From: Intrasporangiaceae bacterium URHB0013
Lineage (GTDB): Bacteria > Actinomycetota > Actinomycetes > Actinomycetales > Dermatophilaceae
Assembly: GCA_000620545.1 (NCBI GenBank)
Contig: JIBA01000016.1
Span: 124,001-188,000, forward strand
Direction of reading: 5' to 3'
DNA: 64,000 bases
Shown here: positions 1 to 64,000 of the stretch, one piece after another
Numbering within the stretch: the first letter of the stretch is position 1
How the letters are laid out: every line of letters starts with the position of its first letter
Translations under genes and position numbers: made by a program
The notes under the pieces: model-generated
Told to the model about the DNA's origin: nothing
The model's database searches: none
What the model saw: only the letters and a program-made list of their open reading frames with translations

Positions 1-359
1 CCGGCGGGACCGACCTCACCTACGACGCGGACGCGTCCGTCGGAGGCGTCATCGGGGGCGTCGGCCAGCGGATGCTCGCCGGTGTCACGAAGAAGATGGC
101 GGGCCAGTTCTTCTCGGCCGTCGACGCCGACATCTCCGGCGTCCGTCCCGCCACTCCGAGCGCTCCCGCGGCCGCCGTCGCCTCCGCGAGACCCGGCATA
201 CCCGGTGGCCCGGCGGCACCCGGCGCGCCGGTGTCGTATGCCGGCTCGTCGACTTCCGCGCGGTCGCTCCATGGGCGCGAGTACTCCCTGGGAGTCGTCA
301 CCGGAGGCGCCGTCGCCCTCGTCGGCGTCCTCGTCGGCTGGGCGATCGGGAGGCGTTGA
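1..359 (+). CDS. CoxG-like SRPBCC-family protein with C-terminal membrane anchor (5' end outside window)
   Basis: Only the C-terminal ~118 residues are present; the frame is open from base 3. The stretch TYDADASVGG, followed by GVGQRMLAGVTKKM and FFSAVDADI, is the end of the SRPBCC domain of CoxG (carbon monoxide dehydrogenase subunit G). After a Pro/Ala-rich linker the protein ends in one hydrophobic helix (GGAVALVGVLVGWAIG) and Arg-Arg, so it is probably tail-anchored in the membrane. CoxG proteins usually sit beside molybdenum hydroxylases (xanthine dehydrogenase/CODH family) and act in their membrane attachment or maturation, so such an enzyme is expected upstream, outside the window. The stop at 357-359 nearly touches the next gene, suggesting one operon. 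Confidence 0.8.
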   Translation, partial: GGTDLTYDADASVGGVIGGVGQRMLAGVTKKMAGQFFSAVDADISGVRPATPSAPAAAVASARPGIPGGPAAPGAPVSYAGSSTSARSLHGREYSLGVVTGGAVALVGVLVGWAIGRR

Positions 360-361
360 CG

Positions 362-1285
362 ATGCGCGCCTTCACCGCCGCCGCCGTCCAGGTGGCCCCC
401 GTCGCCGGTCCGCTCAGCGCGGCGTCGATCCGCGCCAACCTCGACAGGTGCGTCGACATGACGCGCCAGTGTGTCGCGGCCACGGGCGCCGAGCTCGTCG
501 TGCTGCCCGAGTCAGCGACGACCGGCTTCACCCCGGGCTGCTCCAAGGAGGACCTCTGGGACCTCGTCACCGAGCTGCCGGGCGCGATGGCCGAGCCGAT
601 CCAGGCGGTCGCCCGGGAGCTCGGTGTGCACGTCTGCTTCGGCACCTACGAGCGCGGACCGCAGCGTGGGGTCGTCCACAACTCGTCGGTGCTCGTCGGC
701 CCGTCGGGTGACCTGCTCGGTGTCTACCGCAAGACGCACCCCTTCTGCTCCGAGATCGTCTCCGGAGGAGGCTGGGTCACGCCCGGCGACACCGTCACGG
801 TGTGCGACACCGACCTCGGTCGCATCGGCATGATCATCTGCTTCGACGGTGACTACCCCGAGCTCTCCCGCATCCAGGCCGTGCAGGGCGCCGAGGTCAT
901 CTGTCGCCCGTCGGCGCTGCTGCGCTCGGCCGACATCTGGGACCTCACGTCGCGGGCGCGCGCCTACGACAACCACGTCTACGTCATCGGCGCCAACGCC
1001 GTGGGCGCCGACCCCGCCGGGGTGCTCTACTTCGGCAACTCGCACATCGTGACGCCGATCGGACACATCGTCGCCAAGGCTGCGACCCATCCCGGCTGGG
1101 TGTCGGCCCGGCTCGACCCGGCCGACGCCCTCGCCTCGCTCACCCCGGGCTCCAGCGTCGGGCAGGCCTTCGACCACCTGCGGGATCGCAACCTCGACCT
1201 CATCCGCAACCACCGGGCCGAGCTCGAGGGCGCCGCCGAGACGTCCTTCCCGCACGCCCCCATCCACCGCGGCGACGCCGGCTGA
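362..1285 (+). CDS. Carbon-nitrogen hydrolase (nitrilase superfamily amidase)
   Basis: A cytoplasmic amidase/carbamoylase of the nitrilase superfamily, 307 residues, a usual length. The catalytic triad is visible: Glu50 in VVLPESATTG, Lys124 in YRKTHPF and Cys160 in IICFDGD. The family includes aliphatic amidases, beta-ureidopropionases and N-carbamoyl amino acid hydrolases; the substrate cannot be read from sequence. A TTG at 356 would overlap the CoxG stop, but the GGGAGG at 348-353 is spaced correctly for the ATG at 362. Position directly behind CoxG and before the hydantoinase/barbiturase genes suggests it hydrolyses an open-chain ureido or amide product of ring cleavage (inference). Confidence 0.9.
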   Translation: MRAFTAAAVQVAPVAGPLSAASIRANLDRCVDMTRQCVAATGAELVVLPESATTGFTPGCSKEDLWDLVTELPGAMAEPIQAVARELGVHVCFGTYERGPQRGVVHNSSVLVGPSGDLLGVYRKTHPFCSEIVSGGGWVTPGDTVTVCDTDLGRIGMIICFDGDYPELSRIQAVQGAEVICRPSALLRSADIWDLTSRARAYDNHVYVIGANAVGADPAGVLYFGNSHIVTPIGHIVAKAATHPGWVSARLDPADALASLTPGSSVGQAFDHLRDRNLDLIRNHRAELEGAAETSFPHAPIHRGDAG

Positions 1286-1302
1286 CCGACGCGGGCGTGC
1301 CC

Positions 1303-1875
1303 TCAGTCCTCGTGGGGCAGGACGATCGGGGGCTGCGTCGCCGTGGGTTCGGTGCCGCTGCGGGCGCTCGACGTCCAGTCGTAGACCACGGACGTGCGCA
1401 GCAGCAGGTCGGGCACGGACCGGTTCTCACGGCTGACGACGACCCAGAAGAGCAGGAACGGGAACACGACGCAGAGCACCGCCCGGAGCAGCGCCCGCGT
1501 GAAACCGACCGCACCACCGCCGTCGCCGACGAGGCGCAGGCCGAGCAGGCGGTTGCCGATGGTGCGGCCCATCGTCGCCCACGCCACCGTGAGGTATGCC
1601 GTGAGCAGCACCAGCACGCAGGCCAGCAGCCGCACACCGCCCGGGTCGGGGAACGTGAACGAGCGGGGGTCGAGGAGGAAGACCGCTCCCGACCACACGG
1701 CATACCCCGTCACGACCCCGAGCAGGGCCACCACGAGGTCCACCGCGCCCGCGGCCACCCGCGTGACGATGCCGGCACGATGCCCCTGGACCGAGCGCGC
1801 CGGTCCCGGTAGGACGATCCGGGACACCGGGCCGCGGCCGGGTAACGAGGGCGACGGCGACGAGGACGGCATCAC
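1303..1875 (-). CDS. RDD family membrane protein
   Basis: 190 residues with hydrophobic helices at about residues 40-65, 80-105 and 125-145. The RDD signature is present: Arg and Asp in RVAAGAVDL, the block GRTIGNRLLGLRLV after the second helix, and a late Asp in SVPDLLLR. RDD proteins are small integral membrane proteins; some were linked to Na+/H+ transport, most are uncharacterised. The start is either GTG (1875) or ATG (1872); both overlap the stop of the upstream repeat protein, so the two genes are translationally coupled and probably work together. It is transcribed against its catabolic neighbours and converges on the amidase gene. Confidence 0.88.
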   Translation of the reverse strand: MMPSSSPSPSLPGRGPVSRIVLPGPARSVQGHRAGIVTRVAAGAVDLVVALLGVVTGYAVWSGAVFLLDPRSFTFPDPGGVRLLACVLVLLTAYLTVAWATMGRTIGNRLLGLRLVGDGGGAVGFTRALLRAVLCVVFPFLLFWVVVSRENRSVPDLLLRTSVVYDWTSSARSGTEPTATQPPIVLPHED

Positions 1876-2972
1876 GGTGCGCCGCCCGGCCCGGGCAGCA
1901 CCGGACGGACCGCGACCTCGGTCGCCGGGAAGTCAGGTCCCGGCGTGCGGGGCCGGCGCCGGAGCATCCGGTCGACGACGTGGGCGACGCGCTCGTCGGC
2001 TCCGAGACCCTGCCACCGGACCTCGCGCATCCCCTCGGAAGCCATGGCACCCGAGGAGCTCTGGATGATGCCCGGCAGGTCGATCTGCTCGACGACGTAC
2101 TCGGCGAGGGCCACGATGTCGAGACGGGCCACGACGGCGTCGAGGTCGAGCCGCTGGGCGATCGCGTCGATGTCCACCCGGTCAAGGATCGCCCCGATGT
2201 CGACCCGGGCCACCGCCCGGTCGAGGTCCGCCCGAGCAACCACCTCGTCCACGTCGACCCGGTCGAGAATCGCGTCGATGGCCACCCGCGCGATGATCGC
2301 GTCGATGTCCACGCGGTCGATGATCGCCCCGATGTCGACCCGGGCCACCGCTCGGTCGAGGTCCGCCCGAGCAACCACCTCGTCCACGTCGACCCGGTCG
2401 AGAATTGCGTCGATGGCCACCCGCTCGATGATCGCGTCGATGTCCACGCGGTCGATGATCGCCCCGATGTCGACCCGGGCCACCGCTCGGTCGAGGTCCA
2501 CCGCACGCACGACCGCGTCGAGGTCGACGTGGTCCACGACGACGTCCGTGAGGTCCACGAGGTCGAGCAGTGCCTCGGTGAGGATCGCAGCCACTCGTTG
2601 CGCCCTCACCTCGGCACGTCGAGCCAGCGCGGCACGCCGTGAACGCCCACGACGGAGCAGGTCCTGCGACCAGTCCGTGCGTCGCAGTCCCGCGCCCAGG
2701 TGGCCCAGCGTCGACGTCAGCGGCGCTGCCAGGACGCCCATGACGAGGGCCGGGGGCCGGACCCGCTCGACGACCCGACCGGCGGTCTCGACGCCGACGA
2801 CGGCCAGACCGAGCACCAGCTCGGCGAGGTCCAGGGCCGTCAGGGGCTCATGGGGCAGGGCGACGTCCTCCTGTCCCGCGGTCCCAGAGGGGCCCGACGT
2901 CCCGAGTCCGGCCGCCCCGGATCCAGCCGCTCCAGCGGGCCCAGCCGCTGCGCTCTGCGCCGCATCCTCCAT
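1872..2972 (-). CDS. Nonapeptide-repeat protein coupled to RDD gene, function unknown
   Basis: 366 residues from the ATG at 2972, which has GAGGA eight bases upstream; a longer reading back to 3059 lacks support. After an Ala/Gly-rich leader (~45 residues) and a mildly hydrophobic segment (ELVLGLAVVGVETAG), the centre is 16 uninterrupted 9-residue units encoded at 2097-2528. The unit pattern is V-D-hydrophobic-D-A/R/E-hydrophobic-hydrophobic-X-R, for example VDIDAIIDR. A five-unit block is repeated almost exactly at DNA level with a 135-bp period. The C-terminus is basic (MLRRRPR). I know of no assigned function; the regular Asp/Arg and hydrophobic spacing suggests a solenoid or a long amphipathic surface that could lie on the membrane near the RDD partner (inference). 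Confidence 0.72.
   Translation of the reverse strand: MEDAAQSAAAGPAGAAGSGAAGLGTSGPSGTAGQEDVALPHEPLTALDLAELVLGLAVVGVETAGRVVERVRPPALVMGVLAAPLTSTLGHLGAGLRRTDWSQDLLRRGRSRRAALARRAEVRAQRVAAILTEALLDLVDLTDVVVDHVDLDAVVRAVDLDRAVARVDIGAIIDRVDIDAIIERVAIDAILDRVDVDEVVARADLDRAVARVDIGAIIDRVDIDAIIARVAIDAILDRVDVDEVVARADLDRAVARVDIGAILDRVDIDAIAQRLDLDAVVARLDIVALAEYVVEQIDLPGIIQSSSGAMASEGMREVRWQGLGADERVAHVVDRMLRRRPRTPGPDFPATEVAVRPVLPGPGGAP
2097..2528 (-). repeat. 16 tandem 27-bp units (9-residue repeats) with 135-bp higher-order period
   Basis: Sixteen in-frame 27-bp units lie inside the repeat protein gene. Higher-order copies are visible as the word gccccgatgtcgacccgggc beginning at 2191, 2326 and 2461, exactly 135 bp (five units) apart. 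Near identity between the blocks indicates recent duplication or gene conversion, so copy number may vary between strains. Confidence 0.9.
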
Positions 2973-3302
2973 GCTCGTCCTCGTCGACTCGGGGCACCCT
3001 GGCCCAGCCGGGCGGCGCCTGTGGCTCGTTCCAGCTCCAGCATGCGTCCGACCACCCATGGCGGCATCACCCCCGACGAGTGAAGCCGGCCCAGTCGATG
3101 GGACCCGGTCGCGGCCGGTTCAGGGTGCGGGGACCGCAGCATGCGGCCCGCGTCGCGAGGTGGCGCCGCTCCGCCTCGTTCGTCGCGGTCCCGGCGGCCC
3201 GGCCGGACGGGTCGGGTCTGGCGAGGGTTGGGCCGGGACGCGACACCTGTTGGCACCATGTGCCAACGCCCCGGGGCGGGTCCCGCCGGTTGAATCCTCA
3301 CC
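2973..3302. other. Divergent intergenic region between repeat-protein gene and hyuA-like gene
   Basis: 330 bases without a convincing gene. It should hold the divergent promoters of the repeat-protein/RDD pair (leftward) and of the hydantoinase genes (rightward). The one clear element is a 19-bp perfect palindrome at 3249-3267. No good -35/-10 pair could be picked by eye. Confidence 0.6.
3249..3267. promoter_or_regulatory. 19-bp palindrome, candidate operator of the hydantoinase genes
   Basis: GTTGGCACCATGTGCCAAC is a perfect inverted repeat (8-bp arms, 3-bp centre). Its right edge is 36 bp before the ATG of the hydantoinase A-like gene. Symmetry, length and position fit a dimeric transcription-factor site. 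No second copy was noticed in the window and no regulator gene is adjacent, so the binding protein is unknown. Confidence 0.5.
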
Positions 3303-5501
3303 ATGACTGCAGGCACGACCGAGATCCCGAGCCCCGCGGGGCGCGCACGGCGCGCGGGGCGCCCGGGCGGGAGCCGCCGGATCCGCATCGGCATCGATAC
3401 CGGTGGCACCTTCACCGACGTCGTCGCGCTCGACGAGGACTCCGGCGAGCTCGTCACGACGAAGACCCCCTCGACCCCCGGCAACCCCGCCGACGGCTTC
3501 CTCGCCGGCGTCCGCAAGGTCCTCGACCTCATGGGCGCGAGCGGAGACGACATCAGCGCCGTCTCGCACGGCACGACGGTCGCGACGAACAAGCTCCTCG
3601 AGGGCAAGGTCGAGGCTCTCGGCTTCATCACGACCGAGGGCTACGAGTTCATCCTCGAGATCGCGCGTCAGGCGGTGCCCGACGGCTATGGCAACTCCTA
3701 CTTCTGGGTCAAGCCGCCGCGCATCGTCCCGGCCGACCACGTCAAGACGGTCGGGGGCCGGATGGACTTCGAGGGCAACGAGGTCCGCCCCTTCGACGCG
3801 GCCGGCGCGGTCCGCGCCGCCCGCTGGTTCAAGGAGCGGGGCATCACGACGATCGGCGTCTGCTTCCTGCACTCCTACGCCGACGACAGCCACGAGCTCG
3901 CGATGCGCGACGTCCTGCAGCGCGAGCACCCCGACGCCGTCGTGTCGATCAGCTCGGAGGTGCTGCGCGAGTACCGCGAGTACGAGCGCTCGATGACGAC
4001 CCTCGTCGACGCCGCGGTCAAGCCCAACGTGTCGCGCTACGTCGCGAACATCCACCACCGGCTCGACGAGTTCGTCGGCAGCACCGAGAGGCTGCCGTTC
4101 TACATCATGAAGTCCAACGGCGGCGTGCTGTCGGCCGACGAGGTGGTGCACCAGCCGATCACGACGGTCCTGTCGGGTCCGGCAGCCGGTGCGCTCGGTG
4201 CCGGCCTCATCGCGAGCCGCGCCGGCTTCGACAAGGTGCTCACCTGTGACGGCGGGGGCACCTCCACCGACGTGTCGGTCGTCCTCGCCGGTGAGCCGAC
4301 GCTGACGACCGAGGGCACGGTCGGCGCGTACCCGAGCAAGATCCCGATGATCGACGTCGTCACCGTCGGCGCCGGTGGCGGCTCGATCGCGTGGATCTCG
4401 CCCGAGGGGTCGCTCAAGGTCGGCCCGAAGTCCGCGGGCGCCGACCCCGGGCCGCTCTGCTACGCCAAGGGCGGAACCGAGCCGACGATCACCGACGCGC
4501 ACGTGACGCTCGGTCGCATCCCCCCGCACCTGCTCGGCGGCGAGATCCCCCTCGACGTCGAGGCCGCCCGCGCCGGGGTCTCCGACCTCGCTGGGAGGCT
4601 GGGCCTCGACTTCGAACGTTGCGCGACCGGCATCCTCGAGATCTCCGCCTGGAACCAGGCAAACGCGCTGCGCCAGGTCTCGGTCAAGCGCGGCCTCGAC
4701 GTGCGCGACTTCATGCTCGCCACCTTCGGCGGCTCGGGCTCGCTGCTCGCGTGCCGCCTCGTCGACATCCTCGGCCTCGCCGGTGTCGTCGTGCCGCAGA
4801 ACCCGGGCAACGTCTCCGCCTTCGGCCTGCTCACCGTCGACGTCAAGAACGACTACGTCCAGACGGCGGTTGCGCGGCACCACGCGCTCGACCACGCCGC
4901 CGTGCAGAAGACCTTCGACGACCTCACCGCCAAGGCCGCGAGCGCTCTTGACAGCGAGGGGTTCCCGCGTGAGGACCACCGTTACACGCGCACCGTCGAC
5001 CTCCGCTACTTCGGCCAGGCCTACGAGGTCCGCGTCGCCGCGCCCGAGGGAGACATCGACGAGGCGTATGCCGCCGACGTCGCCTCGCGCTTCCACGACG
5101 AGCACCGTGCGCTCTACGGCTACGACTTCCGCAACGACCCGACCCAGCAGGTCGAGTGGGTCAACCTCCGTGTCACCGGCGTCGGGCCGATCACGCGCCC
5201 CGAGCTGCGCGACCTCGCACCGTCCGACGGCGCCGCCGACGTCCGCGAGCGCGCCCACCGCAGCGTCCGCCCGGTGTGCTTCGACGCCGACGCCGGCTAC
5301 GTCGACACCGACGTCTGGTGGCGACCCGACCTGCTGGCCGGCGACACCATCGAGGGCCCGGCGATCATCGAGGAGTTCGGCTCGACGGTCCCCGTCCACC
5401 CCGGATTCGTCGTGCGCGTCGACACGCTCGGCAACCTCGTCATCACCCGGGCCGCGGCTGCCCCGGCGACCGACGCCCGCACGACCGTTCCGGAGGCCTG
5501 A
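3303..5501 (+). CDS. Hydantoinase/oxoprolinase family protein, subunit A (HyuA-like)
   Basis: 732 residues. It carries the ASKHA-type nucleotide-binding signature IGIDTGGTFTDVV near residue 25, a second glycine-rich site SGPAAGALGAG, and CDGGGTSTDVSVV about residue 317. This family supplies the ATP-hydrolysing subunit of N-methylhydantoinase, 5-oxoprolinase and acetone/acetophenone carboxylases, activating a ring amide or carbonyl by phosphorylation. The partner subunit starts one base after its stop, so the two are co-translated. The subfamily, and hence substrate, is not decidable from motifs; nearby barbiturase and carbamate kinase favour a cyclic amide or ureide over acetone (inference). 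Confidence 0.9.
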   Translation: MTAGTTEIPSPAGRARRAGRPGGSRRIRIGIDTGGTFTDVVALDEDSGELVTTKTPSTPGNPADGFLAGVRKVLDLMGASGDDISAVSHGTTVATNKLLEGKVEALGFITTEGYEFILEIARQAVPDGYGNSYFWVKPPRIVPADHVKTVGGRMDFEGNEVRPFDAAGAVRAARWFKERGITTIGVCFLHSYADDSHELAMRDVLQREHPDAVVSISSEVLREYREYERSMTTLVDAAVKPNVSRYVANIHHRLDEFVGSTERLPFYIMKSNGGVLSADEVVHQPITTVLSGPAAGALGAGLIASRAGFDKVLTCDGGGTSTDVSVVLAGEPTLTTEGTVGAYPSKIPMIDVVTVGAGGGSIAWISPEGSLKVGPKSAGADPGPLCYAKGGTEPTITDAHVTLGRIPPHLLGGEIPLDVEAARAGVSDLAGRLGLDFERCATGILEISAWNQANALRQVSVKRGLDVRDFMLATFGGSGSLLACRLVDILGLAGVVVPQNPGNVSAFGLLTVDVKNDYVQTAVARHHALDHAAVQKTFDDLTAKAASALDSEGFPREDHRYTRTVDLRYFGQAYEVRVAAPEGDIDEAYAADVASRFHDEHRALYGYDFRNDPTQQVEWVNLRVTGVGPITRPELRDLAPSDGAADVRERAHRSVRPVCFDADAGYVDTDVWWRPDLLAGDTIEGPAIIEEFGSTVPVHPGFVVRVDTLGNLVITRAAAAPATDARTTVPEA

Positions 5502-5502
5502 C

Positions 5503-7533
5503 ATGTGCTTCTCCTGCCAGACCGCGGCCACCCGGCTCGCGCCCGTCGACGCCGCCACAGGGTCGCAGGGCACCGAGCCCCCTGCCGGCCACGACGGGAC
5601 CGCGGTGAACCCCGCGGGTCTCCCGACGGCATACGAGCACGGCAACCGGCTGACGCCCGAGGGGACGACGGTCGACCCGATCCTCCTCGAGATCGTCGAG
5701 GGCACCCTCGCGAGCGTCGAGATGGAGGTCGAGACCGCCATTGCCCGCACCTCGCGGTCCCCCATGATCCGCGACGCGCACGACTTCCGCGCCGGCATCC
5801 ACGACCGACAGCTGCGCAAGCTGACGGGGAGGTCCTACAGCGCGCTCGTGCACCCCATCGCGCGGGACTTCCCGCTCGCCGACATGAGCGAGGGCGACGT
5901 CTTCTTCCACAACGACGTCTACGAGTCCGAGGGTGGCATCGGTCACCTGCCCGACCTCTGCGTCACGGTTCCCGTCTTCTCCGGCGGTGAGGTCGTCGCG
6001 TTCGTCCAGGCATTCGGCCACCACGACGACATCGGCGGCGCCGTGCCCGGCTCGATGCCGAGCAACGCCCGCAGCGTCTTCGAGGAAGGGCTCTCTGTCC
6101 CGCCGATCAGGCTGTGGGACAAGGGAGTTCCGAACCAGGCGGCCCTGCGCATCATGACGCGGAACAGCCGCATGCCCGACAGCCTGGCCGCCGACCTCGA
6201 CGCCGAGTGCTCGGCCTGCCTCATGGGTGCCCGCCGGCTCGGTGAGCTCTTCGAACGCTACGGCCGCGACACCATCGAGGCGGCCTTCGACGCGATCCTC
6301 GACAAGACGACCGAGACCTACCGGCGCGAGATCCTCAGCAAGATCCCCGACGGCACCTACGTCTGGGAGGACTACGCCGAGCACGACGGTGTCGACGAGC
6401 CGAGGCTGCACACCCAGCGGATCACCCTGACGAAGCAGTCGACCGGCGGCCCCGGACCGGGCGACGGCGGCCCGAGGCTCGTCATCGACTTCACCGGCAC
6501 GGCGCCGCAGGCCAAGGGTCCGATCAACCACTGCGGCGACTACGTCGGCGGCAACTTCCTCAAGAAGTGGCTCGCACCGATCCTGCGCAACCTCGCCGAC
6601 AGCCCGGAGCGGATGGCCGAGCTCGACGTCAACGAGGGCATCGTGCCGCTCATCGAGATGATCTTCCCCGAGAAGGGCACGCTGCTCACCCCGATCTACC
6701 CGGCGCCGACGAACGCCCGGACCTTCGTCATCCTGCGCCTGCTCGGCGTCCTCGCCGGCGTCGTGGCCAAGGCCGTCGACGGCAGGATGCCCGCCGACCA
6801 GGAGACGATCCGCTACACCGGCGTCTACGGCAAGGACCGCGACGGGAACGACTACCTCATGCGTGAGGTGCTGGGCGGTGGCTCCGGCGGCCGCTACTAC
6901 GCCGACGGCGAGGACACGATCCACGTCGTGCCCGACAGCCGCAACCTGCCGACCGAGTTCACCGAGAGCCGCTTCCCGTTCCTCGTCGAGCGTCTCGGCC
7001 TCGCCGTCGACTCGGGCGGTGCCGGACGCCACCGAGGCGGCCTCGGCTACGAGAAGCACATCCGGATGCTCAAGGACGCCCACTTCATGTCGATCGCCGA
7101 CCGCTCGATCCTCGCCTGCTGGGGCGTCAAGGGCGGCAGGGCCGGTCGTCCGTTCGAGGTGACCGTCGACGTGTGCGGCCCGGAGGAGCGCACCGTCGAT
7201 GCCCTGGCCGACGCCGAGGTGGTCAAGGCGGGCCAGGTCATCCGGATCCGGACCACCGGCGGCGGCGGCTGGGGAGACCCGCTCGACCGGCCCTATGAGG
7301 AGGTCGAGCGCGACCTGCGCTGGGGCAAGGTCTCACTGGACGGGGCGCGCCGCGACTACGGCGTCGTCGCCACCGGAGACTCCGACCACCTCGCGATCGA
7401 CGCCGACGCCTCCGACGTCGTGCGCGCGCAGCTGCGTGCTGACCGGGCCGCGGAGCAGCCGTTCTTCGACCGCGGCCCCGGCTACGCGACGCTCGCCGGG
7501 GGACGGTCGGCGGCAGATGTCGACTGGGTGTGA
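5503..7533 (+). CDS. Hydantoinase B/oxoprolinase family protein (HyuB-like)
   Basis: 676 residues from the ATG at 5503, preceded by GGAGG at 5492-5496; the open frame extends further upstream but overlaps hyuA and is not used. Family marks are PMIRDAHDFRAGI, GDVFFHNDVYESEGGIGHLPD and GGHRGGLGYEKHI-like glycine-rich segments towards the C-terminus (GRHRGGLGYEKH). It is the catalytic or metal-binding partner of the A subunit in ATP-dependent hydantoinases and related carboxylases. The N-terminus MCFSCQTA carries a CxxC pair not needed by the family; its role is unknown. The stop overlaps the next start as GTGA, tying the reductase-like gene to the same transcript. Confidence 0.9.
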   Translation: MCFSCQTAATRLAPVDAATGSQGTEPPAGHDGTAVNPAGLPTAYEHGNRLTPEGTTVDPILLEIVEGTLASVEMEVETAIARTSRSPMIRDAHDFRAGIHDRQLRKLTGRSYSALVHPIARDFPLADMSEGDVFFHNDVYESEGGIGHLPDLCVTVPVFSGGEVVAFVQAFGHHDDIGGAVPGSMPSNARSVFEEGLSVPPIRLWDKGVPNQAALRIMTRNSRMPDSLAADLDAECSACLMGARRLGELFERYGRDTIEAAFDAILDKTTETYRREILSKIPDGTYVWEDYAEHDGVDEPRLHTQRITLTKQSTGGPGPGDGGPRLVIDFTGTAPQAKGPINHCGDYVGGNFLKKWLAPILRNLADSPERMAELDVNEGIVPLIEMIFPEKGTLLTPIYPAPTNARTFVILRLLGVLAGVVAKAVDGRMPADQETIRYTGVYGKDRDGNDYLMREVLGGGSGGRYYADGEDTIHVVPDSRNLPTEFTESRFPFLVERLGLAVDSGGAGRHRGGLGYEKHIRMLKDAHFMSIADRSILACWGVKGGRAGRPFEVTVDVCGPEERTVDALADAEVVKAGQVIRIRTTGGGGWGDPLDRPYEEVERDLRWGKVSLDGARRDYGVVATGDSDHLAIDADASDVVRAQLRADRAAEQPFFDRGPGYATLAGGRSAADVDWV

Positions 7534-8378
7534 CCGTGACGACGGTCCTCGTGATCGGCGCGGCCGGCAAGACCGGCCGGGCCGTCACACGCGCCCTGAC
7601 GTCTCGGGGCGTCAGCGTGCGCGCTGCCGTGCGATCGCCGGACCGGGCCGAGCGGGCGTATGCCGCTGGGGCCCAGTCGATCTCGGTCGTTGATCTCGAG
7701 ACGGGCCGCGGGCTCGACGAGGCTCTGGACCACGTCGACGGCGTCTACCACCTGGCACCGAACATGCGCCCGGGCGAGGTTGCCATCGCCGAGCGGGTCG
7801 CCGGCGCGGCCACGCGGGCAGGCCTGTCCCGCTTCGCCTTCCACTCGGTGCTGCACCCCCACGACGGGTCGATGCCGCACCACCTGCGCAAGGCCGAAGC
7901 CGAGAAGGTCGTGCGCGCCCACCTGCCGGGAGCCACGGTGCTGCGCCCGGCGGCATACCACCAGAACCTCCTGGAGGCCGCCGTGGCTGGGCGCCTGGCC
8001 GTGCCCTACTCACTCGACGCACCCTTCACGAACGTCGACCTCGGCGACGTCGCGGAAGCCGCCGCGACCGTCCTGACCCGACCGGGTCACGAGGGCGTCA
8101 CCTACGACCTGGCAGGTCCCGACGTGATCTCGGTTCGTGACCAGGCCCGCATCGCCGAGGACGTGCTCGGGCACCCCGTTCACGCCATGCGCGTGGACCT
8201 CGACGAGTGGACCGCCGGCCCGGGGGCGTCCCTGACGACTCAGGCCCGGGACGACCTCGTCGCGATGTTCACGGCGTACGACCGGGCCGGCCTCGTCGGC
8301 GACGGGTCGACCTTGCGGCGCCTTCTGGGGCGCGAGCCCCGGGCGTGGGCGGACGTGCTGCGCGCCGCGAGCGGCTGA
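7530..8378 (+). CDS. NmrA-like NAD(P)-binding atypical SDR protein
   Basis: 282 residues. An N-terminal Rossmann motif, VLVIGAAGKTGRAV (GxxGxxG), begins at about residue 6, followed by the NADPH-preferring basic segment RAAVRSPDRAERA. The canonical SDR Tyr-xxx-Lys catalytic pair is not evident, as in the NmrA/HSCARG and NAD(P)H:quinone-reductase-like branch, so it may sense NAD(P) rather than reduce a substrate. The GTG start at 7530 overlaps the HyuB stop. Its place in the operon suggests either a redox step on the same substrate or control of the pathway. Confidence 0.82.
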   Translation: MTVTTVLVIGAAGKTGRAVTRALTSRGVSVRAAVRSPDRAERAYAAGAQSISVVDLETGRGLDEALDHVDGVYHLAPNMRPGEVAIAERVAGAATRAGLSRFAFHSVLHPHDGSMPHHLRKAEAEKVVRAHLPGATVLRPAAYHQNLLEAAVAGRLAVPYSLDAPFTNVDLGDVAEAAATVLTRPGHEGVTYDLAGPDVISVRDQARIAEDVLGHPVHAMRVDLDEWTAGPGASLTTQARDDLVAMFTAYDRAGLVGDGSTLRRLLGREPRAWADVLRAASG

Positions 8379-8398
8379 GGTGTTCGGCCTCCGCCCCG

Positions 8399-8671
8399 TC
8401 AGTCGGTGTCGCGTTCCTCGATGGTCTGGCGCACGGTGTTCGTCGGCGTCGTCGCGCCGCTCGGGCGCTCCTCCCGCGTGATGATGCGCTTGCGCTGCCG
8501 ACCCTTGCGGTCGTGCCAGATGAGCAGGCCGCCAGCGATCATGAGGATGAGACCGACGATGGGCAGGTTGATGACGGACGTGTTGGCCCTGACGGCGAAG
8601 GTCAGGATGGCCCCCACGACGGCGAGCAGGACTCCGACTCCCACGTGTGCCCACCTCTCGACTCGACCCAC
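8399..8671 (-). CDS. DUF6458-type small membrane protein
   Basis: 90 residues with two hydrophobic helices: VGVGVLLAVVGAILTFAV, then after a short polar turn (RANTSVIN) LPIVGLILMIAGGLLIW. A basic stretch (HDRKGRQRKR) and a polar tail follow. This two-helix pattern with ILTFAV and GLILMI is characteristic of the DUF6458 family, widespread in actinobacteria and of unknown function. It reads against the flanking catabolic genes and converges with the NmrA-like gene, so it is unlikely to belong to that pathway. Confidence 0.82.
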   Translation of the reverse strand: MGRVERWAHVGVGVLLAVVGAILTFAVRANTSVINLPIVGLILMIAGGLLIWHDRKGRQRKRIITREERPSGATTPTNTVRQTIEERDTD

Positions 8672-8912
8672 GGCGCACCGGACGGCGCCAACTCGACACT
8701 ATCTCCCTCGTACCCTCCGGGCGGGCAGGGCGGACCGTCCCCACCGCCCGCCTGCGGACCACCGGGCGCAGCCGGGCCCCTCGCCGCAAGGGCAACGGTC
8801 CCGACCCGCGGCGGACATCTGCCAATGTCAAGGGCCGCGTTGGGCAGGAGGTGACAACGCGCGCGCTCCCGAGCGCTCCCTAGGCTCACGCCATGACGAC
8901 CGAGGACGCGCC

Positions 8913-9860
8913 GTGAGGGTGCTCGTGGCGCTGGGTGGGAACGCCATGACGGGCCCCGGCGGCGACGCCACACCTCAGGCCCAGCGCGACGCCATCGCGA
9001 CCGCGAGCCGGCACCTCGCCGAGCTTGTCGCCGCCGGCCACGAGGTCGTCATCACCCACGGCAACGGGCCGCAGGTCGGCAACCTCCTCGTCAAGAACGA
9101 GCTGGCCGCGCACGTCGTGCCGCCCGTCCCCCTCGACTGGTGCGGCGCACAGACGCAGGGGACGATCGGCTTCACGCTGCTCGACACGCTCGAGGCCGCC
9201 CTCGCCGTCCGCGAGGTCGAGCGCCCCGTCGCCGCCATCGTCACCCGGACCCTCGTCGACGCCGACGACCCGGGCTTCACGCACCCGACGAAGCCGATCG
9301 GGCGCTTCCTCCCGCGCGAGCAGGCGCAGACGCTCATCGACCACGGTGAGCGCTGGGAGGACCGTGGCGACAAGGGGTGGCGCCGCGTCGTCGCGTCCCC
9401 CGAGCCCGTCGAGGTCCTCGAGACGCACACGCTCCACACCCTGCTCGCGGCCGGTTACGTCGTCGTCGCGGCCGGTGGCGGAGGCATTCCCGTCGTGCGC
9501 GGCCACGACGGCGGCGTCCACGGCGTCGAGGCCGTCATCGACAAGGACCTCACGGCGGCCCTGCTCGCCCAGGCCGTCGACGCCGACGTGCTCGTCATCG
9601 CGACCGACGTCGCGCACGCCGTCGCCGCGTGGGGCACACCCGAGGCCCACGACCTCGGCCGGGTCACGCTCGGCGAGATGGAGGCGTATGCCGCCGCCGG
9701 CCACTTCGCGTCGGGCTCGATGGGTCCGAAGGTCGAGGCCGCAATGCGCTTCGTCCGCTCGGGTGGTTCGCGCTCGATCATCACAGCCCTCGACCAGCTC
9801 GCCCAGGCCATCGACGGCCAGGTCGGCACCGTCATCGAAAACCCTGACAGAGAAAGGTGA
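8913..9860 (+). CDS. arcC: Carbamate kinase
   Basis: 315 residues of the amino acid kinase fold. Diagnostic segments are [10 protein letters not shown] at the N-terminus, [12 protein letters not shown] at about residue 48, [10 protein letters not shown] at about 187 and [12 protein letters not shown] just after it. The enzyme transfers phosphate between carbamoyl phosphate and ADP, giving ATP, ammonia and CO2. No arginine deiminase or ornithine carbamoyltransferase gene is adjacent, so it is not in a usual arginine deiminase operon; the barbiturase-like gene five bases downstream suggests a role in ureide or pyrimidine-ring nitrogen release (inference). The start is the GTG at 8913, served by GAGGA at about 8902-8906. 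Confidence 0.93.
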
Positions 9861-9865
9861 TTCAC

Positions 9866-11002
9866 GTGCCCGAAGCCATTGAGGTGCGCAAGGTGCCCAT
9901 CCATTCGGTTGCCGACGCGTCGGAGCTGGCGAGGCTCATCGACGATGGCGTCATGGAGGCGAGCAGGGTTGTCGCCATCATCGGCAAGACGGAGGGCAAC
10001 GGCGGCGTCAACGACTACACGAGGATCATCGCCGACCGGGCCTTCCGGGAGGTCCTCGTCGAGAAGGGGGCCCCGGCCGACCAGGTCAGGCAGGTGCCGA
10101 TCGTCTGGTCCGGTGGCACCGACGGCATCATCAGCCCGCACGCGACGATCTTCGCGACGGTCCCGGCCGACAAGGCCGAGCAGTCCGACGAGCCCCGGCT
10201 CACGGTCGGCTTCGCGATGAGCGAGCCGATCAAGCCCGAGGAGATCGGCTACGTCGCGATGGTGCAGAAGGTCGCCGACGCCGTCAAGGTCGCCATGGAG
10301 CGCGCCGGCATCACCGACCCGGCGGACGTCCACTACGTGCAGACCAAGACGCCGCTGCTGACCATCCACACCATCCGCGACGCGAAGTCCCGCGGCCACC
10401 AGGTCTGGACCGAGCACACGCACGAGTCGATGGACCTCTCCAACGGCACGACCGGCCTCGGCATCGCCGTCGCCCTCGGCGAGATCGAGACGCCGACGGA
10501 CGCCGACATCATGCACGACCGCTCGCTGTTCTCGTCGGTCGCCTCCTGCAGCTCGGGCGTCGAGCTCGACCAGGCGCAGGTCGTCGTCGTCGGCAACACG
10601 ACGGGCATCGGTGGCCGCTACCGCATCGGCCACTCGGTCATGCAGGACGCGCTCGACGCCGACGGCGTGTGGGGCGCGATCAAAGACGCCGGGCTCGACC
10701 TGCCGGAGCGTCCGCACAGCAGCGACATCAAGGGTCGGCTCGTCAACGTCTTCCTCAAGTGCGAGGTGAGCCAGGACGGCACCGTGCACGGTCGGCGCAA
10801 CGCGATGCTCGACGACTCCGACGTGCACTGGCACCGCCAGATCAAGTCGGCCGTCGGCGGCGTCACGGCGTCGGTCACGGGCGACCCGGCGGTGTTCGTG
10901 TCCGTGTCGGCCGCGCACCAGGGCCCCGACGGCGGCGGCCCGGTCGCCGCGATCGTCGACCTCGGCGAGGGCGAGCCCACCGGCTACCGCTGGACCCGCT
11001 GA
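9866..11002 (+). CDS. Ring-opening amidohydrolase (barbiturase/cyanuric acid amidohydrolase family)
   Basis: 378 residues from the GTG at 9866, with AGAAAGG about eight bases upstream. The rare Atz/Bar fold with threefold internal pseudo-symmetry is recognisable: Lys41 in [13 protein letters not shown], Ser82 in [12 protein letters not shown], Ser229/230 in [12 protein letters not shown], and the C-terminal [15 protein letters not shown]. Barbiturase opens barbiturate to ureidomalonate in oxidative pyrimidine degradation; cyanuric acid amidohydrolase opens the s-triazine ring. Motifs alone do not separate the two. It follows carbamate kinase by five bases and ends in a cluster of hairpins. 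The chromosomal setting with CoxG, amidase and hydantoinase favours barbiturate or a related cyclic imide as substrate. Confidence 0.9.
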
Positions 11003-11033
11003 CGCCCGTCCCCCACCACCCCACCACCGTCGA

Positions 11034-11158
11034 GAGGCCAAAGTTCGCGGCCTCACCACAGTCGAAAGGCCAGCTCTCGCGACGAGAGCTGGCCTTTCGA
11101 CGCGTCACGGGCCACGAAAAGTGGCCCTTCGACGTGTCACGGGCCACGAAAAGTGGCC
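11034..11158. terminator. Array of four hairpins between convergent barbiturase-like gene and purH
   Basis: Four inverted repeats in 125 bases: GAGGCC/GGCCTC at 11034-11054; a perfect 18-bp stem with 3-base loop at 11062-11100; GGGCCAC-gaaaa-GTGGCCC at 11109-11127; and a near copy at 11141-11158. The last two belong to a 32-bp direct repeat (11105 and 11137). All four stems centre on GGCC and most end in CTTTCGA. Position between convergent genes fits bidirectional termination, but the tandem structure is more than a terminator needs. Confidence 0.75.
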
Positions 11159-11168
11159 TTTCGACGTG

Positions 11169-12779
11169 TCAGTGCGCGAAGTGGCGTGTGCCGGTGAAGT
11201 ACATCGTCACGCCGGCCGCCTTGGCCGCCTCGATGATCTCCTCGTCGCGGATCGAGCCACCGGGGGCGACGACCGCACGGACGCCGGCGTCGAGCAGGAT
11301 CTGCAGCCCGTCGGCGAACGGGAAGAACGCGTCGGACGCGGCCACCGAGCCGCGGGCGCGCTCCTCCCCCGCGCGGCGGACGGCGAGGTAGCAGGAGTCG
11401 ACGCGGTTGACCTGACCCATGCCGACGCCGACCGCAGCTCCGTCGCGAGCGAGCAGGATCGCGTTGGACTTGACGGCGCGGATCGCGCGCCACGCGAACT
11501 GCAGGTCGGCGATCGTCGCGTCGTCCGCGGCGTCGCCGGCGACGAGGCGCCAGCTTCCGGCGTCGTCCCCGCCGGTCACCGCGCCGTCCTCGCCCCGTAC
11601 CACAGCGTCCACCCTGTCGACCGTCTGCACGAGCAGGCCGCCGCTGACGGCGCGCGTCTCGACCGGGTCGGCCGCCTCGGCCATGCCGGCCGGCAGCCGC
11701 AGGACGCGGAGGTTCTTCTTGGCCGTGAGGATCTCGAGGGCCTCCGGCTCGTAGTCGGGCGCGATGATGACCTCGGTGAAGACCGGCTTCGCAGCCGCCG
11801 CCATCGCGGCCGTGACGGTGCGGTTGGCCGCGATGATGCCTCCGTAGGCGCTTACCGGGTCGGTCGCGTGGGCCCGCTCGTAGGCCTCCTCGATGGTCCC
11901 ACCGACGGCGATGCCGCACGGGTTGGCGTGCTTGATGATCGCGACGGTCGGCTGGTCACCGTGGTCGTGCGCGGCCCGCACGGCGGCGTCGGTGTCGACG
12001 TAGTTGTTGTAGGACATCTCCTTGCCGTGCAGCTGCTCCGCGCTGGCCACGCCCGGACGCCAGTGCCGGTAGAGCGCAGCGCTCTGGTGCGGGTTCTCGC
12101 CGTAGCGCAGGGCCGCCGCGCGGTCGAAGGTCGCACCCGTCCACGCCGGGAAGCCGGTGCCGTCGCTCGTGTCGGCCACGACGCTGCCCATCCAGCTCGC
12201 GACGGCGTTGTCGTAGCTCGCGGTGTGCACGAACGCCTCGGCGGCGAGGCGCCGACGCTCGGTCAGCGTGAAGCCGCCCGCGCCCAGGGCCTCCGTGACG
12301 TGGGCGTATGCCGCCGGGCTCGTCACGATCGCGACGCTCGCGTGGTTCTTGGCGGAGGCGCGCACCATCGACGGGCCGCCGATGTCGATCTGCTCGACGC
12401 ACTCGTCCTCGCTGGCCCCCGACGCGACGGTCTCGCGGAAGGGGTAGAGGTTGACGACGACGAGGTCGAACGTCTCCACGCCGAGGTCGGCGAGCTGCCG
12501 CATGTGGCCCTCGTTGCGGGTGTCGGCGAGGATGCCGGCGTGGACCTTCGGGTGCAGCGTCTTGACGCGGCCGTCCAGGCACTCGGGGAAGCCGGTCAGC
12601 TCCTCGACCTGCGTGACCGGCACACCTGCGGCGGCGATGGTCTTCGCCGTCGAGCCGGTCGAGACGATCGCGACGCCGGCGGCGTCGAGGGAACGGGCCA
12701 GCTCGTCGAGGCCGGACTTGTCGTAGACGGAGACGAGGGCGCGCCTGATCGGGCGGCGTCCGTCGGTGGCGGCAGTCAT
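11169..12779 (-). CDS. purH: Bifunctional AICAR formyltransferase/IMP cyclohydrolase
   Basis: 536 residues; catalyses the last two steps of purine synthesis, AICAR to FAICAR with 10-formyl-THF, then ring closure to IMP. The N-terminal MGS-like cyclohydrolase part contains [13 protein letters not shown] and STGSTAKTI; the transformylase part has [20 protein letters not shown] and the end [11 protein letters not shown]. The start at 12779 has GGAG eight bases upstream; an upstream extension to 12923 is unsupported. It lies downstream of purN in the same direction with a 156-bp gap. Confidence 0.97.
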
Positions 12780-12935
12780 GGGTGCACTCCTGATTCGGTG
12801 ACATCGGTCGCGGCGTGCCCGGGTCGGTGGACCCGGCGGCATCCGTTCTCGCGAGGCACCCAGGCGGTCGATGCTCCCGACGTCACTCCCCGGTGGTGTC
12901 CCACCCGCGCCAGTCGTGTGCACCCAGCCTAGCGG

Positions 12936-13592
12936 TCAGCCCCGACCGATCCGAACTCGTCGCCCCTCGACGGCGAAGCCCTCGCGAGCAAGTCGGCTGA
13001 CGACGTCGACGAGCAGGTCGCGCTCCTGCACCTTGATCCGTTCGTGCAGGCTCTCCTCGGTGTCGTCGTCCTCGACGGCCACGACGCGCTGCTCGATGAT
13101 CGGCCCGGTGTCGACGCCGGCGTCGACGACGTGACACGTGGTGCCGGTCACCTTGACGCCGTAGGCGAGGGCGTCGCGGACACCGTGCGCCCCGGGGAAG
13201 CTCGGCAGGAGGGCAGGGTGGGTGTTGACGACGGGCTGCGCTCCGAGCGTGACCGGACCGAGGATCCGCATGAACCCGGCTGTCACCACGAAGCGTGGGC
13301 TCGCATCGGCGACCTGCTGGGCCAGCGCGACGTCCCACGCTGCCCGGTCCTCGAAGTCGGCAGGACGCACGACGAAGGTCGGTATGCCGGCCTGCCGGGC
13401 GCGCTCGACGCCCGTGCACGGGCGATCAGCCCCCACGGCGGCGATGCGCACGCCGTAGTCCGGGTCCGCCGAGGCGTCGAGGACTGCCTGCAGCAGGGTG
13501 CCGGAACCGGAGACGAGGACGACGACGGGTACGCGCGCGTCGACGGCAGCACCGTCGGTCGAGCCCGTCTCGCTGGAGGCGGCGTTCGTCAT
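12936..13592 (-). CDS. purN: Phosphoribosylglycinamide formyltransferase
   Basis: 218 residues. Transfers a formyl group from 10-formyl-THF to GAR in step 3 of purine synthesis. Key segments are VLVSGSGTLLQAVLD near residue 26, the catalytic Asn/His in VVNTHPALLPSFPGAHG, and the catalytic Asp region HVVDAGVDTGPII. About 20 residues at the N-terminus precede the fold and are low-complexity. The purN-purH order is a common actinobacterial arrangement; no PurD or PurM gene is present in the window. Confidence 0.96.
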   Translation of the reverse strand: MTNAASSETGSTDGAAVDARVPVVVLVSGSGTLLQAVLDASADPDYGVRIAAVGADRPCTGVERARQAGIPTFVVRPADFEDRAAWDVALAQQVADASPRFVVTAGFMRILGPVTLGAQPVVNTHPALLPSFPGAHGVRDALAYGVKVTGTTCHVVDAGVDTGPIIEQRVVAVEDDDTEESLHERIKVQERDLLVDVVSRLAREGFAVEGRRVRIGRG

Positions 13593-13633
13593 GCCGCGAG
13601 TCTAGGGCGGTGCACCGGGCGCCGGTTCTCCCC

Positions 13634-16600
13634 TCATCGACGTCGCACCGTGAGCGTGGCCGACCGGCTGGTGGCGACGCCTGCCTCGTTGCTGAAGACG
13701 GCGCGGTATCGGTTTCCGGTGGCCTTCTGGCTGACGCCGGCGACCACGAGCCGCGTGGAGTGCGCGCCCGGGATCGTCACCCAGGTGCGACCGCGGTCCC
13801 TCGACGTCTGCCACGTCACGGTGGGCGGTGGCGCCCCGGTTGCCGCCGCCGTGAAGGTCGCCGTCGCACCGGGCCTCACGGTGACGTCGCGGGGTTCCGA
13901 CGTGACGCGCGGCGCCTGCGTGACAACGGTGAGCACGGCGGCACCGGTCACGGCAGAGCCGCCGAGGTTGACGAACTCGGCGCGGTAGCACGTCCCGTTC
14001 TGGCTCGACTGCACGTCAGTCAGGGTGAGGCGGGGCGTCGTGGCGCCGGGGACCGGTGTCCAGGTGGTCCCGCCGTCGACCGACCGCGACCACTGCACGC
14101 TCGGTTCGGGGTCGCCGGAGGCTGCGGCGGTGAACGTCGCCGTGCCTCCTGCGAGCGCGGTGGTGCTGGTGGGTGACGTCACGACGTGTGGCGCTGCCGG
14201 CAGGACCGTGAGCGTGACGATGCCGGAGTTCGATGTCCCTGACGCGTTGGTGTACCTCACGATGTACTGCTCCCCGTTCTGGGCGAACGTGACCCCAGGC
14301 AGCGTGAGGTCGGGGCTGGTGGCGCCGGGGATCGCGGTGAAGGTTGGTCCTTCCGTGACCCGGTACCACTGCACCGTGGGCTGCGGGTTGCCCGACGCGG
14401 TCGAGGTGAACGTCGCCGACTCGCCGGCCGTCACCGTGGCGTCCCGGGGGGCGACGCGCAGAGATGGGGCGACCGCGGCCTCGACGACCAGGCTCTGCTC
14501 GACCGGGGGCGCCGCGAACGGCGCGTTCGCCGACGTGCGGATGACGAGGCGGTAGGTGTCGGCGGGAAGACCCTGGAGCGTCCGTGCCACGAGACCGTCG
14601 GCGTTGACCGCCTGGTTGACCACCTGGAACGTCGGCGTGTCCGTCTGGTTGGCCGACCCGAACAGCTGGAAGTCCACCCGGGCTCTCGTGATGTCGCCGG
14701 GATTGCCGTCGTCCGCCTGGCCCAACCTTGCCGTCATCACGGCCAGCCCCGGAGCGGTGACTCCCTGCGTCGTGCTGCTCAGGGTGGCGTCCTCCGGAGT
14801 GACCGCCGTGGCCCCGCTGTAACCCAGCGTGAAGTGGTCGCTCGAGAAACCGGTGCAACCGTTCAGGGGATAGCTGCCCGGGTCTGCGGCGACGCGTCCG
14901 GTCGCGGAGACCAGTCCCACGAGCCGTTCGCATCCGGAGAGCGAGCCCGTGATCCCGTCGAGGGCGAGTGGTTCAGCGATGAACGGCGACAGCGGGGGCG
15001 CTGGGTCGGAGTACTGCAGCGGCCCGTCCGTCAGGGTGATGAGGAACTCGCCCCGACTCACCTCGAAGGACCTGCTCACCGGGGTCGCCGCGGGGAAGAC
15101 CCCATCCCCGCCCTGCGTGGCGGTGATGCTGCACGTGCCCACTCCCGTGGCCGTGATGACCCCGGAGTCGAGGGTGCACACGTTCTGCGAGATGGGCTCG
15201 ACAGCAAGGCTCACGGGCAGGTGCGAGGTAGCTGACGCGGTGATGCCCTGGGTCTCGTAGGGCCGGCCGTAGACGCTGCTCCGAGTGAAGTGCATGTCAC
15301 GGGGCAGGTCGAGGCTGACGGTGTTCGTCGGCTCGGACACGGTGAACGAGCGTGTGGACGAGGAGAAGACCCCGGCACCGTTGGTGACCTTGACACCCAC
15401 GTGTGCTGACCCGCTCTGCTCGAACGTCACGACGAGCGACGACGAGCCGGGGACGATGCACAGGCCGTTGTCAGCGCTTGGGCACGAGTAGAGCCACTCG
15501 TAGGTCACGGGCGCGCCGGAGTCGTCGAGCACCGACGCCGTGTAGGTGATCGGAACACCTCGGGTCGCCTCCCACGGCCCGTCGAGTCGGATCTGGGGCG
15601 ACGCCGGCGGTGCAGCGGGGTCCGGCGGCGTGCCATGGACCATCTCGAGCACGTTGGCATGGCGCCCTTCGGCGTCGATGTACGAGATGTCGTCCCGCAG
15701 GCACGACATCCAGGACATGCCGCTCGGCGCGACGGCCCCGCCGCCCGGGTAGCAGGAGCTGTGCAGCGCCGTCGCGCCGATCGGTGCGACGGTGAAGCGG
15801 TACTTGCCCGTCTCGTCCTGGGTCCGGGCGGCGATGAAGGTGTCACCGCCGGGACCCTGGAACGGGAACCACGTCGACTGCCACTCCGGCGTCACCGAGC
15901 CGTCCGGAAGGACCTGCTGCAGGATCCACCAGCCCTCCCCGTGAGGTCGGACCCAGAGCGATCCCTCGTCGTCGGCGAGATCGACCGAGATGCGAGGTGT
16001 CTGGCCCCAGCTCCTGACGACCCCCGTGGAGTCCGGAACACCGTTGAGGAACTGCGGCTCCGCCTCGGTCCAGGCGGGTGCGTTGCCGTCGGTGCCGCTG
16101 GCCGGCGCGTTCGCGCACGTGTGCAGCTCGAGGCCGACCTGGATCGCTCCGGTGCAGCCCCACTCCGGCTCGGGGAACGTCTCGTTGAGGAAGGTGGCCA
16201 TCATCCCCGGGTAGGCCGTGGGGTCCTTCATCAGTGCAGCGAGGTCGGGCGTCGCGCTCGCCTTGCGGAGCAGCTCGGCCAGCTTCTTCGGAGCCTCGAG
16301 GTCGCTGTTGATCTGGATCGACGCGATCGTGGTCGTCACGACGATGTCGACGATGGCGCCCACCACGGACGTGATGGCACCGAAGACCTTGATGCCGGCC
16401 GTCAACCGGCTCTCGGCCATCGCCGCGGCGCTCGCGGCACGGGCTGCCGCCTCCGCGTCGGCGATGGCTGTCACGGCCCCGGCCCTGAGCGAGTTGGCTG
16501 CCTTGAGCGCCGCGAACGAACGCAGTGCCTGGGCGTCGGCGGCCGCCGCCTGCGCGATCTTGATCGTGGACTCGGCACCCTGCAACACAGGGCTGGCGAT

Positions 16601-17521
16601 GAACTTCGTCCGGGTCGCGAAGGGGAAGAGCTTGGTCACGAACAGGCTGTCCGCGGAGATGGGCACCGCCAGCGCCCGCGCGATGGGGATCGCCGCGCCG
16701 CTGGCAGCCAGCGAGACTCCCATTCCGACGAGTGCGGCAACCTGTCCCGCGTGGACGGTGAAGTCGTTGTAGGACAGCGGGTTCCACGTGTTCGACAGGC
16801 CCTGTGACAGGGACTGCAGCTGAAGGTACTGCCCGTACTTCACGAACTGGTCGTACGAAGGCCGTGGCGGGGAGAAGACGAGGAAGCTGAAGATGGTGAG
16901 GCCCGACTCGGTACAGATTGTCGTCCCTCGCCCGTTGTACTCCGCCGTCGTGTCGTACGGTCCCGGCGGGTGGTAGTTGCAGTAGCCGTCGGACCCGTTT
17001 CGAGGCTGGGGCGAGTACGTGTCGGTCTTGGCATACGTGCTGTCGCTCAGTCCCGACCACTTGACGTACTCGCCCACCGCTGCCTTCGCGGCGCCGATCT
17101 GCGTCCGCTGGACCTTGGTGGCGAACCAGGTGTGGACGAGCACCTCGGAGGCCGTCCTGCTCGCGGCCGGCTTCAGCATGATCACTCCGAGGTCGGCCCA
17201 GAGCTGCGTGCGGATGTCGTCGCGCGCGAGCGCCCGGACGCTCAGCTCGTCGCTCGGTGGGAGCGACTTGTTCTGCAGCACCTCTGCCACCGCCTTCGTC
17301 TCGAAGGCGGTGAGCGCTGTCTGCGTCTCGGCCGAGTACGGCTGGGGCCGCGGGATGTTCAGGACCGGATCCTGCACCAGGTCGAACAGCTTGATGATCG
17401 CCGGCGGGGCTGGTGGTTCAGCGGCGGCGGCGGGAGGCGACGGCGTCACGGCGGCGACGGTGAGGCCCGAGGCCGCCACGAGGCCGAACACGGCCACCAT
17501 TCGCGAGAACCTGCTGTTCAC
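13634..17521 (-). CDS. Large secreted protein with three C-terminal Ig-like domains, function unknown
   Basis: 1,295 residues. A Sec signal peptide (VAVFGLVAASGLTVAAVTPSP, then Ala-rich site) is followed by a ~550-residue region unlike anything I recognise. That region has two hydrophobic stretches (about residues 245-270 and 370-395) separated by an Ala-rich, probably coiled-coil segment. A beta-rich part follows: a PKD-like module around residue 640-730 (YTASVLDDSGAPVTYEW) and an MBG-like module (CTLDSGVITATGVGTCSITAT). The end is three ~93-residue Ig-like repeats, at about 1017-1109, 1110-1202 and 1203-1295, each with TATFTAAA.G.P.PTVQW. Likely an exported surface or matrix protein. It sits in the opposite-strand core block between purN and DUF6350. 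Confidence 0.8.
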   Translation of the reverse strand: MNSRFSRMVAVFGLVAASGLTVAAVTPSPPAAAAEPPAPPAIIKLFDLVQDPVLNIPRPQPYSAETQTALTAFETKAVAEVLQNKSLPPSDELSVRALARDDIRTQLWADLGVIMLKPAASRTASEVLVHTWFATKVQRTQIGAAKAAVGEYVKWSGLSDSTYAKTDTYSPQPRNGSDGYCNYHPPGPYDTTAEYNGRGTTICTESGLTIFSFLVFSPPRPSYDQFVKYGQYLQLQSLSQGLSNTWNPLSYNDFTVHAGQVAALVGMGVSLAASGAAIPIARALAVPISADSLFVTKLFPFATRTKFIASPVLQGAESTIKIAQAAAADAQALRSFAALKAANSLRAGAVTAIADAEAAARAASAAAMAESRLTAGIKVFGAITSVVGAIVDIVVTTTIASIQINSDLEAPKKLAELLRKASATPDLAALMKDPTAYPGMMATFLNETFPEPEWGCTGAIQVGLELHTCANAPASGTDGNAPAWTEAEPQFLNGVPDSTGVVRSWGQTPRISVDLADDEGSLWVRPHGEGWWILQQVLPDGSVTPEWQSTWFPFQGPGGDTFIAARTQDETGKYRFTVAPIGATALHSSCYPGGGAVAPSGMSWMSCLRDDISYIDAEGRHANVLEMVHGTPPDPAAPPASPQIRLDGPWEATRGVPITYTASVLDDSGAPVTYEWLYSCPSADNGLCIVPGSSSLVVTFEQSGSAHVGVKVTNGAGVFSSSTRSFTVSEPTNTVSLDLPRDMHFTRSSVYGRPYETQGITASATSHLPVSLAVEPISQNVCTLDSGVITATGVGTCSITATQGGDGVFPAATPVSRSFEVSRGEFLITLTDGPLQYSDPAPPLSPFIAEPLALDGITGSLSGCERLVGLVSATGRVAADPGSYPLNGCTGFSSDHFTLGYSGATAVTPEDATLSSTTQGVTAPGLAVMTARLGQADDGNPGDITRARVDFQLFGSANQTDTPTFQVVNQAVNADGLVARTLQGLPADTYRLVIRTSANAPFAAPPVEQSLVVEAAVAPSLRVAPRDATVTAGESATFTSTASGNPQPTVQWYRVTEGPTFTAIPGATSPDLTLPGVTFAQNGEQYIVRYTNASGTSNSGIVTLTVLPAAPHVVTSPTSTTALAGGTATFTAAASGDPEPSVQWSRSVDGGTTWTPVPGATTPRLTLTDVQSSQNGTCYRAEFVNLGGSAVTGAAVLTVVTQAPRVTSEPRDVTVRPGATATFTAAATGAPPPTVTWQTSRDRGRTWVTIPGAHSTRLVVAGVSQKATGNRYRAVFSNEAGVATSRSATLTVRRR

Positions 17522-17715
17522 GGTGGGCTCCTTTGCCGGTGTGCCCCCGCCGACTCAGCATGGCAGTCCCTCGCCACTTCTCACGGGGAATCGCCAAACA
17601 GCGCCGGGCTGTCGGAGCTGCCGTCACGGTCGCGGTCGTGACGCGCGGAGCAGGGCTGCTGATTCGCACTGTTCCCCGGTCGATCGACCGACGCACATGC
17701 GCGAGGATGGACCGC

Positions 17716-18105
17716 ATGACCGAGCCCCAGCCGGAGGAGATCGCCTTCGCCCGCGAGAAGGCCAAGCGCACCCTGCCCGTCGCGATCCTCGTGCTGCTCG
17801 GCCTCGTCGCCATGTACCTCCCGCTGCCGAAGCGCTTCGTCGCCTTCCTGCCGCTCGTGCTCGCGGTCGTGCTGACCGTTCGTCTGCTGCGCTTCGTGTC
17901 GACGCGCGCCGGCAAGGAGAAGATCTGGCCGGTGGTCACCCTCGTCATCTCCGGGATGCTGCTGTCGACGCTGGCGCTGCAGATCCCCTTCTACGACGCG
18001 ATCAGCGCCTACGAGGAATGCGTCGCCGGCGCCCAGACCAGCATCGCCGAGGGTGACTGCGCCCAGCTGAGGAACGCCGGGATGTCAGGCTTCGTCCTGC
18101 GCTGA
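17716..18105 (+). CDS. Small membrane protein, unknown function
   Basis: 129 residues from the ATG at 17716 (GAGG at 17703-17706). Hydrophobic helices: LPVAILVLLGLVAMYLPL, FVAFLPLVLAVVLTVRLL and PVVTLVISGMLLSTLAL. The C-terminal polar tail holds two cysteines (EECVAGAQ and GDCAQLR) that could form a disulfide outside the membrane. I do not recognise the family. It is divergent from the Ig-domain protein across a 194-bp spacer and ends 48 bp before the convergent DUF6350 gene. Confidence 0.7.
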   Translation: MTEPQPEEIAFAREKAKRTLPVAILVLLGLVAMYLPLPKRFVAFLPLVLAVVLTVRLLRFVSTRAGKEKIWPVVTLVISGMLLSTLALQIPFYDAISAYEECVAGAQTSIAEGDCAQLRNAGMSGFVLR

Positions 18106-18153
18106 CGCGACTTGCCGCAACCCGGCGGAGCCGCGGACGGCGACCCTGTGACC

Positions 18154-19515
18154 TCAGCTCCCGTCGGCGTCCCCGGCGTGCGCGTCCCTGGCGTGCGCGT
18201 CCCCGGCGTGCGCGTCCGCCGTCTCGCCGGCCCGCTGGCCGACGCGGTCGCGACGACGCTCACGGAGCACGAGCGCGCCCGCGAGGAGCAACGCCCCACC
18301 GACGACCTCCGCCGTCAGCGCCGCGGCGAACGACCAGAGGTGCGGCCCGACGGCCGAGAGCCGGTCGACGCCGACCGCGCCGCTGCCGAGAGCCGTGAGC
18401 GCGACGACGACCACGACCGCGATGAGGGCCGCAACGGCCGTGGCGCACAGACGGGCCCGCAGGTTGCCGAAGAACTCGAGCTCTGCGTCGACCCGACGAC
18501 CGAGCCAGACGCCGACGACCACGGGGGCCAGCACCACGGCATACATGATGGCGGGGAAGTCGCCGGCTTGAGGCAGGGCGCCGAGCACGGGCACGAGCGG
18601 CAGCAGGCCGGGCTGGGCAGCAGCCGCGGAGACCGTCGAGCCGAGCGCGACCTGGAAGCCGGGTCCGGCGAGGAACGACAGCGCCCACGTCGCGGCATTG
18701 CCGAGGAGGGCGAGTTGGGCGACCGCGAGAACGAGGACGGCGCCGACGTTGGCGCCGTACTGGTCCTGGATGTCGGCGACCGACGACCACGACACGACGA
18801 GTCGCACCGCCACGACGACGAACCCGAGGCCGAGCAGCACACCCGCGCCCCGCCAGCCGGTGCGCCAGACCGTCGGCAGCCACGTCGGCCCACGCCGAAA
18901 CCACGTGCGCACGAACGCCGGCGCAGTCTCGTCGTCGGGCCGGAGCATGACGAAGCCGAGCGCCGCCAGCGGCACGAGCAGTGACCCGACGACGGCGGCG
19001 ACACCGGGTGTGGCAGGACCTCCGAGGGTGAAGAGCGCGAACACCGCGGACACGAGCCCGTAGCCGATGAGGAAGCCCGGCACGACGCCCCACTGGGCGA
19101 CCCGGCTCCAGTCGGCCGTGCCGACGCGCAGCCGCTCGGTGGCGGCGAGGCGTCTGGCCCAGCGGTAGGCGATGTACACGAAGACGAGGAGGAGCAGCAG
19201 CGGCGTCATCGAGATGGCGACGCTGCCGGCCCCGACGGACTGGCCGTGCCCGAGGAACCAGATGGCGCTCGCGACGGACACGGCCGAGAACCACCCGACC
19301 GAGCTCTCGGGCGCGGCCACCCAGCCGATGAGGGCGGGCAGCACGACGACCGACCACGTACCGATGGCCGCCAGCGCACCGGCCCGCAGTGCGGCCGGCA
19401 TCGCCGTCGAGGGGCTGGTCGACGAGGTCGTCGACCTGGTGGTCGACGTGGTGGTCGTGCTCGGCGGGGCCAGTGGTCTCACTCCTGCGTTACGGGTCCG
19501 AGGTGTTGGCCCCAT
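18154..19515 (-). CDS. DUF6350 family multipass membrane protein
   Basis: 453 residues from the ATG at 19515 (GGGGA nine bases upstream). An N-terminal Thr/Ser-rich stretch is followed by about ten hydrophobic helices with charged cytoplasmic loops such as RPDDETAPAFVR. This matches the actinobacterial DUF6350 family, usually found next to purN and sometimes labelled a cell-division membrane protein; its biochemical role is unknown. The C-terminal tail consists of 5-residue repeats (DAHAG/DAHAR/DAHAG), encoded by 15-bp tandem units at about 18166-18216. The neighbour on one side is sucD beyond a deacetylase; purN lies on the other side beyond the Ig-domain insertion. Confidence 0.83.
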   Translation of the reverse strand: MGPTPRTRNAGVRPLAPPSTTTTSTTRSTTSSTSPSTAMPAALRAGALAAIGTWSVVVLPALIGWVAAPESSVGWFSAVSVASAIWFLGHGQSVGAGSVAISMTPLLLLLVFVYIAYRWARRLAATERLRVGTADWSRVAQWGVVPGFLIGYGLVSAVFALFTLGGPATPGVAAVVGSLLVPLAALGFVMLRPDDETAPAFVRTWFRRGPTWLPTVWRTGWRGAGVLLGLGFVVVAVRLVVSWSSVADIQDQYGANVGAVLVLAVAQLALLGNAATWALSFLAGPGFQVALGSTVSAAAAQPGLLPLVPVLGALPQAGDFPAIMYAVVLAPVVVGVWLGRRVDAELEFFGNLRARLCATAVAALIAVVVVVALTALGSGAVGVDRLSAVGPHLWSFAAALTAEVVGGALLLAGALVLRERRRDRVGQRAGETADAHAGDAHARDAHAGDADGS

Positions 19516-19670
19516 GGTCACAAGATCCCCGTTCCGGAGCGAGCGCCCACGCCGATGAGACCCCGAGCGCCCGATGTGGTCGATGTGCCCGGTGTGTGAC
19601 GCGGATCGACGCGAAAACGGCGCCATCCGCAGCCGCCGCGCGCACCATGAAAGGAGAAGGGAAGACCATC

Positions 19671-20369
19671 ATGAGCAGCAGAATCCTCCACCTGCTGGCG
19701 CCCTCGCTCGCAGTGCTCGCCCTCTCCGCGACGCTCGGCAGTCCGGCCCAGACGGCGACGCGCTCGGCCGTCGCCCGTGCCACCGCCCCGGTCGCCGTCG
19801 CGACCGCCCCGGTCGCCTTCGCAGGGACCATCTACCTCACCTTCGACGACGGGCCGCACCCCACGTGGACCCCGAGGTTGCTCGCCGTCCTGCGGAAGTA
19901 CGCCGTGCGCGCCGTCTTCTTCGAGATCGGCCAGAACGTCGCCGCGAACCCCTCGGTGACCCGCAGCGTGCGCGCCGGCGGCCACCTCGTCGGCAACCAC
20001 ACGTGGAGCCACCCCGACCTCACGACCCTGTCGACGACGGCTGTCACGTCGCAGCTGAACCGCATGGAGTCCGCGCTGGGCTCCCGGCCGCGCTGTGTGC
20101 GTCCGCCCTACGGCGCCACCAACTCACGCATCGCGACGATCATCGCGAACCGCGGCCAGCGGCAGGTCCTCTGGACCGTCGACCCGCGGGACTGGTCGCG
20201 TCCGGGCACGACGACCATCGTGAACCGGGTCCTGGCCAACGTGCGTTCGGGTTCACGGATCCTCATGCACGACGGTGGTGGTGACCGCTCGCAGACGGTG
20301 GCCGCCGTCGACCTGCTCATCCCGAAGCTGAGGGCTCGCGGGTTCGTCATCGGCCTCATGGCCTGCTGA
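19671..20369 (+). CDS. Secreted polysaccharide deacetylase (NodB domain)
   Basis: 232 residues. Signal peptide (HLLAPSLAVLALSATLGSPA) then a carbohydrate esterase 4 domain with all usual motifs: TFDDGPHP, HTWSHPDL (metal-binding His pair), RPPYGA, a Trp/Asp region (VDPRDWSRPG) and ILMHDG. It should remove N- or O-acetyl groups from peptidoglycan, chitin or another surface glycan outside the cell. An in-frame ATG at 19647 exists, but the AAGGAGAAGGG run lies between it and 19671, so 19671 is the likely start. It converges with sucD, separated by several hairpins. Confidence 0.93.
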   Translation: MSSRILHLLAPSLAVLALSATLGSPAQTATRSAVARATAPVAVATAPVAFAGTIYLTFDDGPHPTWTPRLLAVLRKYAVRAVFFEIGQNVAANPSVTRSVRAGGHLVGNHTWSHPDLTTLSTTAVTSQLNRMESALGSRPRCVRPPYGATNSRIATIIANRGQRQVLWTVDPRDWSRPGTTTIVNRVLANVRSGSRILMHDGGGDRSQTVAAVDLLIPKLRARGFVIGLMAC

Positions 20370-20391
20370 CCTCCGCGGACGCACGGACGAG

Positions 20392-20461
20392 GGCGTATGC
20401 CGTGTGGCCGGCCACGTGACCGACCGCGGTGGCACGCCGGCGCAACCGGACGGCATACGCC
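20392..20461. repeat. Inverted pair of GTATGCC-containing 12-mers around a GTGGCCGGCCAC palindrome
   Basis: Arms GGCGTATGCCGT (20392-20403) and ACGGCATACGCC (20450-20461) are perfect reverse complements. The interval begins with a 12-bp palindrome (20404-20415). Lying between the convergent deacetylase and sucD genes, it may end transcription of the deacetylase, and it carries two copies of the recurrent GTATGCC word. Confidence 0.6.
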
Positions 20462-20478
20462 ATCAGCAGGGGAAGCGC

Positions 20479-20511
20479 GAGCGGGCGGCCCCCGAAGGTG
20501 ACCGCCCGCTC
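20479..20511 (-). terminator. Hairpin terminator of sucCD
   Basis: GAGCGGGCGG (20479-20488) pairs perfectly with CCGCCCGCTC (20502-20511) around a 13-base loop. It begins 21 bases beyond the sucD stop on the minus strand. No U-run follows, as is common in actinobacteria. Confidence 0.7.
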
Positions 20512-20532
20512 GGAAACGCCCTGTCGGACAGG

Positions 20533-21426
20533 CTACTTCGCGCTGCCCTGCATGATCTCGCGCATGAGGTCGGCGGTCTCGGAGGGCGTCTTGCCGACCT
20601 TGACGCCGGCGGCCTCGAGGGCCTCCTTCTTCGCCTGAGCCGTGCCGGAGCTGCCCGACACGATGGCACCGGCGTGGCCCATCGTCTTGCCCTCGGGGGC
20701 GGTGAAGCCGGCGACGTAGCCGACGACCGGCTTCGTCACGTGGTCCTTGATGTAGGCGGCCGCGCGCTCCTCGGCGTCGCCGCCGATCTCGCCGATCATG
20801 ACGATCGCATCGGTGTCGGGGTCGTTCTGGAACGCCTCGAGGCAGTCGATGTGCGTCGTGCCGATGATCGGGTCGCCGCCGATGCCGACGGCGGAGCTGA
20901 AGCCGAAGTCACGCAGCTCGTACATCATCTGGTAGGTCAGCGTGCCCGACTTCGACACGAGGCCGATGCGGCCGGTGCCGGAGATGTCGGCCGGGATGAT
21001 GCCGGCGTTGCTGACGCCCGGGGTGATGAGGCCCGGGCAGTTCGGGCCGACGATGCGCGTCGTGCCCTTGTCCTTGGCGTAGTTGTAGAACTCCGCGGTG
21101 TCCTTGACCGCGACACCCTCGGTGATGACGACGGCGAGCGGGATCTCGGCGTCGATCGCCTCGACGGCGGCGGCTTTGGTGAACTGCGCGGGCACGAAGA
21201 TCACGGACACGTTGGCGCCGGTGGCCTCGATGGCCTCCTTGACCGTGCCGTAGACGGGGACGGACACGCCGCCCTCGAAGTCGACGGTCGTGCCGGCCTT
21301 GCGGGGGTTGACGCCGCCGACGATGTCGGTGCCCGACTTGAGCATGCGCTGGGTGTGCTTCATGCCCTCGGACCCGGTCATGCCCTGGACGATGACCTTC
21401 GAGTCGGCGTTGAGGAAGATAGCCAT
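20533..21426 (-). CDS. sucD: Succinyl-CoA synthetase (ADP-forming) alpha subunit
   Basis: 297 residues, the usual size. CoA-binding Rossmann part with VQGMTGSEG near residue 13, a [11 protein letters not shown] segment, and the phosphorylated active-site histidine in [14 protein letters not shown] near residue 249. With the beta subunit it interconverts succinyl-CoA and succinate with substrate-level ATP formation in the TCA cycle. The gene follows sucC by 32 bases on the minus strand, an ordinary sucCD operon, and is followed by a strong hairpin. Confidence 0.98.
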
Positions 21427-21458
21427 GTTCGTCGTTCTCTCTTCTGTGGGCTCGGTGG

Positions 21459-22646
21459 TCAGCTGGCGGCAGGCCCGGCGGCGAGCTCGGCGGCGCGGCG
21501 CGCGGCGCCGTCCATCGTCGGCTCGACCGTCACGAGCGGGTGGTTGCGCTCCTGGAGGATGCGGCGACCCTCCTCGACGTTGTTGCCGTCGAGGCGCACG
21601 ACGAGCGGGCGGTCCTCCTCGTCACCGAGCGCGTCGAGCGCGCCGACGATGCCGTTGGCGACCGCGTCGCAGGAGGTGATGCCACCGAAGACGTTGACGA
21701 AGACGCTCTTGACCTGCGGGTCCGACAGGATGATGTGCAGGCCGTTGGCCATGACCTCGGCGCTGGCGCCGCCACCGATGTCGAGGAAGTTCGCCGGCTT
21801 CTGGCCGCCGAACTCCTCACCGGCGTACGCGACGACGTCGAGGGTGCTCATGACGAGACCCGCTCCGTTGCCGATGATGCCGACGGAACCGTCGAGCTTG
21901 ACGTAGTTGAGATCCTTCTCCTTCGCCGCTGCCTCGAGCGGGTCGGCCGCGGCCTTGTCCTCGAGCGCCGCGTGGTCGGCGTGGCGGAAGTCCGCGTTGG
22001 TGTCGAGGGTGACCTTGCCGTCGAGCGCGACGATCTCGCCGTCCTCGGTCTTGACGAGCGGGTTGACCTCGACGAGCGTCGCGTCCTCCTCGCGGTAGAC
22101 GGTCCAGAGCTTCTGGATGACGTCGGCGATCGCGGCCTGGTCGCCCTCGTCGAAGCCGGCGGCGTCGACGATCTCCTGCGCCTTGGCGGCGTCGATGCCC
22201 GTGTTGGGGTCGACGGCGATGCGCGCGAGGGCCTCGGGCCGCTCGACCGCGAGCTGCTCGATCTCCATGCCGCCCTCCTTGGAGCACATGGCGAGGTAGG
22301 TGCGGTTGGCACGGTCGAGCAGGATCGAGAAGTAGTACTCCTCGGCGATGCGGGCGCCCTGGGCGATCATCACGGTGCCGACGGTGTGGCCCTTGATGTC
22401 CATGCCGAGGATGGCCTCGGCCGCGGCCTGCGCCTCGTCGGGGCTCTTCGTGACCTTGACGCCACCAGCCTTGCCACGGCCGCCGGTCTTCACCTGCGCC
22501 TTGACGACCGTGACACCGCCCGACTTCGGTCCGATCTGCTCGGCGGCTGCTCGGGCCTGCTCGGGCGTGGTGGCGACGGCGCCGGCCAGCACGGGCACCC
22601 CGTGCTTCTCGAACATGTCGCGGGCTTGGTACTCGAAGAGATCCAC
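21459..22646 (-). CDS. sucC: Succinyl-CoA synthetase (ADP-forming) beta subunit
   Basis: 395 residues from the GTG at 22646 (protein begins [16 protein letters not shown], the standard SucC start); the longer frame to 22751 is not supported. ATP-grasp domain with [15 protein letters not shown], and a C-terminal CoA-ligase domain containing [16 protein letters not shown]. The subunit binds nucleotide and succinate and pairs with SucD in the TCA cycle. Start spacing: GAGGACGG lies upstream. The region behind it (22647-23015) carries palindromic repeats rather than a gene. Confidence 0.98.
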
Positions 22647-23015
22647 GGGTGGGGTCCGTCCTCGTCGTCGATTCGTATCGTCGTCGATCGCGTCGCTGCG
22701 GCGTCCCGGGGCCCGTGCTCGCGCTCGGACGGGCCCTGCGCCGAGGCGCAACCGAATCAGGCTGTCCCTCGGACTCTAGTGGCTCTGACCTGTGCCGACG
22801 CCATCGGGTCCGCCCGACCGGACGAAGATCACACCTCCCCCTCCCGCACGGACCCCGGATGTTTCGCGCGCTTCTGATGTGAGCGCGCGAGACATCACCG
22901 ACTGTGCGACATTTCGCGCGCTTGCCCGTGAACCGCGCGCTCGCACCAGAAGCGCGCGATCCAGCGGTATGCGGGAGGCGGGCGCAGCGGACATGGACGG
23001 GCGCATCCGTGCCGC
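22647..23015. other. Intergenic region upstream of sucC with palindromic repeats
   Basis: 369 bases with no gene. It must hold the sucCD promoter on the minus strand (a TAGAGT hexamer near 22774-22779 could be a -10, weakly). The half next to 23016 contains GC-rich palindromes built on TTTCGCGCGCT (see the 22858-22959 entry). Confidence 0.6.
22858..22959. repeat. REP-like palindromes, left of the DUF559 gene
   Basis: A 15-bp stem with one mismatch (22858-22872 with 22882-22896) begins with the 12-mer GTTTCGCGCGCT at 22861. A second pair, TCGCGCGCTT (22914-22923) and AAGCGCGCGA (22950-22959), follows. The same 12-mer recurs in the palindromes on the other side of the gene at 24125. Confidence 0.7.
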
Positions 23016-23966
23016 TCAGGCGGCTGCGACGGCGATGGCCATCGCCTGCTCTATCCGCATGCGGACCAGGTCTGGCGACGCGAGATCGGACCAGACCAGC
23101 CTCACGACGACCCACCCGTCCCTGCGGAGAGCGTCCTCGCGGCGCTTCTCCTCGAAGAGCATGGATCCGTCGCCCGACGCGTACTTCACGCGACCGTCGA
23201 ACTCGACGAGGACGCGGGTGCCGGCGATGCGGAAGTCCGCGCGATAGGTGCGCCCGTCCGCCACGATCTCGAACTGCGGCTCGAGCTCATGGCCGAGTCC
23301 GCGCAGCACGTGCGCCGTGAGCGACTCGCCGGGCGACTCGTGCCGGCCGTCCGCGTGGACGAGCGCAGCTCGCACGGGCCCCACCCCACGGTGCCCCTCG
23401 AACTCGGCCAGGGCCCGAGCGAGATCGGACCGCGTCATGAGCCGACTCCGCAGCGCCGCATCCGCAGCCACGAGCGCCCCCGTGGCAAGCCCCGCCAAGC
23501 CCGAACCGACCACCGCGTGCGCCACAGGAACCGTCGGCGGCAATCCAGCCGTGCGCGGCGCACTCAACGAGCTGGAGTGCACTCCCTCCTGAACGCGATG
23601 GAGCAGGAGTCCGGGCCTGCGCCGGGACTGGCCGCTCCACGCGCCCGGCGCGGACCCGTCTGACGCGGGAAGGCGCGTCAAGTGGACCGTCCCGAGGTCC
23701 ACACCGTGCAACGGCAGCCCGAGGAGGACGAGTGCCGAACTGTGGCTCACGACGGCGGATCCTTCGTATGCCCGCGCGAGAGCGACGGCCGTCAGCCGGT
23801 GGCGATCCAGTCCGTCGGCAGGGACCCCGACGGCGTACCAGCCGTGCGTCAGCCTGGTGCAGACAGATCGATGGCACAGCAGGGCGAGGGCCCGCCCGTC
23901 GATACCGGCACGGAGGGCCTCGCGAGCGCTGAAGACGCCTTGACTGGCGAAGAGGTCGAGGTTCAC
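23016..23966 (-). CDS. DUF559 domain protein with AbiEi-like N-terminus (putative nuclease-fold protein)
   Basis: 316 residues. The N-terminus (QGVFSAREALRAG, then HRSVCTRLTHGWYAVG) matches the winged-helix AbiEi/type IV antitoxin-like domain often seen in actinobacteria. The C-terminus is DUF559, a PD-(D/E)xK-like (Vsr-related) fold: the segment TYRADFRIAGTRVLVEFDG, ending with a lysine (RVKY), carries the Asp, Glu and Lys expected of the core. Function is unknown; defence, toxin-antitoxin and DNA-repair roles have been proposed for relatives. No cognate toxin gene is adjacent. Palindromic repeats of the same sequence flank it on both sides, interrupting the sucC-to-pcrA block, which suggests an acquired cassette. 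Confidence 0.8.
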   Translation of the reverse strand: MNLDLFASQGVFSAREALRAGIDGRALALLCHRSVCTRLTHGWYAVGVPADGLDRHRLTAVALARAYEGSAVVSHSSALVLLGLPLHGVDLGTVHLTRLPASDGSAPGAWSGQSRRRPGLLLHRVQEGVHSSSLSAPRTAGLPPTVPVAHAVVGSGLAGLATGALVAADAALRSRLMTRSDLARALAEFEGHRGVGPVRAALVHADGRHESPGESLTAHVLRGLGHELEPQFEIVADGRTYRADFRIAGTRVLVEFDGRVKYASGDGSMLFEEKRREDALRRDGWVVVRLVWSDLASPDLVRMRIEQAMAIAVAAA

Positions 23967-24090
23967 ACGAGCAGGTTCCCGCGCTCAGGGCAGCCATCAC
24001 CGTCGCGCCGAGCTGCTGTGGAAAGCCGCTGCGGCATACCTGAGGGTGTGGACAGATCCTCAGGGCCGGGTCGAGGCGCGCGATGTCGAC

Positions 24091-24157
24091 TCCGAGCGCG
24101 TGGATTTTCGCGCGCTCGGAGCCGGTTTCGCGCGCTCAGGCCAGAAGCGCGCGAAAC
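24091..24157. repeat. REP-like palindromes, right of the DUF559 gene
   Basis: Two perfect hairpins: TCCGAGCGCG (24091-24100) with CGCGCTCGGA (24111-24120), and GTTTCGCGCGCT (24125-24136) with AGCGCGCGAAAC (24146-24157). The second has the same 12-base arm as the left-hand element at 22861, in the same orientation. Confidence 0.72.
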
Positions 24158-24186
24158 GTCAAGGCTGTGCGTGGGCAGGCGGCGGC

Positions 24187-24231
24187 GGCGGGTGGGTCGG
24201 TGGCGGGTGGGTCGGTGGCGGGTGGGTGTCT
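24187..24231. repeat. Three 15-bp tandem units
   Basis: The unit GGCGGGTGGGTCGGT occurs at 24187-24201 and 24202-24216, with a degenerate third copy to 24231. It lies just beyond the stop of the B12-binding protein gene and is a likely slippage-prone minisatellite. Confidence 0.75.
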
Positions 24232-24256
24232 GGGACGCGGCGGGGTGGAGGTGAGG

Positions 24257-24733
24257 TCAAGCGGGGTGGACGTGCTCGCGGACCCAGGCGACGATTTCCA
24301 TCGTCGTCGCGCCCGGCGTGAAGACCTTCGCCACACCGAGCCGCTCGAGCTCGGGGATGTCGTCCTCGGGGATGATGCCGCCACCGAACACGACGATGTC
24401 GCTGGCGTCGCGCTCGGCGAGCAGCTCGACCACCCGGGCGAAGAGGGTCATGTGGGCTCCCGAGAGCACCGAGAGGCCGACGACGTCCGCGTCCTCCTGG
24501 ATGGCGGCCTCGACGATCTGCTCGGGCGTCTGGTGCAGACCGGTGTAGATGACCTCCATGCCGGCGTCGCGGAGCGCCCGGGCCACCACCTTGGCGCCGC
24601 GGTCGTGACCGTCCAGCCCGGGCTTGGCCACGACAACGCGGATCACGTCGGTCGAGGGACTCCCCGAGCCGCCTGCAGTCGCGGTCTCGTCGTCGGTCAC
24701 GGCAGCGGCGTCAGCACCAGGGGACTCGCTCAT
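24257..24733 (-). CDS. Stand-alone cobalamin (B12)-binding domain protein
   Basis: 158 residues from the ATG at 24733; a ~30-residue low-complexity leader precedes the domain. The B12 lower-ligand motif DxHxxG is present as GLDGHDRGA, followed by [20 protein letters not shown] and GGGIIPEDD, all typical of the C-terminal domain of methylmalonyl-CoA mutase-type enzymes. It is the size of the small subunits of two-component acyl-CoA mutases. No large mutase subunit is encoded in the window, so the partner must be elsewhere. Position close to sucCD is consistent with a link to succinyl-CoA formation, though this may be just synteny. Confidence 0.88.
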
Positions 24734-24812
24734 GCCGGGCACTCTAACGAGACCGCTCAGGCGCGACGCGCAATAGTGATGCATCGCCCACCAGGCGGGG
24801 TACGTTCGGCAC

Positions 24813-25802
24813 GTGGCAGTGGCAGCACGTGCGGCGATGACGCCGCGACAGGCAGGCAACCCGACGGGTGCCGCGAAGGGCCCCCGAGGCTTCCTCGCGA
24901 CCGTCGGGGAGATTGCCGGTGCGCTCCTCACGCCCACGGGGCTCGCCGGGGCGGCCCTCGAGACCTCGTGGATGGGCCTGCACCTGGGGCTCTATCCCCT
25001 CGGCCTGGTCGGCTCGCGCGCGAGCGACCGCCGGCAGGGCTACCGCCTCGGCCACCTGCCCCCGAGCCAGCGGGGACTCGCCATCCAGAACGTCGAGGCC
25101 GCGGAGACGCCGATCCTGCTCGTGCACGGCATGGTCGACAACCGCTCGATCTTCACCGTCCTGCGGCGCGGGCTGGTCCGGCGGGGTTTCGGGCGCATCG
25201 AGACGATCAACTACTCGATCTTCACCGGCGACGTCCGTGCCGCGGCGGCGGACCTCGGCGCGGAGGTCGAGCGCATCGTCGAGGAGACCGGCTACGAGCG
25301 CATCCACGTGATCGGCCACTCGATGGGTGGCCTCATCGCCCGCTACTACGTGACCCGGCTCGGTGGCGACCAGCATGTGCACACGCTCGTCACCCTCGGC
25401 ACCCCGCACCAGGGCAGCTACCTCGCCTACACGTGGAACAACGGGCTCACCCGCCAGCTGCGGCCCGGCAGCGCGCTCATGGACGAGCTCGCCGCCCCGG
25501 TCCACGATTGTCAGACCCGGTTCCTCGTCTACTGGTCCGACCTCGACCAGGTGGTCGTGCCCCAACGCAACGCCGCGCTGCACCACGACGACCTCAACGT
25601 CCACAACATCGCCCTGCACGGGGTCGGGCACATGAGCCTGCCCATCACGAGCAGCGTCGTGCACGGGATCTCCACCGCTCTCGCGCACCTCGACACCTCC
25701 GGTGCGACGATCACGCCCGGCGTCAGCTCGCTGCGGGACAGACGCACGACGCCGACGGCTCGCCGTGGCGCCGGTGAGGTCAGCGTCACACCGACACGCT
25801 GA
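24813..25802 (+). CDS. Alpha/beta-hydrolase, triacylglycerol lipase-like
   Basis: 329 residues. The nucleophile elbow GHSMGG is at about residue 168, with oxyanion-side [10 protein letters not shown] at about 107; [10 protein letters not shown] and GVGHMSL probably supply the acid and histidine. A moderately hydrophobic N-terminal stretch ([17 protein letters not shown]) may be a membrane or export segment, though it lacks a clear cleavage site. Relatives are esterases/lipases of actinobacteria, so ester lipids are the expected substrate. The GTG at 24813 is taken as start; ATG 24837 is also possible. Divergent from the B12-binding gene over an 79-bp spacer. Confidence 0.85.
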
Positions 25803-25948
25803 GGCATCCGGCCGCGCTACCCAAAATGGGCGCTTTTGACACAGATTGCCTGTGGAAATCCTTCATAAGGCCCGTCGGATGCCTTAGTGTCGAGCCCAGC
25901 CGCGTCCCTCCACCGCGGCGCCGGGACGTCCAGAAGCGTGGCGTGATT

Positions 25949-25976
25949 TTGGATAACGAAATGGTCACGTTACGCT
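25949..25976 (+). promoter_or_regulatory. Candidate sigma70-type promoter of the M23 peptidase gene
   Basis: TTGGAT (25949-25954) and TACGCT (25971-25976) are separated by 16 bp in an unusually AT-rich leader. The -10 fits TAnnnT and lies 40 bp before the GTG at 26016. The pairing is visual only. Confidence 0.4.
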
Positions 25977-26015
25977 GACGGCTCGCACATCTGTGAACCG
26001 ATAGGTAATTTTTTC

Positions 26016-26852
26016 GTGCCCAAAACCAGTTACACCGGCCGGCACAGGCCGGCAGCCAAGCCTTCGCGGGGTCGACAGTTCGTCGTCCCCGTCGCTCTGC
26101 TCTCTTCGACCGTTGCCGGTGGCCTCGTCATCCGCGACGCCGGCGCGAGCCAGCTCAGCCCCGAAGCGGCTGCCATGAAAAACGTCTCCAACTCGGTCGC
26201 AGGCCTCGGTCTGAGCGCGGACCCCGACGCCGTCGCAGCCGCTGCAGCCAACCGTTCCGGCGCCCGCTCGTCGCGTGACATGGCGCGCGATGCCAAGACG
26301 CTGATCATCGGCGCCACGCAGTCCGCGAGCCAGACTGCGAACGCGGCCCAGGCCGCGGCCGAGAAGTCGGCCGCCGCGAAGGCCGCCGCTGCCAAGGCCA
26401 AGGCCGCTGCGGCCGCGAAGGTTGCCGCCGCGGCACGCCAACGCGCGCTCGCCAAGGCCCACCGCTGGGTCTCCCCCGTCGCCGGCTACACCCTCACCTC
26501 CGGGTTCGGGTTCCGCTGGGGCAAGATGCACCCCGCCCAGGACCTCGCCTGCCCCACGGGCAGCACGGTCCGAGCGCTCTCGAGCGGCACCGTGGTGTTC
26601 GCCGGCTGGTCCAACGAGGGCTACGGCAACATGGTCAAGATCCGCTACTGGGACGGCACCGTCTCGTGGATGGCGCACAACAGCCGCCTGCTCGTCTCCG
26701 TCGGTGAAGAGGTCTCCCCCGGCCAGCGGGTCGCCTACAGCGGCAACACCGGCAACTCGACCGGCCCGCACCTCCACCTCGAGATCCACCCCGGCGACGG
26801 CAGCCCCGTCGCCCCCCGCGCCTGGCTCGCCGAGCGCAGCGTCCGCCTCTGA
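26016..26852 (+). CDS. M23 family metallopeptidase (LytM-type cell-wall endopeptidase)
   Basis: 278 residues. A basic N-terminus and one hydrophobic segment (FVVPVALLSSTVAGGLVI) export or anchor it. A ~100-residue Ala/Lys-rich helix, probably coiled coil, follows (about residues 85-145). The C-terminal LytM domain keeps the zinc ligands: H and D in KMHPAQD, a His in WMAHNSR, and the HxH of PHLHLEIH. It should cut peptidoglycan cross-bridges in wall remodelling. Start GTG 26016; the preceding 200 bases are AT-rich for this genome and likely regulatory. A 12-bp hairpin follows the stop. Confidence 0.93.
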   Translation: MPKTSYTGRHRPAAKPSRGRQFVVPVALLSSTVAGGLVIRDAGASQLSPEAAAMKNVSNSVAGLGLSADPDAVAAAAANRSGARSSRDMARDAKTLIIGATQSASQTANAAQAAAEKSAAAKAAAAKAKAAAAAKVAAAARQRALAKAHRWVSPVAGYTLTSGFGFRWGKMHPAQDLACPTGSTVRALSSGTVVFAGWSNEGYGNMVKIRYWDGTVSWMAHNSRLLVSVGEEVSPGQRVAYSGNTGNSTGPHLHLEIHPGDGSPVAPRAWLAERSVRL

Positions 26853-26871
26853 GCGACGTCCCCGCACGCCA

Positions 26872-26902
26872 CGAGGCCCGTCCCTTCCGGGGACGGGCCT
26901 CG
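26872..26902 (+). terminator. Hairpin terminator of the M23 peptidase gene
   Basis: CGAGGCCCGTCC (26872-26883) and GGACGGGCCTCG (26891-26902) form a perfect 12-bp stem with a 7-base loop, 20 bases after the stop codon. Confidence 0.8.
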
Positions 26903-26914
26903 ATGCATCCGGGG

Positions 26915-27027
26915 CCGTATGCCGTCACGCCGCTCCGAGCCGCATGCCATCACGCCGCTCCGTGGCGTATGCCGTCACGCCGCTCCGTAGCCGTATGCCG
27001 TCACGCCGCTCGGTGGCCGTATGCCGT
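26915..27027. repeat. Five tandem 25-26-bp units carrying the GTATGCC word
   Basis: Units share CCGTATGCCGTCACGCCGCT. GTATGCC begins at 26917, 26967, 26993 and 27019, and a variant GCATGCC at 26942, giving 25, 25, 26 and 26-bp steps. Contiguous, without spacers, in the intergenic region between convergent M23 peptidase and pcrA genes. An inverted copy (GGCATACGCC) follows at 27071. Confidence 0.88.
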
Positions 27028-27123
27028 TGCGTGGCAAGGGTGCTCGGGTGACGTCGAAAATCCGGGACACGGCATACGCCATCGCGCGAGACGGCGCCTG
27101 CGCGGAACCGGACGACCGGCGCG

Positions 27124-29613
27124 TCAGAGCTTGACGAGCGGGGCGTAGCGCAGGAGGAGCCGCTTGGTGCCGGTGTCGACGCCGAAGTCGACGTGCGCCA
27201 TCGACTTGTCACCGTCGCCCTCGACCCGCACGACCGTGCCGAGCCCGAAGGAGTCGTGGCTGACCCGGTCGCCGGACTGGAGCGCGATGACGGGCCGCTT
27301 GCCGGCGCTGCGGATCCCTGGCCTGGCCGCGAGCGTGGCCACGGCCGGGCGGTCGGAGCCTCGGGCTCCGCTGAACGACGGGCCGAGCCGCTGCCAGTCG
27401 AGCAGGTCACCGGGGATCTCGTCGAGGAAGCGCGACGGCGGGTTGTACTGCGGCGCCCCCCACGCCGAACGGACGGCCGCCCGCGAGAGGTAGAGCCGCT
27501 CACGGGCCCGGGTGATGCCGACGTAGGCGAGGCGGCGCTCCTCCTCGAGCTCCTTGGGGTCACCGAGCGCCCGCATGTGCGGGAACGTGCCGTCCTCCAG
27601 GCCGGTGAGGAACACGACGGGGAACTCGAGGCCCTTCGCGGTGTGCAGCGTCATGAGCGTGACGACGCCCTGAGCCTTGGCCTCGGGCTCGTCGGGAATC
27701 TCGTCGGCGTCGGCGACGAGCGAGACCTGCTCGAGGAACTCCTCGAGAGCGCCGGCAGGACCGACGTCCTCGGGCTCGACACCGGGCTGGAGCTCGCCTC
27801 CGGACTCCTGCAGCTCGGTGGCGCGGCGGTCGTCATACTCCTGCGCGACGGCGACGAGCTCGGCGAGGTTCTCGACGCGGGTCTCGTCCTGAGGGTCGTG
27901 GCTCGCCCGCAGCTCGGCGAGATAGCCGCTCTCCTCGAGGGTCATCTCGAGGAGGGCGGCGATGCTGTCGTCGGCCTCGTAGCAGTTGCGGAGCCTCTCG
28001 AGCAGGGCCGTGAAGCCCTGGATGGCGGCGACGGAGCGCGTGGCGATGCCGGGCGCGTCCGCGGCCCGCCCGAGCGCCGCGACGAAGGGGATGCGCTCGC
28101 GCTCGGCCAGTGCAGCCACGCACGCCTCGGCGCGGTCGCCGATCCCGCGCTTGGGGGTGTTGAGGATGCGGCGCAGGTTGACGGTGTCGGTGGGGTTGGA
28201 CACGACGCGCAGATAGGCCAGGGCGTCCTTGACCTCACGCCGCTCGTAGAACCGCGTGCCGCCGACGACCTTGTAGGGCAGGCCAACCCGCACGAGCACC
28301 TCCTCGATGGCGCGGCTCTGGGCGTTGGTGCGGTAGAAGACGGCGACGTCGCCCGGCTTGACGCCGTGGTCGGCGAGGTCGTCGATCTCCTTGGCCACGA
28401 AGGCGGCCTCGTCGTGCTCGTTGTCGCCGACGTAGCCGGTGATCATCGCGCCGTCGCCGGAGTCGGTCCAGAGGTTCTTGGCGCGGCGTCCCTCGTTGCG
28501 GGCGATGACGGCGTTGGCGGCCCGCAGGATGCGCGAGGTCGAGCGGTAGTTCTGCTCGAGCAGGATCGTGCGGGCGTCGGGGTAGTCGTTCTCGAACTCG
28601 AGGATGTTGCGGATCGTCGCGCCGCGGAAGGCGTAGATGGACTGGTCGGAGTCGCCGACGACGCACAGTTCTGCGGGCGGCACCGCGTAGGCACCTTCGG
28701 GTCCCCTGACCTCGCCGACGAGCTCCTTGATGAGCTGGTACTGGGCCTGGTTGGTGTCCTGGTACTCGTCGACGAGCACATGGCGGAAGCGACGGCGGTA
28801 GTACTCGGCCACGTCGGGGAAGGCCTGCAGGACGTTGACGGTCATCATGATGATGTCGTCGAAGTCGAGGGCGTTGGCCTGGCGCAGACGGCGCTGGTAC
28901 TGGGTGTACGCGTCGGAGACGGTGCGCTCGTAGTGGTTGCCCTCGGTGACCTGTGACGCGTAGGTCTCCTCGTCGATGAGCTCGTTCTTGAGGTTGCTGA
29001 CCTGCGCCGAGAAGCCGCGGGGCGGGTAGCGCTTCGGGTCGAGGTCGAGGTCGCGCAGCACGAGGCTCATGAGGCGCTGGCTGTCGGCGGCGTCGTAGAT
29101 CGAGAAGGTCGACTTCATCCCGACCTTCGCGGCCTCTCGCCGCAGGATGCGCACGCACGCCGAGTGGAAGGTCATGACCCACATGGCGCGCGCGCGGGGC
29201 CCGACGAGCGCCTCGACGCGCTCGCGCATCTCGGCCGCCGCCTTGTTGGTGAAGGTGATGGCGAGGATCTGGCCCGGCTGGGCGCCACGCTCGCCGAGCA
29301 GCCACGCGATGCGGTGGGTCAGCACCCGGGTCTTGCCCGAGCCGGCCCCGGCGACGATGAGCAGCGGCGTGCCCTCGTGCACGACGGCCTCGCGCTGCTC
29401 CGGGTTGAGCCCCTCGAGGAGGGCGGCCGGGTCGAGGTCGGCGCGCCCCTGGGGAGCGGTCTCGACGCCACCACGGGCGGCAGCCTCGGCCCACGTGGGG
29501 ACGCCCTGCTCGGTGACGTCGCCGCCACGCCCGGGGCGTCCGGAGCCGCCGGAGGGCGCGCCCTGACCGTGCTCGAAACCGGGGATGGGGAGGTCGTCGA
29601 AGAGCGTGCTCAT
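27124..29613 (-). CDS. pcrA: ATP-dependent DNA helicase PcrA/UvrD
   Basis: 829 residues, usual for superfamily 1A helicases. After a ~70-residue acidic/Gly-rich leader come LNPEQREAV (Q motif), Walker A GAGSGKT, motif Ia TFTNKAAAEMRERV, motif II VDEYQDTN, motif III VVGDSDQSIYAFRGA, motif IV LLEQNYRS, motif V TLHTAKGLEFPVVF and motif VI EEERRLAYVGITRAR. It unwinds DNA 3' to 5' in excision repair and plasmid or phage replication. The C-terminal Tudor-like end includes GDRVSHDSFGLGTVV, as in other PcrA proteins that bind RNA polymerase. Single gene; convergent with the M23 peptidase. Confidence 0.97.
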   Translation of the reverse strand: MSTLFDDLPIPGFEHGQGAPSGGSGRPGRGGDVTEQGVPTWAEAAARGGVETAPQGRADLDPAALLEGLNPEQREAVVHEGTPLLIVAGAGSGKTRVLTHRIAWLLGERGAQPGQILAITFTNKAAAEMRERVEALVGPRARAMWVMTFHSACVRILRREAAKVGMKSTFSIYDAADSQRLMSLVLRDLDLDPKRYPPRGFSAQVSNLKNELIDEETYASQVTEGNHYERTVSDAYTQYQRRLRQANALDFDDIIMMTVNVLQAFPDVAEYYRRRFRHVLVDEYQDTNQAQYQLIKELVGEVRGPEGAYAVPPAELCVVGDSDQSIYAFRGATIRNILEFENDYPDARTILLEQNYRSTSRILRAANAVIARNEGRRAKNLWTDSGDGAMITGYVGDNEHDEAAFVAKEIDDLADHGVKPGDVAVFYRTNAQSRAIEEVLVRVGLPYKVVGGTRFYERREVKDALAYLRVVSNPTDTVNLRRILNTPKRGIGDRAEACVAALAERERIPFVAALGRAADAPGIATRSVAAIQGFTALLERLRNCYEADDSIAALLEMTLEESGYLAELRASHDPQDETRVENLAELVAVAQEYDDRRATELQESGGELQPGVEPEDVGPAGALEEFLEQVSLVADADEIPDEPEAKAQGVVTLMTLHTAKGLEFPVVFLTGLEDGTFPHMRALGDPKELEEERRLAYVGITRARERLYLSRAAVRSAWGAPQYNPPSRFLDEIPGDLLDWQRLGPSFSGARGSDRPAVATLAARPGIRSAGKRPVIALQSGDRVSHDSFGLGTVVRVEGDGDKSMAHVDFGVDTGTKRLLLRYAPLVKL

Positions 29614-29692
29614 GATCGCCCAAGCCTACGTCGAACCACCCACAGCGCCGGACCGCGGCGCACAGCCAGGCGCGGCGGGAGAGGATGGCGGT

Positions 29693-30184
29693 GTGAGCGA
29701 CTTCCAGATCCGCAACGCGTCCGCGGCCGACGTCCCCGACCTCATCCGTCTCGTCCAGGGCCTCGCGGCCTACGAGAAGGAACCGGAGTCGGCCACCGCG
29801 ACGCCCGAGCAGTTCCAGGCGGCCCTGTTCCCCGCTCACGGCGACCCCACGGCATACGCGCTCGTGGGGGTGCGGGAGGGCTCGGTCGTCGCCATGGCGA
29901 TCTGGTTCCGGAGCTTCTCGACGTGGACCGGGCAGGCCGGCATCTGGCTGGAGGACCTCTTCGTCGAGCCCGACCACCGCGGCCACGGCCTCGGCAAGGC
30001 CCTCCTCGCCCGGCTCGCGGCGCTGTGCGTCGAGCGCGGCTGGACCCGGCTCGAGTGGTCCGTGCTCGACTGGAACACGCCCTCGATCGACTTCTACCGG
30101 GCCCACGCGGCCCGCTCGCTGGACGACTGGTCGACGTTTCGCCTCGACGGCGATGCGCTCGCGCGACTGGCGGCCCCTACGTGA
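29693..30184 (+). CDS. GNAT family N-acetyltransferase
   Basis: 163 residues from the GTG at 29693, with GGAGAGG at 29678-29684; the open frame starts earlier but overlaps the pcrA promoter side. The acetyl-CoA pyrophosphate loop is HRGHGLGKALL and a conserved WLEDLFVEP strand precedes it, as in diamine/spermidine and thialysine acetyltransferase-like members. Late residues DFYRAHAAR match the usual NxxxxFYxxxG region. The acceptor is an amine of unknown identity. The stop overlaps the GTG of the acyltransferase gene, so they are co-translated. Confidence 0.88.
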   Translation: MSDFQIRNASAADVPDLIRLVQGLAAYEKEPESATATPEQFQAALFPAHGDPTAYALVGVREGSVVAMAIWFRSFSTWTGQAGIWLEDLFVEPDHRGHGLGKALLARLAALCVERGWTRLEWSVLDWNTPSIDFYRAHAARSLDDWSTFRLDGDALARLAAPT

Positions 30185-31701
30185 CACGCCCTCCGCGGCG
30201 GATGGCGTCCCCTGACGTCCTCTGGCTCGACCTGGACCGGCCGACCAACCGCATGGTCATCGTGTCGGTCCTCCTCCTCGAGTCGGTGCCCGACTGGGAC
30301 CGGGTGGTCGCCGTGGTGCGGGAGCGGATCGTCGACCCCTACCCCGTCTTCAGCCAGCGCGCGAGACGATCGCGAGGCCGCCTCGGGCATCGGTGGGAGG
30401 ACGACCCGGACTTCCACCTCGAGCGGCATGTGCGCCGTGCCACGCTCTCGGGGCCGACCACCTCGGCGGGCGCGGATGCCGAGCTGCAGGCCTACATCGA
30501 GGAGCACCTGCCCCGCGCCCTCGACCGATCGGGCCCGCTCTGGGAAATCCACCTCGTCGACGGCTACGGCTCGGGGGCCGCCGTCGTCTTCCGTATCCAC
30601 CATGCACTCGCCGACGGGATCGCCCTGACCCGCGTGCTGCTCGGCCTCACCGAGGAAGCGGACGGCCTCACCGAGGACGCCGACGGTCTCACCGAGGACG
30701 CCGACGGTCTCAGCGGCGACCTCGCCGCTGAGACGGCCTCGACGGACGTGGCGAGCCCGTGCCGAGGACCGCGTGCCTCGTCCGGTGCCCTCAGGTCCGG
30801 GCTGCGGCTCGCTCGCTCGTCGACCTCCGCGGTCTGGGATCGCCTGCGCCCCAAGGGCGCCCGGATGGCGGCGACAGACGTGGCCCGACTCGCCCTGCGC
30901 ACCGGTCAGGTCCTCGCCGACGTGCTGCTGACGACGCACCCGGCCGGTCCCGTGGGCGGCGTCCCCGGGAACCGCAAACGCCTCGTGTGGACCGACCCGC
31001 TGCCACTCGCGGGCCTCAAGCAGACAGGTCGGCTCGTGGGTGCCACGCTGAACGACGTGCTGCTCAGCGCGGTCGCGGGCGCCCTGCACTGCTACCAGCA
31101 CGAGCACGGCAGCGAGCCGGTGGACCTCGGGACGATGGTGCCCGTCAACGTCCGTCCCCTCGACGAGCCGCTGCCTCGTGAGCTCGGCAACCGCTTTGCG
31201 GTGCTGCTCCACCGCTTCCCGAGTGGAGATGCCACGCCCCTCGAACGCCTCGTGCTGACGAAGGAGCGGATGGACTGGCTCAAGGCGTCCCCCGAGGCGG
31301 CGCTCACCTTCGCCCTCATCTGCGTCATCGGCCGCTTCCCGGCAGCCGTGCAGCGCCGGGTCGTCGACTTCCTCGCGGACAGGGCGATCGGCGTGACGAC
31401 CAACGTCGCCGGTCCGCGCGAGCCCCGTCACCTCGCCGGGGTGCACGTCACCGGAGTGCTCGGCTGGGTGCCCGGCTCGGGGCGGCACACGCTGGGCTTC
31501 TGCATCGTCACCTACGACGACGCCGTGCGAATCGGGATCATGGCCGACGAGTCCGTCGTGCCCGACCCGGAGTCGCTCCTCGCCGCGCTCGAGGACGAGG
31601 TGTCGCTGCTCGTGCGCATCGGCGCCGCCGGCCCACCGCCCCGCCCGCCCCACCGCCCCGCCCGCCCCACCGCCCCGAAGGGGAGGCAGCGCCGGTCGTA
31701 G
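30181..31701 (+). CDS. Wax ester synthase/diacylglycerol acyltransferase (WS/DGAT) family protein
   Basis: 506 residues from the GTG at 30181; ATG 30202 is an alternative. Catalytic HHxxxDG is intact as HHALADG at residues 140-146, and the C-terminal half has the family's PVNVRP and TTNVAGPREP blocks. Members esterify acyl-CoA to diacylglycerol or fatty alcohols, making storage triacylglycerol or wax at the membrane. Right after the active site sit three in-frame 7-residue repeats (LTEEADG, LTEDADG, LTEDADG), in a loop where the family is normally variable. The C-terminus is Pro/Arg-rich. Downstream oxidoreductase and amidohydrolase genes lie in the same direction. Confidence 0.9.
   Translation: MTRPPRRMASPDVLWLDLDRPTNRMVIVSVLLLESVPDWDRVVAVVRERIVDPYPVFSQRARRSRGRLGHRWEDDPDFHLERHVRRATLSGPTTSAGADAELQAYIEEHLPRALDRSGPLWEIHLVDGYGSGAAVVFRIHHALADGIALTRVLLGLTEEADGLTEDADGLTEDADGLSGDLAAETASTDVASPCRGPRASSGALRSGLRLARSSTSAVWDRLRPKGARMAATDVARLALRTGQVLADVLLTTHPAGPVGGVPGNRKRLVWTDPLPLAGLKQTGRLVGATLNDVLLSAVAGALHCYQHEHGSEPVDLGTMVPVNVRPLDEPLPRELGNRFAVLLHRFPSGDATPLERLVLTKERMDWLKASPEAALTFALICVIGRFPAAVQRRVVDFLADRAIGVTTNVAGPREPRHLAGVHVTGVLGWVPGSGRHTLGFCIVTYDDAVRIGIMADESVVPDPESLLAALEDEVSLLVRIGAAGPPPRPPHRPARPTAPKGRQRRS
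30646..30708 (+). repeat. Three 21-bp in-frame tandem units in the WS/DGAT gene
   Basis: Units at 30646-30666, 30667-30687 and 30688-30708 encode LTE(E/D)ADG. Copies two and three differ from the first by few bases, so this is a young, length-variable insertion. Confidence 0.85.
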
Positions 31702-31711
31702 GGTGGCGAGC

Positions 31712-32695
31712 ATGAACCGAGCGACCAGCGTCTTCGTCTCCGAGCCCGGCGACCGCAGTGTCCTGCAGGTCCGCGACCACGACCTCCCCGACCCCGCCGA
31801 GGGCGAGGTGCAGGTCGCCGTTGCCGCCGCCGGCGTCAACTTCATCGACGTCTACAAGCGCCAGGGCGTCTACCCCGTGTCGACACCGTTCGTGCTCGGT
31901 GAGGAGGGCGCCGGCACCGTCACCGCCGTCGGCCCGGGAGTCAGCGAGGTCTCCGTCGGTGACCGCGTCGCGTGGTGCCAGTCGACCGGCAGCGAGTCGA
32001 CGGTCGTCAACAAGCCCGCCCGCCTCGTCGTCCCCGTCCCCGACGGCGTCGACCTCGAGGTCGCGGCCGCCGCCATGCTCCAAGGACTCACCGCGCACTA
32101 CCTCGTCACGAGCACGTATGCCGTGAGGCCCGGTGACGTCGCCCTCGTGCACGCCGCGGCGGGCGGGGTCGGGCAGCTCCTCGTGCAGATGGTCACGGCC
32201 CGCGGCGGAGCGGTCGTCGCGACAGCCGGGTCCGACGAGAAGCTCGAGATCGCCCGGGCCCTGGGCGCCGAGCACCTCATCAACTACTCGACGGTCGACG
32301 ACCTCGCCGCGGCCGTCCGGGAAGCGGCAGGACGCGGGGTCGACGTGGCCTACGACGGGGTTGGCAGGTCGACCTTCGACGCGTCCCTCGCCTCCCTGCG
32401 GCCGCGCGGGATGATGGTCCTCTTCGGCGGGGCGAGCGGGCAGGTGCCTCCCTTCGACATCCAGCGCCTCAACAGCGGCGGGTCACTCTTCCTGACCCGG
32501 CCGACCCTGGGCAACTACGTCGCCGAGCGGGCCGAGTACGAGTGGCGAGCCGGCGAGGTGCTCGGCGCGGTGGCCGACGGGTCGCTGCGGATCGACATCG
32601 GCGGACGGTACCCGCTGTCCGAGGCGGCCGCCGCCTACGAGGCGCTCGAAGGGCGCCGCACCACGGGCAAGCTCATCCTGGTGCCCAACGCATGA
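31712..32695 (+). CDS. NADPH:quinone oxidoreductase (medium-chain dehydrogenase/reductase, zinc-independent)
   Basis: 327 residues from the ATG at 31712 (a GTG at 31703 is possible). Family marks: GVNFIDVYKRQGVYP near residue 45, GEEGAGTV, and the cofactor loop HAAAGGVGQLLVQMV (AxxGGVG) near residue 147, with Ser/Lys in TAGSDEKLEIA suggesting NADPH preference. No zinc-ligand cysteines, as in QOR/crystallin-zeta. It reduces quinones or alpha,beta-unsaturated carbonyls. The stop overlaps the amidohydrolase start. Confidence 0.93.
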   Translation: MNRATSVFVSEPGDRSVLQVRDHDLPDPAEGEVQVAVAAAGVNFIDVYKRQGVYPVSTPFVLGEEGAGTVTAVGPGVSEVSVGDRVAWCQSTGSESTVVNKPARLVVPVPDGVDLEVAAAAMLQGLTAHYLVTSTYAVRPGDVALVHAAAGGVGQLLVQMVTARGGAVVATAGSDEKLEIARALGAEHLINYSTVDDLAAAVREAAGRGVDVAYDGVGRSTFDASLASLRPRGMMVLFGGASGQVPPFDIQRLNSGGSLFLTRPTLGNYVAERAEYEWRAGEVLGAVADGSLRIDIGGRYPLSEAAAAYEALEGRRTTGKLILVPNA

Positions 32696-34266
32696 GCGGC
32701 ACTCTCTTCCGGCACGACCGGATCTGGACCGGCGACGTCGACGCCCCTTGGACCGACGCGCTGCTCGTGGAAGACGGTCGCGTGGTCGCCGTCGGCGCCG
32801 AGGCCGTCGAGAGGGCCGCGGGCGCGGGAACCGACACCGTCGACCTGCCCGGAGCCCTCGTCATGCCCGGCCTGCACGACGCCCACATCCACACCGAGTG
32901 GCTGTCCCGTGACCTGTCGTCCGTCGACCTGCGCGGGGCGCGTTCCCTCGAGGAGACTCTCGAGCTCGTCCGTGCGCACGCCGAGGGACTGCCCGACGGC
33001 GAGTGGCTGCACAGCGGACGCTGGAACCACAACCGATGGTCCGTCCCGGAGCAGCCCGACCGCCACGCCCTCGACTCGGTGTCGGGCAACCGCGTCGCAG
33101 CGCTGTCGAGCGTCGACGGCCACACAATCTGGGCAAACTCCCTTGCGCTCACACAGGCCGGCATCACCCGGGACACGCCCGACCCCGTCGGCGGCGAGAT
33201 CGTGCGCGACGCATCGGGTGAGCCGACCGGCATCCTGCGCGAGTCGGCCCAGGAGCTGCTGGAGGTGATCCCGCGCGAGCAGACGCCGCTGCGGCCCTGG
33301 CTCGAGCGCTGCCAGGACTGGCTGCTCTCGGTCGGCCTGACGAGCATCACCGACATCGACGGCGAGGACACGCGCGCCGCCTACGCCGAGCTGCACGCGG
33401 ACGGCGAGCTACGGCTGCGGGTCACGAAGTGCACCCGGGACGGCGACCTCGAGCTCGCGATCTCCGATGGGCGCCGGTCCGGTCAGGGCGACGAGCTGTT
33501 CCGCGTCGGCCCGGTCAAGTTCTTCAGCGACGGCGCGCTGGGCTCCCACACCGCCCACATGACCGAGCCGTTCGTCGGGCACGAGGGATGCGGCATCGCG
33601 GCGATGCCCTACGGCCTGCTCCTCGAGCGCACCCTGCTCGCAGCCCGGTCCAACCTCGACGTCATCACGCACGCCATCGGCGACGAGGCGAACCGCCTCG
33701 TGCTCGACACCTTCGAGGCGGTCCGCGCCGAGAGCCCGGACACATTGCTGCGCATCGAGCACGCCCAGCACGTGCGCCCGGTCGACATCCCACGCTTCCG
33801 GGCACTCGACGTCGTCGCCTCGATGCAGCCGAGCCACTGCACGGCCGACCTCGAGCTCGCCGACGAGATCATCGGACCGCGGCGCCTCGCGTCGTACGCG
33901 TGGCGCAGCTTCCTCGACGCCGGCGTACGCGTGGCGTTCGGTTCGGACGCACCGGTCGAGGACCCGAACCCCTTCTACGGCCTGCACGCCGCCGTCACCC
34001 GCCAACGGCCCGACGGCCAGCCGCTCGGCGGCTGGCGGCCGGAGGAGCGGATCACCCTCACCGAGGCCGTCCACGCGTTCACGGTCGCCGCGCACGAGTC
34101 GGTCGGGCGCACCGATGTCGGACGCCTCGTGCCCGGCCAGCTCGCCGACCTCGTGGCGGTCGACCGCGACCTGTGGGCCCTCGAGGAGTCGTCGCCGTCC
34201 GAGATCCGCGACACCGTGGTGCTCCAGACCTGGGTCGGCGGCCACCTGGCCTACCAGCGCTCCTGA
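32692..34266 (+). CDS. Metal-dependent amidohydrolase, YtcJ-like
   Basis: 524 residues. The HxH metal motif is DAHIHTEW at about residue 65; later ligands are plausible in VKFFSDGALGSHTA, a His in DVITHAIGDEAN, a His in RIEHAQHV and the Asp of FGSDAPVEDPNP. The end GQLADLVAVDRD is typical of amidohydrolase family 3. Such proteins hydrolyse amides, formamides or related bonds; the substrate is unknown. The ATG overlaps the stop of the quinone oxidoreductase (ATGA), so the two are co-expressed, but no common pathway is evident. Confidence 0.9.
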   Translation: MSGTLFRHDRIWTGDVDAPWTDALLVEDGRVVAVGAEAVERAAGAGTDTVDLPGALVMPGLHDAHIHTEWLSRDLSSVDLRGARSLEETLELVRAHAEGLPDGEWLHSGRWNHNRWSVPEQPDRHALDSVSGNRVAALSSVDGHTIWANSLALTQAGITRDTPDPVGGEIVRDASGEPTGILRESAQELLEVIPREQTPLRPWLERCQDWLLSVGLTSITDIDGEDTRAAYAELHADGELRLRVTKCTRDGDLELAISDGRRSGQGDELFRVGPVKFFSDGALGSHTAHMTEPFVGHEGCGIAAMPYGLLLERTLLAARSNLDVITHAIGDEANRLVLDTFEAVRAESPDTLLRIEHAQHVRPVDIPRFRALDVVASMQPSHCTADLELADEIIGPRRLASYAWRSFLDAGVRVAFGSDAPVEDPNPFYGLHAAVTRQRPDGQPLGGWRPEERITLTEAVHAFTVAAHESVGRTDVGRLVPGQLADLVAVDRDLWALEESSPSEIRDTVVLQTWVGGHLAYQRS

Positions 34267-34395
34267 CCGGCCGGCCGGCATACGCCCTCGGTGTGCAGGC
34301 CGCGCCGAGCAGACCGGTGGTCGGGTCGGTCCCGCCACACGCTCACTCGCCGGTTGCGAGTGGGGGGTCGTCGTCCGGCTACGGTCAACCCCGGG

Positions 34396-34611
34396 TCAGG
34401 GGGCGCCGGGGACGACGGCCAGCAGGAGGGTGGCAAACCAGGTGAGCGCGCCGACGGCGAGCAGGAAGACACCGATGACCGCCATGTTGCCGGCGCCGTC
34501 GGCCCGCGACACCCGGCGCCGTCGGCGGCCGACGAGGACGAGAGCGAGGCCCACGACGAGCCACACGAGACCGATGAGCAGACCGGCGAGGACGCCTGCG
34601 TTCCAGCGCAT
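34396..34611 (-). CDS. Two-helix small membrane protein
   Basis: 71 residues. Two hydrophobic helices (VLAGLLIGLVWLVVGLALVLV and VIGVFLLAVGALTWFATLLLAVV) flank a short Arg-rich cytoplasmic loop (GRRRRRVSRADG). No family was recognised. It lies 30 bp downstream of another small membrane protein gene on the same strand and could share its transcript. Between it and the amidohydrolase stop are 129 bases with one GGCATAC word. Confidence 0.6.
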   Translation of the reverse strand: MRWNAGVLAGLLIGLVWLVVGLALVLVGRRRRRVSRADGAGNMAVIGVFLLAVGALTWFATLLLAVVPGAP

Positions 34612-34641
34612 CTCAGCGCCCTAGGAGAAGGGCGAGCACTT

Positions 34642-35004
34642 TCACCACAGCACGGCGACGAGCACGTTGACGACCGCTGCTCCGCCGGCGACGTCGAGCA
34701 GGTTGCCGGTGTCCTGGCCCCTGCGGCCTCGTGCGGTCCCGATCTCGGCGGCGACCAGCACGACGAGCGCGATGACGAGCTTGACCGCGATCTTCGTGGT
34801 GTCGACCGTGTGGTCGTCGTCCTTGATCGCCGACGCGATGCCGACGAGGGCCAGACCGGTGACGAGCTGCGCCCGCGCACCCCAGACGATCGGCGCGATG
34901 ACGGTGCGACCGTTCCGGACGGCGATCCAGCCTCCGACGACCGCGGCCATGCCGAGCAGGTGGAGGACGACCAGGAGGTTGTAGACGAGGTCCATGGCCG
35001 ACAT
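34642..35004 (-). CDS. Four-helix membrane protein, unknown function
   Basis: 120 residues with hydrophobic helices starting at about residues 5, 38, 72 and 103; the third follows DTTKIAVKLVIALVVLVAA. One early His (VVLHLLGMAAVVGG) resembles the first helix of CopD/DUF-type haem or copper membrane proteins, but no second ligand is convincing. ATG 35004 is used; ATG 34995 (MDLVYN) is equally possible since no clear ribosome site is seen. Short spacing (43 bp) to the Nudix gene suggests shared transcription on the minus strand. Confidence 0.65.
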   Translation of the reverse strand: MSAMDLVYNLLVVLHLLGMAAVVGGWIAVRNGRTVIAPIVWGARAQLVTGLALVGIASAIKDDDHTVDTTKIAVKLVIALVVLVAAEIGTARGRRGQDTGNLLDVAGGAAVVNVLVAVLW

Positions 35005-35047
35005 CGTACGGAGGGCCGCACACCCTGCCGGCCACCGCCTCCCCTGC

Positions 35048-35758
35048 TCAGGACCCCGGCGGACCTGCGAGCTCGTGCAGGGCCGCGAGTCGCCGCCACG
35101 ACGACGTCAGCGGGTAGTCGCCGATCCGGTCAGGGGGCACCCAGCGCGCGTCGGAGGTCGTGCCACCGACGTCGTGGATGACGACCGCCGTGGGGTCGGG
35201 ACAGGTTGCGGCGTAGACGATCCGCACGGCGTGGAAGTCCTCGAGCACCCCGGACGGCGCTCGTCCGACCCAGTGCTGCGACTGGACGGTGAGGAGGGCG
35301 CCGAGCTCGATGTGCTGGCCGGTCTCCTCCCAGACCTCGCGGTGCACGCCGTCGACCGGCGACTCCCCGTCGTCGAGGCCCCCGCCGGGCAGGCCCCAGT
35401 CCCCCGGCACGTGCGTCTGGGTGTTGAACTGCGTCAGCAGCACGCCGCGCTCACTCGTCACGACGGCGTACGCCGCGACCCTCTGGAAGGGCTCGCCCAC
35501 CTCGTCGTCACCGACGCCCGCATCACGGCGCACCGCCTCGGTCCGAGGGCGTATGCCGTCCAGCTCGCGCACGCGGTAGCCGAGCTCGAGAACCCCGTCC
35601 TCCACCAACGTCGCGAACGCCGTCGACTCGATGAGCCAGCCGGCGTCGCCGAGGACGACGTCCGGGTGCTCACCGTGTCCGAGACGCACCTCGGCCACGC
35701 GGGAGCCGTCCGCCCCGACCGCGACGACGCGCAGACCGCCCGGCACGTTGGTCCTCAT
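35048..35758 (-). CDS. Nudix hydrolase
   Basis: 236 residues from the ATG at 35758, which overlaps the glycosyltransferase stop as ATGA; the longer frame to 35851 is an artefact. The Nudix box GGGLDDGESPVDGVHREVWEETG keeps the GX5EX7REUXEEXGU residues (given here as positions about 150-175 with REVWEETG). About 90 residues precede the Nudix fold, longer than the minimal family. It should hydrolyse a nucleoside diphosphate linked to another moiety, possibly a nucleotide sugar given the glycosyltransferase with which it is co-translated (inference). Confidence 0.9.
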   Translation of the reverse strand: MRTNVPGGLRVVAVGADGSRVAEVRLGHGEHPDVVLGDAGWLIESTAFATLVEDGVLELGYRVRELDGIRPRTEAVRRDAGVGDDEVGEPFQRVAAYAVVTSERGVLLTQFNTQTHVPGDWGLPGGGLDDGESPVDGVHREVWEETGQHIELGALLTVQSQHWVGRAPSGVLEDFHAVRIVYAATCPDPTAVVIHDVGGTTSDARWVPPDRIGDYPLTSSWRRLAALHELAGPPGS

Positions 35759-36879
35759 CGCCGCACCAGCCCGACGGCCCGCTCGTACTCCGCCACGGCG
35801 AGCGCCGCGACCTGCGACCACTCCTGCTCGGGCGGGTGCTCGACGTTCCACCGACGGAGGCGCGCGACCTCACCGGAGGCCTTGGCCAATCGGGCGATCG
35901 CAGTCGACATCTCCGAGTCGCTCGACACGACAAGGCCGTTCACGCCGTCGGTGACGAACTCACCCACACCTGAACCGGATCGGCCGATGACCGGCAGGCC
36001 GACCGTGCGCGCCTCGAGGGCAGCGATCCCGAACGACTCGAGCCGGGCCGGTGACAGGTAGACGTCGGCGACGGCATACCGCTCCCGCAGCTCGTCCCGC
36101 GTCACGCGGCCGGGCAGGGACACCCAGTCGAGGCCGCGCTCGCGCACCAGAGCCTCCACCCTGCGGCGCTCGGGCCCCTCCCCCAGCACCGACAACGACA
36201 CCGAGCCGGGGCCGGCCTGCCGCGCCGCCTCGGCGACGAGCTCGACGAGAGCCGCGGGCCGCTTGCGCGCCGCCAGTCGCATCGCCGTGACGAGGCGCAG
36301 CGGCCCGGGCTCACGCACCCCCGGGCCGACGGTCCAGCGCGCGACGTCGATGCCGTTGGGCAGCACCCCGACGGACACGTCGGGTCCGACGAGCCGACGC
36401 AGCGGCTCCGCTGCCACGTCGGAGACGGCCGACATGGCCACCCCGCGGGCCGCCCAGCGCCGGATGAACCGCGCCGCGTCGAAGACGGGCGCCATCCCGG
36501 CGAGCATGCAGTGCCAGGTCATCGCGGTCGGCAGGCCCAGCCCGACCGTGACCCGCGTGCTGTCCCACGCGAACGGTGAGACGACCCCGGTCTGGACGTG
36601 GGCCACGTCGAAGGCGCCGGCCACGAGCCGGCGCCGGAGCTCTGCCGGGGCGAACGGGTTGACCGGCAGCTCCCACGGCATCCTGGCTGCCAGCCGGTGC
36701 ACGGGCACGCCGTCCACCACCGTGACGGCCCCGTGCATCTCACCCTCGGCGCCTCGCGTGGCGGTGAACACCTCGACCTCGTGGCCGGCGGCCTGGAGGT
36801 GCTGGGCGAGGTCGTGCGTCTGGACCTCGATCCCGCCCAGTCGGGGCAGGTAACAGTCGGACAGGAGCGCCACCTTCAC
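35755..36879 (-). CDS. GT4-family glycosyltransferase
   Basis: 374 residues from the GTG at 36879 (MKVALLSDCYLP); GTG 36888 is an alternative. GT-B fold: acceptor-side loop PRLGGIEVQ at the N-terminus, and the donor-side EX7E region as ARLESFGIAALEARTVGLPVI. The C-terminal NDP-sugar site includes GSGVGEFVTDGVNG. Closest in style to actinobacterial mannosyl- or MshA-like transferases; donor and acceptor are not determined. It is divergent from a PIG-L deacetylase over ~30 bp, a pairing reminiscent of glycosyltransferase plus deacetylase steps in mycothiol-type pathways. Confidence 0.9.
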   Translation of the reverse strand: MKVALLSDCYLPRLGGIEVQTHDLAQHLQAAGHEVEVFTATRGAEGEMHGAVTVVDGVPVHRLAARMPWELPVNPFAPAELRRRLVAGAFDVAHVQTGVVSPFAWDSTRVTVGLGLPTAMTWHCMLAGMAPVFDAARFIRRWAARGVAMSAVSDVAAEPLRRLVGPDVSVGVLPNGIDVARWTVGPGVREPGPLRLVTAMRLAARKRPAALVELVAEAARQAGPGSVSLSVLGEGPERRRVEALVRERGLDWVSLPGRVTRDELRERYAVADVYLSPARLESFGIAALEARTVGLPVIGRSGSGVGEFVTDGVNGLVVSSDSEMSTAIARLAKASGEVARLRRWNVEHPPEQEWSQVAALAVAEYERAVGLVRR

Positions 36880-36908
36880 GGAAGACACTGTGCCATGGGC
36901 CAAGATGG

Positions 36909-37736
36909 GTGACTGTGCCGCACACGCTGCTTGCCTTCCACGCGCACCCCGACGACGAGGCCCTGCTGACCTCGGGGACCATGGCGCGCGCCTCGGCAGA
37001 GGGCCACCGGGTCGTCGTCGTCGTCGCGACGGACGGCGAGCTCGGTCTCGCCGCCACCGAGTTCGCCGGCGAGGGTGCACTCGCCGCGACCCGGATGGAC
37101 GAGCTGCGCGCGAGCGCGCGGGCGCTCGGCGTCGCCCGCGTCGAGCACCTCGGCTATGCCGACAGCGGCCTCGGCCCCGACGTGGCGCCCGACCCGCCCG
37201 GCTCCACCCGTTTCATCCGCGCCGACGTCGAGGAGGCCGCCCGTCGCCTCGCGGCGATCCTGCGCGAGGAGCAGGTTGACGTCCTCCTGCACTACGAGCC
37301 GAACGGGGGCTACGGCCACCCCGACCACAGGCAGGTCCACCTCGTCGGCAGCCGGGCCGCCGAGCTCGCCGGCACGCCGAAGGTGCTCGAGGCGACGGTC
37401 CCGCGCGACACCATCTGCCGCGCCATCGACCTGGCCGCCAAGGTCTACCGCTTCCCGCCCGAGTTCGACCGATCGAGCTTCGACCGCGCCTTCTCCGCGC
37501 GCAGCGAGATCACGCACCGCATCAGCGTCCGCCGGCACATCGCGGCCAAGCGCGCCTCGATGCGCGCCCATGCGTCCCAGGCCAGTGCGGACGGCGGGGC
37601 GGACCGCACCCTGGCCGCCTTCCTGCGGATCCCCCGGCCCCTCTACGACCTCGTGTTCGGACGCGAGTGGTTCGTCGACCGTTCGGTCCGTCCTGGCAGC
37701 CCGATCCGCCGTGACGTCTTCGACGGGCTCGGCTGA
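36909..37736 (+). CDS. PIG-L/LmbE family deacetylase
   Basis: 275 residues. Zinc-binding AHPDDEALL at the N-terminus and GHPDHRQVH at about residue 139 are the family's catalytic motifs. Members remove N-acetyl groups from GlcNAc-containing small molecules (MshB, Mca, BshB). The start is GTG 36909 or GTG 36915. It is divergent from the GT4 gene and followed, convergently, by the asparagine synthetase-CofE fusion. MshB and Mca are both possible relatives; the substrate is not decidable by eye. Confidence 0.9.
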   Translation: MTVPHTLLAFHAHPDDEALLTSGTMARASAEGHRVVVVVATDGELGLAATEFAGEGALAATRMDELRASARALGVARVEHLGYADSGLGPDVAPDPPGSTRFIRADVEEAARRLAAILREEQVDVLLHYEPNGGYGHPDHRQVHLVGSRAAELAGTPKVLEATVPRDTICRAIDLAAKVYRFPPEFDRSSFDRAFSARSEITHRISVRRHIAAKRASMRAHASQASADGGADRTLAAFLRIPRPLYDLVFGREWFVDRSVRPGSPIRRDVFDGLG

Positions 37737-37807
37737 GCCCGCGCCGGTGTACCCGCCTCAGGCATCCCGACACCGTGGTCGTCCGGCTGCCGAAGCACCG
37801 AAAGCCT

Positions 37808-40477
37808 TCAGGCAGAAGGCGTCTCGAAGACGACCGCCATCGGGGTCTGCTCGGAGCCCTGCCCGAGCGGGTTGTCGGCGAACATCGCCTCGTAGCGCTC
37901 CTTGGGTCCCGGCGCGTCCTTGCCGAGGACGTTGCGACCGATGTCGTTGGCGTCCATGACGACCGTGCCACCGAACGTGGCGCGGTACGCCTCGGGCACC
38001 CGCGCGCGGATCGCCCGTGAGAGGTGCGCAGCCACGTCGTCGGGGTCCTTGGGTCCGAGCTTGGCCGACACGTTGGCCGGGTAGACGGAGTACTCGGTGG
38101 GCCCGTCGATGGCGCGGATGTCACCGCCGACGAGGTCGTAGAAGAGCCCGCGCCTGCCCAGCACCTTGCCCACGGCACCGCCCGCCGAGGCGAAGAGCAC
38201 GCGCGGCAGACCCGCCTCCTCGATCGCGAGCTGCATCGTGAAGGGCGACCCGAGGCCGATGCCAGCGGGGGTGCGCGTCACGTAACGGCTGAGCAACCGG
38301 GCCGGCCGGCCGACCTTGATGTCCCAGATGAAGTAGGACCGCCCCTGGGTGATCGCGACGATCTTCTCGGAGATGAAGAAGTACCAGCGCCCGCCGGTCG
38401 CGGCCGCGTGCTCCGGTCCGGCCTCGGGCAGACCGGAGAAGAAGCGCTCGATGTAGCCGAGCGTCTTGGCCTCGAGGTCGTCCTCACGGGCGTAGAGGTC
38501 GGTGCGCAGCGGGTAGCGGCGCACCGGCGTGCCGTCGGCCGTCACGAGGTCGAGCTGCTTGCGGGCGTTCGGCTCGTAGTCGGTCTTGACGTGGTCGGCG
38601 CTCCCGGCGGCGTCGGGCTCGGGCTCGTCGAAGAACTCCTGGAGCCAGAGCTCGAGGTTGAGCATCCGCCAGACCGTCATCGAGTCGATCGAGTTGGTGC
38701 CCTTGATCCACCCCTCGAAGGCGTGGAGCACCGCCGTCTGGTCGAAGTAGGGGCGCGCTGCGAACGACTCGGAGAGGAACTCGCCGTAGATGTGGTTCTT
38801 GAGGCGCATGAACCACTCGCCCTGCGGGGTCGTGGCGCCGATCTTGTCGCGACGGTCGACGACGGAGTCGGGCAGCAGCCCGCGCATCGCGTCGCGCAGG
38901 ACGCGTTTGCCGACACCGTCCTTGACGAGGGCGTCGTCGCTGAGGCCGAAGACGAACCGTACGAGGTCGCGGTCGACGAACGGCATGCGCACGTCGACCC
39001 CGAACCGACGGGCGTTCTTGTCGGTGTAGCGCAGCCGCGCCGGCAGCGAACCGGCGAAGACGTCGTCGGCGAGGCGGGCCCGCAGGTCGGCCTTCTCGAC
39101 GTCGTAGCCCTCGGAGGCATGCGCCCGCGCGAAGTCAGTGTCGAGCAAGGACGTCACGGGCACGTCCTTGCGGCCGTGCAGCCGGTCGCCGATGAGCGGC
39201 CGGCCGCGGCGGTAGAGCACGTCGAGCGAGTGGCCGAGCTCGGTGGCGGCGCTCACGGCGCTGCGACTGCGGAGCTCGCGCAGGTGGATGAGGTGGTGCG
39301 GACCGAAGCCCGCGAGCGTCTCGTCGCCCCCGTGGCCGTCGAGCACCACGGCGTCCCGCTCTGCCGCGGCCTGCAGGACGCGGTACTGGGTGTACGCGCC
39401 GGTCGAGACGAGCGGCTCCTCCTGCGTGCGCACGAGGTCGCGCAGGTCCTTCTTGAACTCTGTCGGCGTCGGCTCGATGCGGTGCTCCTGCGCGCGCTCG
39501 CCGAGCGCCCGGACGACGGCGTCGATGTGCTCGCGCTCGTCGTTGCGTGAGCCCGGGTAGACGGCTGACCACGTGTCCTGAACGGCATCGCCGGCCGACC
39601 GGCCCGGCTCCTGCTCGACCACGTCGAGCAGCGCCGCGATGGCGGCCGAGTCGATGCCGCCGGACAGAGAGGTCCCGACCCGGCCCCGAGAGCCGGTCCG
39701 TCGACGCACGGCGGCGGTCAGCAGGGTGCGGAACTCCTCGACGACCGCTGGGGAGTAGGCCCGGGGCGAGCTCGACAGGGTCGAGAGCTCCTCCCGCAGC
39801 CGCGTGTAGGGACGAGCCTCGAGACCGCCCGGCACGTCGGCGCCCAGGGTGACGACCTCACCTGCGCCGACCCGCTCGATGCCCGCGAAGAACGTGGACC
39901 GGCCGTCGTCGTGGACGCGGAAGCGCAGGTAGCGGTAGATCGTGCGGTCGTCGGGACGCCGCTCGTGCAGGCCGCTGTCGAGGATGCCGCGGATCTCACT
40001 GGCGACGAGCCAGCCGTCACCGGTGCGGGCGACGTAGAGCGGGCGCACACCGAAGTGGTCGCGCGCCAGCGTCATCCGGCGCGTGTCGCGGTCCCAGACG
40101 GCGAGGGCGAAGGCGCCGTCGAGCCGGTCGAGGCCGTCGGTGCCCCATTCGGTGAAGGCGGCGAGGACGACCTCGGCGTCGCTGCCCACCCCGACGTCGT
40201 GGCCGAGGGCCTCGAGATCGGCACGCAGCTCGGCGCGGTTGTACAGCTCGCCGTCGAGCGCGAGCGTGAACCGCCCACCCGGGGCGACCGCGAGCCGGGC
40301 CACACCATCGTCGTCAGCGCCCGCGGTCACCCGACCCGGACGCACCTCGCGGACCCCCAGGCCGGCTTCTCCGTCCCGTGCCGTCGCCGCGGCGCCCACC
40401 CCCGGGTGCGTCGCGAGCAGTCGGTCGAGCAGGGCCTCGTCGGCGTGGACACCAAGGTGCCCGGCGATTCCGCACAT
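37808..40477 (-). CDS. Asparagine synthetase (glutamine-hydrolysing) fused to a CofE-like F420-0:gamma-glutamyl ligase domain
   Basis: 889 residues from MCGIAGHLG at 40477, where Cys2 is the class II glutaminase nucleophile; earlier in-frame ATGs give an unlikely extension. Residues ~1-215 are glutaminase; ~240-600 the AsnB ATP-pyrophosphatase domain with SGGIDS at 272-277. Ordinary AsnB would end near residue 630. Here about 259 more residues (encoded at 37808-38587) look like a complete CofE-type domain: RRYPLRTDLYAREDDL, ISEKIVAITQGRS, IGLGSPFTMQLAI, GRRGLFYDLVGG, AKLGPKDPDDVA and MDANDIGRNVLG. One uninterrupted frame, no stop or slippage site at the junction. Product could be amidation coupled to glutamyl or other amide ligation; function unknown. 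Confidence 0.85.
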   Translation of the reverse strand: MCGIAGHLGVHADEALLDRLLATHPGVGAAATARDGEAGLGVREVRPGRVTAGADDDGVARLAVAPGGRFTLALDGELYNRAELRADLEALGHDVGVGSDAEVVLAAFTEWGTDGLDRLDGAFALAVWDRDTRRMTLARDHFGVRPLYVARTGDGWLVASEIRGILDSGLHERRPDDRTIYRYLRFRVHDDGRSTFFAGIERVGAGEVVTLGADVPGGLEARPYTRLREELSTLSSSPRAYSPAVVEEFRTLLTAAVRRRTGSRGRVGTSLSGGIDSAAIAALLDVVEQEPGRSAGDAVQDTWSAVYPGSRNDEREHIDAVVRALGERAQEHRIEPTPTEFKKDLRDLVRTQEEPLVSTGAYTQYRVLQAAAERDAVVLDGHGGDETLAGFGPHHLIHLRELRSRSAVSAATELGHSLDVLYRRGRPLIGDRLHGRKDVPVTSLLDTDFARAHASEGYDVEKADLRARLADDVFAGSLPARLRYTDKNARRFGVDVRMPFVDRDLVRFVFGLSDDALVKDGVGKRVLRDAMRGLLPDSVVDRRDKIGATTPQGEWFMRLKNHIYGEFLSESFAARPYFDQTAVLHAFEGWIKGTNSIDSMTVWRMLNLELWLQEFFDEPEPDAAGSADHVKTDYEPNARKQLDLVTADGTPVRRYPLRTDLYAREDDLEAKTLGYIERFFSGLPEAGPEHAAATGGRWYFFISEKIVAITQGRSYFIWDIKVGRPARLLSRYVTRTPAGIGLGSPFTMQLAIEEAGLPRVLFASAGGAVGKVLGRRGLFYDLVGGDIRAIDGPTEYSVYPANVSAKLGPKDPDDVAAHLSRAIRARVPEAYRATFGGTVVMDANDIGRNVLGKDAPGPKERYEAMFADNPLGQGSEQTPMAVVFETPSA

Positions 40478-40634
40478 GAGTTCCACCCTAGTTGGACGCG
40501 GTCGAGCGGCCCCGACCCCACTCCGCCCACCGGACCCACCCGGCCGCCTCGCAGCAATTCCGTCCCGAGGTGAACCGGATCGCCTCGGCTGAGCGTCGTC
40601 CTCATGGGAGCACCCCAACCAGAAGGAGCACGAC

Positions 40635-41120
40635 ATGCACCGACCCACCCGTACCGCTACCTTCGTCGCCGGCGCCGTCCTCGGCGTCACCACGCTCGTG
40701 GCGCCCGCTGCGTCCGCGAGCGACAGCCACTCGAGCAGCTCCGGGCACACGATCCTGCGGGCCGACCTGATGGGCAGCATGCCCTCGCCCGCCGGGCCGA
40801 CGATCGCCGGTGTCCTCCCGGGCGGCCTCCCCTGGGTCGTCGACGAGGGCTTCGCCCGCGTGCGCGAGGACGGACGGGTCCGCGTCCGCGTCGAGGGCCT
40901 GGTCATCCCGGGCATGGGGACAAACGGCATCGTCTCCGTCAGCGCGACCGTGGTCTGCAACGACATGCCCGCCGGCACGACCGGGAGCGTGCCGCTGAGC
41001 GCAGACGGCGACGCCCGCATCGACGACACGGTGTGGCTGCCCGACTACTGCCACATGCCGGTCGTGCTCGTGAACCCCAACGGGAACGCGGCCCGATACA
41101 TCGCCGCCACCGGTCTCTGA
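40635..41120 (+). CDS. Secreted small protein, unknown function
   Basis: 161 residues with a clear signal peptide (TATFVAGAVLGVTTLVAPAASA) and start supported by AGAAGGAG. The mature part is a compact beta-rich domain with RVRVRVEGLVIPGMG, then ATVVCNDMP and a second cysteine in LPDYCHMPVV, likely a disulfide. Similar exported proteins are frequent in actinobacteria but have no assigned role. Divergent from the asparagine synthetase fusion over 157 bp; followed by a perfect 14-bp hairpin. Confidence 0.75.
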   Translation: MHRPTRTATFVAGAVLGVTTLVAPAASASDSHSSSSGHTILRADLMGSMPSPAGPTIAGVLPGGLPWVVDEGFARVREDGRVRVRVEGLVIPGMGTNGIVSVSATVVCNDMPAGTTGSVPLSADGDARIDDTVWLPDYCHMPVVLVNPNGNAARYIAATGL

Positions 41121-41132
41121 CCACCGCGATCA

Positions 41133-41164
41133 CGTATGCCGTCCGGCCCGCCGGACGGCATACG
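41133..41164. terminator. Perfect hairpin with GTATGCC/GGCATAC arms
   Basis: CGTATGCCGTCCGG (41133-41146) and CCGGACGGCATACG (41151-41164) form a 14-bp stem with a 4-base loop, 12 bases after the secreted-protein stop and convergent with the ClC gene. It can act as a bidirectional terminator; each arm carries the recurrent 7-mer. Confidence 0.78.
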
Positions 41165-41241
41165 TTGTCGTTCGCCGTCCCGTGCGGTGTCCTCGCCCAC
41201 CTCGGCGACGCATTCGTGCCAGTGCCCGACCAGTCGCAGGG

Positions 41242-42597
41242 TCACGTCGGACCCGCGTGCCCGGGTGCATCGGTGGGCTGGGGCGGCCCCGGCGTCGGCA
41301 GGATCGTGGTGACGACGAAGGCCACCACGACGGCCACGATGATCTCGGGGGTGGTCTGCAGCCCGTCGGCACCGAGCAGGACGGTGGCCAGCAGGACCGA
41401 GCTGAGCGGCAGGCGGAGCATCGCGCAGCACATCGCACCGATGCCCATGCCGATCGCCGGGGCCAGGCTCATGCCGGGCAGCCCGCTCAGGGCGATCCCG
41501 AGCACGGAGCCGATGAACATGGCCGGGAACACCGGACCGCCGCGGAAGGCGCTGAGCGACAGGCCGTACGCCAGCATCTTGCACAGGCCGAGGACGACCA
41601 GCGTCGCCACGGAGAAGTCGGCGGAGTTGGCCACGAGGTCGGGCAGGGCGTCCTGGCCCGAGAAGAGCACGTCGGTGAAGCCGTTTCCCGTGATGAGCTG
41701 ATAGGCCATGGCTGAGGCGCCGATGAGCGCCCCGAGCGCGACGGTCACCACCACCCGCGCGCGGTGCACGATGGGGCGCACGCTCAGGCCGACCCAGCGG
41801 ACCGCCCACCCCAGCAAGGCGCCGATGAGACCGACCGGCACGGCCCAGACCAGGCTCGCCACGGTGGGGTCGACCCCCGGGGGCACCGTCGTCAGCGCCA
41901 ACGAGAAGGTGCCCAGGCCGGTCCAGGCGTTGAGGCCCAGGAAGACGAGGGCGCCGATGCCGGAGGCGAGCAGGCCGGGCAGCGCGACCAGGCTCAGGGT
42001 CGCCCCGGCGATGCCGGCCGCCTCCATGATGAGGAAGGCGCCGAGCAGGGGCGAACCGAGCAGCGTGCTGATCGCGGCGAAGCTGCCGGCGGACGCCATC
42101 ATCGTCACCGCCACCGGCGTGACGTCCTTCTTGACGAGGCGCACGGTCAGGGCCGCGAGCCCGCCACCGATGGCGATGAGCGGTGCCTCGGGGCCGAGCA
42201 CCGCACCCAGGCTCAGCGTCGCCAGCGAGGCCAGGAACACTCCGGGCAGGTGCCGGTCGACCGGTGGCGCGCCGCCCATCTGGAAGCCGAGGGCGGGCGA
42301 GTGCCCTCCCGGGCCGGGCAGGTGCTGCAGGCTCAGGGCGACCAGCAGCCCACAGAGCATCAGCCAGGGCACCGGCCACCAGGCCGGGGCGCCGCCGTCG
42401 AACAGGTCACCCGGGAGGTCGGTGAAGAGGTAGCTCTGAAGCCAGCTCACCAGGGCCAGGAAGCCGTAGGCAACTGCCGAGATGGGGATGCCGAGCAACC
42501 CGGCGAGCACGAGGGCCGAGATGTAGGCCTTGGAGCGGACCACACTCACCGGGTCAAGGGAGGGGGGTGTGCTGGCGGGAGCGGTCGCGTTGGACAC
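41242..42597 (-). CDS. ClC-family chloride/anion channel or antiporter
   Basis: 451 residues from the GTG at 42597, with GAGGAGG nine bases upstream. About ten hydrophobic helices. The ClC selectivity segments are present but altered: GPGGHSP in place of GSGIP, LGPEAPLIAIG in place of GREGP (gating Glu kept), and RGGPVFPAMFIG corresponding to GxFxP. Members move chloride or other anions, often coupled to protons. The unusual first motif makes ion specificity uncertain (chloride, fluoride or other). Downstream of guaA on the same strand, but with a 207-bp gap, so independently transcribed. Confidence 0.88.
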   Translation of the reverse strand: MSNATAPASTPPSLDPVSVVRSKAYISALVLAGLLGIPISAVAYGFLALVSWLQSYLFTDLPGDLFDGGAPAWWPVPWLMLCGLLVALSLQHLPGPGGHSPALGFQMGGAPPVDRHLPGVFLASLATLSLGAVLGPEAPLIAIGGGLAALTVRLVKKDVTPVAVTMMASAGSFAAISTLLGSPLLGAFLIMEAAGIAGATLSLVALPGLLASGIGALVFLGLNAWTGLGTFSLALTTVPPGVDPTVASLVWAVPVGLIGALLGWAVRWVGLSVRPIVHRARVVVTVALGALIGASAMAYQLITGNGFTDVLFSGQDALPDLVANSADFSVATLVVLGLCKMLAYGLSLSAFRGGPVFPAMFIGSVLGIALSGLPGMSLAPAIGMGIGAMCCAMLRLPLSSVLLATVLLGADGLQTTPEIIVAVVVAFVVTTILPTPGPPQPTDAPGHAGPT

Positions 42598-42804
42598 GGC
42601 GGTCTGCCTCCTCGGCGGTGGTCCGCATCCCCCGGTGGCGTGGCTGCGGATCCAGCCAATCTATGGCGGGGGTGCCGCCACGGCTCCACCCATCGGGGGT
42701 GAAAGCGCGTCCGCGGGTCGAACGCCACAACGATCCCCACCGGAGATCTGAGCCCGTTCAGCGCCGATGGCGGGCCGCAGGAACCGCAGGTCAGAGCTGG
42801 TGGT

Positions 42805-44394
<1,590 letters not shown>

Positions 44395-44403
44395 GCCTCA
44401 AGC

Positions 44404-44799
44404 CTATCGGCCCTGCGTCGGCTCCCCCGACGACGTCCCGTCCCCGGCGAGGTACGCCCGCGAGAGCAGCGCCTCGGTCTCGGCGGTGTTGCGGCGCTCG
44501 GCGATCCACGGGACGACGGGCACGAAGCCGGCGAGCAGGTTCTTGACGATGCGGACCGGTCCCCACGCGGCCTTGAGGCCGAGGTTGGCGACCGACGCGG
44601 CATACGCCATGTAGATGATCCCGTGGATCGGGCTCCAGTACTCCGTGAGGACGTTGGTCTGCTTGAAGACGTACTTCATGACCATCTCGAGGAGAAGGAC
44701 GAAGAGGGCGATGCCCGCGATGATCGCGAGGACGCGGTAGATCGACAGAGCGGACCGGATCTGCTGCGGCTTGGCCAGGGTCTGGGGGTACGTGCTCAC
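44404..44799 (-). CDS. DUF3817 domain integral membrane protein
   Basis: 131 residues from the GTG at 44799, which overlaps the SURF1 stop (GTGA). Three hydrophobic helices, including IYRVLAIIAGIALFVLLLEM and a conserved WSPIHGIIYMAY block that marks DUF3817. The longer open frame to 45060 overlaps SURF1 and is not used. Function unknown; conserved next to guaA, so possibly housekeeping. Confidence 0.9.
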   Translation of the reverse strand: MSTYPQTLAKPQQIRSALSIYRVLAIIAGIALFVLLLEMVMKYVFKQTNVLTEYWSPIHGIIYMAYAASVANLGLKAAWGPVRIVKNLLAGFVPVVPWIAERRNTAETEALLSRAYLAGDGTSSGEPTQGR

Positions 44800-45581
44800 G
44801 TCGTCGCGCCTTCTCTCGATGCAGCCACGGGCTCCTCCGTGTGCTGCTCTGCTCGGAACATCTTCCACCACATCCAGATCGCGAAGATCCCGAAGACCCA
44901 CCACTGCACCGCGTAGGCCGCATTGCGCAGGTTGAGCGGCGTGTCGAGCGGGGGCGGCGGCACGCGCGTCAGGCCGGCGGCGGCGAGCGGGGTGCCGACG
45001 GTGGGCCCGGCGGACTCGGCCGAGGCCAGCACGACGACGTTGTAGAGCTCGCCCGGCCACACGTTGACGAGCGACGCGAGGTCGACGGAGCGCACCTGCG
45101 GCGCCGGCAGGGGGGCACCGTCGCGGGGAGACTCCCCCGGGCCCAGCGTGCCCGTCACCGTGACGACGCCGGTCGGCGGCTCGGGCGCCGACGTCGGCTC
45201 GCCGTCGACGAAGCCGCGGAGCACCGGCACCGTGCCACCCTCGGTCTCGAGCGGCGTCACGACCCAGGAGCCCACCCGGCCGTCCAGGCGACGGTCGACG
45301 ACGATCACGGTGCGATCGGCGGCATACGTCCCCGTGACGGTGACGGCGCGGTTGGAGTACTCGCCCTTGAAGTCGCTGTGCGGCGCGGTCACCTGCTGGA
45401 GCGGTGCGCGCTCGAGCGCCGAAGCAGCCGCGACGGCGTCCTTGCGGCCGGAGTCACGGGCCACGCCGAGCTGCCACAGGCCGAGCAGGACGCAGGCGGC
45501 GACGACGACGGCGAGGACGGCGAACAGGCCGACCCAGCGAGGGGTGAGCAGGCGCCGGAACACGCCCCAAGGGTAGGTCAC
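44796..45581 (-). CDS. SURF1 family cytochrome oxidase biogenesis protein
   Basis: 261 residues from the GTG at 45581 (GTG 45566 also possible). An N-terminal transmembrane helix (VGLFAVLAVVVAACVLLGLWQL) ends in the family's GxWQL motif; the loop contains VLRGFVD and the C-terminal helix is YAVQWWVFGIFAIWMWW. This hairpin topology matches SURF1/Shy1, which helps insert haem a into cytochrome c oxidase. Co-translated with DUF3817. Confidence 0.92.
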   Translation of the reverse strand: MTYPWGVFRRLLTPRWVGLFAVLAVVVAACVLLGLWQLGVARDSGRKDAVAAASALERAPLQQVTAPHSDFKGEYSNRAVTVTGTYAADRTVIVVDRRLDGRVGSWVVTPLETEGGTVPVLRGFVDGEPTSAPEPPTGVVTVTGTLGPGESPRDGAPLPAPQVRSVDLASLVNVWPGELYNVVVLASAESAGPTVGTPLAAAGLTRVPPPPLDTPLNLRNAAYAVQWWVFGIFAIWMWWKMFRAEQHTEEPVAASREGATT

Positions 45582-45634
45582 CCTGCTGGCTCCGACCTGA
45601 CCCGGGGCGCCCATCCGTGCCAGACTCCTGCGCC

Positions 45635-46306
45635 ATGCCCTCGCTCCGTCGACGCCGAGCAGGTATGCCGGGTCGCGCCGTCGTCGTCCTGGTATCCCTC
45701 GCCGTGCCCTCCCTCCTCGCCTCCTGCGGCGCCGCCGACCTCCCGTCGCCGCGGCGCACGGTCACCGTGACCGTGGACGCTCCAGCCGAACCGTCGGCCG
45801 AGGCGCCGACGTCGGCGCCCTCCGAGGTCCCGACCAGTGCGCCCACGTCGACCCTGGTCCCGAGGGCTCTCGCGGTGGGCCGGCAACGCGGCGCCCCGAA
45901 GTCGTTCGAGGAGGCCAAGGGCCGTATCGACGCCGCCCGCCCCGCAGCCTCGGTGAGGGAGCGCTTCCGCAGCCCGACCGGCAACATCGTGTGCCGGCGC
46001 GACACGAACTCGGGGGACGCCTCGTGCGAGGTCGAGAAGGGCCGGATCGCCCCGCCCCTGCCCACGATCTGCCCGGCCGGCGGACCCACGGACATCGGTC
46101 GCATCGAGCTCGGACCGAACGGGGCGCGGCCCGTGTGCAACTCGGACACCATCGGGACGGGTGGCGAGCCGGAGCTCGGCTACGGCGCCCGCACCGAGCC
46201 CTCCGGCACGACGGCCTGCCTCAGCGAGACGTTCGGTGTGACCTGCATCGACGAGGCCGGCCGACACGGGTTCTTCCTGGCCCGCGACACCTTCGTGACG
46301 TTCTGA
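45635..46306 (+). CDS. Lipoprotein with a six-cysteine C-terminal domain (DUF6636-like)
   Basis: 223 residues. The signal sequence ends in lipobox LLASC, so the mature protein is probably lipid-anchored. A Pro/Ser/Thr spacer of ~50 residues follows. The C-terminal part starts FRSPTGNIVC and carries six cysteines (NIVC, ASC, TIC, PVC, TAC, VTC), consistent with three disulfides, and ends in GFFLARDTFVTF. This pattern fits the actinobacterial DUF6636-type exported domain, of unknown function. Divergent from SURF1; no partner gene is obvious. Confidence 0.82.
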   Translation: MPSLRRRRAGMPGRAVVVLVSLAVPSLLASCGAADLPSPRRTVTVTVDAPAEPSAEAPTSAPSEVPTSAPTSTLVPRALAVGRQRGAPKSFEEAKGRIDAARPAASVRERFRSPTGNIVCRRDTNSGDASCEVEKGRIAPPLPTICPAGGPTDIGRIELGPNGARPVCNSDTIGTGGEPELGYGARTEPSGTTACLSETFGVTCIDEAGRHGFFLARDTFVTF

Positions 46307-46538
46307 CGCCTGACCGCGCCACCGGCCGGGCACCCGGGTTTGTAGCCGGACAAATACGGCTTGTCCCGACGAAACCGGGCACCGTGCAGGTCTCGAATTG
46401 GTAACGACCGTGGAACGAAACGGCTACAACGGCCTCCTAACGTCTTGACTGCGATCGTCGTGCTTCAGGGGCGAAGCGGTAGCAATGCCCACGTGCGCGA
46501 CATCCCACCAGGAAACTCACACTTCAGGGACGGTCCAC

Positions 46539-48965
46539 GTGAGGCAATCACTGCACTCCGGGCGTCGCAGGCTCATCGGCCTGCTCGCCACGGGAGCCCT
46601 TGTCACCGGCGCCTTCGCGGCATCACCGGTGCAGGCGGCTCCCAGCGTCGGCAACACCAAGGCCGACAACGCGGCAGCGGGCAAGGCCCGCAACGACAAC
46701 CGCCGGTCACCACTGGCGGTCAAGAAGGACGCGCTGCGCCAGAAGGCGCTCGAGAAGCGCCTCAAGGGTGACCCCAAGGCACAGGGCAAGGTCGCCAAGC
46801 TCGGCAAGGGACAGTACGTCCAGCTCGAGCGCGAGGGCACCGACCGGATCTTTGCGGTGATCGTCGAGTTCGGCGACAAGCAGTATCCGAACGCACTCTT
46901 CCAGGGTCCGCCACCGGACGGCAGCACGACGGACGTCACGGGACCGCTCCACAACCAGATCCCGGCACCGGACCGGTCGGTGGACAACTCCACGCTGTGG
47001 CAGAAGGACTACAACCAGGCCCACTACGACGACATGTACTTCAACCGGATGGCGAAGTACTACGAGACCCAGTCGTCGGGCCGCTACTCGGTCGACGGTG
47101 ACGTCACCGAGTGGGTCAAGGTGCCCTTCAACGAGGCGCTCTACGGCCGCAACTACTGCGGTGACATCGTCTGCCCGACAAGCAAGGCACTCGTGCGCGA
47201 CGCCCTGGCCATGTGGGTCGACGGTCAGCTCAAGAGCGGCAAGTCGCTGAAGTCGGTTCAGGACTACCTCAAGACCTTCGACATCCAGGACCGGTACGAC
47301 GTCGACGGTGACGGCGAGTTCGCCGAGCCGGACGGCGTCATCGACCACTTCCAGATCGTCCACGCCGGCGGAGACGAGGCAGCGGGAGACCCGAACCAGG
47401 GCACCGACGCCATCTGGAGCCACCGCTGGCAGAGCAACCTCCAGCTCGGTGGGCCCTTGGGCGTCGGCGTCGACGTCGGCAGCAACGGCGGCCTCGTCTC
47501 GAGCTCCGAGGTGCCGAACAACCCGACCGGCATGTGGGTCTACGACTACACGGTCCAACCGGAGAACGGCGGACTCGGAGTCTTCGCACACGAGTTCGGC
47601 CACGACCTCGACCTGCCGGACCTCTACGACACGTCCGGCAACACGGGCGGCGCCGAGAACAACACGGCCTTCTGGACGCTGATGAGCTCCGGCGCCAACA
47701 TCGGCGACGGCGGCCGCGACGGCATCGGTGACAACCCCACCGACCTCGGCGCGTACGAGCTCTTCCAGCTCGGCTGGCTGCAGCCGCAGGGCAAGCAAGG
47801 GCCGTTCTACGACGTGGCGACCGCGGGCAAGCGCTCCTCGCACACCCTGGGCTCCAACGCTCCGGCCACCAAGCAGGCACAGGCGCTCTTCACAGTCCTT
47901 CCGGACACGACGAAGACCTTCTCGGTCGGGGCGCCCTTCCAGGGCGCGTGGCAGTTCTACAGCACGCTCGGTGACGACCTCGAGACCACGATGACGAAGA
48001 CCGGGGTCTCCGGCACCGCGCTCTCGGCCAAGGTCAACTACGCGATGGAGACGGAGTTCGACTACGCCTACGTCGAGGTGTCCAGCAACGGAGGGACCTC
48101 GTGGACGCCCATCAAGACGTCTCGTTCCGACGCAGCCGGTCACACTGGGCACGACCCCGACGGGAACAACCCCACCGGTCTCGGCATCACAGGGACGACC
48201 AACGGAGCCTGGGTCGACGTGACCGCCACGCTGCCGGCAGGGACCAACGCCATCCGCTTCCGTTACGACACCGACCCGGCCGTGACCGGGAACGGCATCC
48301 GGATCGACCAGGTCACGCTCGACGGCACGGTCATCGGCACGGCTGAGTCCGCCGACGAAGGGTGGACGTTCGACGGGTTCGTCCGCGCGCAGCAGACGTA
48401 CACGACGCCGGCGCAGTACTTCAACGCTTACATCGCAGAGAACCGTCAGTACGACGGCTACGACGCGTCGCTCAGGACGGCCTACAACTTCGGCTTCGTC
48501 AACACGCGACCGGACTGGGTGGAGGACTACCCGTACCAGAACGGCCTGCTGATCAACTACTGGAACTCCGCCTATGACGACAACAACGTGGGCGACCACC
48601 CCGGCAAGGGCCTGGTCCTGCCGGTCGACGCCCACCCGGAGTTCAGCCACTGGCCGGACGCCACCCTGATGCGCAACCGGATCCTGTCGTACGACTCGAC
48701 CTTCGGGCTCGAGGCCACTGACGCGATCACGCTGCACAACAACGGTGTCGCAGGGTCGATCGCCTCGAAGCCGGCGCAGCCGGTCTTCGACGACACGAGG
48801 ACGTGGTGGGTCAACGCCGACCAGCACGGCGCCACCGGCTCGCACCCGGGCCGCTACCAGCCCGGCTGGTACGGCGTCGACGTGCCCAAGACGGGCACGA
48901 CGATCCGGGTCGTCGGCACCTCGAAGCAGGGCAACTCGCTCAACGTCCTGGTTGCGCCGAAGTGA
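46539..48965 (+). CDS. Secreted M6 family (immune inhibitor A-like) metalloprotease
   Basis: 808 residues from the GTG at 46539 (GGGA ten bases upstream). Signal peptide (LIGLLATGALVTGAFAASPVQA), then a Lys/Arg-rich propeptide. The zinc site is HEFGHDLDLPD with His351, Glu352 and His355. An Asp-rich segment (DRYDVDGDGEFAEPDG) probably binds calcium. After the catalytic domain comes a jelly-roll-like region (ETEFDYAYVEVSSNGG). InhA-type proteases degrade host or environmental proteins. Preceded by 230 bases that likely hold its own promoter; followed by an 18-bp hairpin. Confidence 0.94.
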   Translation: MRQSLHSGRRRLIGLLATGALVTGAFAASPVQAAPSVGNTKADNAAAGKARNDNRRSPLAVKKDALRQKALEKRLKGDPKAQGKVAKLGKGQYVQLEREGTDRIFAVIVEFGDKQYPNALFQGPPPDGSTTDVTGPLHNQIPAPDRSVDNSTLWQKDYNQAHYDDMYFNRMAKYYETQSSGRYSVDGDVTEWVKVPFNEALYGRNYCGDIVCPTSKALVRDALAMWVDGQLKSGKSLKSVQDYLKTFDIQDRYDVDGDGEFAEPDGVIDHFQIVHAGGDEAAGDPNQGTDAIWSHRWQSNLQLGGPLGVGVDVGSNGGLVSSSEVPNNPTGMWVYDYTVQPENGGLGVFAHEFGHDLDLPDLYDTSGNTGGAENNTAFWTLMSSGANIGDGGRDGIGDNPTDLGAYELFQLGWLQPQGKQGPFYDVATAGKRSSHTLGSNAPATKQAQALFTVLPDTTKTFSVGAPFQGAWQFYSTLGDDLETTMTKTGVSGTALSAKVNYAMETEFDYAYVEVSSNGGTSWTPIKTSRSDAAGHTGHDPDGNNPTGLGITGTTNGAWVDVTATLPAGTNAIRFRYDTDPAVTGNGIRIDQVTLDGTVIGTAESADEGWTFDGFVRAQQTYTTPAQYFNAYIAENRQYDGYDASLRTAYNFGFVNTRPDWVEDYPYQNGLLINYWNSAYDDNNVGDHPGKGLVLPVDAHPEFSHWPDATLMRNRILSYDSTFGLEATDAITLHNNGVAGSIASKPAQPVFDDTRTWWVNADQHGATGSHPGRYQPGWYGVDVPKTGTTIRVVGTSKQGNSLNVLVAPK

Positions 48966-49018
48966 CGGGACCGCGACACACGGCACGGCCGGCTCCACGC
49001 AGGACCGCCCGCTGACGA

Positions 49019-49055
49019 GAAGGGCCTCACCGACCAGTGGTCGGTGGGGCCCTTC
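49019..49055 (+). terminator. Hairpin terminator of the M6 protease gene
   Basis: Eighteen bases (49019-49036) pair with 49038-49055 with one G-U-type mismatch, starting 54 bases after the stop. It separates the protease from the mrp operon. Confidence 0.78.
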
Positions 49056-49127
49056 ACTGCATCTAGGATTGACGCACGACCTGAACGACGTGGACCGACC
49101 CGTACACCCGACGACCGAGGGGCCGCC

Positions 49128-51992
49128 GTGGCGCAGCTGTTGCTCCTGCACCTGCTTGCCGCCGCCGTCGCGCCCTGGCTCGCCAGGACACTGCACACCA
49201 AGGCCTTTCCCGTCCTGGCCCTCGTTCCGGCCGTCTCGTTCGGCTGGCTCGTGTCCGTCTCGAGCGAGGTCCGCGCGGGCGACTACCCGACACAACGGAT
49301 CCCGTGGGTCCCCGGCCTCGGCATCGACCTCGACTTCCGCGTCACCACCCTGTCGTGGGTGCTCGGCCTGCTCGTCACGGGGGTCGGAGCGCTCGTCCTG
49401 CTCTACTGCACGTGGTACTTCACCGACCGCGACCCGACGCTGTGGCGCTTCACGTCGGTGTTCACCGCCTTCGCCGGCGCGATGCTCGGCCTGGTCCTCA
49501 CCGACAACCTCCTCGTGCTCTACGTGTTCTGGGAGCTGACGACGGTCTTCTCCTACCTGCTCATCGGCCACAACCCGGCCAGCTCGACGAACCGGCGTGC
49601 GGCGATGCAGGCACTCATCGTCACGACCTTCGGCGGCCTCGCGATGCTCATCGGCATCATCGCCATCGGCGTGCACCACACGTACTCCATCGCCGTGCTG
49701 CTCGCGGACCCCCCGCCCCTCGACGCCGTGACCGTCGCCGCCGTCGTGCTGCTGCTCGTCGGCGCGCTGTCGAAGTCGGCGCTCGTGCCGTTCCACTTCT
49801 GGTTGCCCGGCGCCATGGCCGCGCCGACGCCGGTCAGCGCCTACCTCCACGCGGCCGCCATGGTGAAGGCCGGCATCTACCTCGTCGCCCTGCTGGCACC
49901 GGTCTTCGCGGGCGCCCCGGCCTGGTACGCGCTGACGGTCGGTCTCGGCCTGTTCACCATGCTCGTCGGCGGGTGGCGGGCCCTGCGCCAGCACGACATC
50001 AAGCTGCTGCTGGCCTACGGCACCGTCAGCCAGCTCGGCTTCATCGTCGCGATCGCCGGTCTCGGCACCAAGGCGTCCGCCCTGTCGGCGCTGGCCCTCG
50101 TCATCGCGCACGCACTCTTCAAGTCCACGCTCTTCCTCACCGTCGGCGTCATCGACAAGTGCACCGGGACGCGCGACCTGCGCGAGCTCTCGGGGGTGGG
50201 CCGGCGCCTGCTGCCGGTGGCGGTTCCGGCCACGCTCGCCGGCCTCTCGATGGCCGGGATCGTGCCACTCGCCGGCTTCGTGTCCAAGGAGAGCGCGCTC
50301 GAGTCGCTGTGGGAGGACGTCCAGACCTCCGCTCCCCTGCCCGCGCCGTGGAGCTGGCTCGCGATCACCGGCGTCGTCGCCGGCTCGGCCCTCACGGTCG
50401 CCTACACGGCGCGCTTCCTCTGGGGAGCGTTCGCGACGAAGCCCGACGTCGCCCCGACCCCGGTCAAGGCCGCGCACCCCGGCTTCGTCCTCGCACCGCT
50501 CCTGCTCGGCGTGGCCAGCCTCCTGCTCGGTCTGCTGGCCCCGCTCGAGTCGCCCTGGCTGCTGCCGTATGCCGCGTCGTTCCCTGCCGGGGCCCCGCCC
50601 CAGTCGCTCGCCCTCTGGCACGGCGTGACCGTGCCCCTCCTGCTCTCACTCGTGTCCGTCGCCGTCGGCCTCGTCCTCTTCGCCCGGCGCGACCTCGTGG
50701 CCCGGGTGCAGTCCGGCGTTCCGGCCCTCGTCGACGGTGAGCGCGGCTTCGCCCACACCTTGCGGTGGGTCGACCGTGGAGCCGTCGAGACGACCGCCGT
50801 CACGCAGCGCGGATCGCTGCCGATCTATCTCGCAGGCATCCTCATCGTCTTCGTCGCCTTCCCCGGCGTTGCCGCAGTGACCCGCGGCACGCTGCCGGAC
50901 GTCCGGCTCTGGGACAACCCCGGGCAGGCCGTCATCGGGGTGATCGTCGTCGCGGCGGCCGTCCTCGTGCTGGTCACGCGCCGGCGCCTCACCGCCGTCA
51001 TGCTCGTCGGCGCCACCGGCTACGGCGTCTCGCTGCTCTTCATCCTCCACGGGGCGCCCGACCTCGCGATCACCCAGATGCTCGTCGAGACGGTGTCGCT
51101 CGTCGTCTTCGTCCTCGCGTTGCGTCGTCTCCCGACGAAGTTCACCCGCCACCCGCACTCGCCGTCCCGCACGTGGCGCATCGCGCTCGGCGTGGCGGTC
51201 GGCGCGTCCGTCGGTGTGATCGCCCTCGTGGCCTCGGGAGGTCGGTCCGCCGAGCCCGTGTCGGCCGGGTTCCCCACGGAGGCCTTCGCGTTCGGTCACG
51301 GAAAGAACATCGTCAATGTCACCCTCGTCGACATCCGCGCCTGGGACACCCTCGGCGAGGTGTCGGTGCTCGTGGCCGCCGCGACAGGGATCGCGAGCCT
51401 CATCTTCGTCCGCACCCGCAACACCCGTCTCTCGCGCGCGACGTCGAAGTCGCTGCCGTCGAGCAGCCCCGGCCGGGGGACGTGGTTGCACGGGGGCCGG
51501 ACGATGCGCAAGGAGAAGCGGTCGGTCATCTTCGAGGTCGTCACGCGTCTCGTCTTCCACATCATGCTCGCCGCCTCGCTCTTCCTCCTCTTCGCCGGCC
51601 ACAACCAGCCGGGCGGCGGCTTCGCCGGAGGGCTCGTCGCCGGTCTCGCGCTCGTCGTGCGCTACCTCGCGGGCGGCCGCTACGAGCTCGACGAGGCAGC
51701 GCCCTTCGACGCCGGCCTGCTCGTCGGAGTCGGCCTGCTCGTCGCGGTCGGCTCGGCCTTCGCGCCCCTCGCGTTCGGCGGCACGATCCTCGAGACGACG
51801 GCGATCGACGTCACGCTGCCGGCGTGGGGCGAGGTGCACCTCGTGACGTCACTCGTGTTCGACATCGGCGTCTACCTCATCGTCGTCGGCATGATGCTCG
51901 ACATCGTCCGCAGCCTCGGCACCGGCATCGACCGGCAGATCGCCGAGGAGGAGGCCGACGCCTCCGACGAGCAGGAGGCGGTCCGCCCATGA
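49128..51992 (+). CDS. mrpA: Mrp Na+/H+ antiporter subunit A fused to subunit B
   Basis: 954 residues from the GTG at 49128 (GAGGGG upstream). NuoL-like proton-pumping helices form the first ~600 residues, with ENNLLVLYVFWELT-type acidic helix (here DNLLVLYVFWELTTV), the lysine helix GALSKSALVPFHFWLPGAM, and HAAAMVKAGIYL. A DUF4040-like segment follows, and residues ~793-954, beginning MRKEKRSVIFEVV with GHNQPGGGFAGG, are the MrpB/MnhB domain. The complex exchanges cytoplasmic Na+ for H+ in alkali and salt tolerance. First gene of a six-gene operon with overlapping stops and starts throughout. Confidence 0.95.
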   Translation: MAQLLLLHLLAAAVAPWLARTLHTKAFPVLALVPAVSFGWLVSVSSEVRAGDYPTQRIPWVPGLGIDLDFRVTTLSWVLGLLVTGVGALVLLYCTWYFTDRDPTLWRFTSVFTAFAGAMLGLVLTDNLLVLYVFWELTTVFSYLLIGHNPASSTNRRAAMQALIVTTFGGLAMLIGIIAIGVHHTYSIAVLLADPPPLDAVTVAAVVLLLVGALSKSALVPFHFWLPGAMAAPTPVSAYLHAAAMVKAGIYLVALLAPVFAGAPAWYALTVGLGLFTMLVGGWRALRQHDIKLLLAYGTVSQLGFIVAIAGLGTKASALSALALVIAHALFKSTLFLTVGVIDKCTGTRDLRELSGVGRRLLPVAVPATLAGLSMAGIVPLAGFVSKESALESLWEDVQTSAPLPAPWSWLAITGVVAGSALTVAYTARFLWGAFATKPDVAPTPVKAAHPGFVLAPLLLGVASLLLGLLAPLESPWLLPYAASFPAGAPPQSLALWHGVTVPLLLSLVSVAVGLVLFARRDLVARVQSGVPALVDGERGFAHTLRWVDRGAVETTAVTQRGSLPIYLAGILIVFVAFPGVAAVTRGTLPDVRLWDNPGQAVIGVIVVAAAVLVLVTRRRLTAVMLVGATGYGVSLLFILHGAPDLAITQMLVETVSLVVFVLALRRLPTKFTRHPHSPSRTWRIALGVAVGASVGVIALVASGGRSAEPVSAGFPTEAFAFGHGKNIVNVTLVDIRAWDTLGEVSVLVAAATGIASLIFVRTRNTRLSRATSKSLPSSSPGRGTWLHGGRTMRKEKRSVIFEVVTRLVFHIMLAASLFLLFAGHNQPGGGFAGGLVAGLALVVRYLAGGRYELDEAAPFDAGLLVGVGLLVAVGSAFAPLAFGGTILETTAIDVTLPAWGEVHLVTSLVFDIGVYLIVVGMMLDIVRSLGTGIDRQIAEEEADASDEQEAVRP

Positions 51993-52474
51993 CGTCCCTC
52001 GCGCCCGCCCTCATCGAGCCCACGCTCGAGCCCAACCTCACCCTCGTCCTCGTCACGGTCGGGCTCGTCGCTGCCGGCACCGCGCTCGCCCTCGACCGCA
52101 GCCTCGTGCGGGTCCTGCTCGGGCTGGTGCTCATCGGCAACGGCATCGCGGTGCTCTACCTCGTCATCAGCGGCCGCGCCGGGCGCGCGCCGTTCGTCGG
52201 CGAGGACCCGGCGGCCATGAGCGATCCCCTCCCCCAGGCGATGGTCCTGACCGCCATCGTCATCTCTCTGGCGACCATCGGCTTCCTGCTTGCGATGTCC
52301 TACCGGCTCTGGCAGATCTCCGGCACGGACGACGTCCCCGACGACGCCGAGGACGCCCGCATCCAGCGCCTCGCCCTCGATGACCAGACCTCATCGACCT
52401 ACGACCCGTCCGAGGAGTCGACGACCAGGTCCGACGAGCTCGCGGCCGGCGACGGGAGCCTGCCACGCCCATGA
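51989..52474 (+). CDS. mrpC: Mrp Na+/H+ antiporter subunit C
   Basis: 161 residues, NuoK-like, with three helices: LTLVLVTVGLVAAGTALAL, VLLGLVLIGNGIAVLYLVI and PQAMVLTAIVISLATIGFLLAM. The family hallmarks LIGNGI and DPLPQAMVLTAIVI are intact. A hydrophilic tail of ~50 residues rich in Asp/Ser/Thr extends it beyond the usual ~115 residues. ATG overlaps the mrpA stop. Confidence 0.95.
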   Translation: MTSLAPALIEPTLEPNLTLVLVTVGLVAAGTALALDRSLVRVLLGLVLIGNGIAVLYLVISGRAGRAPFVGEDPAAMSDPLPQAMVLTAIVISLATIGFLLAMSYRLWQISGTDDVPDDAEDARIQRLALDDQTSSTYDPSEESTTRSDELAAGDGSLPRP

Positions 52475-54099
52475 GCCCGACCGACTTCGCCGTGCCCAAC
52501 CTCGTGCCGCTGCCCGTGCTGCTCCCGCTGCTCGGAGCCGCGCTGACCCTCGCCTTCCGCCGTTCACCACGGCTTCAGCGGAGCACCAGCATCGCCGTGC
52601 TCGCCGCCGTGGTCGTCGTCGCGGGGGTCCTCGTCTGGCAGACGGACGTCAACGGCCCACAGGTGCTGTGGGTGGGAGCGTGGAAGGAGCCGCTGGGCAT
52701 CTCGCTCGTCGCCGACCGGCTCAGTGCCCTCATGCTGCTCGTCTCCGGCATCGTCACCCTGCTCGTGCTCCTCTTCGCGATCGGCCAGGGGCAGGCCGAC
52801 GACGAGGACGACGAGAGGGAGAGCGAGACCCCGGTCACGATCTTCCACCCGACCTACCTCGTGCTCTCGGCCGGCGTGGCCAACGCGTTCCTCGCCGGTG
52901 ACCTCTTCAACCTCTTCGTCGGCTTCGAGATCCTGCTCTTCAGCTCCTACGTCCTCATCACGCTCGGCGGCTCGGCGGCACGCATCCACGCGGGCACGAC
53001 GTACGTCGTCGTCAGCCTCCTCAGCTCCGCGCTCTTCCTCGTCGCCATCGCAGCTGCGTACGCCGCCACGGGCACCGTCAACCTCGCCCAGCTCGCCATC
53101 CGGATCGGCGACCTGGACCCCGGCGTCGCGCTCGTGCTGCAGCTCTCGCTGCTCACGGCCTTCGCAATCAAGGCCGCCGTCTTCCCGATGTCGGCCTGGC
53201 TGCCCGACAGCTACCCGACCGCCCCCGCGCCGGTGACGGCGGTCTTCGCGGGACTGCTGACGAAGGTCGGGGTCTACGCGATCATCCGCACGCAGACCCT
53301 GCTCTTCCCCGACTCACCGCTGCAGGAGCTGCTCATGTGGGCGGCGCTGCTGACCATGGTCATCGGGATCCTCGGCGCGGTGTCGCAGTCCGGCCTCAAA
53401 CGGATCCTGTCGTTCACGCTCGTCAGCCACATCGGCTACATGATCTTCGGCATCGCCCTCGCGACCACACCGGGCACGGCGGGCGCGATCTTCTACGTCG
53501 CCCACCACATCACCATCCAGACCGCACTCTTCCTCATCACCGGGCTCGTCGAACGCCTCGGCGGCACCACCTCGCTCGACCGGCTCGGAGGTCTCGCGCT
53601 GGCCTCGCCCGTGCTCGCGACGCTCTTCTTCGTCTCGGCGATGAACCTCTCGGGCATCCCGCCGCTGTCGGGCTTCCTCGCCAAGGTCGGCCTCCTCAAC
53701 GCGGGTGTCGAGCTGGGCACGCCGCTCGCGTGGCTGCTCGTCGTCGGCGGCATCGTGACGAGCCTGCTCACCCTCTACGCCCTCGCCAAAGTCTGGAGCC
53801 AGGCGTTCTGGCGCCCCCTCGCCGACGCGCCACGCTCGACGGGAACGGCGGCCCGGCTGCCGGCCGGCACGTTCGGCGTCGAGCCCGAGGCGGACCCGGC
53901 CGGCGACGTCCTCGTCGACACCCGCCCGCGTGCCCTGCCGCGCACCATGCTGGGTGCCACGGCAGCGATGACGCTGGTCGGCCTGCTCATCACCGTCGTG
54001 GCCGGACCGCTCTACGCCTACACCGAGCGGGCTGCCACCGATCTCATGAGCCGCGACCCGTACGTCACGAGCGTCCTGCCCGCGGAGGTCCGGCGATGA
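52471..54099 (+). CDS. mrpD: Mrp Na+/H+ antiporter subunit D
   Basis: 542 residues, NuoM/N-like multipass subunit. The essential glutamate helix is LFVGFEILLFSSYVLI, the lysine helices are AFAIKAAVFPMSAWLPD and AGLLTKVGVYAIIRT, and the broken-helix segment SGIPPLSGFLAKVGLL is standard. A polar insert (GQADDEDDERES) after residue ~108 and a ~60-residue Pro/Asp-rich loop before the last helix are local additions. Starts within the mrpC stop. Confidence 0.96.
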   Translation: MSPTDFAVPNLVPLPVLLPLLGAALTLAFRRSPRLQRSTSIAVLAAVVVVAGVLVWQTDVNGPQVLWVGAWKEPLGISLVADRLSALMLLVSGIVTLLVLLFAIGQGQADDEDDERESETPVTIFHPTYLVLSAGVANAFLAGDLFNLFVGFEILLFSSYVLITLGGSAARIHAGTTYVVVSLLSSALFLVAIAAAYAATGTVNLAQLAIRIGDLDPGVALVLQLSLLTAFAIKAAVFPMSAWLPDSYPTAPAPVTAVFAGLLTKVGVYAIIRTQTLLFPDSPLQELLMWAALLTMVIGILGAVSQSGLKRILSFTLVSHIGYMIFGIALATTPGTAGAIFYVAHHITIQTALFLITGLVERLGGTTSLDRLGGLALASPVLATLFFVSAMNLSGIPPLSGFLAKVGLLNAGVELGTPLAWLLVVGGIVTSLLTLYALAKVWSQAFWRPLADAPRSTGTAARLPAGTFGVEPEADPAGDVLVDTRPRALPRTMLGATAAMTLVGLLITVVAGPLYAYTERAATDLMSRDPYVTSVLPAEVRR

Positions 54100-54776
54100 C
54101 GACCGACGTCGAGAGGGCGACCGCGCCCCGGGAGCCTGACGCACCGCGCCGTCGGCGCCGGGTGCTGCAACCGCGCGCCATCGCCGCGATCACGCTCGCG
54201 TGGATGCTCCTCTGGGACCGCGTCACGTGGGGCAACGTCATCAACGGCGTCCTCGTCGGGCTCCTCGTGACGTATGCCTTCCCCCTGCCGTCCATCGAGT
54301 TCCAGGGGCGGCTGCGCCCGCACCGCGTGCTGCTGCTCATCGCCCACTTCCTCGTCGACCTCGTCGGCTCCTCGTGGCAGGTGATGCGGCTGGCGTTCGG
54401 GCGGCGCCGGCCGCGCAACGCCGTCATCGAGGTGCAGCTGCGCTCGCGCTCCGACTTCTACCTCACGATCACCGCCGAGCTCGTCGCCCTGGTTCCCGGC
54501 TCCGTCGTCGTCGACGCGCGGCGTTCCACGTCGGTGCTCTACCTGCACCTGCTCGACGTCGAGCACGAGGGTCGTATCGAGGCTCAGCGGGCCCACGTCC
54601 TGGCCATCGAGCGACGCGTCGTGCGCGCCCTCGGCTCGCGCGAGGAGATCGCCGCCCTGGAGACGGGCGGCCCGTGGCCGTACGTGCCGGGCCCGAAGGA
54701 CTCCCCCGGCGACCGTCCCGGCGCCCCCGACCCCACCGACGCCACCGACGCCACCGACGAGGAGGACCGTCCGTGA
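54096..54776 (+). CDS. mrpE: Mrp Na+/H+ antiporter subunit E
   Basis: 226 residues. A basic N-terminal extension (~30 residues, RRRRRVL) leads into two hydrophobic helices and the soluble MrpE domain with ITAELVALVPGSVVVDA and LYLHLLDVE. The extension and the Asp/Thr-rich C-tail make it longer than the usual ~160 residues. MrpE is needed for assembly of the antiporter complex. Overlaps mrpD by ATGA and mrpF by GTGA. Confidence 0.93.
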   Translation: MTTDVERATAPREPDAPRRRRRVLQPRAIAAITLAWMLLWDRVTWGNVINGVLVGLLVTYAFPLPSIEFQGRLRPHRVLLLIAHFLVDLVGSSWQVMRLAFGRRRPRNAVIEVQLRSRSDFYLTITAELVALVPGSVVVDARRSTSVLYLHLLDVEHEGRIEAQRAHVLAIERRVVRALGSREEIAALETGGPWPYVPGPKDSPGDRPGAPDPTDATDATDEEDRP

Positions 54777-55099
54777 CCATCGTCCTCGGCATCTCGCTCG
54801 CCATGCTCGGCGGCGCAGCCGCCCTCGTGCTCGTCCGCCTCTTCCGCGGCCCGAGCAACCTCGACCGCATCATCGCCGCCGAGATCCTCCTCGTCGTCGT
54901 CATCGCCGGCGTCGCGCTCGAGTCGGCGCGCCAGGGGACGACGACCTACCTCCCGCTGCTCATGATCCTCGGCCTCGTGGGCTTCGTCGGCGGCGTCGCC
55001 GTCACCCGCTTCATGTCGCGGGACTCCGACGAGGCCGAGGGCGTCGAGCCCGAGCCGGGCGGGCAGCCGGAGCAGCGCGGAGAGAGGGAGCAGTCATGA
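54773..55099 (+). CDS. mrpF: Mrp Na+/H+ antiporter subunit F
   Basis: 108 residues from a GTG overlapping the mrpE stop. Three short helices with the family segments RLFRGPSNLDRIIAAE and LPLLMILGLVGFVGGVAVTRF. The acidic/Gln C-tail (GQPEQRGEREQ) is extra. MrpF is a small membrane subunit of the complex, also related to transporters of bile-salt resistance. Confidence 0.94.
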   Translation: MTIVLGISLAMLGGAAALVLVRLFRGPSNLDRIIAAEILLVVVIAGVALESARQGTTTYLPLLMILGLVGFVGGVAVTRFMSRDSDEAEGVEPEPGGQPEQRGEREQS

Positions 55100-55461
55100 C
55101 CTGGTCGTCCGTGCTCGACGTCGCCGGGGCCGCGTGCCTCCTGCTCGGCTCGTTCCTCTGCCTGGCCGGGGCGGTCGGGCTCATCCGCTTCCCCGACACG
55201 CTCTCGCGCCTGCACGCGGCCACGAAGCCCCAGACCCTCGGCCTCATCCTCATCCTGGCCGGGCTCGCGCTGACCCTGCGCACGTGGGCCGCCGTCACGA
55301 CCCTGGTGCTGCTCGCGGCGACCCAGTTCTTCACCTCCCCCGTCTCGGCGCACCTCGTCGGGCGAGCGGCCTACCGCAACCGCCACGTCGACGCCGACAC
55401 CCTCGAGGTCGACGAGCTCTCCGACGCGCTCGAGCGCTCGGGCTGGGACCCGACTCGCTGA
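55096..55461 (+). CDS. mrpG: Mrp Na+/H+ antiporter subunit G
   Basis: 121 residues; three helices with the MrpG core GAVGLIRFPDTLSRLHAATK and LGLILILAGLAL, then TQFFTSPVSAHLVGRAAYR. ATG overlaps the mrpF stop, completing A(B)-C-D-E-F-G. No separate mrpB is needed because it is fused to mrpA. Beyond the stop lies a GGCATACGCC word (55478). Confidence 0.95.
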   Translation: MTWSSVLDVAGAACLLLGSFLCLAGAVGLIRFPDTLSRLHAATKPQTLGLILILAGLALTLRTWAAVTTLVLLAATQFFTSPVSAHLVGRAAYRNRHVDADTLEVDELSDALERSGWDPTR

Positions 55462-55586
55462 GCGCACCCGGACGGACGGCATACGCCATCAGCGTCTGAC
55501 CGGGGCCCGCACCCCGCCCGACGGCGATGGGCGCGCGCCATCACCCGCCCGAAAATGGCATGAGGCACGCCGTGCCCGGACGTAAA

Positions 55587-57308
55587 ATGAACCAAGTGAT
55601 CTCGCTGCCGCATGCCGACCCAGGCACTCCCGACCTGACCAGCCCGACGGCATACCTCCGGTGGGTCGGCAAGAGCCAGTGGCGCACCCTCGTGATCGCC
55701 ATCGCCTTCGGCATCGTGTGGCTCGTCAGCCAGGCACTCTTCCCGGCCGCGATGGGCAAGGCCATCGACGAGGGCATCATCGGCGGCGACGCCGGCTCCC
55801 TGATCACGTGGTGCGGCATCCTCATCGGCCTGGTCGTCGTCAGCGCCCTGTCCGGCGCGATGCGGCACAAGTACGCCGTCGCCAACTGGATGCAGGGCGC
55901 GTTCCGCTCGGCGCAGCTCATCGGCCACAAGGCCGCCGACACCGGTGAGGCGCTGACCCGCTCCGTCCCGACCGGTGACGTCGTCGCGACGGTCAGCTCG
56001 GACGCCATGCGCATCGGTGGGCTCTACGACGTGCTGGCGCGGTTCGCGGGTGCCGTCGTGTCCTACGTGGTCGTCGCACTCATCCTCCTCGGAGCCTCGA
56101 CACCGCTCGGTCTCGTCGTGCTCATCGGCGTGCCGGTCCTCGTCGCCTGCCTCACCTTCATCGTCCGCCCGCTCCAGGCACGCCAGCTCGCCCAGCGCGA
56201 GGAGTCCGGCAAGCTCATCGGACTCGGCGCCGACACGGTCGCCGGCCTGCGCGTGCTGCGCGGCATCGGCGGCGAGCACACCTTCCTGACCCGGTATGCC
56301 GTCCAGTCGCAGTCCGTCCGCCAGGTGGGCAACCGCGTCGCCGGCTACCAGGCGGCGCTCGACGCGGCCCAGGTGCTGCTGCCCGGCCTCTTCGTCCTCG
56401 TCGTCGTGTGGCTCGGCGCGCGCTTCGCCATCACCGGCGAGATCACCGCGGGCCAGCTCGTCGCGTTCTACGGCTACACCGCCTTCCTCGTCATCCCGCT
56501 GCGCACCGCGACCGAGATGGTGGACCGGGCGACCCGCGCCCACATCGGTGCCCGCAAGCTGACGAAGATCCTCCGTGTCGAGCCCGACGACGTCGAGACG
56601 TCGAACGCCCGACCGCTGCCGCCGGGACCCGCGCCCCTGTACGACCCGCGCAGCGGCGTCACCATCGAGCCGGGCCGGTTCACGGTCGTCGTGTCGGCCC
56701 GTCCGGAGGAGTCCGCTGCCCTCGCCGACCGGCTCGGCCGCTTCGGCGCCGGGGAGACCGACGTGCGGCTCGACGGCACGCGCCTTGCCGACGCCTCCCT
56801 CGCCGAGGTGCGTCGCCGCATCGTCGTGTCGGAGACCGACCCGCGACTGTTCACCGGGACCCTGCGGGACGAGCTCGACCCCTGGGGCGAGCACGACGAC
56901 GCCTCCATCCTCGAGGCCCTCTCGGTCGCGAGCGGGGACGACGTGCTCGAGGCGCTTCCCGGTGGCCTCGACAACGACGTCGAGGAGCGCGGCCGTGCCT
57001 TCTCCGGCGGCCAGCGCCAACGGCTCGCCCTGACCCGTGCACTCCTGACCGGTGCCGACACCCTCGTGCTCGTCGAGCCGACGAGCGCCGTCGATGCCCA
57101 CACCGAGGCGCGCATCGCCGGACGCCTCACCGCGGCGCGGGCCGGACGCACCACCGTCGTCATGTCGGCGAGCCCGCTCATCCTCGACCAGGCCGACCAC
57201 GTCGTCTTCCTGCGCGACGGGACGGTCGCCGCGACCGGGACGCACAGCCGGCTCATGGCCGACGAACCCGACTACCGACGCACCGTCGTCCGAGGAGAGG
57301 AGGACTGA
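55587..57308 (+). CDS. ABC exporter half-transporter with degenerate Walker A, Walker B and H-loop
   Basis: 573 residues from the ATG at 55587. Six transmembrane helices (residues ~30-330) then an ATPase domain that has lost its own nucleotide-binding residues. The Walker A position reads VVVSARPEESAAL (around 367-380, no GxxGxGKS/T); Walker B is LVLVEPTSAVD, with Val496 in place of the Mg-binding Asp; the H-loop position is VVMSASPL with Ser527 in place of His. The signature FSGGQRQRL (472-480) and D-loop SAVD are intact. It must therefore dimerise with another subunit; the next gene, whose ATG overlaps its stop, is complementary. Substrate unknown, drug or lipid export likely. Confidence 0.9.
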   Translation: MNQVISLPHADPGTPDLTSPTAYLRWVGKSQWRTLVIAIAFGIVWLVSQALFPAAMGKAIDEGIIGGDAGSLITWCGILIGLVVVSALSGAMRHKYAVANWMQGAFRSAQLIGHKAADTGEALTRSVPTGDVVATVSSDAMRIGGLYDVLARFAGAVVSYVVVALILLGASTPLGLVVLIGVPVLVACLTFIVRPLQARQLAQREESGKLIGLGADTVAGLRVLRGIGGEHTFLTRYAVQSQSVRQVGNRVAGYQAALDAAQVLLPGLFVLVVVWLGARFAITGEITAGQLVAFYGYTAFLVIPLRTATEMVDRATRAHIGARKLTKILRVEPDDVETSNARPLPPGPAPLYDPRSGVTIEPGRFTVVVSARPEESAALADRLGRFGAGETDVRLDGTRLADASLAEVRRRIVVSETDPRLFTGTLRDELDPWGEHDDASILEALSVASGDDVLEALPGGLDNDVEERGRAFSGGQRQRLALTRALLTGADTLVLVEPTSAVDAHTEARIAGRLTAARAGRTTVVMSASPLILDQADHVVFLRDGTVAATGTHSRLMADEPDYRRTVVRGEED

Positions 57309-59083
57309 TGTCACAGACGCCAGCCCCGTCCGTGCGCACCCTTCCCGTGGCCGACATGGACTCGGTCAAGGACCACACCCGCGGCCTGCTCCGCCGACAC
57401 CGCGGCAGCATCGTCACGGTCATCGGCCTGCACGCGGTCGCGGCGGGCGCCGCGCTCGTGGCGCCCCGCGTCATCGGCCTGCTCGTCGACGAGATCAGCA
57501 GCGGGCGCTCGCTCGAGGCCGTCAACCGGCTCGCGCTCTGGATCGCGGGTGCCGTCGTCGTGCAGACGATCGCGATGTGGTTCGCGCGGCGTGCGTCCTT
57601 CGTCATGGGCGAGACCATCTTCGCGGAGCTGCGCGAGGAGTTCATGGAGCGCGTCGTCGAGCTGCCCCTCTCGACGGTCGAGCGCGCCGGCACCGGCGAC
57701 CTCGTCGCGCGCACGACGAACGACGTGGAGGCCCTCTCTCGCGTCATCCGCTTCGGCATCCCCTCGATCTTCCTCGGCGCCGTGACGACGGCGATCACCG
57801 TCGTGGCCGCGTTCATCACGGGCTGGCAGGTGGCCCTGGCGATCGTCGTCGGGGTGCCGATCCTCGTGCTCTCGACGCGGCGCTACCTTCGCCGCGCCCC
57901 CGAGGGCTACCTGCGCGAGCGGGCGACGTACGCGGTGCTCAACGGCATCGTCACCGAGTCCGCCGACGGCGCCCGCACCATCGACGCGCTCGGCCTGCGC
58001 AGCCGTCGGCGCCGCCGCATGGACGACGCCCTGCGCGACTGCTACGACGCCGAGCTCTACACGCTGCGCCTGCGCATGCGGTGGTTCCCATCGGTGGAGT
58101 TCGCGTTCTTCGCGCCCGTCGCCGTCACCCTGCTCTGGGGCGGCTACCTCATCTCGCGTGACGTCGTCACGGCCGGCACGGTCACCGCCGTGGCGCTCTA
58201 CGTGCAGCAGATGGCGGGACCGCTCGACGAGCTCATCTCGTGGCTCGACGAGATCCAGGTCGGTGCGACCTCGCTGGCCCGGGTCATCGGCATCGCCGAC
58301 GTCCCGGCCGACCGCGCGGCGACCGGCGAGGAACCCGAGGACGACCACCTGCAGGTCGAGGACGTCCACTACGCCTACCGCGCGGGCCGCGACGTGCTGC
58401 GCGGTGTGTCGCTCGACCTGCAACCGGGTGAGCGCCTCGCGATCGTCGGGCCCTCCGGGGCCGGCAAGTCGACGCTCGGGCGGCTCATGGCCGGCATCGA
58501 CGGACCGCGCGAGGGACGCGTCGACGTCGGTGGAGTGCGCCTCGTCGACCTCGAGCTCGCACAGCTGCGCGGACAGGTGGCGCTCGTGACGCAGGAGCAC
58601 CACGTCTTCGTCGGCTCGCTCGAGGAGAACCTGCGGCTCGCCCGACCGGAGGCCTCGCGCGAGCAGCTGCTCGAGGCGCTGGGCGCCGTCGACGCACGCG
58701 GCTGGGCGCTCGAGCTGCCAGACGGTCTCGACACCGTCGTCGGGTCGGGGGGCCACCGCCTCACGGAGCCCCAGGCCCAGCAGCTCGCCCTGGCGCGGCT
58801 CGTCCTGGCCGACCCGCACACGCTGGTCCTCGACGAGGCGACCTCACTGCTCGACCCGCGCGCGGCCCGGCACCTCGAGCGCTCGCTCGCCGCAGTCGTC
58901 GAGGGACGCACCGTCGTGGCCATCGCGCACCGTCTCATGACCGCCCACGACGCCGACCGCGTCTGCGTCGTCGAGGACGGGCGGATCAGCGAGATCGGGT
59001 CCCACGAGGAGCTGCTCGAGGCCGACGGTGCGTATGCCGCCCTGTGGCGCTCGTGGCGCGACGAGCCCCAGCCCGCCCGCTGA
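57308..59083 (+). CDS. ABC exporter half-transporter with intact Walker motifs and degenerate signature
   Basis: 591 residues; six-helix membrane domain then an ATPase domain. Walker A GPSGAGKST (381-389), Walker B LVLDEATSLLD (Asp509, Glu510) and the H-loop AIAHRL (His541) are intact, but the ABC signature LSGGQ is replaced by LTEPQ (485-489). Combined with the preceding gene, the heterodimer can form only one canonical ATP site: these Walker motifs opposite the partner's FSGGQ. Translation is coupled (TGATG). A 19-bp hairpin follows 77 bases beyond the stop. Confidence 0.92.
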   Translation: MSQTPAPSVRTLPVADMDSVKDHTRGLLRRHRGSIVTVIGLHAVAAGAALVAPRVIGLLVDEISSGRSLEAVNRLALWIAGAVVVQTIAMWFARRASFVMGETIFAELREEFMERVVELPLSTVERAGTGDLVARTTNDVEALSRVIRFGIPSIFLGAVTTAITVVAAFITGWQVALAIVVGVPILVLSTRRYLRRAPEGYLRERATYAVLNGIVTESADGARTIDALGLRSRRRRRMDDALRDCYDAELYTLRLRMRWFPSVEFAFFAPVAVTLLWGGYLISRDVVTAGTVTAVALYVQQMAGPLDELISWLDEIQVGATSLARVIGIADVPADRAATGEEPEDDHLQVEDVHYAYRAGRDVLRGVSLDLQPGERLAIVGPSGAGKSTLGRLMAGIDGPREGRVDVGGVRLVDLELAQLRGQVALVTQEHHVFVGSLEENLRLARPEASREQLLEALGAVDARGWALELPDGLDTVVGSGGHRLTEPQAQQLALARLVLADPHTLVLDEATSLLDPRAARHLERSLAAVVEGRTVVAIAHRLMTAHDADRVCVVEDGRISEIGSHEELLEADGAYAALWRSWRDEPQPAR

Positions 59084-59159
59084 CATCCGGTCGCACCAGC
59101 CGAGACCGGCCGGCCCGACCGGCCCGGCCGGCCCGGCCGGCCGGAAGGTAAGGGGCTCA

Positions 59160-59200
59160 CGACGGGGCCAGTCGACCGACCCGGTCGAGTGGCCCCGTCG
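59160..59200 (+). terminator. Hairpin terminator of the ABC exporter operon
   Basis: 59160-59178 pairs with 59182-59200 over 19 bp with a single mismatch and a 3-base loop, 77 bases after the second ABC stop. Confidence 0.75.
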
Positions 59201-59353
59201 CCACACCGTGGCACCGAATGTCCTCCCCTGGGTGGGGGTGGCGGCGACGGAACTTCGGCAAAGAAATGACAGATGCCGTAACCCGCCTCGGCCTACGTCG
59301 TTGTCAGCGCGGTGCCGGGCTGTTTCTCGACCGGTTGCTAGCCCGCACCGCCG

Positions 59354-59389
59354 GGGTGGGGCCGTCTCTGAGGGGTGACGGCCCCACCC
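59354..59389 (-). terminator. Hairpin terminator of the GMC oxidoreductase gene
   Basis: GGGTGGGGCCGTC (59354-59366) and GACGGCCCCACCC (59377-59389) form a perfect 13-bp stem, 36 bases beyond the stop of the minus-strand oxidoreductase. Confidence 0.75.
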
Positions 59390-59425
59390 TCCTGATCTCC
59401 GGAGGACGGCCCCGGCTCGCCGCGC

Positions 59426-61093
59426 TCAGGCGTGGAGGAGCCGGTAGGCCTCGCCCTGGGCCGGGCGCCGGTCGGACTCGCCACGCTGCGGCCACAACGA
59501 CACGGCTCGTTCGGCCTGCGCCGTGATCGTCAGGCTGGGGTTGACGCCGAGGTTGGCCGAGACCGCCGACCCGTCGAGCACGTGCACGCCGGGGTAGCCC
59601 CACACCCGCTGGTACGGGTCGATGACGCCGTGCTCGGGCGAGTCGGAGATGACCGCACCGCCGAGGAAGTGGGCCGTCATCGGGATGTCGAGGACCTCTC
59701 CGATCGACGACCCCGGCCAGGCCCGCTTGCCCGTGGAGCTCTCGAGCCGTGCTGCCATCGCGCGCACGGCCTCGTTCCCCTCGGGGATGTAGGTGGGGTT
59801 GGGCTCGCCGTGGCCCTGCGTCGACGTCAGGTGCCACCCGAGGAGGCCGCGCCGTCGCCGGACGTTGATCGAGCTGTCGTTGCTCTGCATGACGAGCGCG
59901 ATGACGGTGCGCTCGCTCCAGCGACGGCTCGACAGCGACCGCGCGAAGACCCACGGGTGGCGCCCGACCGCGCCGGCGAACCGCAACCAGCGCGGTACGC
60001 GTCCACCACCGTCGACCTGCATGACCGCGAGGGCTCCCATCAGGTTGGAGCCCTTGCCGTAGCGACAGTTCTCGACGTGCGTGGTGTCGTTGACGTGGAA
60101 GCTCGACGTGATGGCTACGCCTCGCGTCAGGTCGACGTCCGTGGGCACCCGGGCGGTCATCGCGCCGCCGAGGGCCTCGGAGTTCGTGCGGGTCAGCCCG
60201 CCGAGCGCGCCGGACAGTCGGGGAAGCCCCTGCCCCTCCGGTTCCGCCTTCATCGCCTGGAGCAGCTGCGCCGTGCCCCACGCGCCTGCCGCCACGACGA
60301 CCTGCCCGGCCGTGACGGTGCGCTCCCCCGCCCACCGCCGACCCCAGGACCCGCTGCGGATCGTCGTCACGGCATACCCCTGCTCCGGCGCAGCCGGGTC
60401 GAGCGGCCACACGCGCACCACCGTGCGCAGCGGCTCGACGGTGACCCCGCGTCGCTCGGCAAGAGCCAGGTAGTTCTTGACGAGGGTGTTCTTGGCCCCG
60501 ACCCGGCAGCCGACCATGCAGTTCCCACACTCGGTGCACCCGGTGCGGGCAGGCCCCTCCCCTCCGAAGTACGGATCGGGGACACGCTTGCCGGGCTCGC
60601 CGAAGAAGACACCCACCGGGGTCTTGCGGAAGCTGTCGCCGACGCCCAGGTCGTTCGCCGTGTCACGCATCAGCTGCTCGACGGGCCCCTCGCACGGGTT
60701 GACGGTCACGCCGAGCATGCGCTGCGCGGTCGCGTAGTGCGGCGCCAGCTCGGCCTGCCAGTCGGTGATGTGTGCCCACTGCGGGTCGAGGAAGAAGGGA
60801 GCCGGCGGCACGTAGAGCGTGTTCGCGTAGTTGAGCGAACCACCACCGACCCCGGCGCCCGCGAGGACGAGGCAGTCGGGCAGCCGATGGATGCGTTGGA
60901 CCCCGAAGAGCCCGAGACGAGGCGCCCACAGGTAGCGGCGCACGTCCCAGCTCGTCCGTGCGAAGTCCTCGTCCTCGAAGCGGCGCCCCGCCTCGTAGAC
61001 GTGGACCCGGTAGCCCTTCTCGGCCAGGCGCAACGCGGCGACGGACCCGCCGAAGCCGGATCCGATGACAACGACGTCGTGGTCCGGCTCCAT
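59426..61093 (-). CDS. GMC-family FAD oxidoreductase (cholesterol oxidase-like) with a four-cysteine cluster motif
   Basis: 555 residues. N-terminal FAD-binding GSGFGGSVAALRLAEKG, glycine-rich GAGVGGGSLNYANT, and the C-terminal substrate/FAD region DGSAVSANLGVNPSLTITA. The His of AHFLGGAVI and Asn of GVNPS correspond to the GMC active site. Within residues ~190-210 lies CTECGNCMVGC, a CxxCxxCxxxC pattern like an Fe-S or zinc ligand set that classical cholesterol oxidases lack. It oxidises an alcohol, possibly a sterol, passing electrons to oxygen or through the cluster. Its stop is followed by a hairpin; the acyltransferase gene lies 66 bp upstream on the same strand. Confidence 0.9.
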   Translation of the reverse strand: MEPDHDVVVIGSGFGGSVAALRLAEKGYRVHVYEAGRRFEDEDFARTSWDVRRYLWAPRLGLFGVQRIHRLPDCLVLAGAGVGGGSLNYANTLYVPPAPFFLDPQWAHITDWQAELAPHYATAQRMLGVTVNPCEGPVEQLMRDTANDLGVGDSFRKTPVGVFFGEPGKRVPDPYFGGEGPARTGCTECGNCMVGCRVGAKNTLVKNYLALAERRGVTVEPLRTVVRVWPLDPAAPEQGYAVTTIRSGSWGRRWAGERTVTAGQVVVAAGAWGTAQLLQAMKAEPEGQGLPRLSGALGGLTRTNSEALGGAMTARVPTDVDLTRGVAITSSFHVNDTTHVENCRYGKGSNLMGALAVMQVDGGGRVPRWLRFAGAVGRHPWVFARSLSSRRWSERTVIALVMQSNDSSINVRRRRGLLGWHLTSTQGHGEPNPTYIPEGNEAVRAMAARLESSTGKRAWPGSSIGEVLDIPMTAHFLGGAVISDSPEHGVIDPYQRVWGYPGVHVLDGSAVSANLGVNPSLTITAQAERAVSLWPQRGESDRRPAQGEAYRLLHA

Positions 61094-61159
61094 GGGCTCA
61101 GCCTAGGGAGCGCGCACCCGCGAGGCTACTGCGAGTAACCTTCGCCACACGGCCGACCC

Positions 61160-63286
61160 TCACGCGTCCGGGACGCCCTTCAGCGCGGACCGCAGTGCGC
61201 GTGAGACCTCCGGGTAGAGCGTCGACGAGAACGACTTGGTCATGTGTCCGTGGTCGAAGTACGTGATGAGACCGCCGAGGACAGCGGGGCACGATCCGTC
61301 GCGACACATCAGGTCGGTGACCTCGAGCAGGCTGACATCTGTGCCGACGCGCTCGCGAGCGGCTTCGGCGAGCGGGTCCGGCTCGAGCCCCTTCTTCTGC
61401 GGCGTCGCACAGCGCTCGGGGTCGGCGGCGTAGCGGGCGACGCAGTCGGGGACGCTCGACGCGGCAGCCGGCGTGTCCCGGATCGCGAGGACCCGTGCCC
61501 CCGAGGCGACGAACCCGTCGATGACCCGGTTGTAGGCCTGCTTGGCGACCGCGGGCTTCTCGGCCGCGGACACGTCACGAAGCGGCTGGAGCGTGCGGTC
61601 GGACATGACGACGAGGTCGTAGTCGCCCGTCGTGATCTCGCTCCGGGCCCAGGCGTTCCAGTCCATGCAGTTGTCCTCGAGCGCCTTCGTCGAGAAGAAG
61701 ACCGGGATGTCGACGGAGTAGCACTCAGAGGCGAGATAGGTGTCGACGCGCCACCCGCGCTCCTTGGCGGTGCGGACGATCGGCGGCTGCCACTGGCCGG
61801 CGTGCGAGTTGCCGTAGACGGCGATGCGCACCGGTGCGCCACGGACCCCGTACGTGCAGACCGCGCGACCGGTGAAGGGGCGGTTGTTCCAGCAGTCGTC
61901 CGCGTACACGTCGGGCTTGTCGTCGGCCGCGCGGACCGGGTTCGTGAGCATCGGGACCTCACGTGCCGAGCACGAGGCCGTGCGCAGGGCGTCGACACCG
62001 ACGCAGGCCGCATCCGAGTCGATGACGATGGCATCGGTCGCAGCGGTCGCGCGGGCCGTCTGCCACACGGCGAGGCCAGCCGCCGAGATGGAGACGGCAA
62101 GGCACGCGACGAGCAGGACGAAGGAACGCTTCGTGCTGCGCGCCAGGCGCGGCGTGAAACGCATCGCGTCCTCGACCCAGCGCTTCGTCACGGCCGACAG
62201 CCCGAGAACGAGGGCCAGGATCACCACCTTCTGGGGCCAGGTGGCGTTGTCGTCGTCGAGGACGAAGGGTGCGATGACGATGGCCGGCCAGTGCCAGAGG
62301 TAGACCGAGTAGGAGACGTCGCCGAGCCACTGGACCGGACGACCCGACCACAGCCGACGCGGCCCGCACCTCAGGTCGTCGGACCGCGCCGCGATGACCG
62401 CGGCCGCCCCGACGGTGGGAAGCAGCGCGGCGACGCCGGGGAACGGCGTCTCACCGGTGAATGCCACCGCAGACCACAGGATGGCCCCGAGCCCGCCCCA
62501 GACGAGCATCGAGCGGACGACGGCACCGCGAAAGCGCAGCCCGGCGTGGATCGCCGCGGCGAGCATGGCCCCGACACCGAGCTCCCACACCCGGGTCGTC
62601 GAGACGAAGTACGCCTGAGCGGCGTCGTCCTGCGTGAAGTACGCCGACCAGGCCAACGAGGCCATGCTCACGACGCCGATGACGAGGAGGGGCGGAAACC
62701 GGAACGAGCGACCGAGCCGCCGGCACACGAGGAAGGCGAGGCCGATGAGCACCGGCCAGACGATGTAGAACTGCTCCTCGACCGACAGTGACCAGTAGTG
62801 CTGCGTGGGCGAGTGCAGCTGGTCCGTCGCGAGGTAGTCGGTCGAGCTCCACGCGAGCATCCAGTTCTCGACGTAGAACGCCGACGCCAGGACCTCCTTC
62901 GCCACCCGGGCGTGGACCGTCTGCGGCAGCCACACCATGCTTGCGGCGAGCGTGGCCACGAGCACGACGGTGGCGGCCGGGATGAGTCGCCGGATGCGGC
63001 GCGCCCAGAATCGGAAGAGGTCCTTGCCGCCCCGGATCGGGCGCTCAAGCAGGTGCAGCGTGATGAGGAAGCCGGAGATGACGAAGAAGACGTCGACGCC
63101 CACGTAGCCGCCGGTGAGTCGCTGCGGCCAGAAGTGGTAGAGCACGACAAGAGCGACCGCGACGGCGCGCAGGGCCTGGATGTCCTTGCGCGGCCCGACG
63201 TCTCTCGCGGGGATCTCCTGCGAGGGCGTCACGGCGTCCGTGGGACGGCCGACGACCGCCGCGCTCGTTCCGCCGGGTGCTGCCAA
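61160..63286 (-). CDS. OatA-like membrane O-acyltransferase with C-terminal SGNH domain
   Basis: 708 residues. N-terminal acyltransferase 3 domain of about ten helices with the catalytic-region marks LRAVAVALVVLYHFWPQ, GGYVGVDVFFVISGFLI and SLSVEEQFY. After a further helix, an exported SGNH-like esterase part has GNSHAGQW and a late DHGHMTKSFS (Asp/His of the triad). Four or more cysteines in the outer domain suggest disulfides. It should move acetyl or similar groups across the membrane onto cell-wall peptidoglycan or glycans. Neighbouring GT2 gene and the deacetylase elsewhere in the window point to surface glycan modification. Confidence 0.93.
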   Translation of the reverse strand: MAAPGGTSAAVVGRPTDAVTPSQEIPARDVGPRKDIQALRAVAVALVVLYHFWPQRLTGGYVGVDVFFVISGFLITLHLLERPIRGGKDLFRFWARRIRRLIPAATVVLVATLAASMVWLPQTVHARVAKEVLASAFYVENWMLAWSSTDYLATDQLHSPTQHYWSLSVEEQFYIVWPVLIGLAFLVCRRLGRSFRFPPLLVIGVVSMASLAWSAYFTQDDAAQAYFVSTTRVWELGVGAMLAAAIHAGLRFRGAVVRSMLVWGGLGAILWSAVAFTGETPFPGVAALLPTVGAAAVIAARSDDLRCGPRRLWSGRPVQWLGDVSYSVYLWHWPAIVIAPFVLDDDNATWPQKVVILALVLGLSAVTKRWVEDAMRFTPRLARSTKRSFVLLVACLAVSISAAGLAVWQTARATAATDAIVIDSDAACVGVDALRTASCSAREVPMLTNPVRAADDKPDVYADDCWNNRPFTGRAVCTYGVRGAPVRIAVYGNSHAGQWQPPIVRTAKERGWRVDTYLASECYSVDIPVFFSTKALEDNCMDWNAWARSEITTGDYDLVVMSDRTLQPLRDVSAAEKPAVAKQAYNRVIDGFVASGARVLAIRDTPAAASSVPDCVARYAADPERCATPQKKGLEPDPLAEAARERVGTDVSLLEVTDLMCRDGSCPAVLGGLITYFDHGHMTKSFSSTLYPEVSRALRSALKGVPDA

Positions 63287-63456
63287 GGGATCTACTCCGA
63301 ACTACTCGTCCTCATGCACGGGCGGCGTCCACCGGCCGCGAATTGACCCCGACAACCTAACTCACGAACCTGCCTCAGGCCGATTCCGCCCCGATCGGTG
63401 GACCGCGGGTGGATGCATAGGATGGGCCGTCCCTCCTCGACCGGAAGAGAACCTGC

Positions 63457-64000
63457 GTGCCCCCCGCCGCTCCGCTGCTGACCGTCATCTGCAACGTCCA
63501 CAACGACGCCGAGCGCCTCCCTCGGGCCGTCGGGTCCGCCCTCGCTGCGTGGGACGGCGCGGACGTCGAGGTCCTCGTCGTCGACGACGGCTCGACCGAC
63601 GGCACCGGCGCGGTCGCCGACCGGCTGGCCGCCCAGGACGATCGCGTACGCGTGGTGCACCGTGCCGTGAGCGACGGCGCCCCGGGGGCGCCACGCAACC
63701 TGGGGCTCGGCGAGGCCCGTGGCGACTGGGTCGCCTTCGTCGACAGCGACGACACGTACATCGCCGGGTCACTGCGCCGGCTCGTCGAGGTCGCGGTCGC
63801 GCGGGAGGCCGACATCGCGGCCGGTGCGGTCGCCCGCTACAACCAGCGCACCGGCCGGGTCACCCCGCTGGCCGCGACCCAGTACACCGCGGGTCCCGTC
63901 GAGCCGCTGGCACCGGGCTCGCCGCTGTGGCAGGACACCATCGCCGTGGCCAAGGTCATGCGTCGCCGCCTCCTCGACGGGCACGCGATCCGCTTCCCCG
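63457..64000 (+). CDS. GT2-family glycosyltransferase (3' end outside window)
   Basis: 181 codons visible from the GTG at 63457 (GGAAGAGA eight bases upstream). GT-A fold motifs: LLTVICNVHNDAERL at the N-terminus, the nucleotide-binding VVDDGSTDGT, and the DxD site FVDSDDTY. The family moves sugars from NDP donors in surface polysaccharide, teichoic acid or glycolipid synthesis. It diverges from the O-acyltransferase gene over 170 bp, which fits joint work on an envelope polymer. The frame runs off the window end without a stop. Confidence 0.92.
   Translation, partial: MPPAAPLLTVICNVHNDAERLPRAVGSALAAWDGADVEVLVVDDGSTDGTGAVADRLAAQDDRVRVVHRAVSDGAPGAPRNLGLGEARGDWVAFVDSDDTYIAGSLRRLVEVAVAREADIAAGAVARYNQRTGRVTPLAATQYTAGPVEPLAPGSPLWQDTIAVAKVMRRRLLDGHAIRFP

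What the first reader, a model, noticed from the sequence alone, without database searches (positions are those of the whole stretch)
37808..40477. Asparagine synthetase fused to a CofE-like glutamyl ligase domain
A full AsnB (Cys2, SGGIDS at 272-277) continues in frame into about 259 residues with the CofE motifs ISEKIVAITQGR, KLGPKDPDD and DANDIGRNVLG. I know of CofE only as an enzyme of F420 maturation or as a stand-alone homologue; a fusion to an amide-forming glutaminase would place two amide-bond-forming activities on one chain, a good candidate for an undescribed ligase.
Basis: partly seen in the sequence, partly recalled or inferred. Interest (0 to 1): 0.75.

Follow-up and report, generated by a model that had tools for sequence, protein, structure and literature searches.

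The report
Asparagine-synthetase protein fused to CofE-like ligase
A soil actinobacterium carries a protein that joins an asparagine-synthetase-like half to a relative of the enzyme that adds glutamate to the cofactor F420; the fusion is shared by many actinobacteria, its second half looks like an uncharacterised ligase, and its first half has lost residues needed to use glutamine.

Summary
Confirmed: one 889-aa minus-strand frame (40477 to 37808) joins a glutaminase/AsnB synthetase to a CofE-like domain. The architecture is conserved: 25 of 31 loci from one scan are fused, as are deep Actinomycetota lineages in which PF01996 passes its cut-off on the fused chain. The second domain is homologous to CofE but is not the known F420 ligase: it lies far under the CofE equivalog cut-off, is 26 residues shorter after its last motif, and occurs beside the genome's own FbiB-type gene and in four examined genomes without one. 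On a tree, ATP-loop loss needs 7 changes (5 forced by well-supported branches) and glutaminase loss 6 (3 forced). The genome has the tRNA-dependent Asn route, so it needs no free Asn for translation. Best reading: a CofE-family ligase for an unknown non-F420 substrate, with an AsnB half that once amidated the same product and is now degenerate or a scaffold. Six literature searches found no account of it.

The parts
37808..40477 (-). Whole fused gene, 889 aa plus stop; ATG at 40475-40477
39980..40282 (-). GATase_7 match (residues 66-166), class II glutaminase domain; start of the profile not matched
   Evidence: 105.5 bits, profile 20-122 of 123
40253..40255 (-). Asp75, at the place of E. coli AsnB Asn74 (oxyanion role recalled)
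38639..39736 (-). Asn_synthase domain (residues 248-613)
   Evidence: 185.6 bits, profile 1-354 of 354
39647..39664 (-). ATP pyrophosphatase loop SGGIDS (residues 272-277), intact in this copy
38627..38821 (-). AsnB tail (residues 553-617), well conserved in the 23 aligned fusions even where catalytic loops are gone; candidate contact with the CofE-like half (inference)
37811..38587 (-). CofE-like domain (residues 631-889)
38339..38374 (-). CofE-like motif ISEKIVAITQGR (residues 702-713)
38105..38107 (-). Asp791 of AIDGPT, matched by eye with the Asp of CofE G-(I/V)-D-x-S-N; invariant in 27 rows of A3
37943..37954 (-). DAND (residues 842-845), aligned with D-T-N of Af-CofE; Asp842 and Asn844 invariant in 27 rows of A3

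Best explanation
The gene encodes a fusion whose C-terminal half is a non-F420 member of the CofE superfamily. Inferred mechanism: like CofE it binds a nucleoside triphosphate with divalent metal, phosphorylates a carboxylate of a small-molecule acceptor and couples the acyl phosphate to the amino group of an amino acid, probably glutamate or a similar one; the acceptor is not F420-0, because the stretch that in CofE holds the F420-contacting hairpin is shortened. In the ancestral, still common form the N-terminal half is a glutamine-hydrolysing AsnB-type synthetase, which would amidate a carboxylate of the same substrate or product (two amide bonds, one chain). In Terrabacter and relatives the glutaminase is predicted inactive and the AsnB half is under weaker selection, so this copy works mainly through its CofE-like half, with the AsnB half as a scaffold or a residual ammonia-using synthetase. 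Shown here: the fusion, the homology, the shorter end, the residue losses, the asymmetric constraint. Inferred: substrates, order of reactions, activity.
For: Homology. Motifs: LGPKDPD and D-A-N-D align with Af-CofE PPLDPD and D-T-N, AID with GID by eye; Asp791, Asp842 and Asn844 are invariant in 27 of 27 rows of A3, rows chosen by homology. Shorter end, same anchors (conserved Asp to the residue, mostly Pro, before the last strand): 36-38, median 37, in 81 of 81 family rows against 63 in 13 of 13 CofE/FbiB-type domains; in Af-CofE a domain-swapped beta-hairpin makes critical F420 contacts (PMC10861534, section 8 read). Not tied to F420: a CofE-type gene (TIGR01916, 149-263 bits; 12 of 24 over cut-off) is present besides it in 20 of 24 genomes, but G181, G431, G709 and G710 have only matches under 26 bits or none. 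Canonical AsnB halves: TIGR01536 390-439 bits in L017, L059, L124, L132, L133, cut-off 267.1. Degeneration: window 260.4, L020 176.6, L021 54.9. dN(synthase)/dN(CofE) is 2.0-9.5 in 10 pairs among degenerate copies and 0.48-1.06 in 6 pairs among canonical copies (my quotients; pairs chosen by me and sharing taxa). ATP-loop broken in 8 of 52 rows, 7 changes on the CofE tree, 5 forced by starred branches; glutaminase broken in 16 of 36 rows, 6 changes, 3 forced. No need of free Asn for translation: the window genome has a non-discriminating Asp-tRNA(Asn) ligase (NF003483 513.8 bits, cut-off 353) and GatB (447.2 bits), and 0 of 27 genomes have AsnRS over cut-off.
Against: No product, substrate or operon partner was identified; neighbourhoods of fused copies differ between lineages. 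The window copy keeps Cys2 and an intact ATP-loop, and its synthase part still has dN/dS 0.12-0.35 against five relatives, so some AsnB activity may remain. The fusion is the only AsnB-family protein in this genome apart from guaA. The own FbiB-type gene scores 172.3 bits, a little under the TIGR01916 cut-off of 180.65. Glutamate as incoming amino acid is assumed from CofE. hhalign covers only 113 columns, and the end of the domain is not aligned with CofE. Tree changes cannot tell loss from gain; loss is inferred from canonical deep branches, and 14 of 60 forks are weak. The motif table took rows by these same motifs, so its intact CofE motifs are partly circular. The model (pLDDT 87, pTM 0.84) could not be compared with PDB folds.
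Confidence: 0.45

Rival explanations
1. It is the cell's asparagine synthetase, with a C-terminal domain that only regulates it or adds stability.
For: Only AsnB-family protein in the genome apart from guaA; five canonical fused relatives pass the asparagine synthase equivalog cut-off; ATP-loop intact.
Against: Glutaminase residues lost; window 260.4 bits against a 267.1 cut-off; the genome has the non-discriminating AspRS and GatB route to Asn-tRNA; the CofE half is the better conserved half; 10 stand-alone relatives have no AsnB match in the DNA held around them (flanks from under 0.5 to 5 kb) and two genomes with a stand-alone copy, G083 and G069, have no Asn_synthase domain at all.
Confidence: 0.18
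2. The AsnB half works like beta-lactam synthetase or a lasso-peptide cyclase (AsnB homologues with unused glutaminase; recalled): it adenylates a carboxylate and an amine, not ammonia, attacks it; the CofE-like half makes its substrate.
For: Dead-looking glutaminase with an intact ATP-loop in Terrabacter copies; weak matches to lasso cyclase (227.5 bits, cut-off 525) and CarA (E 1.3e-6).
Against: The lasso-cyclase match is stronger, 244-303 bits, in five canonical copies, so it is generic; no biosynthetic cluster or precursor peptide noticed by eye among the ORFs of 30-48 kb; the ATP-loop itself is lost in 8 of 52 rows.
Confidence: 0.15
3. The C-terminal half is a F420 gamma-glutamyl ligase, a second CofE.
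For: Superfamily and motifs; many carriers also have a CofE-type gene and so probably make F420.
Against: Of 8 fused proteins scanned, one matches TIGR01916, with 22.1 bits (cut-off 180.65); end of the domain 26 residues shorter; own FbiB-type gene at C12:508321 (172.3 bits); domain without a CofE gene in 4 of 24 genomes, of which G181 and G431 are 100% and 98% complete.
Confidence: 0.05
4. The whole gene is decaying and has no function.
For: AsnB residues lost; several lineages show large losses.
Against: CofE-half dN/dS 0.055-0.103 between the window and five relatives; key residues invariant in A3.
Confidence: 0.03

Closest known systems
CofE / FbiB N-terminal domain, F420-0:L-glutamate ligase (PF01996, TIGR01916; PDB 2phn, 2g9i, 7uld)
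   Same: Homologous by profile; conserved Asp residues and D-x-N motif, first part of the domain.
   Different: Far under the equivalog cut-off; 26 residues shorter after the DAND motif; fused to AsnB, not to a nitroreductase; found without a CofE gene in some genomes.
Glutamine-hydrolysing asparagine synthase, AsnB (TIGR01536; PDB 1ct9)
   Same: GATase II then Asn_synthase; five canonical fused members pass the cut-off.
   Different: Window copy is under the cut-off and lacks the HRRLSIID segment and the oxyanion Asn; carries a C-terminal ligase domain.
N-acetylglutaminylglutamine amide system (TIGR03104 amidotransferase with a separate peptide ligase; pathway recalled)
   Same: Logic: an AsnB-type amidotransferase paired with a ligase that makes a small glutamyl peptide.
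   Different: TIGR03104 only 197 bits (cut-off 570.1); the ligase there is not CofE-like and the genes are separate (recalled).
Beta-lactam synthetase, CarA and lasso cyclases (AsnB homologues with inactive glutaminase; recalled)
   Same: AsnB fold with an unused glutaminase, as predicted for the window copy.
   Different: No substrate or cluster evidence; only distant matches.

Membership tests
AsnB asparagine synthase (TIGR01536) | Score over the curated cut-off (267.1 bits) | tested here: not met
   Window 260.4 bits; fused relatives L017, L059, L124, L132, L133 390-439 bits, L020 176.6, L021 54.9
AsnB asparagine synthase (TIGR01536) | N-terminal Cys nucleophile and glutaminase residues (Arg in HRRLSIID, Asn74; roles recalled) | tested here: not met
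   Cys2 present; HRRLSIID segment absent, Asp75 at Asn74
AsnB asparagine synthase (TIGR01536) | ATP pyrophosphatase loop SGGxDS | tested here: met
   SGGIDS 272-277
AsnB asparagine synthase (TIGR01536) | Makes Asn from Asp and Gln | not testable with these tools
   needs purified protein
CofE superfamily (PF01996 in the wide sense) | Profile-level homology to CofE | tested here: met
   PF01996 over cut-off on fused L132, L133 and stand-alone L026-L028; window itself under cut-off
F420-0:L-glutamate ligase (TIGR01916 equivalog) | Score over the curated cut-off (180.65 bits) | tested here: not met
   no match up to E 1 in the window protein; 22.1 bits in L132, 30.4 in stand-alone L057, none up to E 0.001 in six other fused proteins
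F420-0:L-glutamate ligase (TIGR01916 equivalog) | Segment with the domain-swapped hairpin that contacts F420 (PMC10861534) | tested here: not met
   37 against 63 residues between the same anchors; by sequence only, that the lost part is the hairpin is inferred
F420-0:L-glutamate ligase (TIGR01916 equivalog) | Metal- and GTP-binding site residues | tested here: inconclusive
F420-0:L-glutamate ligase (TIGR01916 equivalog) | Adds gamma-linked glutamate to F420 | not testable with these tools
   needs enzyme assay

The most novel reading that the evidence does not exclude
AsnB-CofE is an unrecognised actinobacterial ligase family that makes an amidated, non-F420 glutamyl-type metabolite in two steps on one chain; its AsnB half has become a pseudoenzyme scaffold several times independently while the CofE-like half stayed active. 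The CofE-like branch, found also alone in bacteria without a CofE gene, would be a relative with which the unexplained origin of CofE can be tested.
Probability: 0.4. Interest if true: 0.72.

Novelty: new variant of a known kind. Interest (0 to 1): 0.52.

Why it matters
CofE is known for F420 maturation, and a 2021 review calls its evolutionary origin unclear (PMC8498797, passages seen). A CofE branch with a shortened F420 side, present in some bacteria without a CofE gene and fused to AsnB in several Actinomycetota families, gives a concrete enzyme to test for new amide-forming chemistry and for the origin of CofE. The repeated loss of the AsnB active site beside an unchanged partner domain is also a natural experiment in how enzymes turn into scaffolds. 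It warns annotators too: these proteins invite the names asparagine synthase or F420 ligase, and the window copy is probably neither.

Tried and rejected
Considered a plus-strand gene at the given coordinates: rejected (stops). Considered misassembly or a frameshift joining two genes: rejected (conserved fusion). Considered a F420 ligase: rejected as above. Looked for an operon that would name the substrate: fused copies lie in different contexts (atp operon, guaA with PIG-L and glycosyltransferase as in the window, dapB/thyX/dapA region, metK; named by eye). Tempting as a pathway, but the window genome has no PF14397 match, so not used. Plasmids: no match. Phages: two unannotated faecal records. 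Papers: ten searches used; six aimed at the architecture gave 0 papers or 3 unrelated titles (79, listing only); absence from print is claimed only for this library and these terms. In one search many phylum loci were read on the wrong strand; mended. Rows dropped before counts: 87 entries given to the motif script, 81 rows left (L037, L039, L042, L043, L061, L067 gave no row or a duplicate; that script took rows by CofE motifs); 18 of 81 with a CofE part identical to another row left out of the tree; 11 stand-alone rows and, for the glutaminase count, rows without a full N-terminus left out of the state counts.

Full report
What is there. The interval holds one 889-aa frame on the minus strand, ATG at 40475-40477 and stop at 37808-37810. 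Pfam finds GATase_7 (105.5 bits) and Asn_synthase (185.6 bits). PF01996 is under its cut-off for the window (14.3 of 25 bits), but over it in stand-alone relatives (L026-L028, 39.0-47.6 bits) and in two of seven other fused proteins scanned (L132 49.1, L133 28.1 bits).

Homology to CofE. A profile of 25 family members searched against all PDB sequences returned three distinct sequences, all F420:glutamate ligase (E about 4e-6). hhalign against 13 CofE/FbiB-type domains gave 94.7% probability, E 6.2e-8, over 113 columns; those 13 (11 over the TIGR01916 cut-off) find the same PDB chains at E about 7e-61. The aligned blocks are the first part with SEKIVAITQGR and the LGPKDPD...D-A-N-D block. After DAND the families part: between the same anchors lie 36-38 residues (median 37, 81 of 81 rows) against 63 in 13 of 13. 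In Af-CofE a domain-swapped hairpin makes critical contacts with F420 (PMC10861534, section 8 read); that this hairpin is what is missing is my inference. AlphaFold gives a confident model of the domain (pLDDT 87, pTM 0.84), which could not be compared with the PDB.

Spread. One scan of genome contigs gave 31 loci, 25 fused (L001-L025, frames of 767-911 aa) and 6 stand-alone (L026-L031). In the order, 22 of 198 sampled genomes match: 16 with open frames of 809 aa or more (one with a stop inside the match; I read the fused frame in a part of them), 5 stand-alone, 1 weak fragment. In the family, 39 of 119. In the phylum sample, 35 of 396, some of them weak; four in two far families (G236, G248, G259, G510) have the fusion, G259 only from the end of the AsnB half. 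Three other genomes show TPR-like repeats before the domain (L077, L079, L080; by eye). On a tree of the CofE-like part, fused against stand-alone needs 2 changes, so one old fusion with one later separation is possible; the stand-alone row inside the fused group (L066) is weakly placed.

The AsnB half is degenerating. Five canonical fused copies pass the asparagine synthase cut-off (390-439 bits, cut-off 267.1); the window scores 260.4. Its Asp75 stands at E. coli Asn74 and the HRRLSIID segment is missing. Relatives have also lost Cys2 (4 of 36 rows with a full N-terminus) or the ATP-loop (8 of 52 fused rows). On the tree the loop needs 7 changes (bootstrap 6-7; 5 forced by starred branches; about as scattered as shuffled labels, mean 7.6) and the glutaminase state 6 (bootstrap 5-6; 3 forced; shuffled mean about 12). 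A stricter rule that also counts SGGIDA as broken gives 8. In A2 and A3, whose rows were chosen by homology, the CofE-side residues Asp791, Asp842 and Asn844 never vary; the table agrees but took its rows by these motifs.

Selection. Nei-Gojobori estimates: between the window and L001, L002, L013, L005, L004 the synthase has dN/dS 0.12-0.35 and the CofE half 0.055-0.103. Of 18 pairs computed, dN(synthase)/dN(CofE) is 2.0-9.5 in ten among degenerate copies, 0.48-1.06 in six among canonical copies (L015-L019, L015-L025, L009-L024, L010-L024, L009-L012, L016-L017) and 4.7 and 8.8 in two mixed pairs. Pairs were chosen by me and share taxa, so this is description, not a test. The AsnB tail (553-617) stays conserved even in Microlunatus (94% identity between L021 and L022, against 75% in the synthase part), where both catalytic sites are gone; contact with the CofE half is a guess.

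Physiology. The fusion is the only AsnB-family protein in this genome apart from guaA. 0 of 27 genomes have AsnRS over cut-off; the best frame in the window genome is a non-discriminating aspartate-tRNA(Asn) ligase (NF003483 513.8 bits, cut-off 353; nearest PDB chain 1n9w), as are the two others checked, in G083 and G699. GatB is over cut-off in 26 of 27 genomes, the last with a partial match. So Asn-tRNA can be made on the tRNA and free Asn is not needed for translation. Genomes G083 and G069 with the stand-alone domain have no Asn_synthase domain. Five genomes with a degenerate copy (G688, G689, G690, G692, G693) also have a second Asn_synthase hit in an open frame over 950 aa; of the five fetched, L124, L127 and L128 read as canonical fusions, while in L125 and L126 my motif test found no CofE motif in that frame. 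The window genome has no second copy. A CofE-type gene scores 149-263 bits to TIGR01916 in 20 of 24 genomes (12 over cut-off; the window's own 172.3 is under it); G181 and G431 have only matches under 26 bits, G709 and G710 none.

Conclusion. The most likely function is a CofE-type NTP-dependent amide ligase for a non-F420 acceptor, to which an AsnB amidotransferase was once joined and then lost its activity in several lineages. Six literature searches aimed at the combination found no account.

Noticed in passing
   Followed up: partly
L077, L079, L080: The CofE-like domain is preceded in the same frame by TPR-like repeats, a second fusion type (by eye).
   Followed up: no
phage-collection records MT835656.1:5924-6682 and MT838774.1:2197-2880: Unannotated faecal 'Bacteriophage sp.' records encode CofE-like relatives (61% and 30% identity); may be bacterial DNA.
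   Followed up: no
G000:C17:124467-125708 (L149): Non-discriminating, archaeal-type aspartate-tRNA(Asn) ligase in this actinobacterium; a frame of similar score to asnS is seen in many of the 27 genomes.
   Followed up: partly
window 46485-48965 (+): 826-aa ORF that looks by eye like a secreted M6-type metalloprotease (HEFGHDLDLPDLYD).
   Followed up: no
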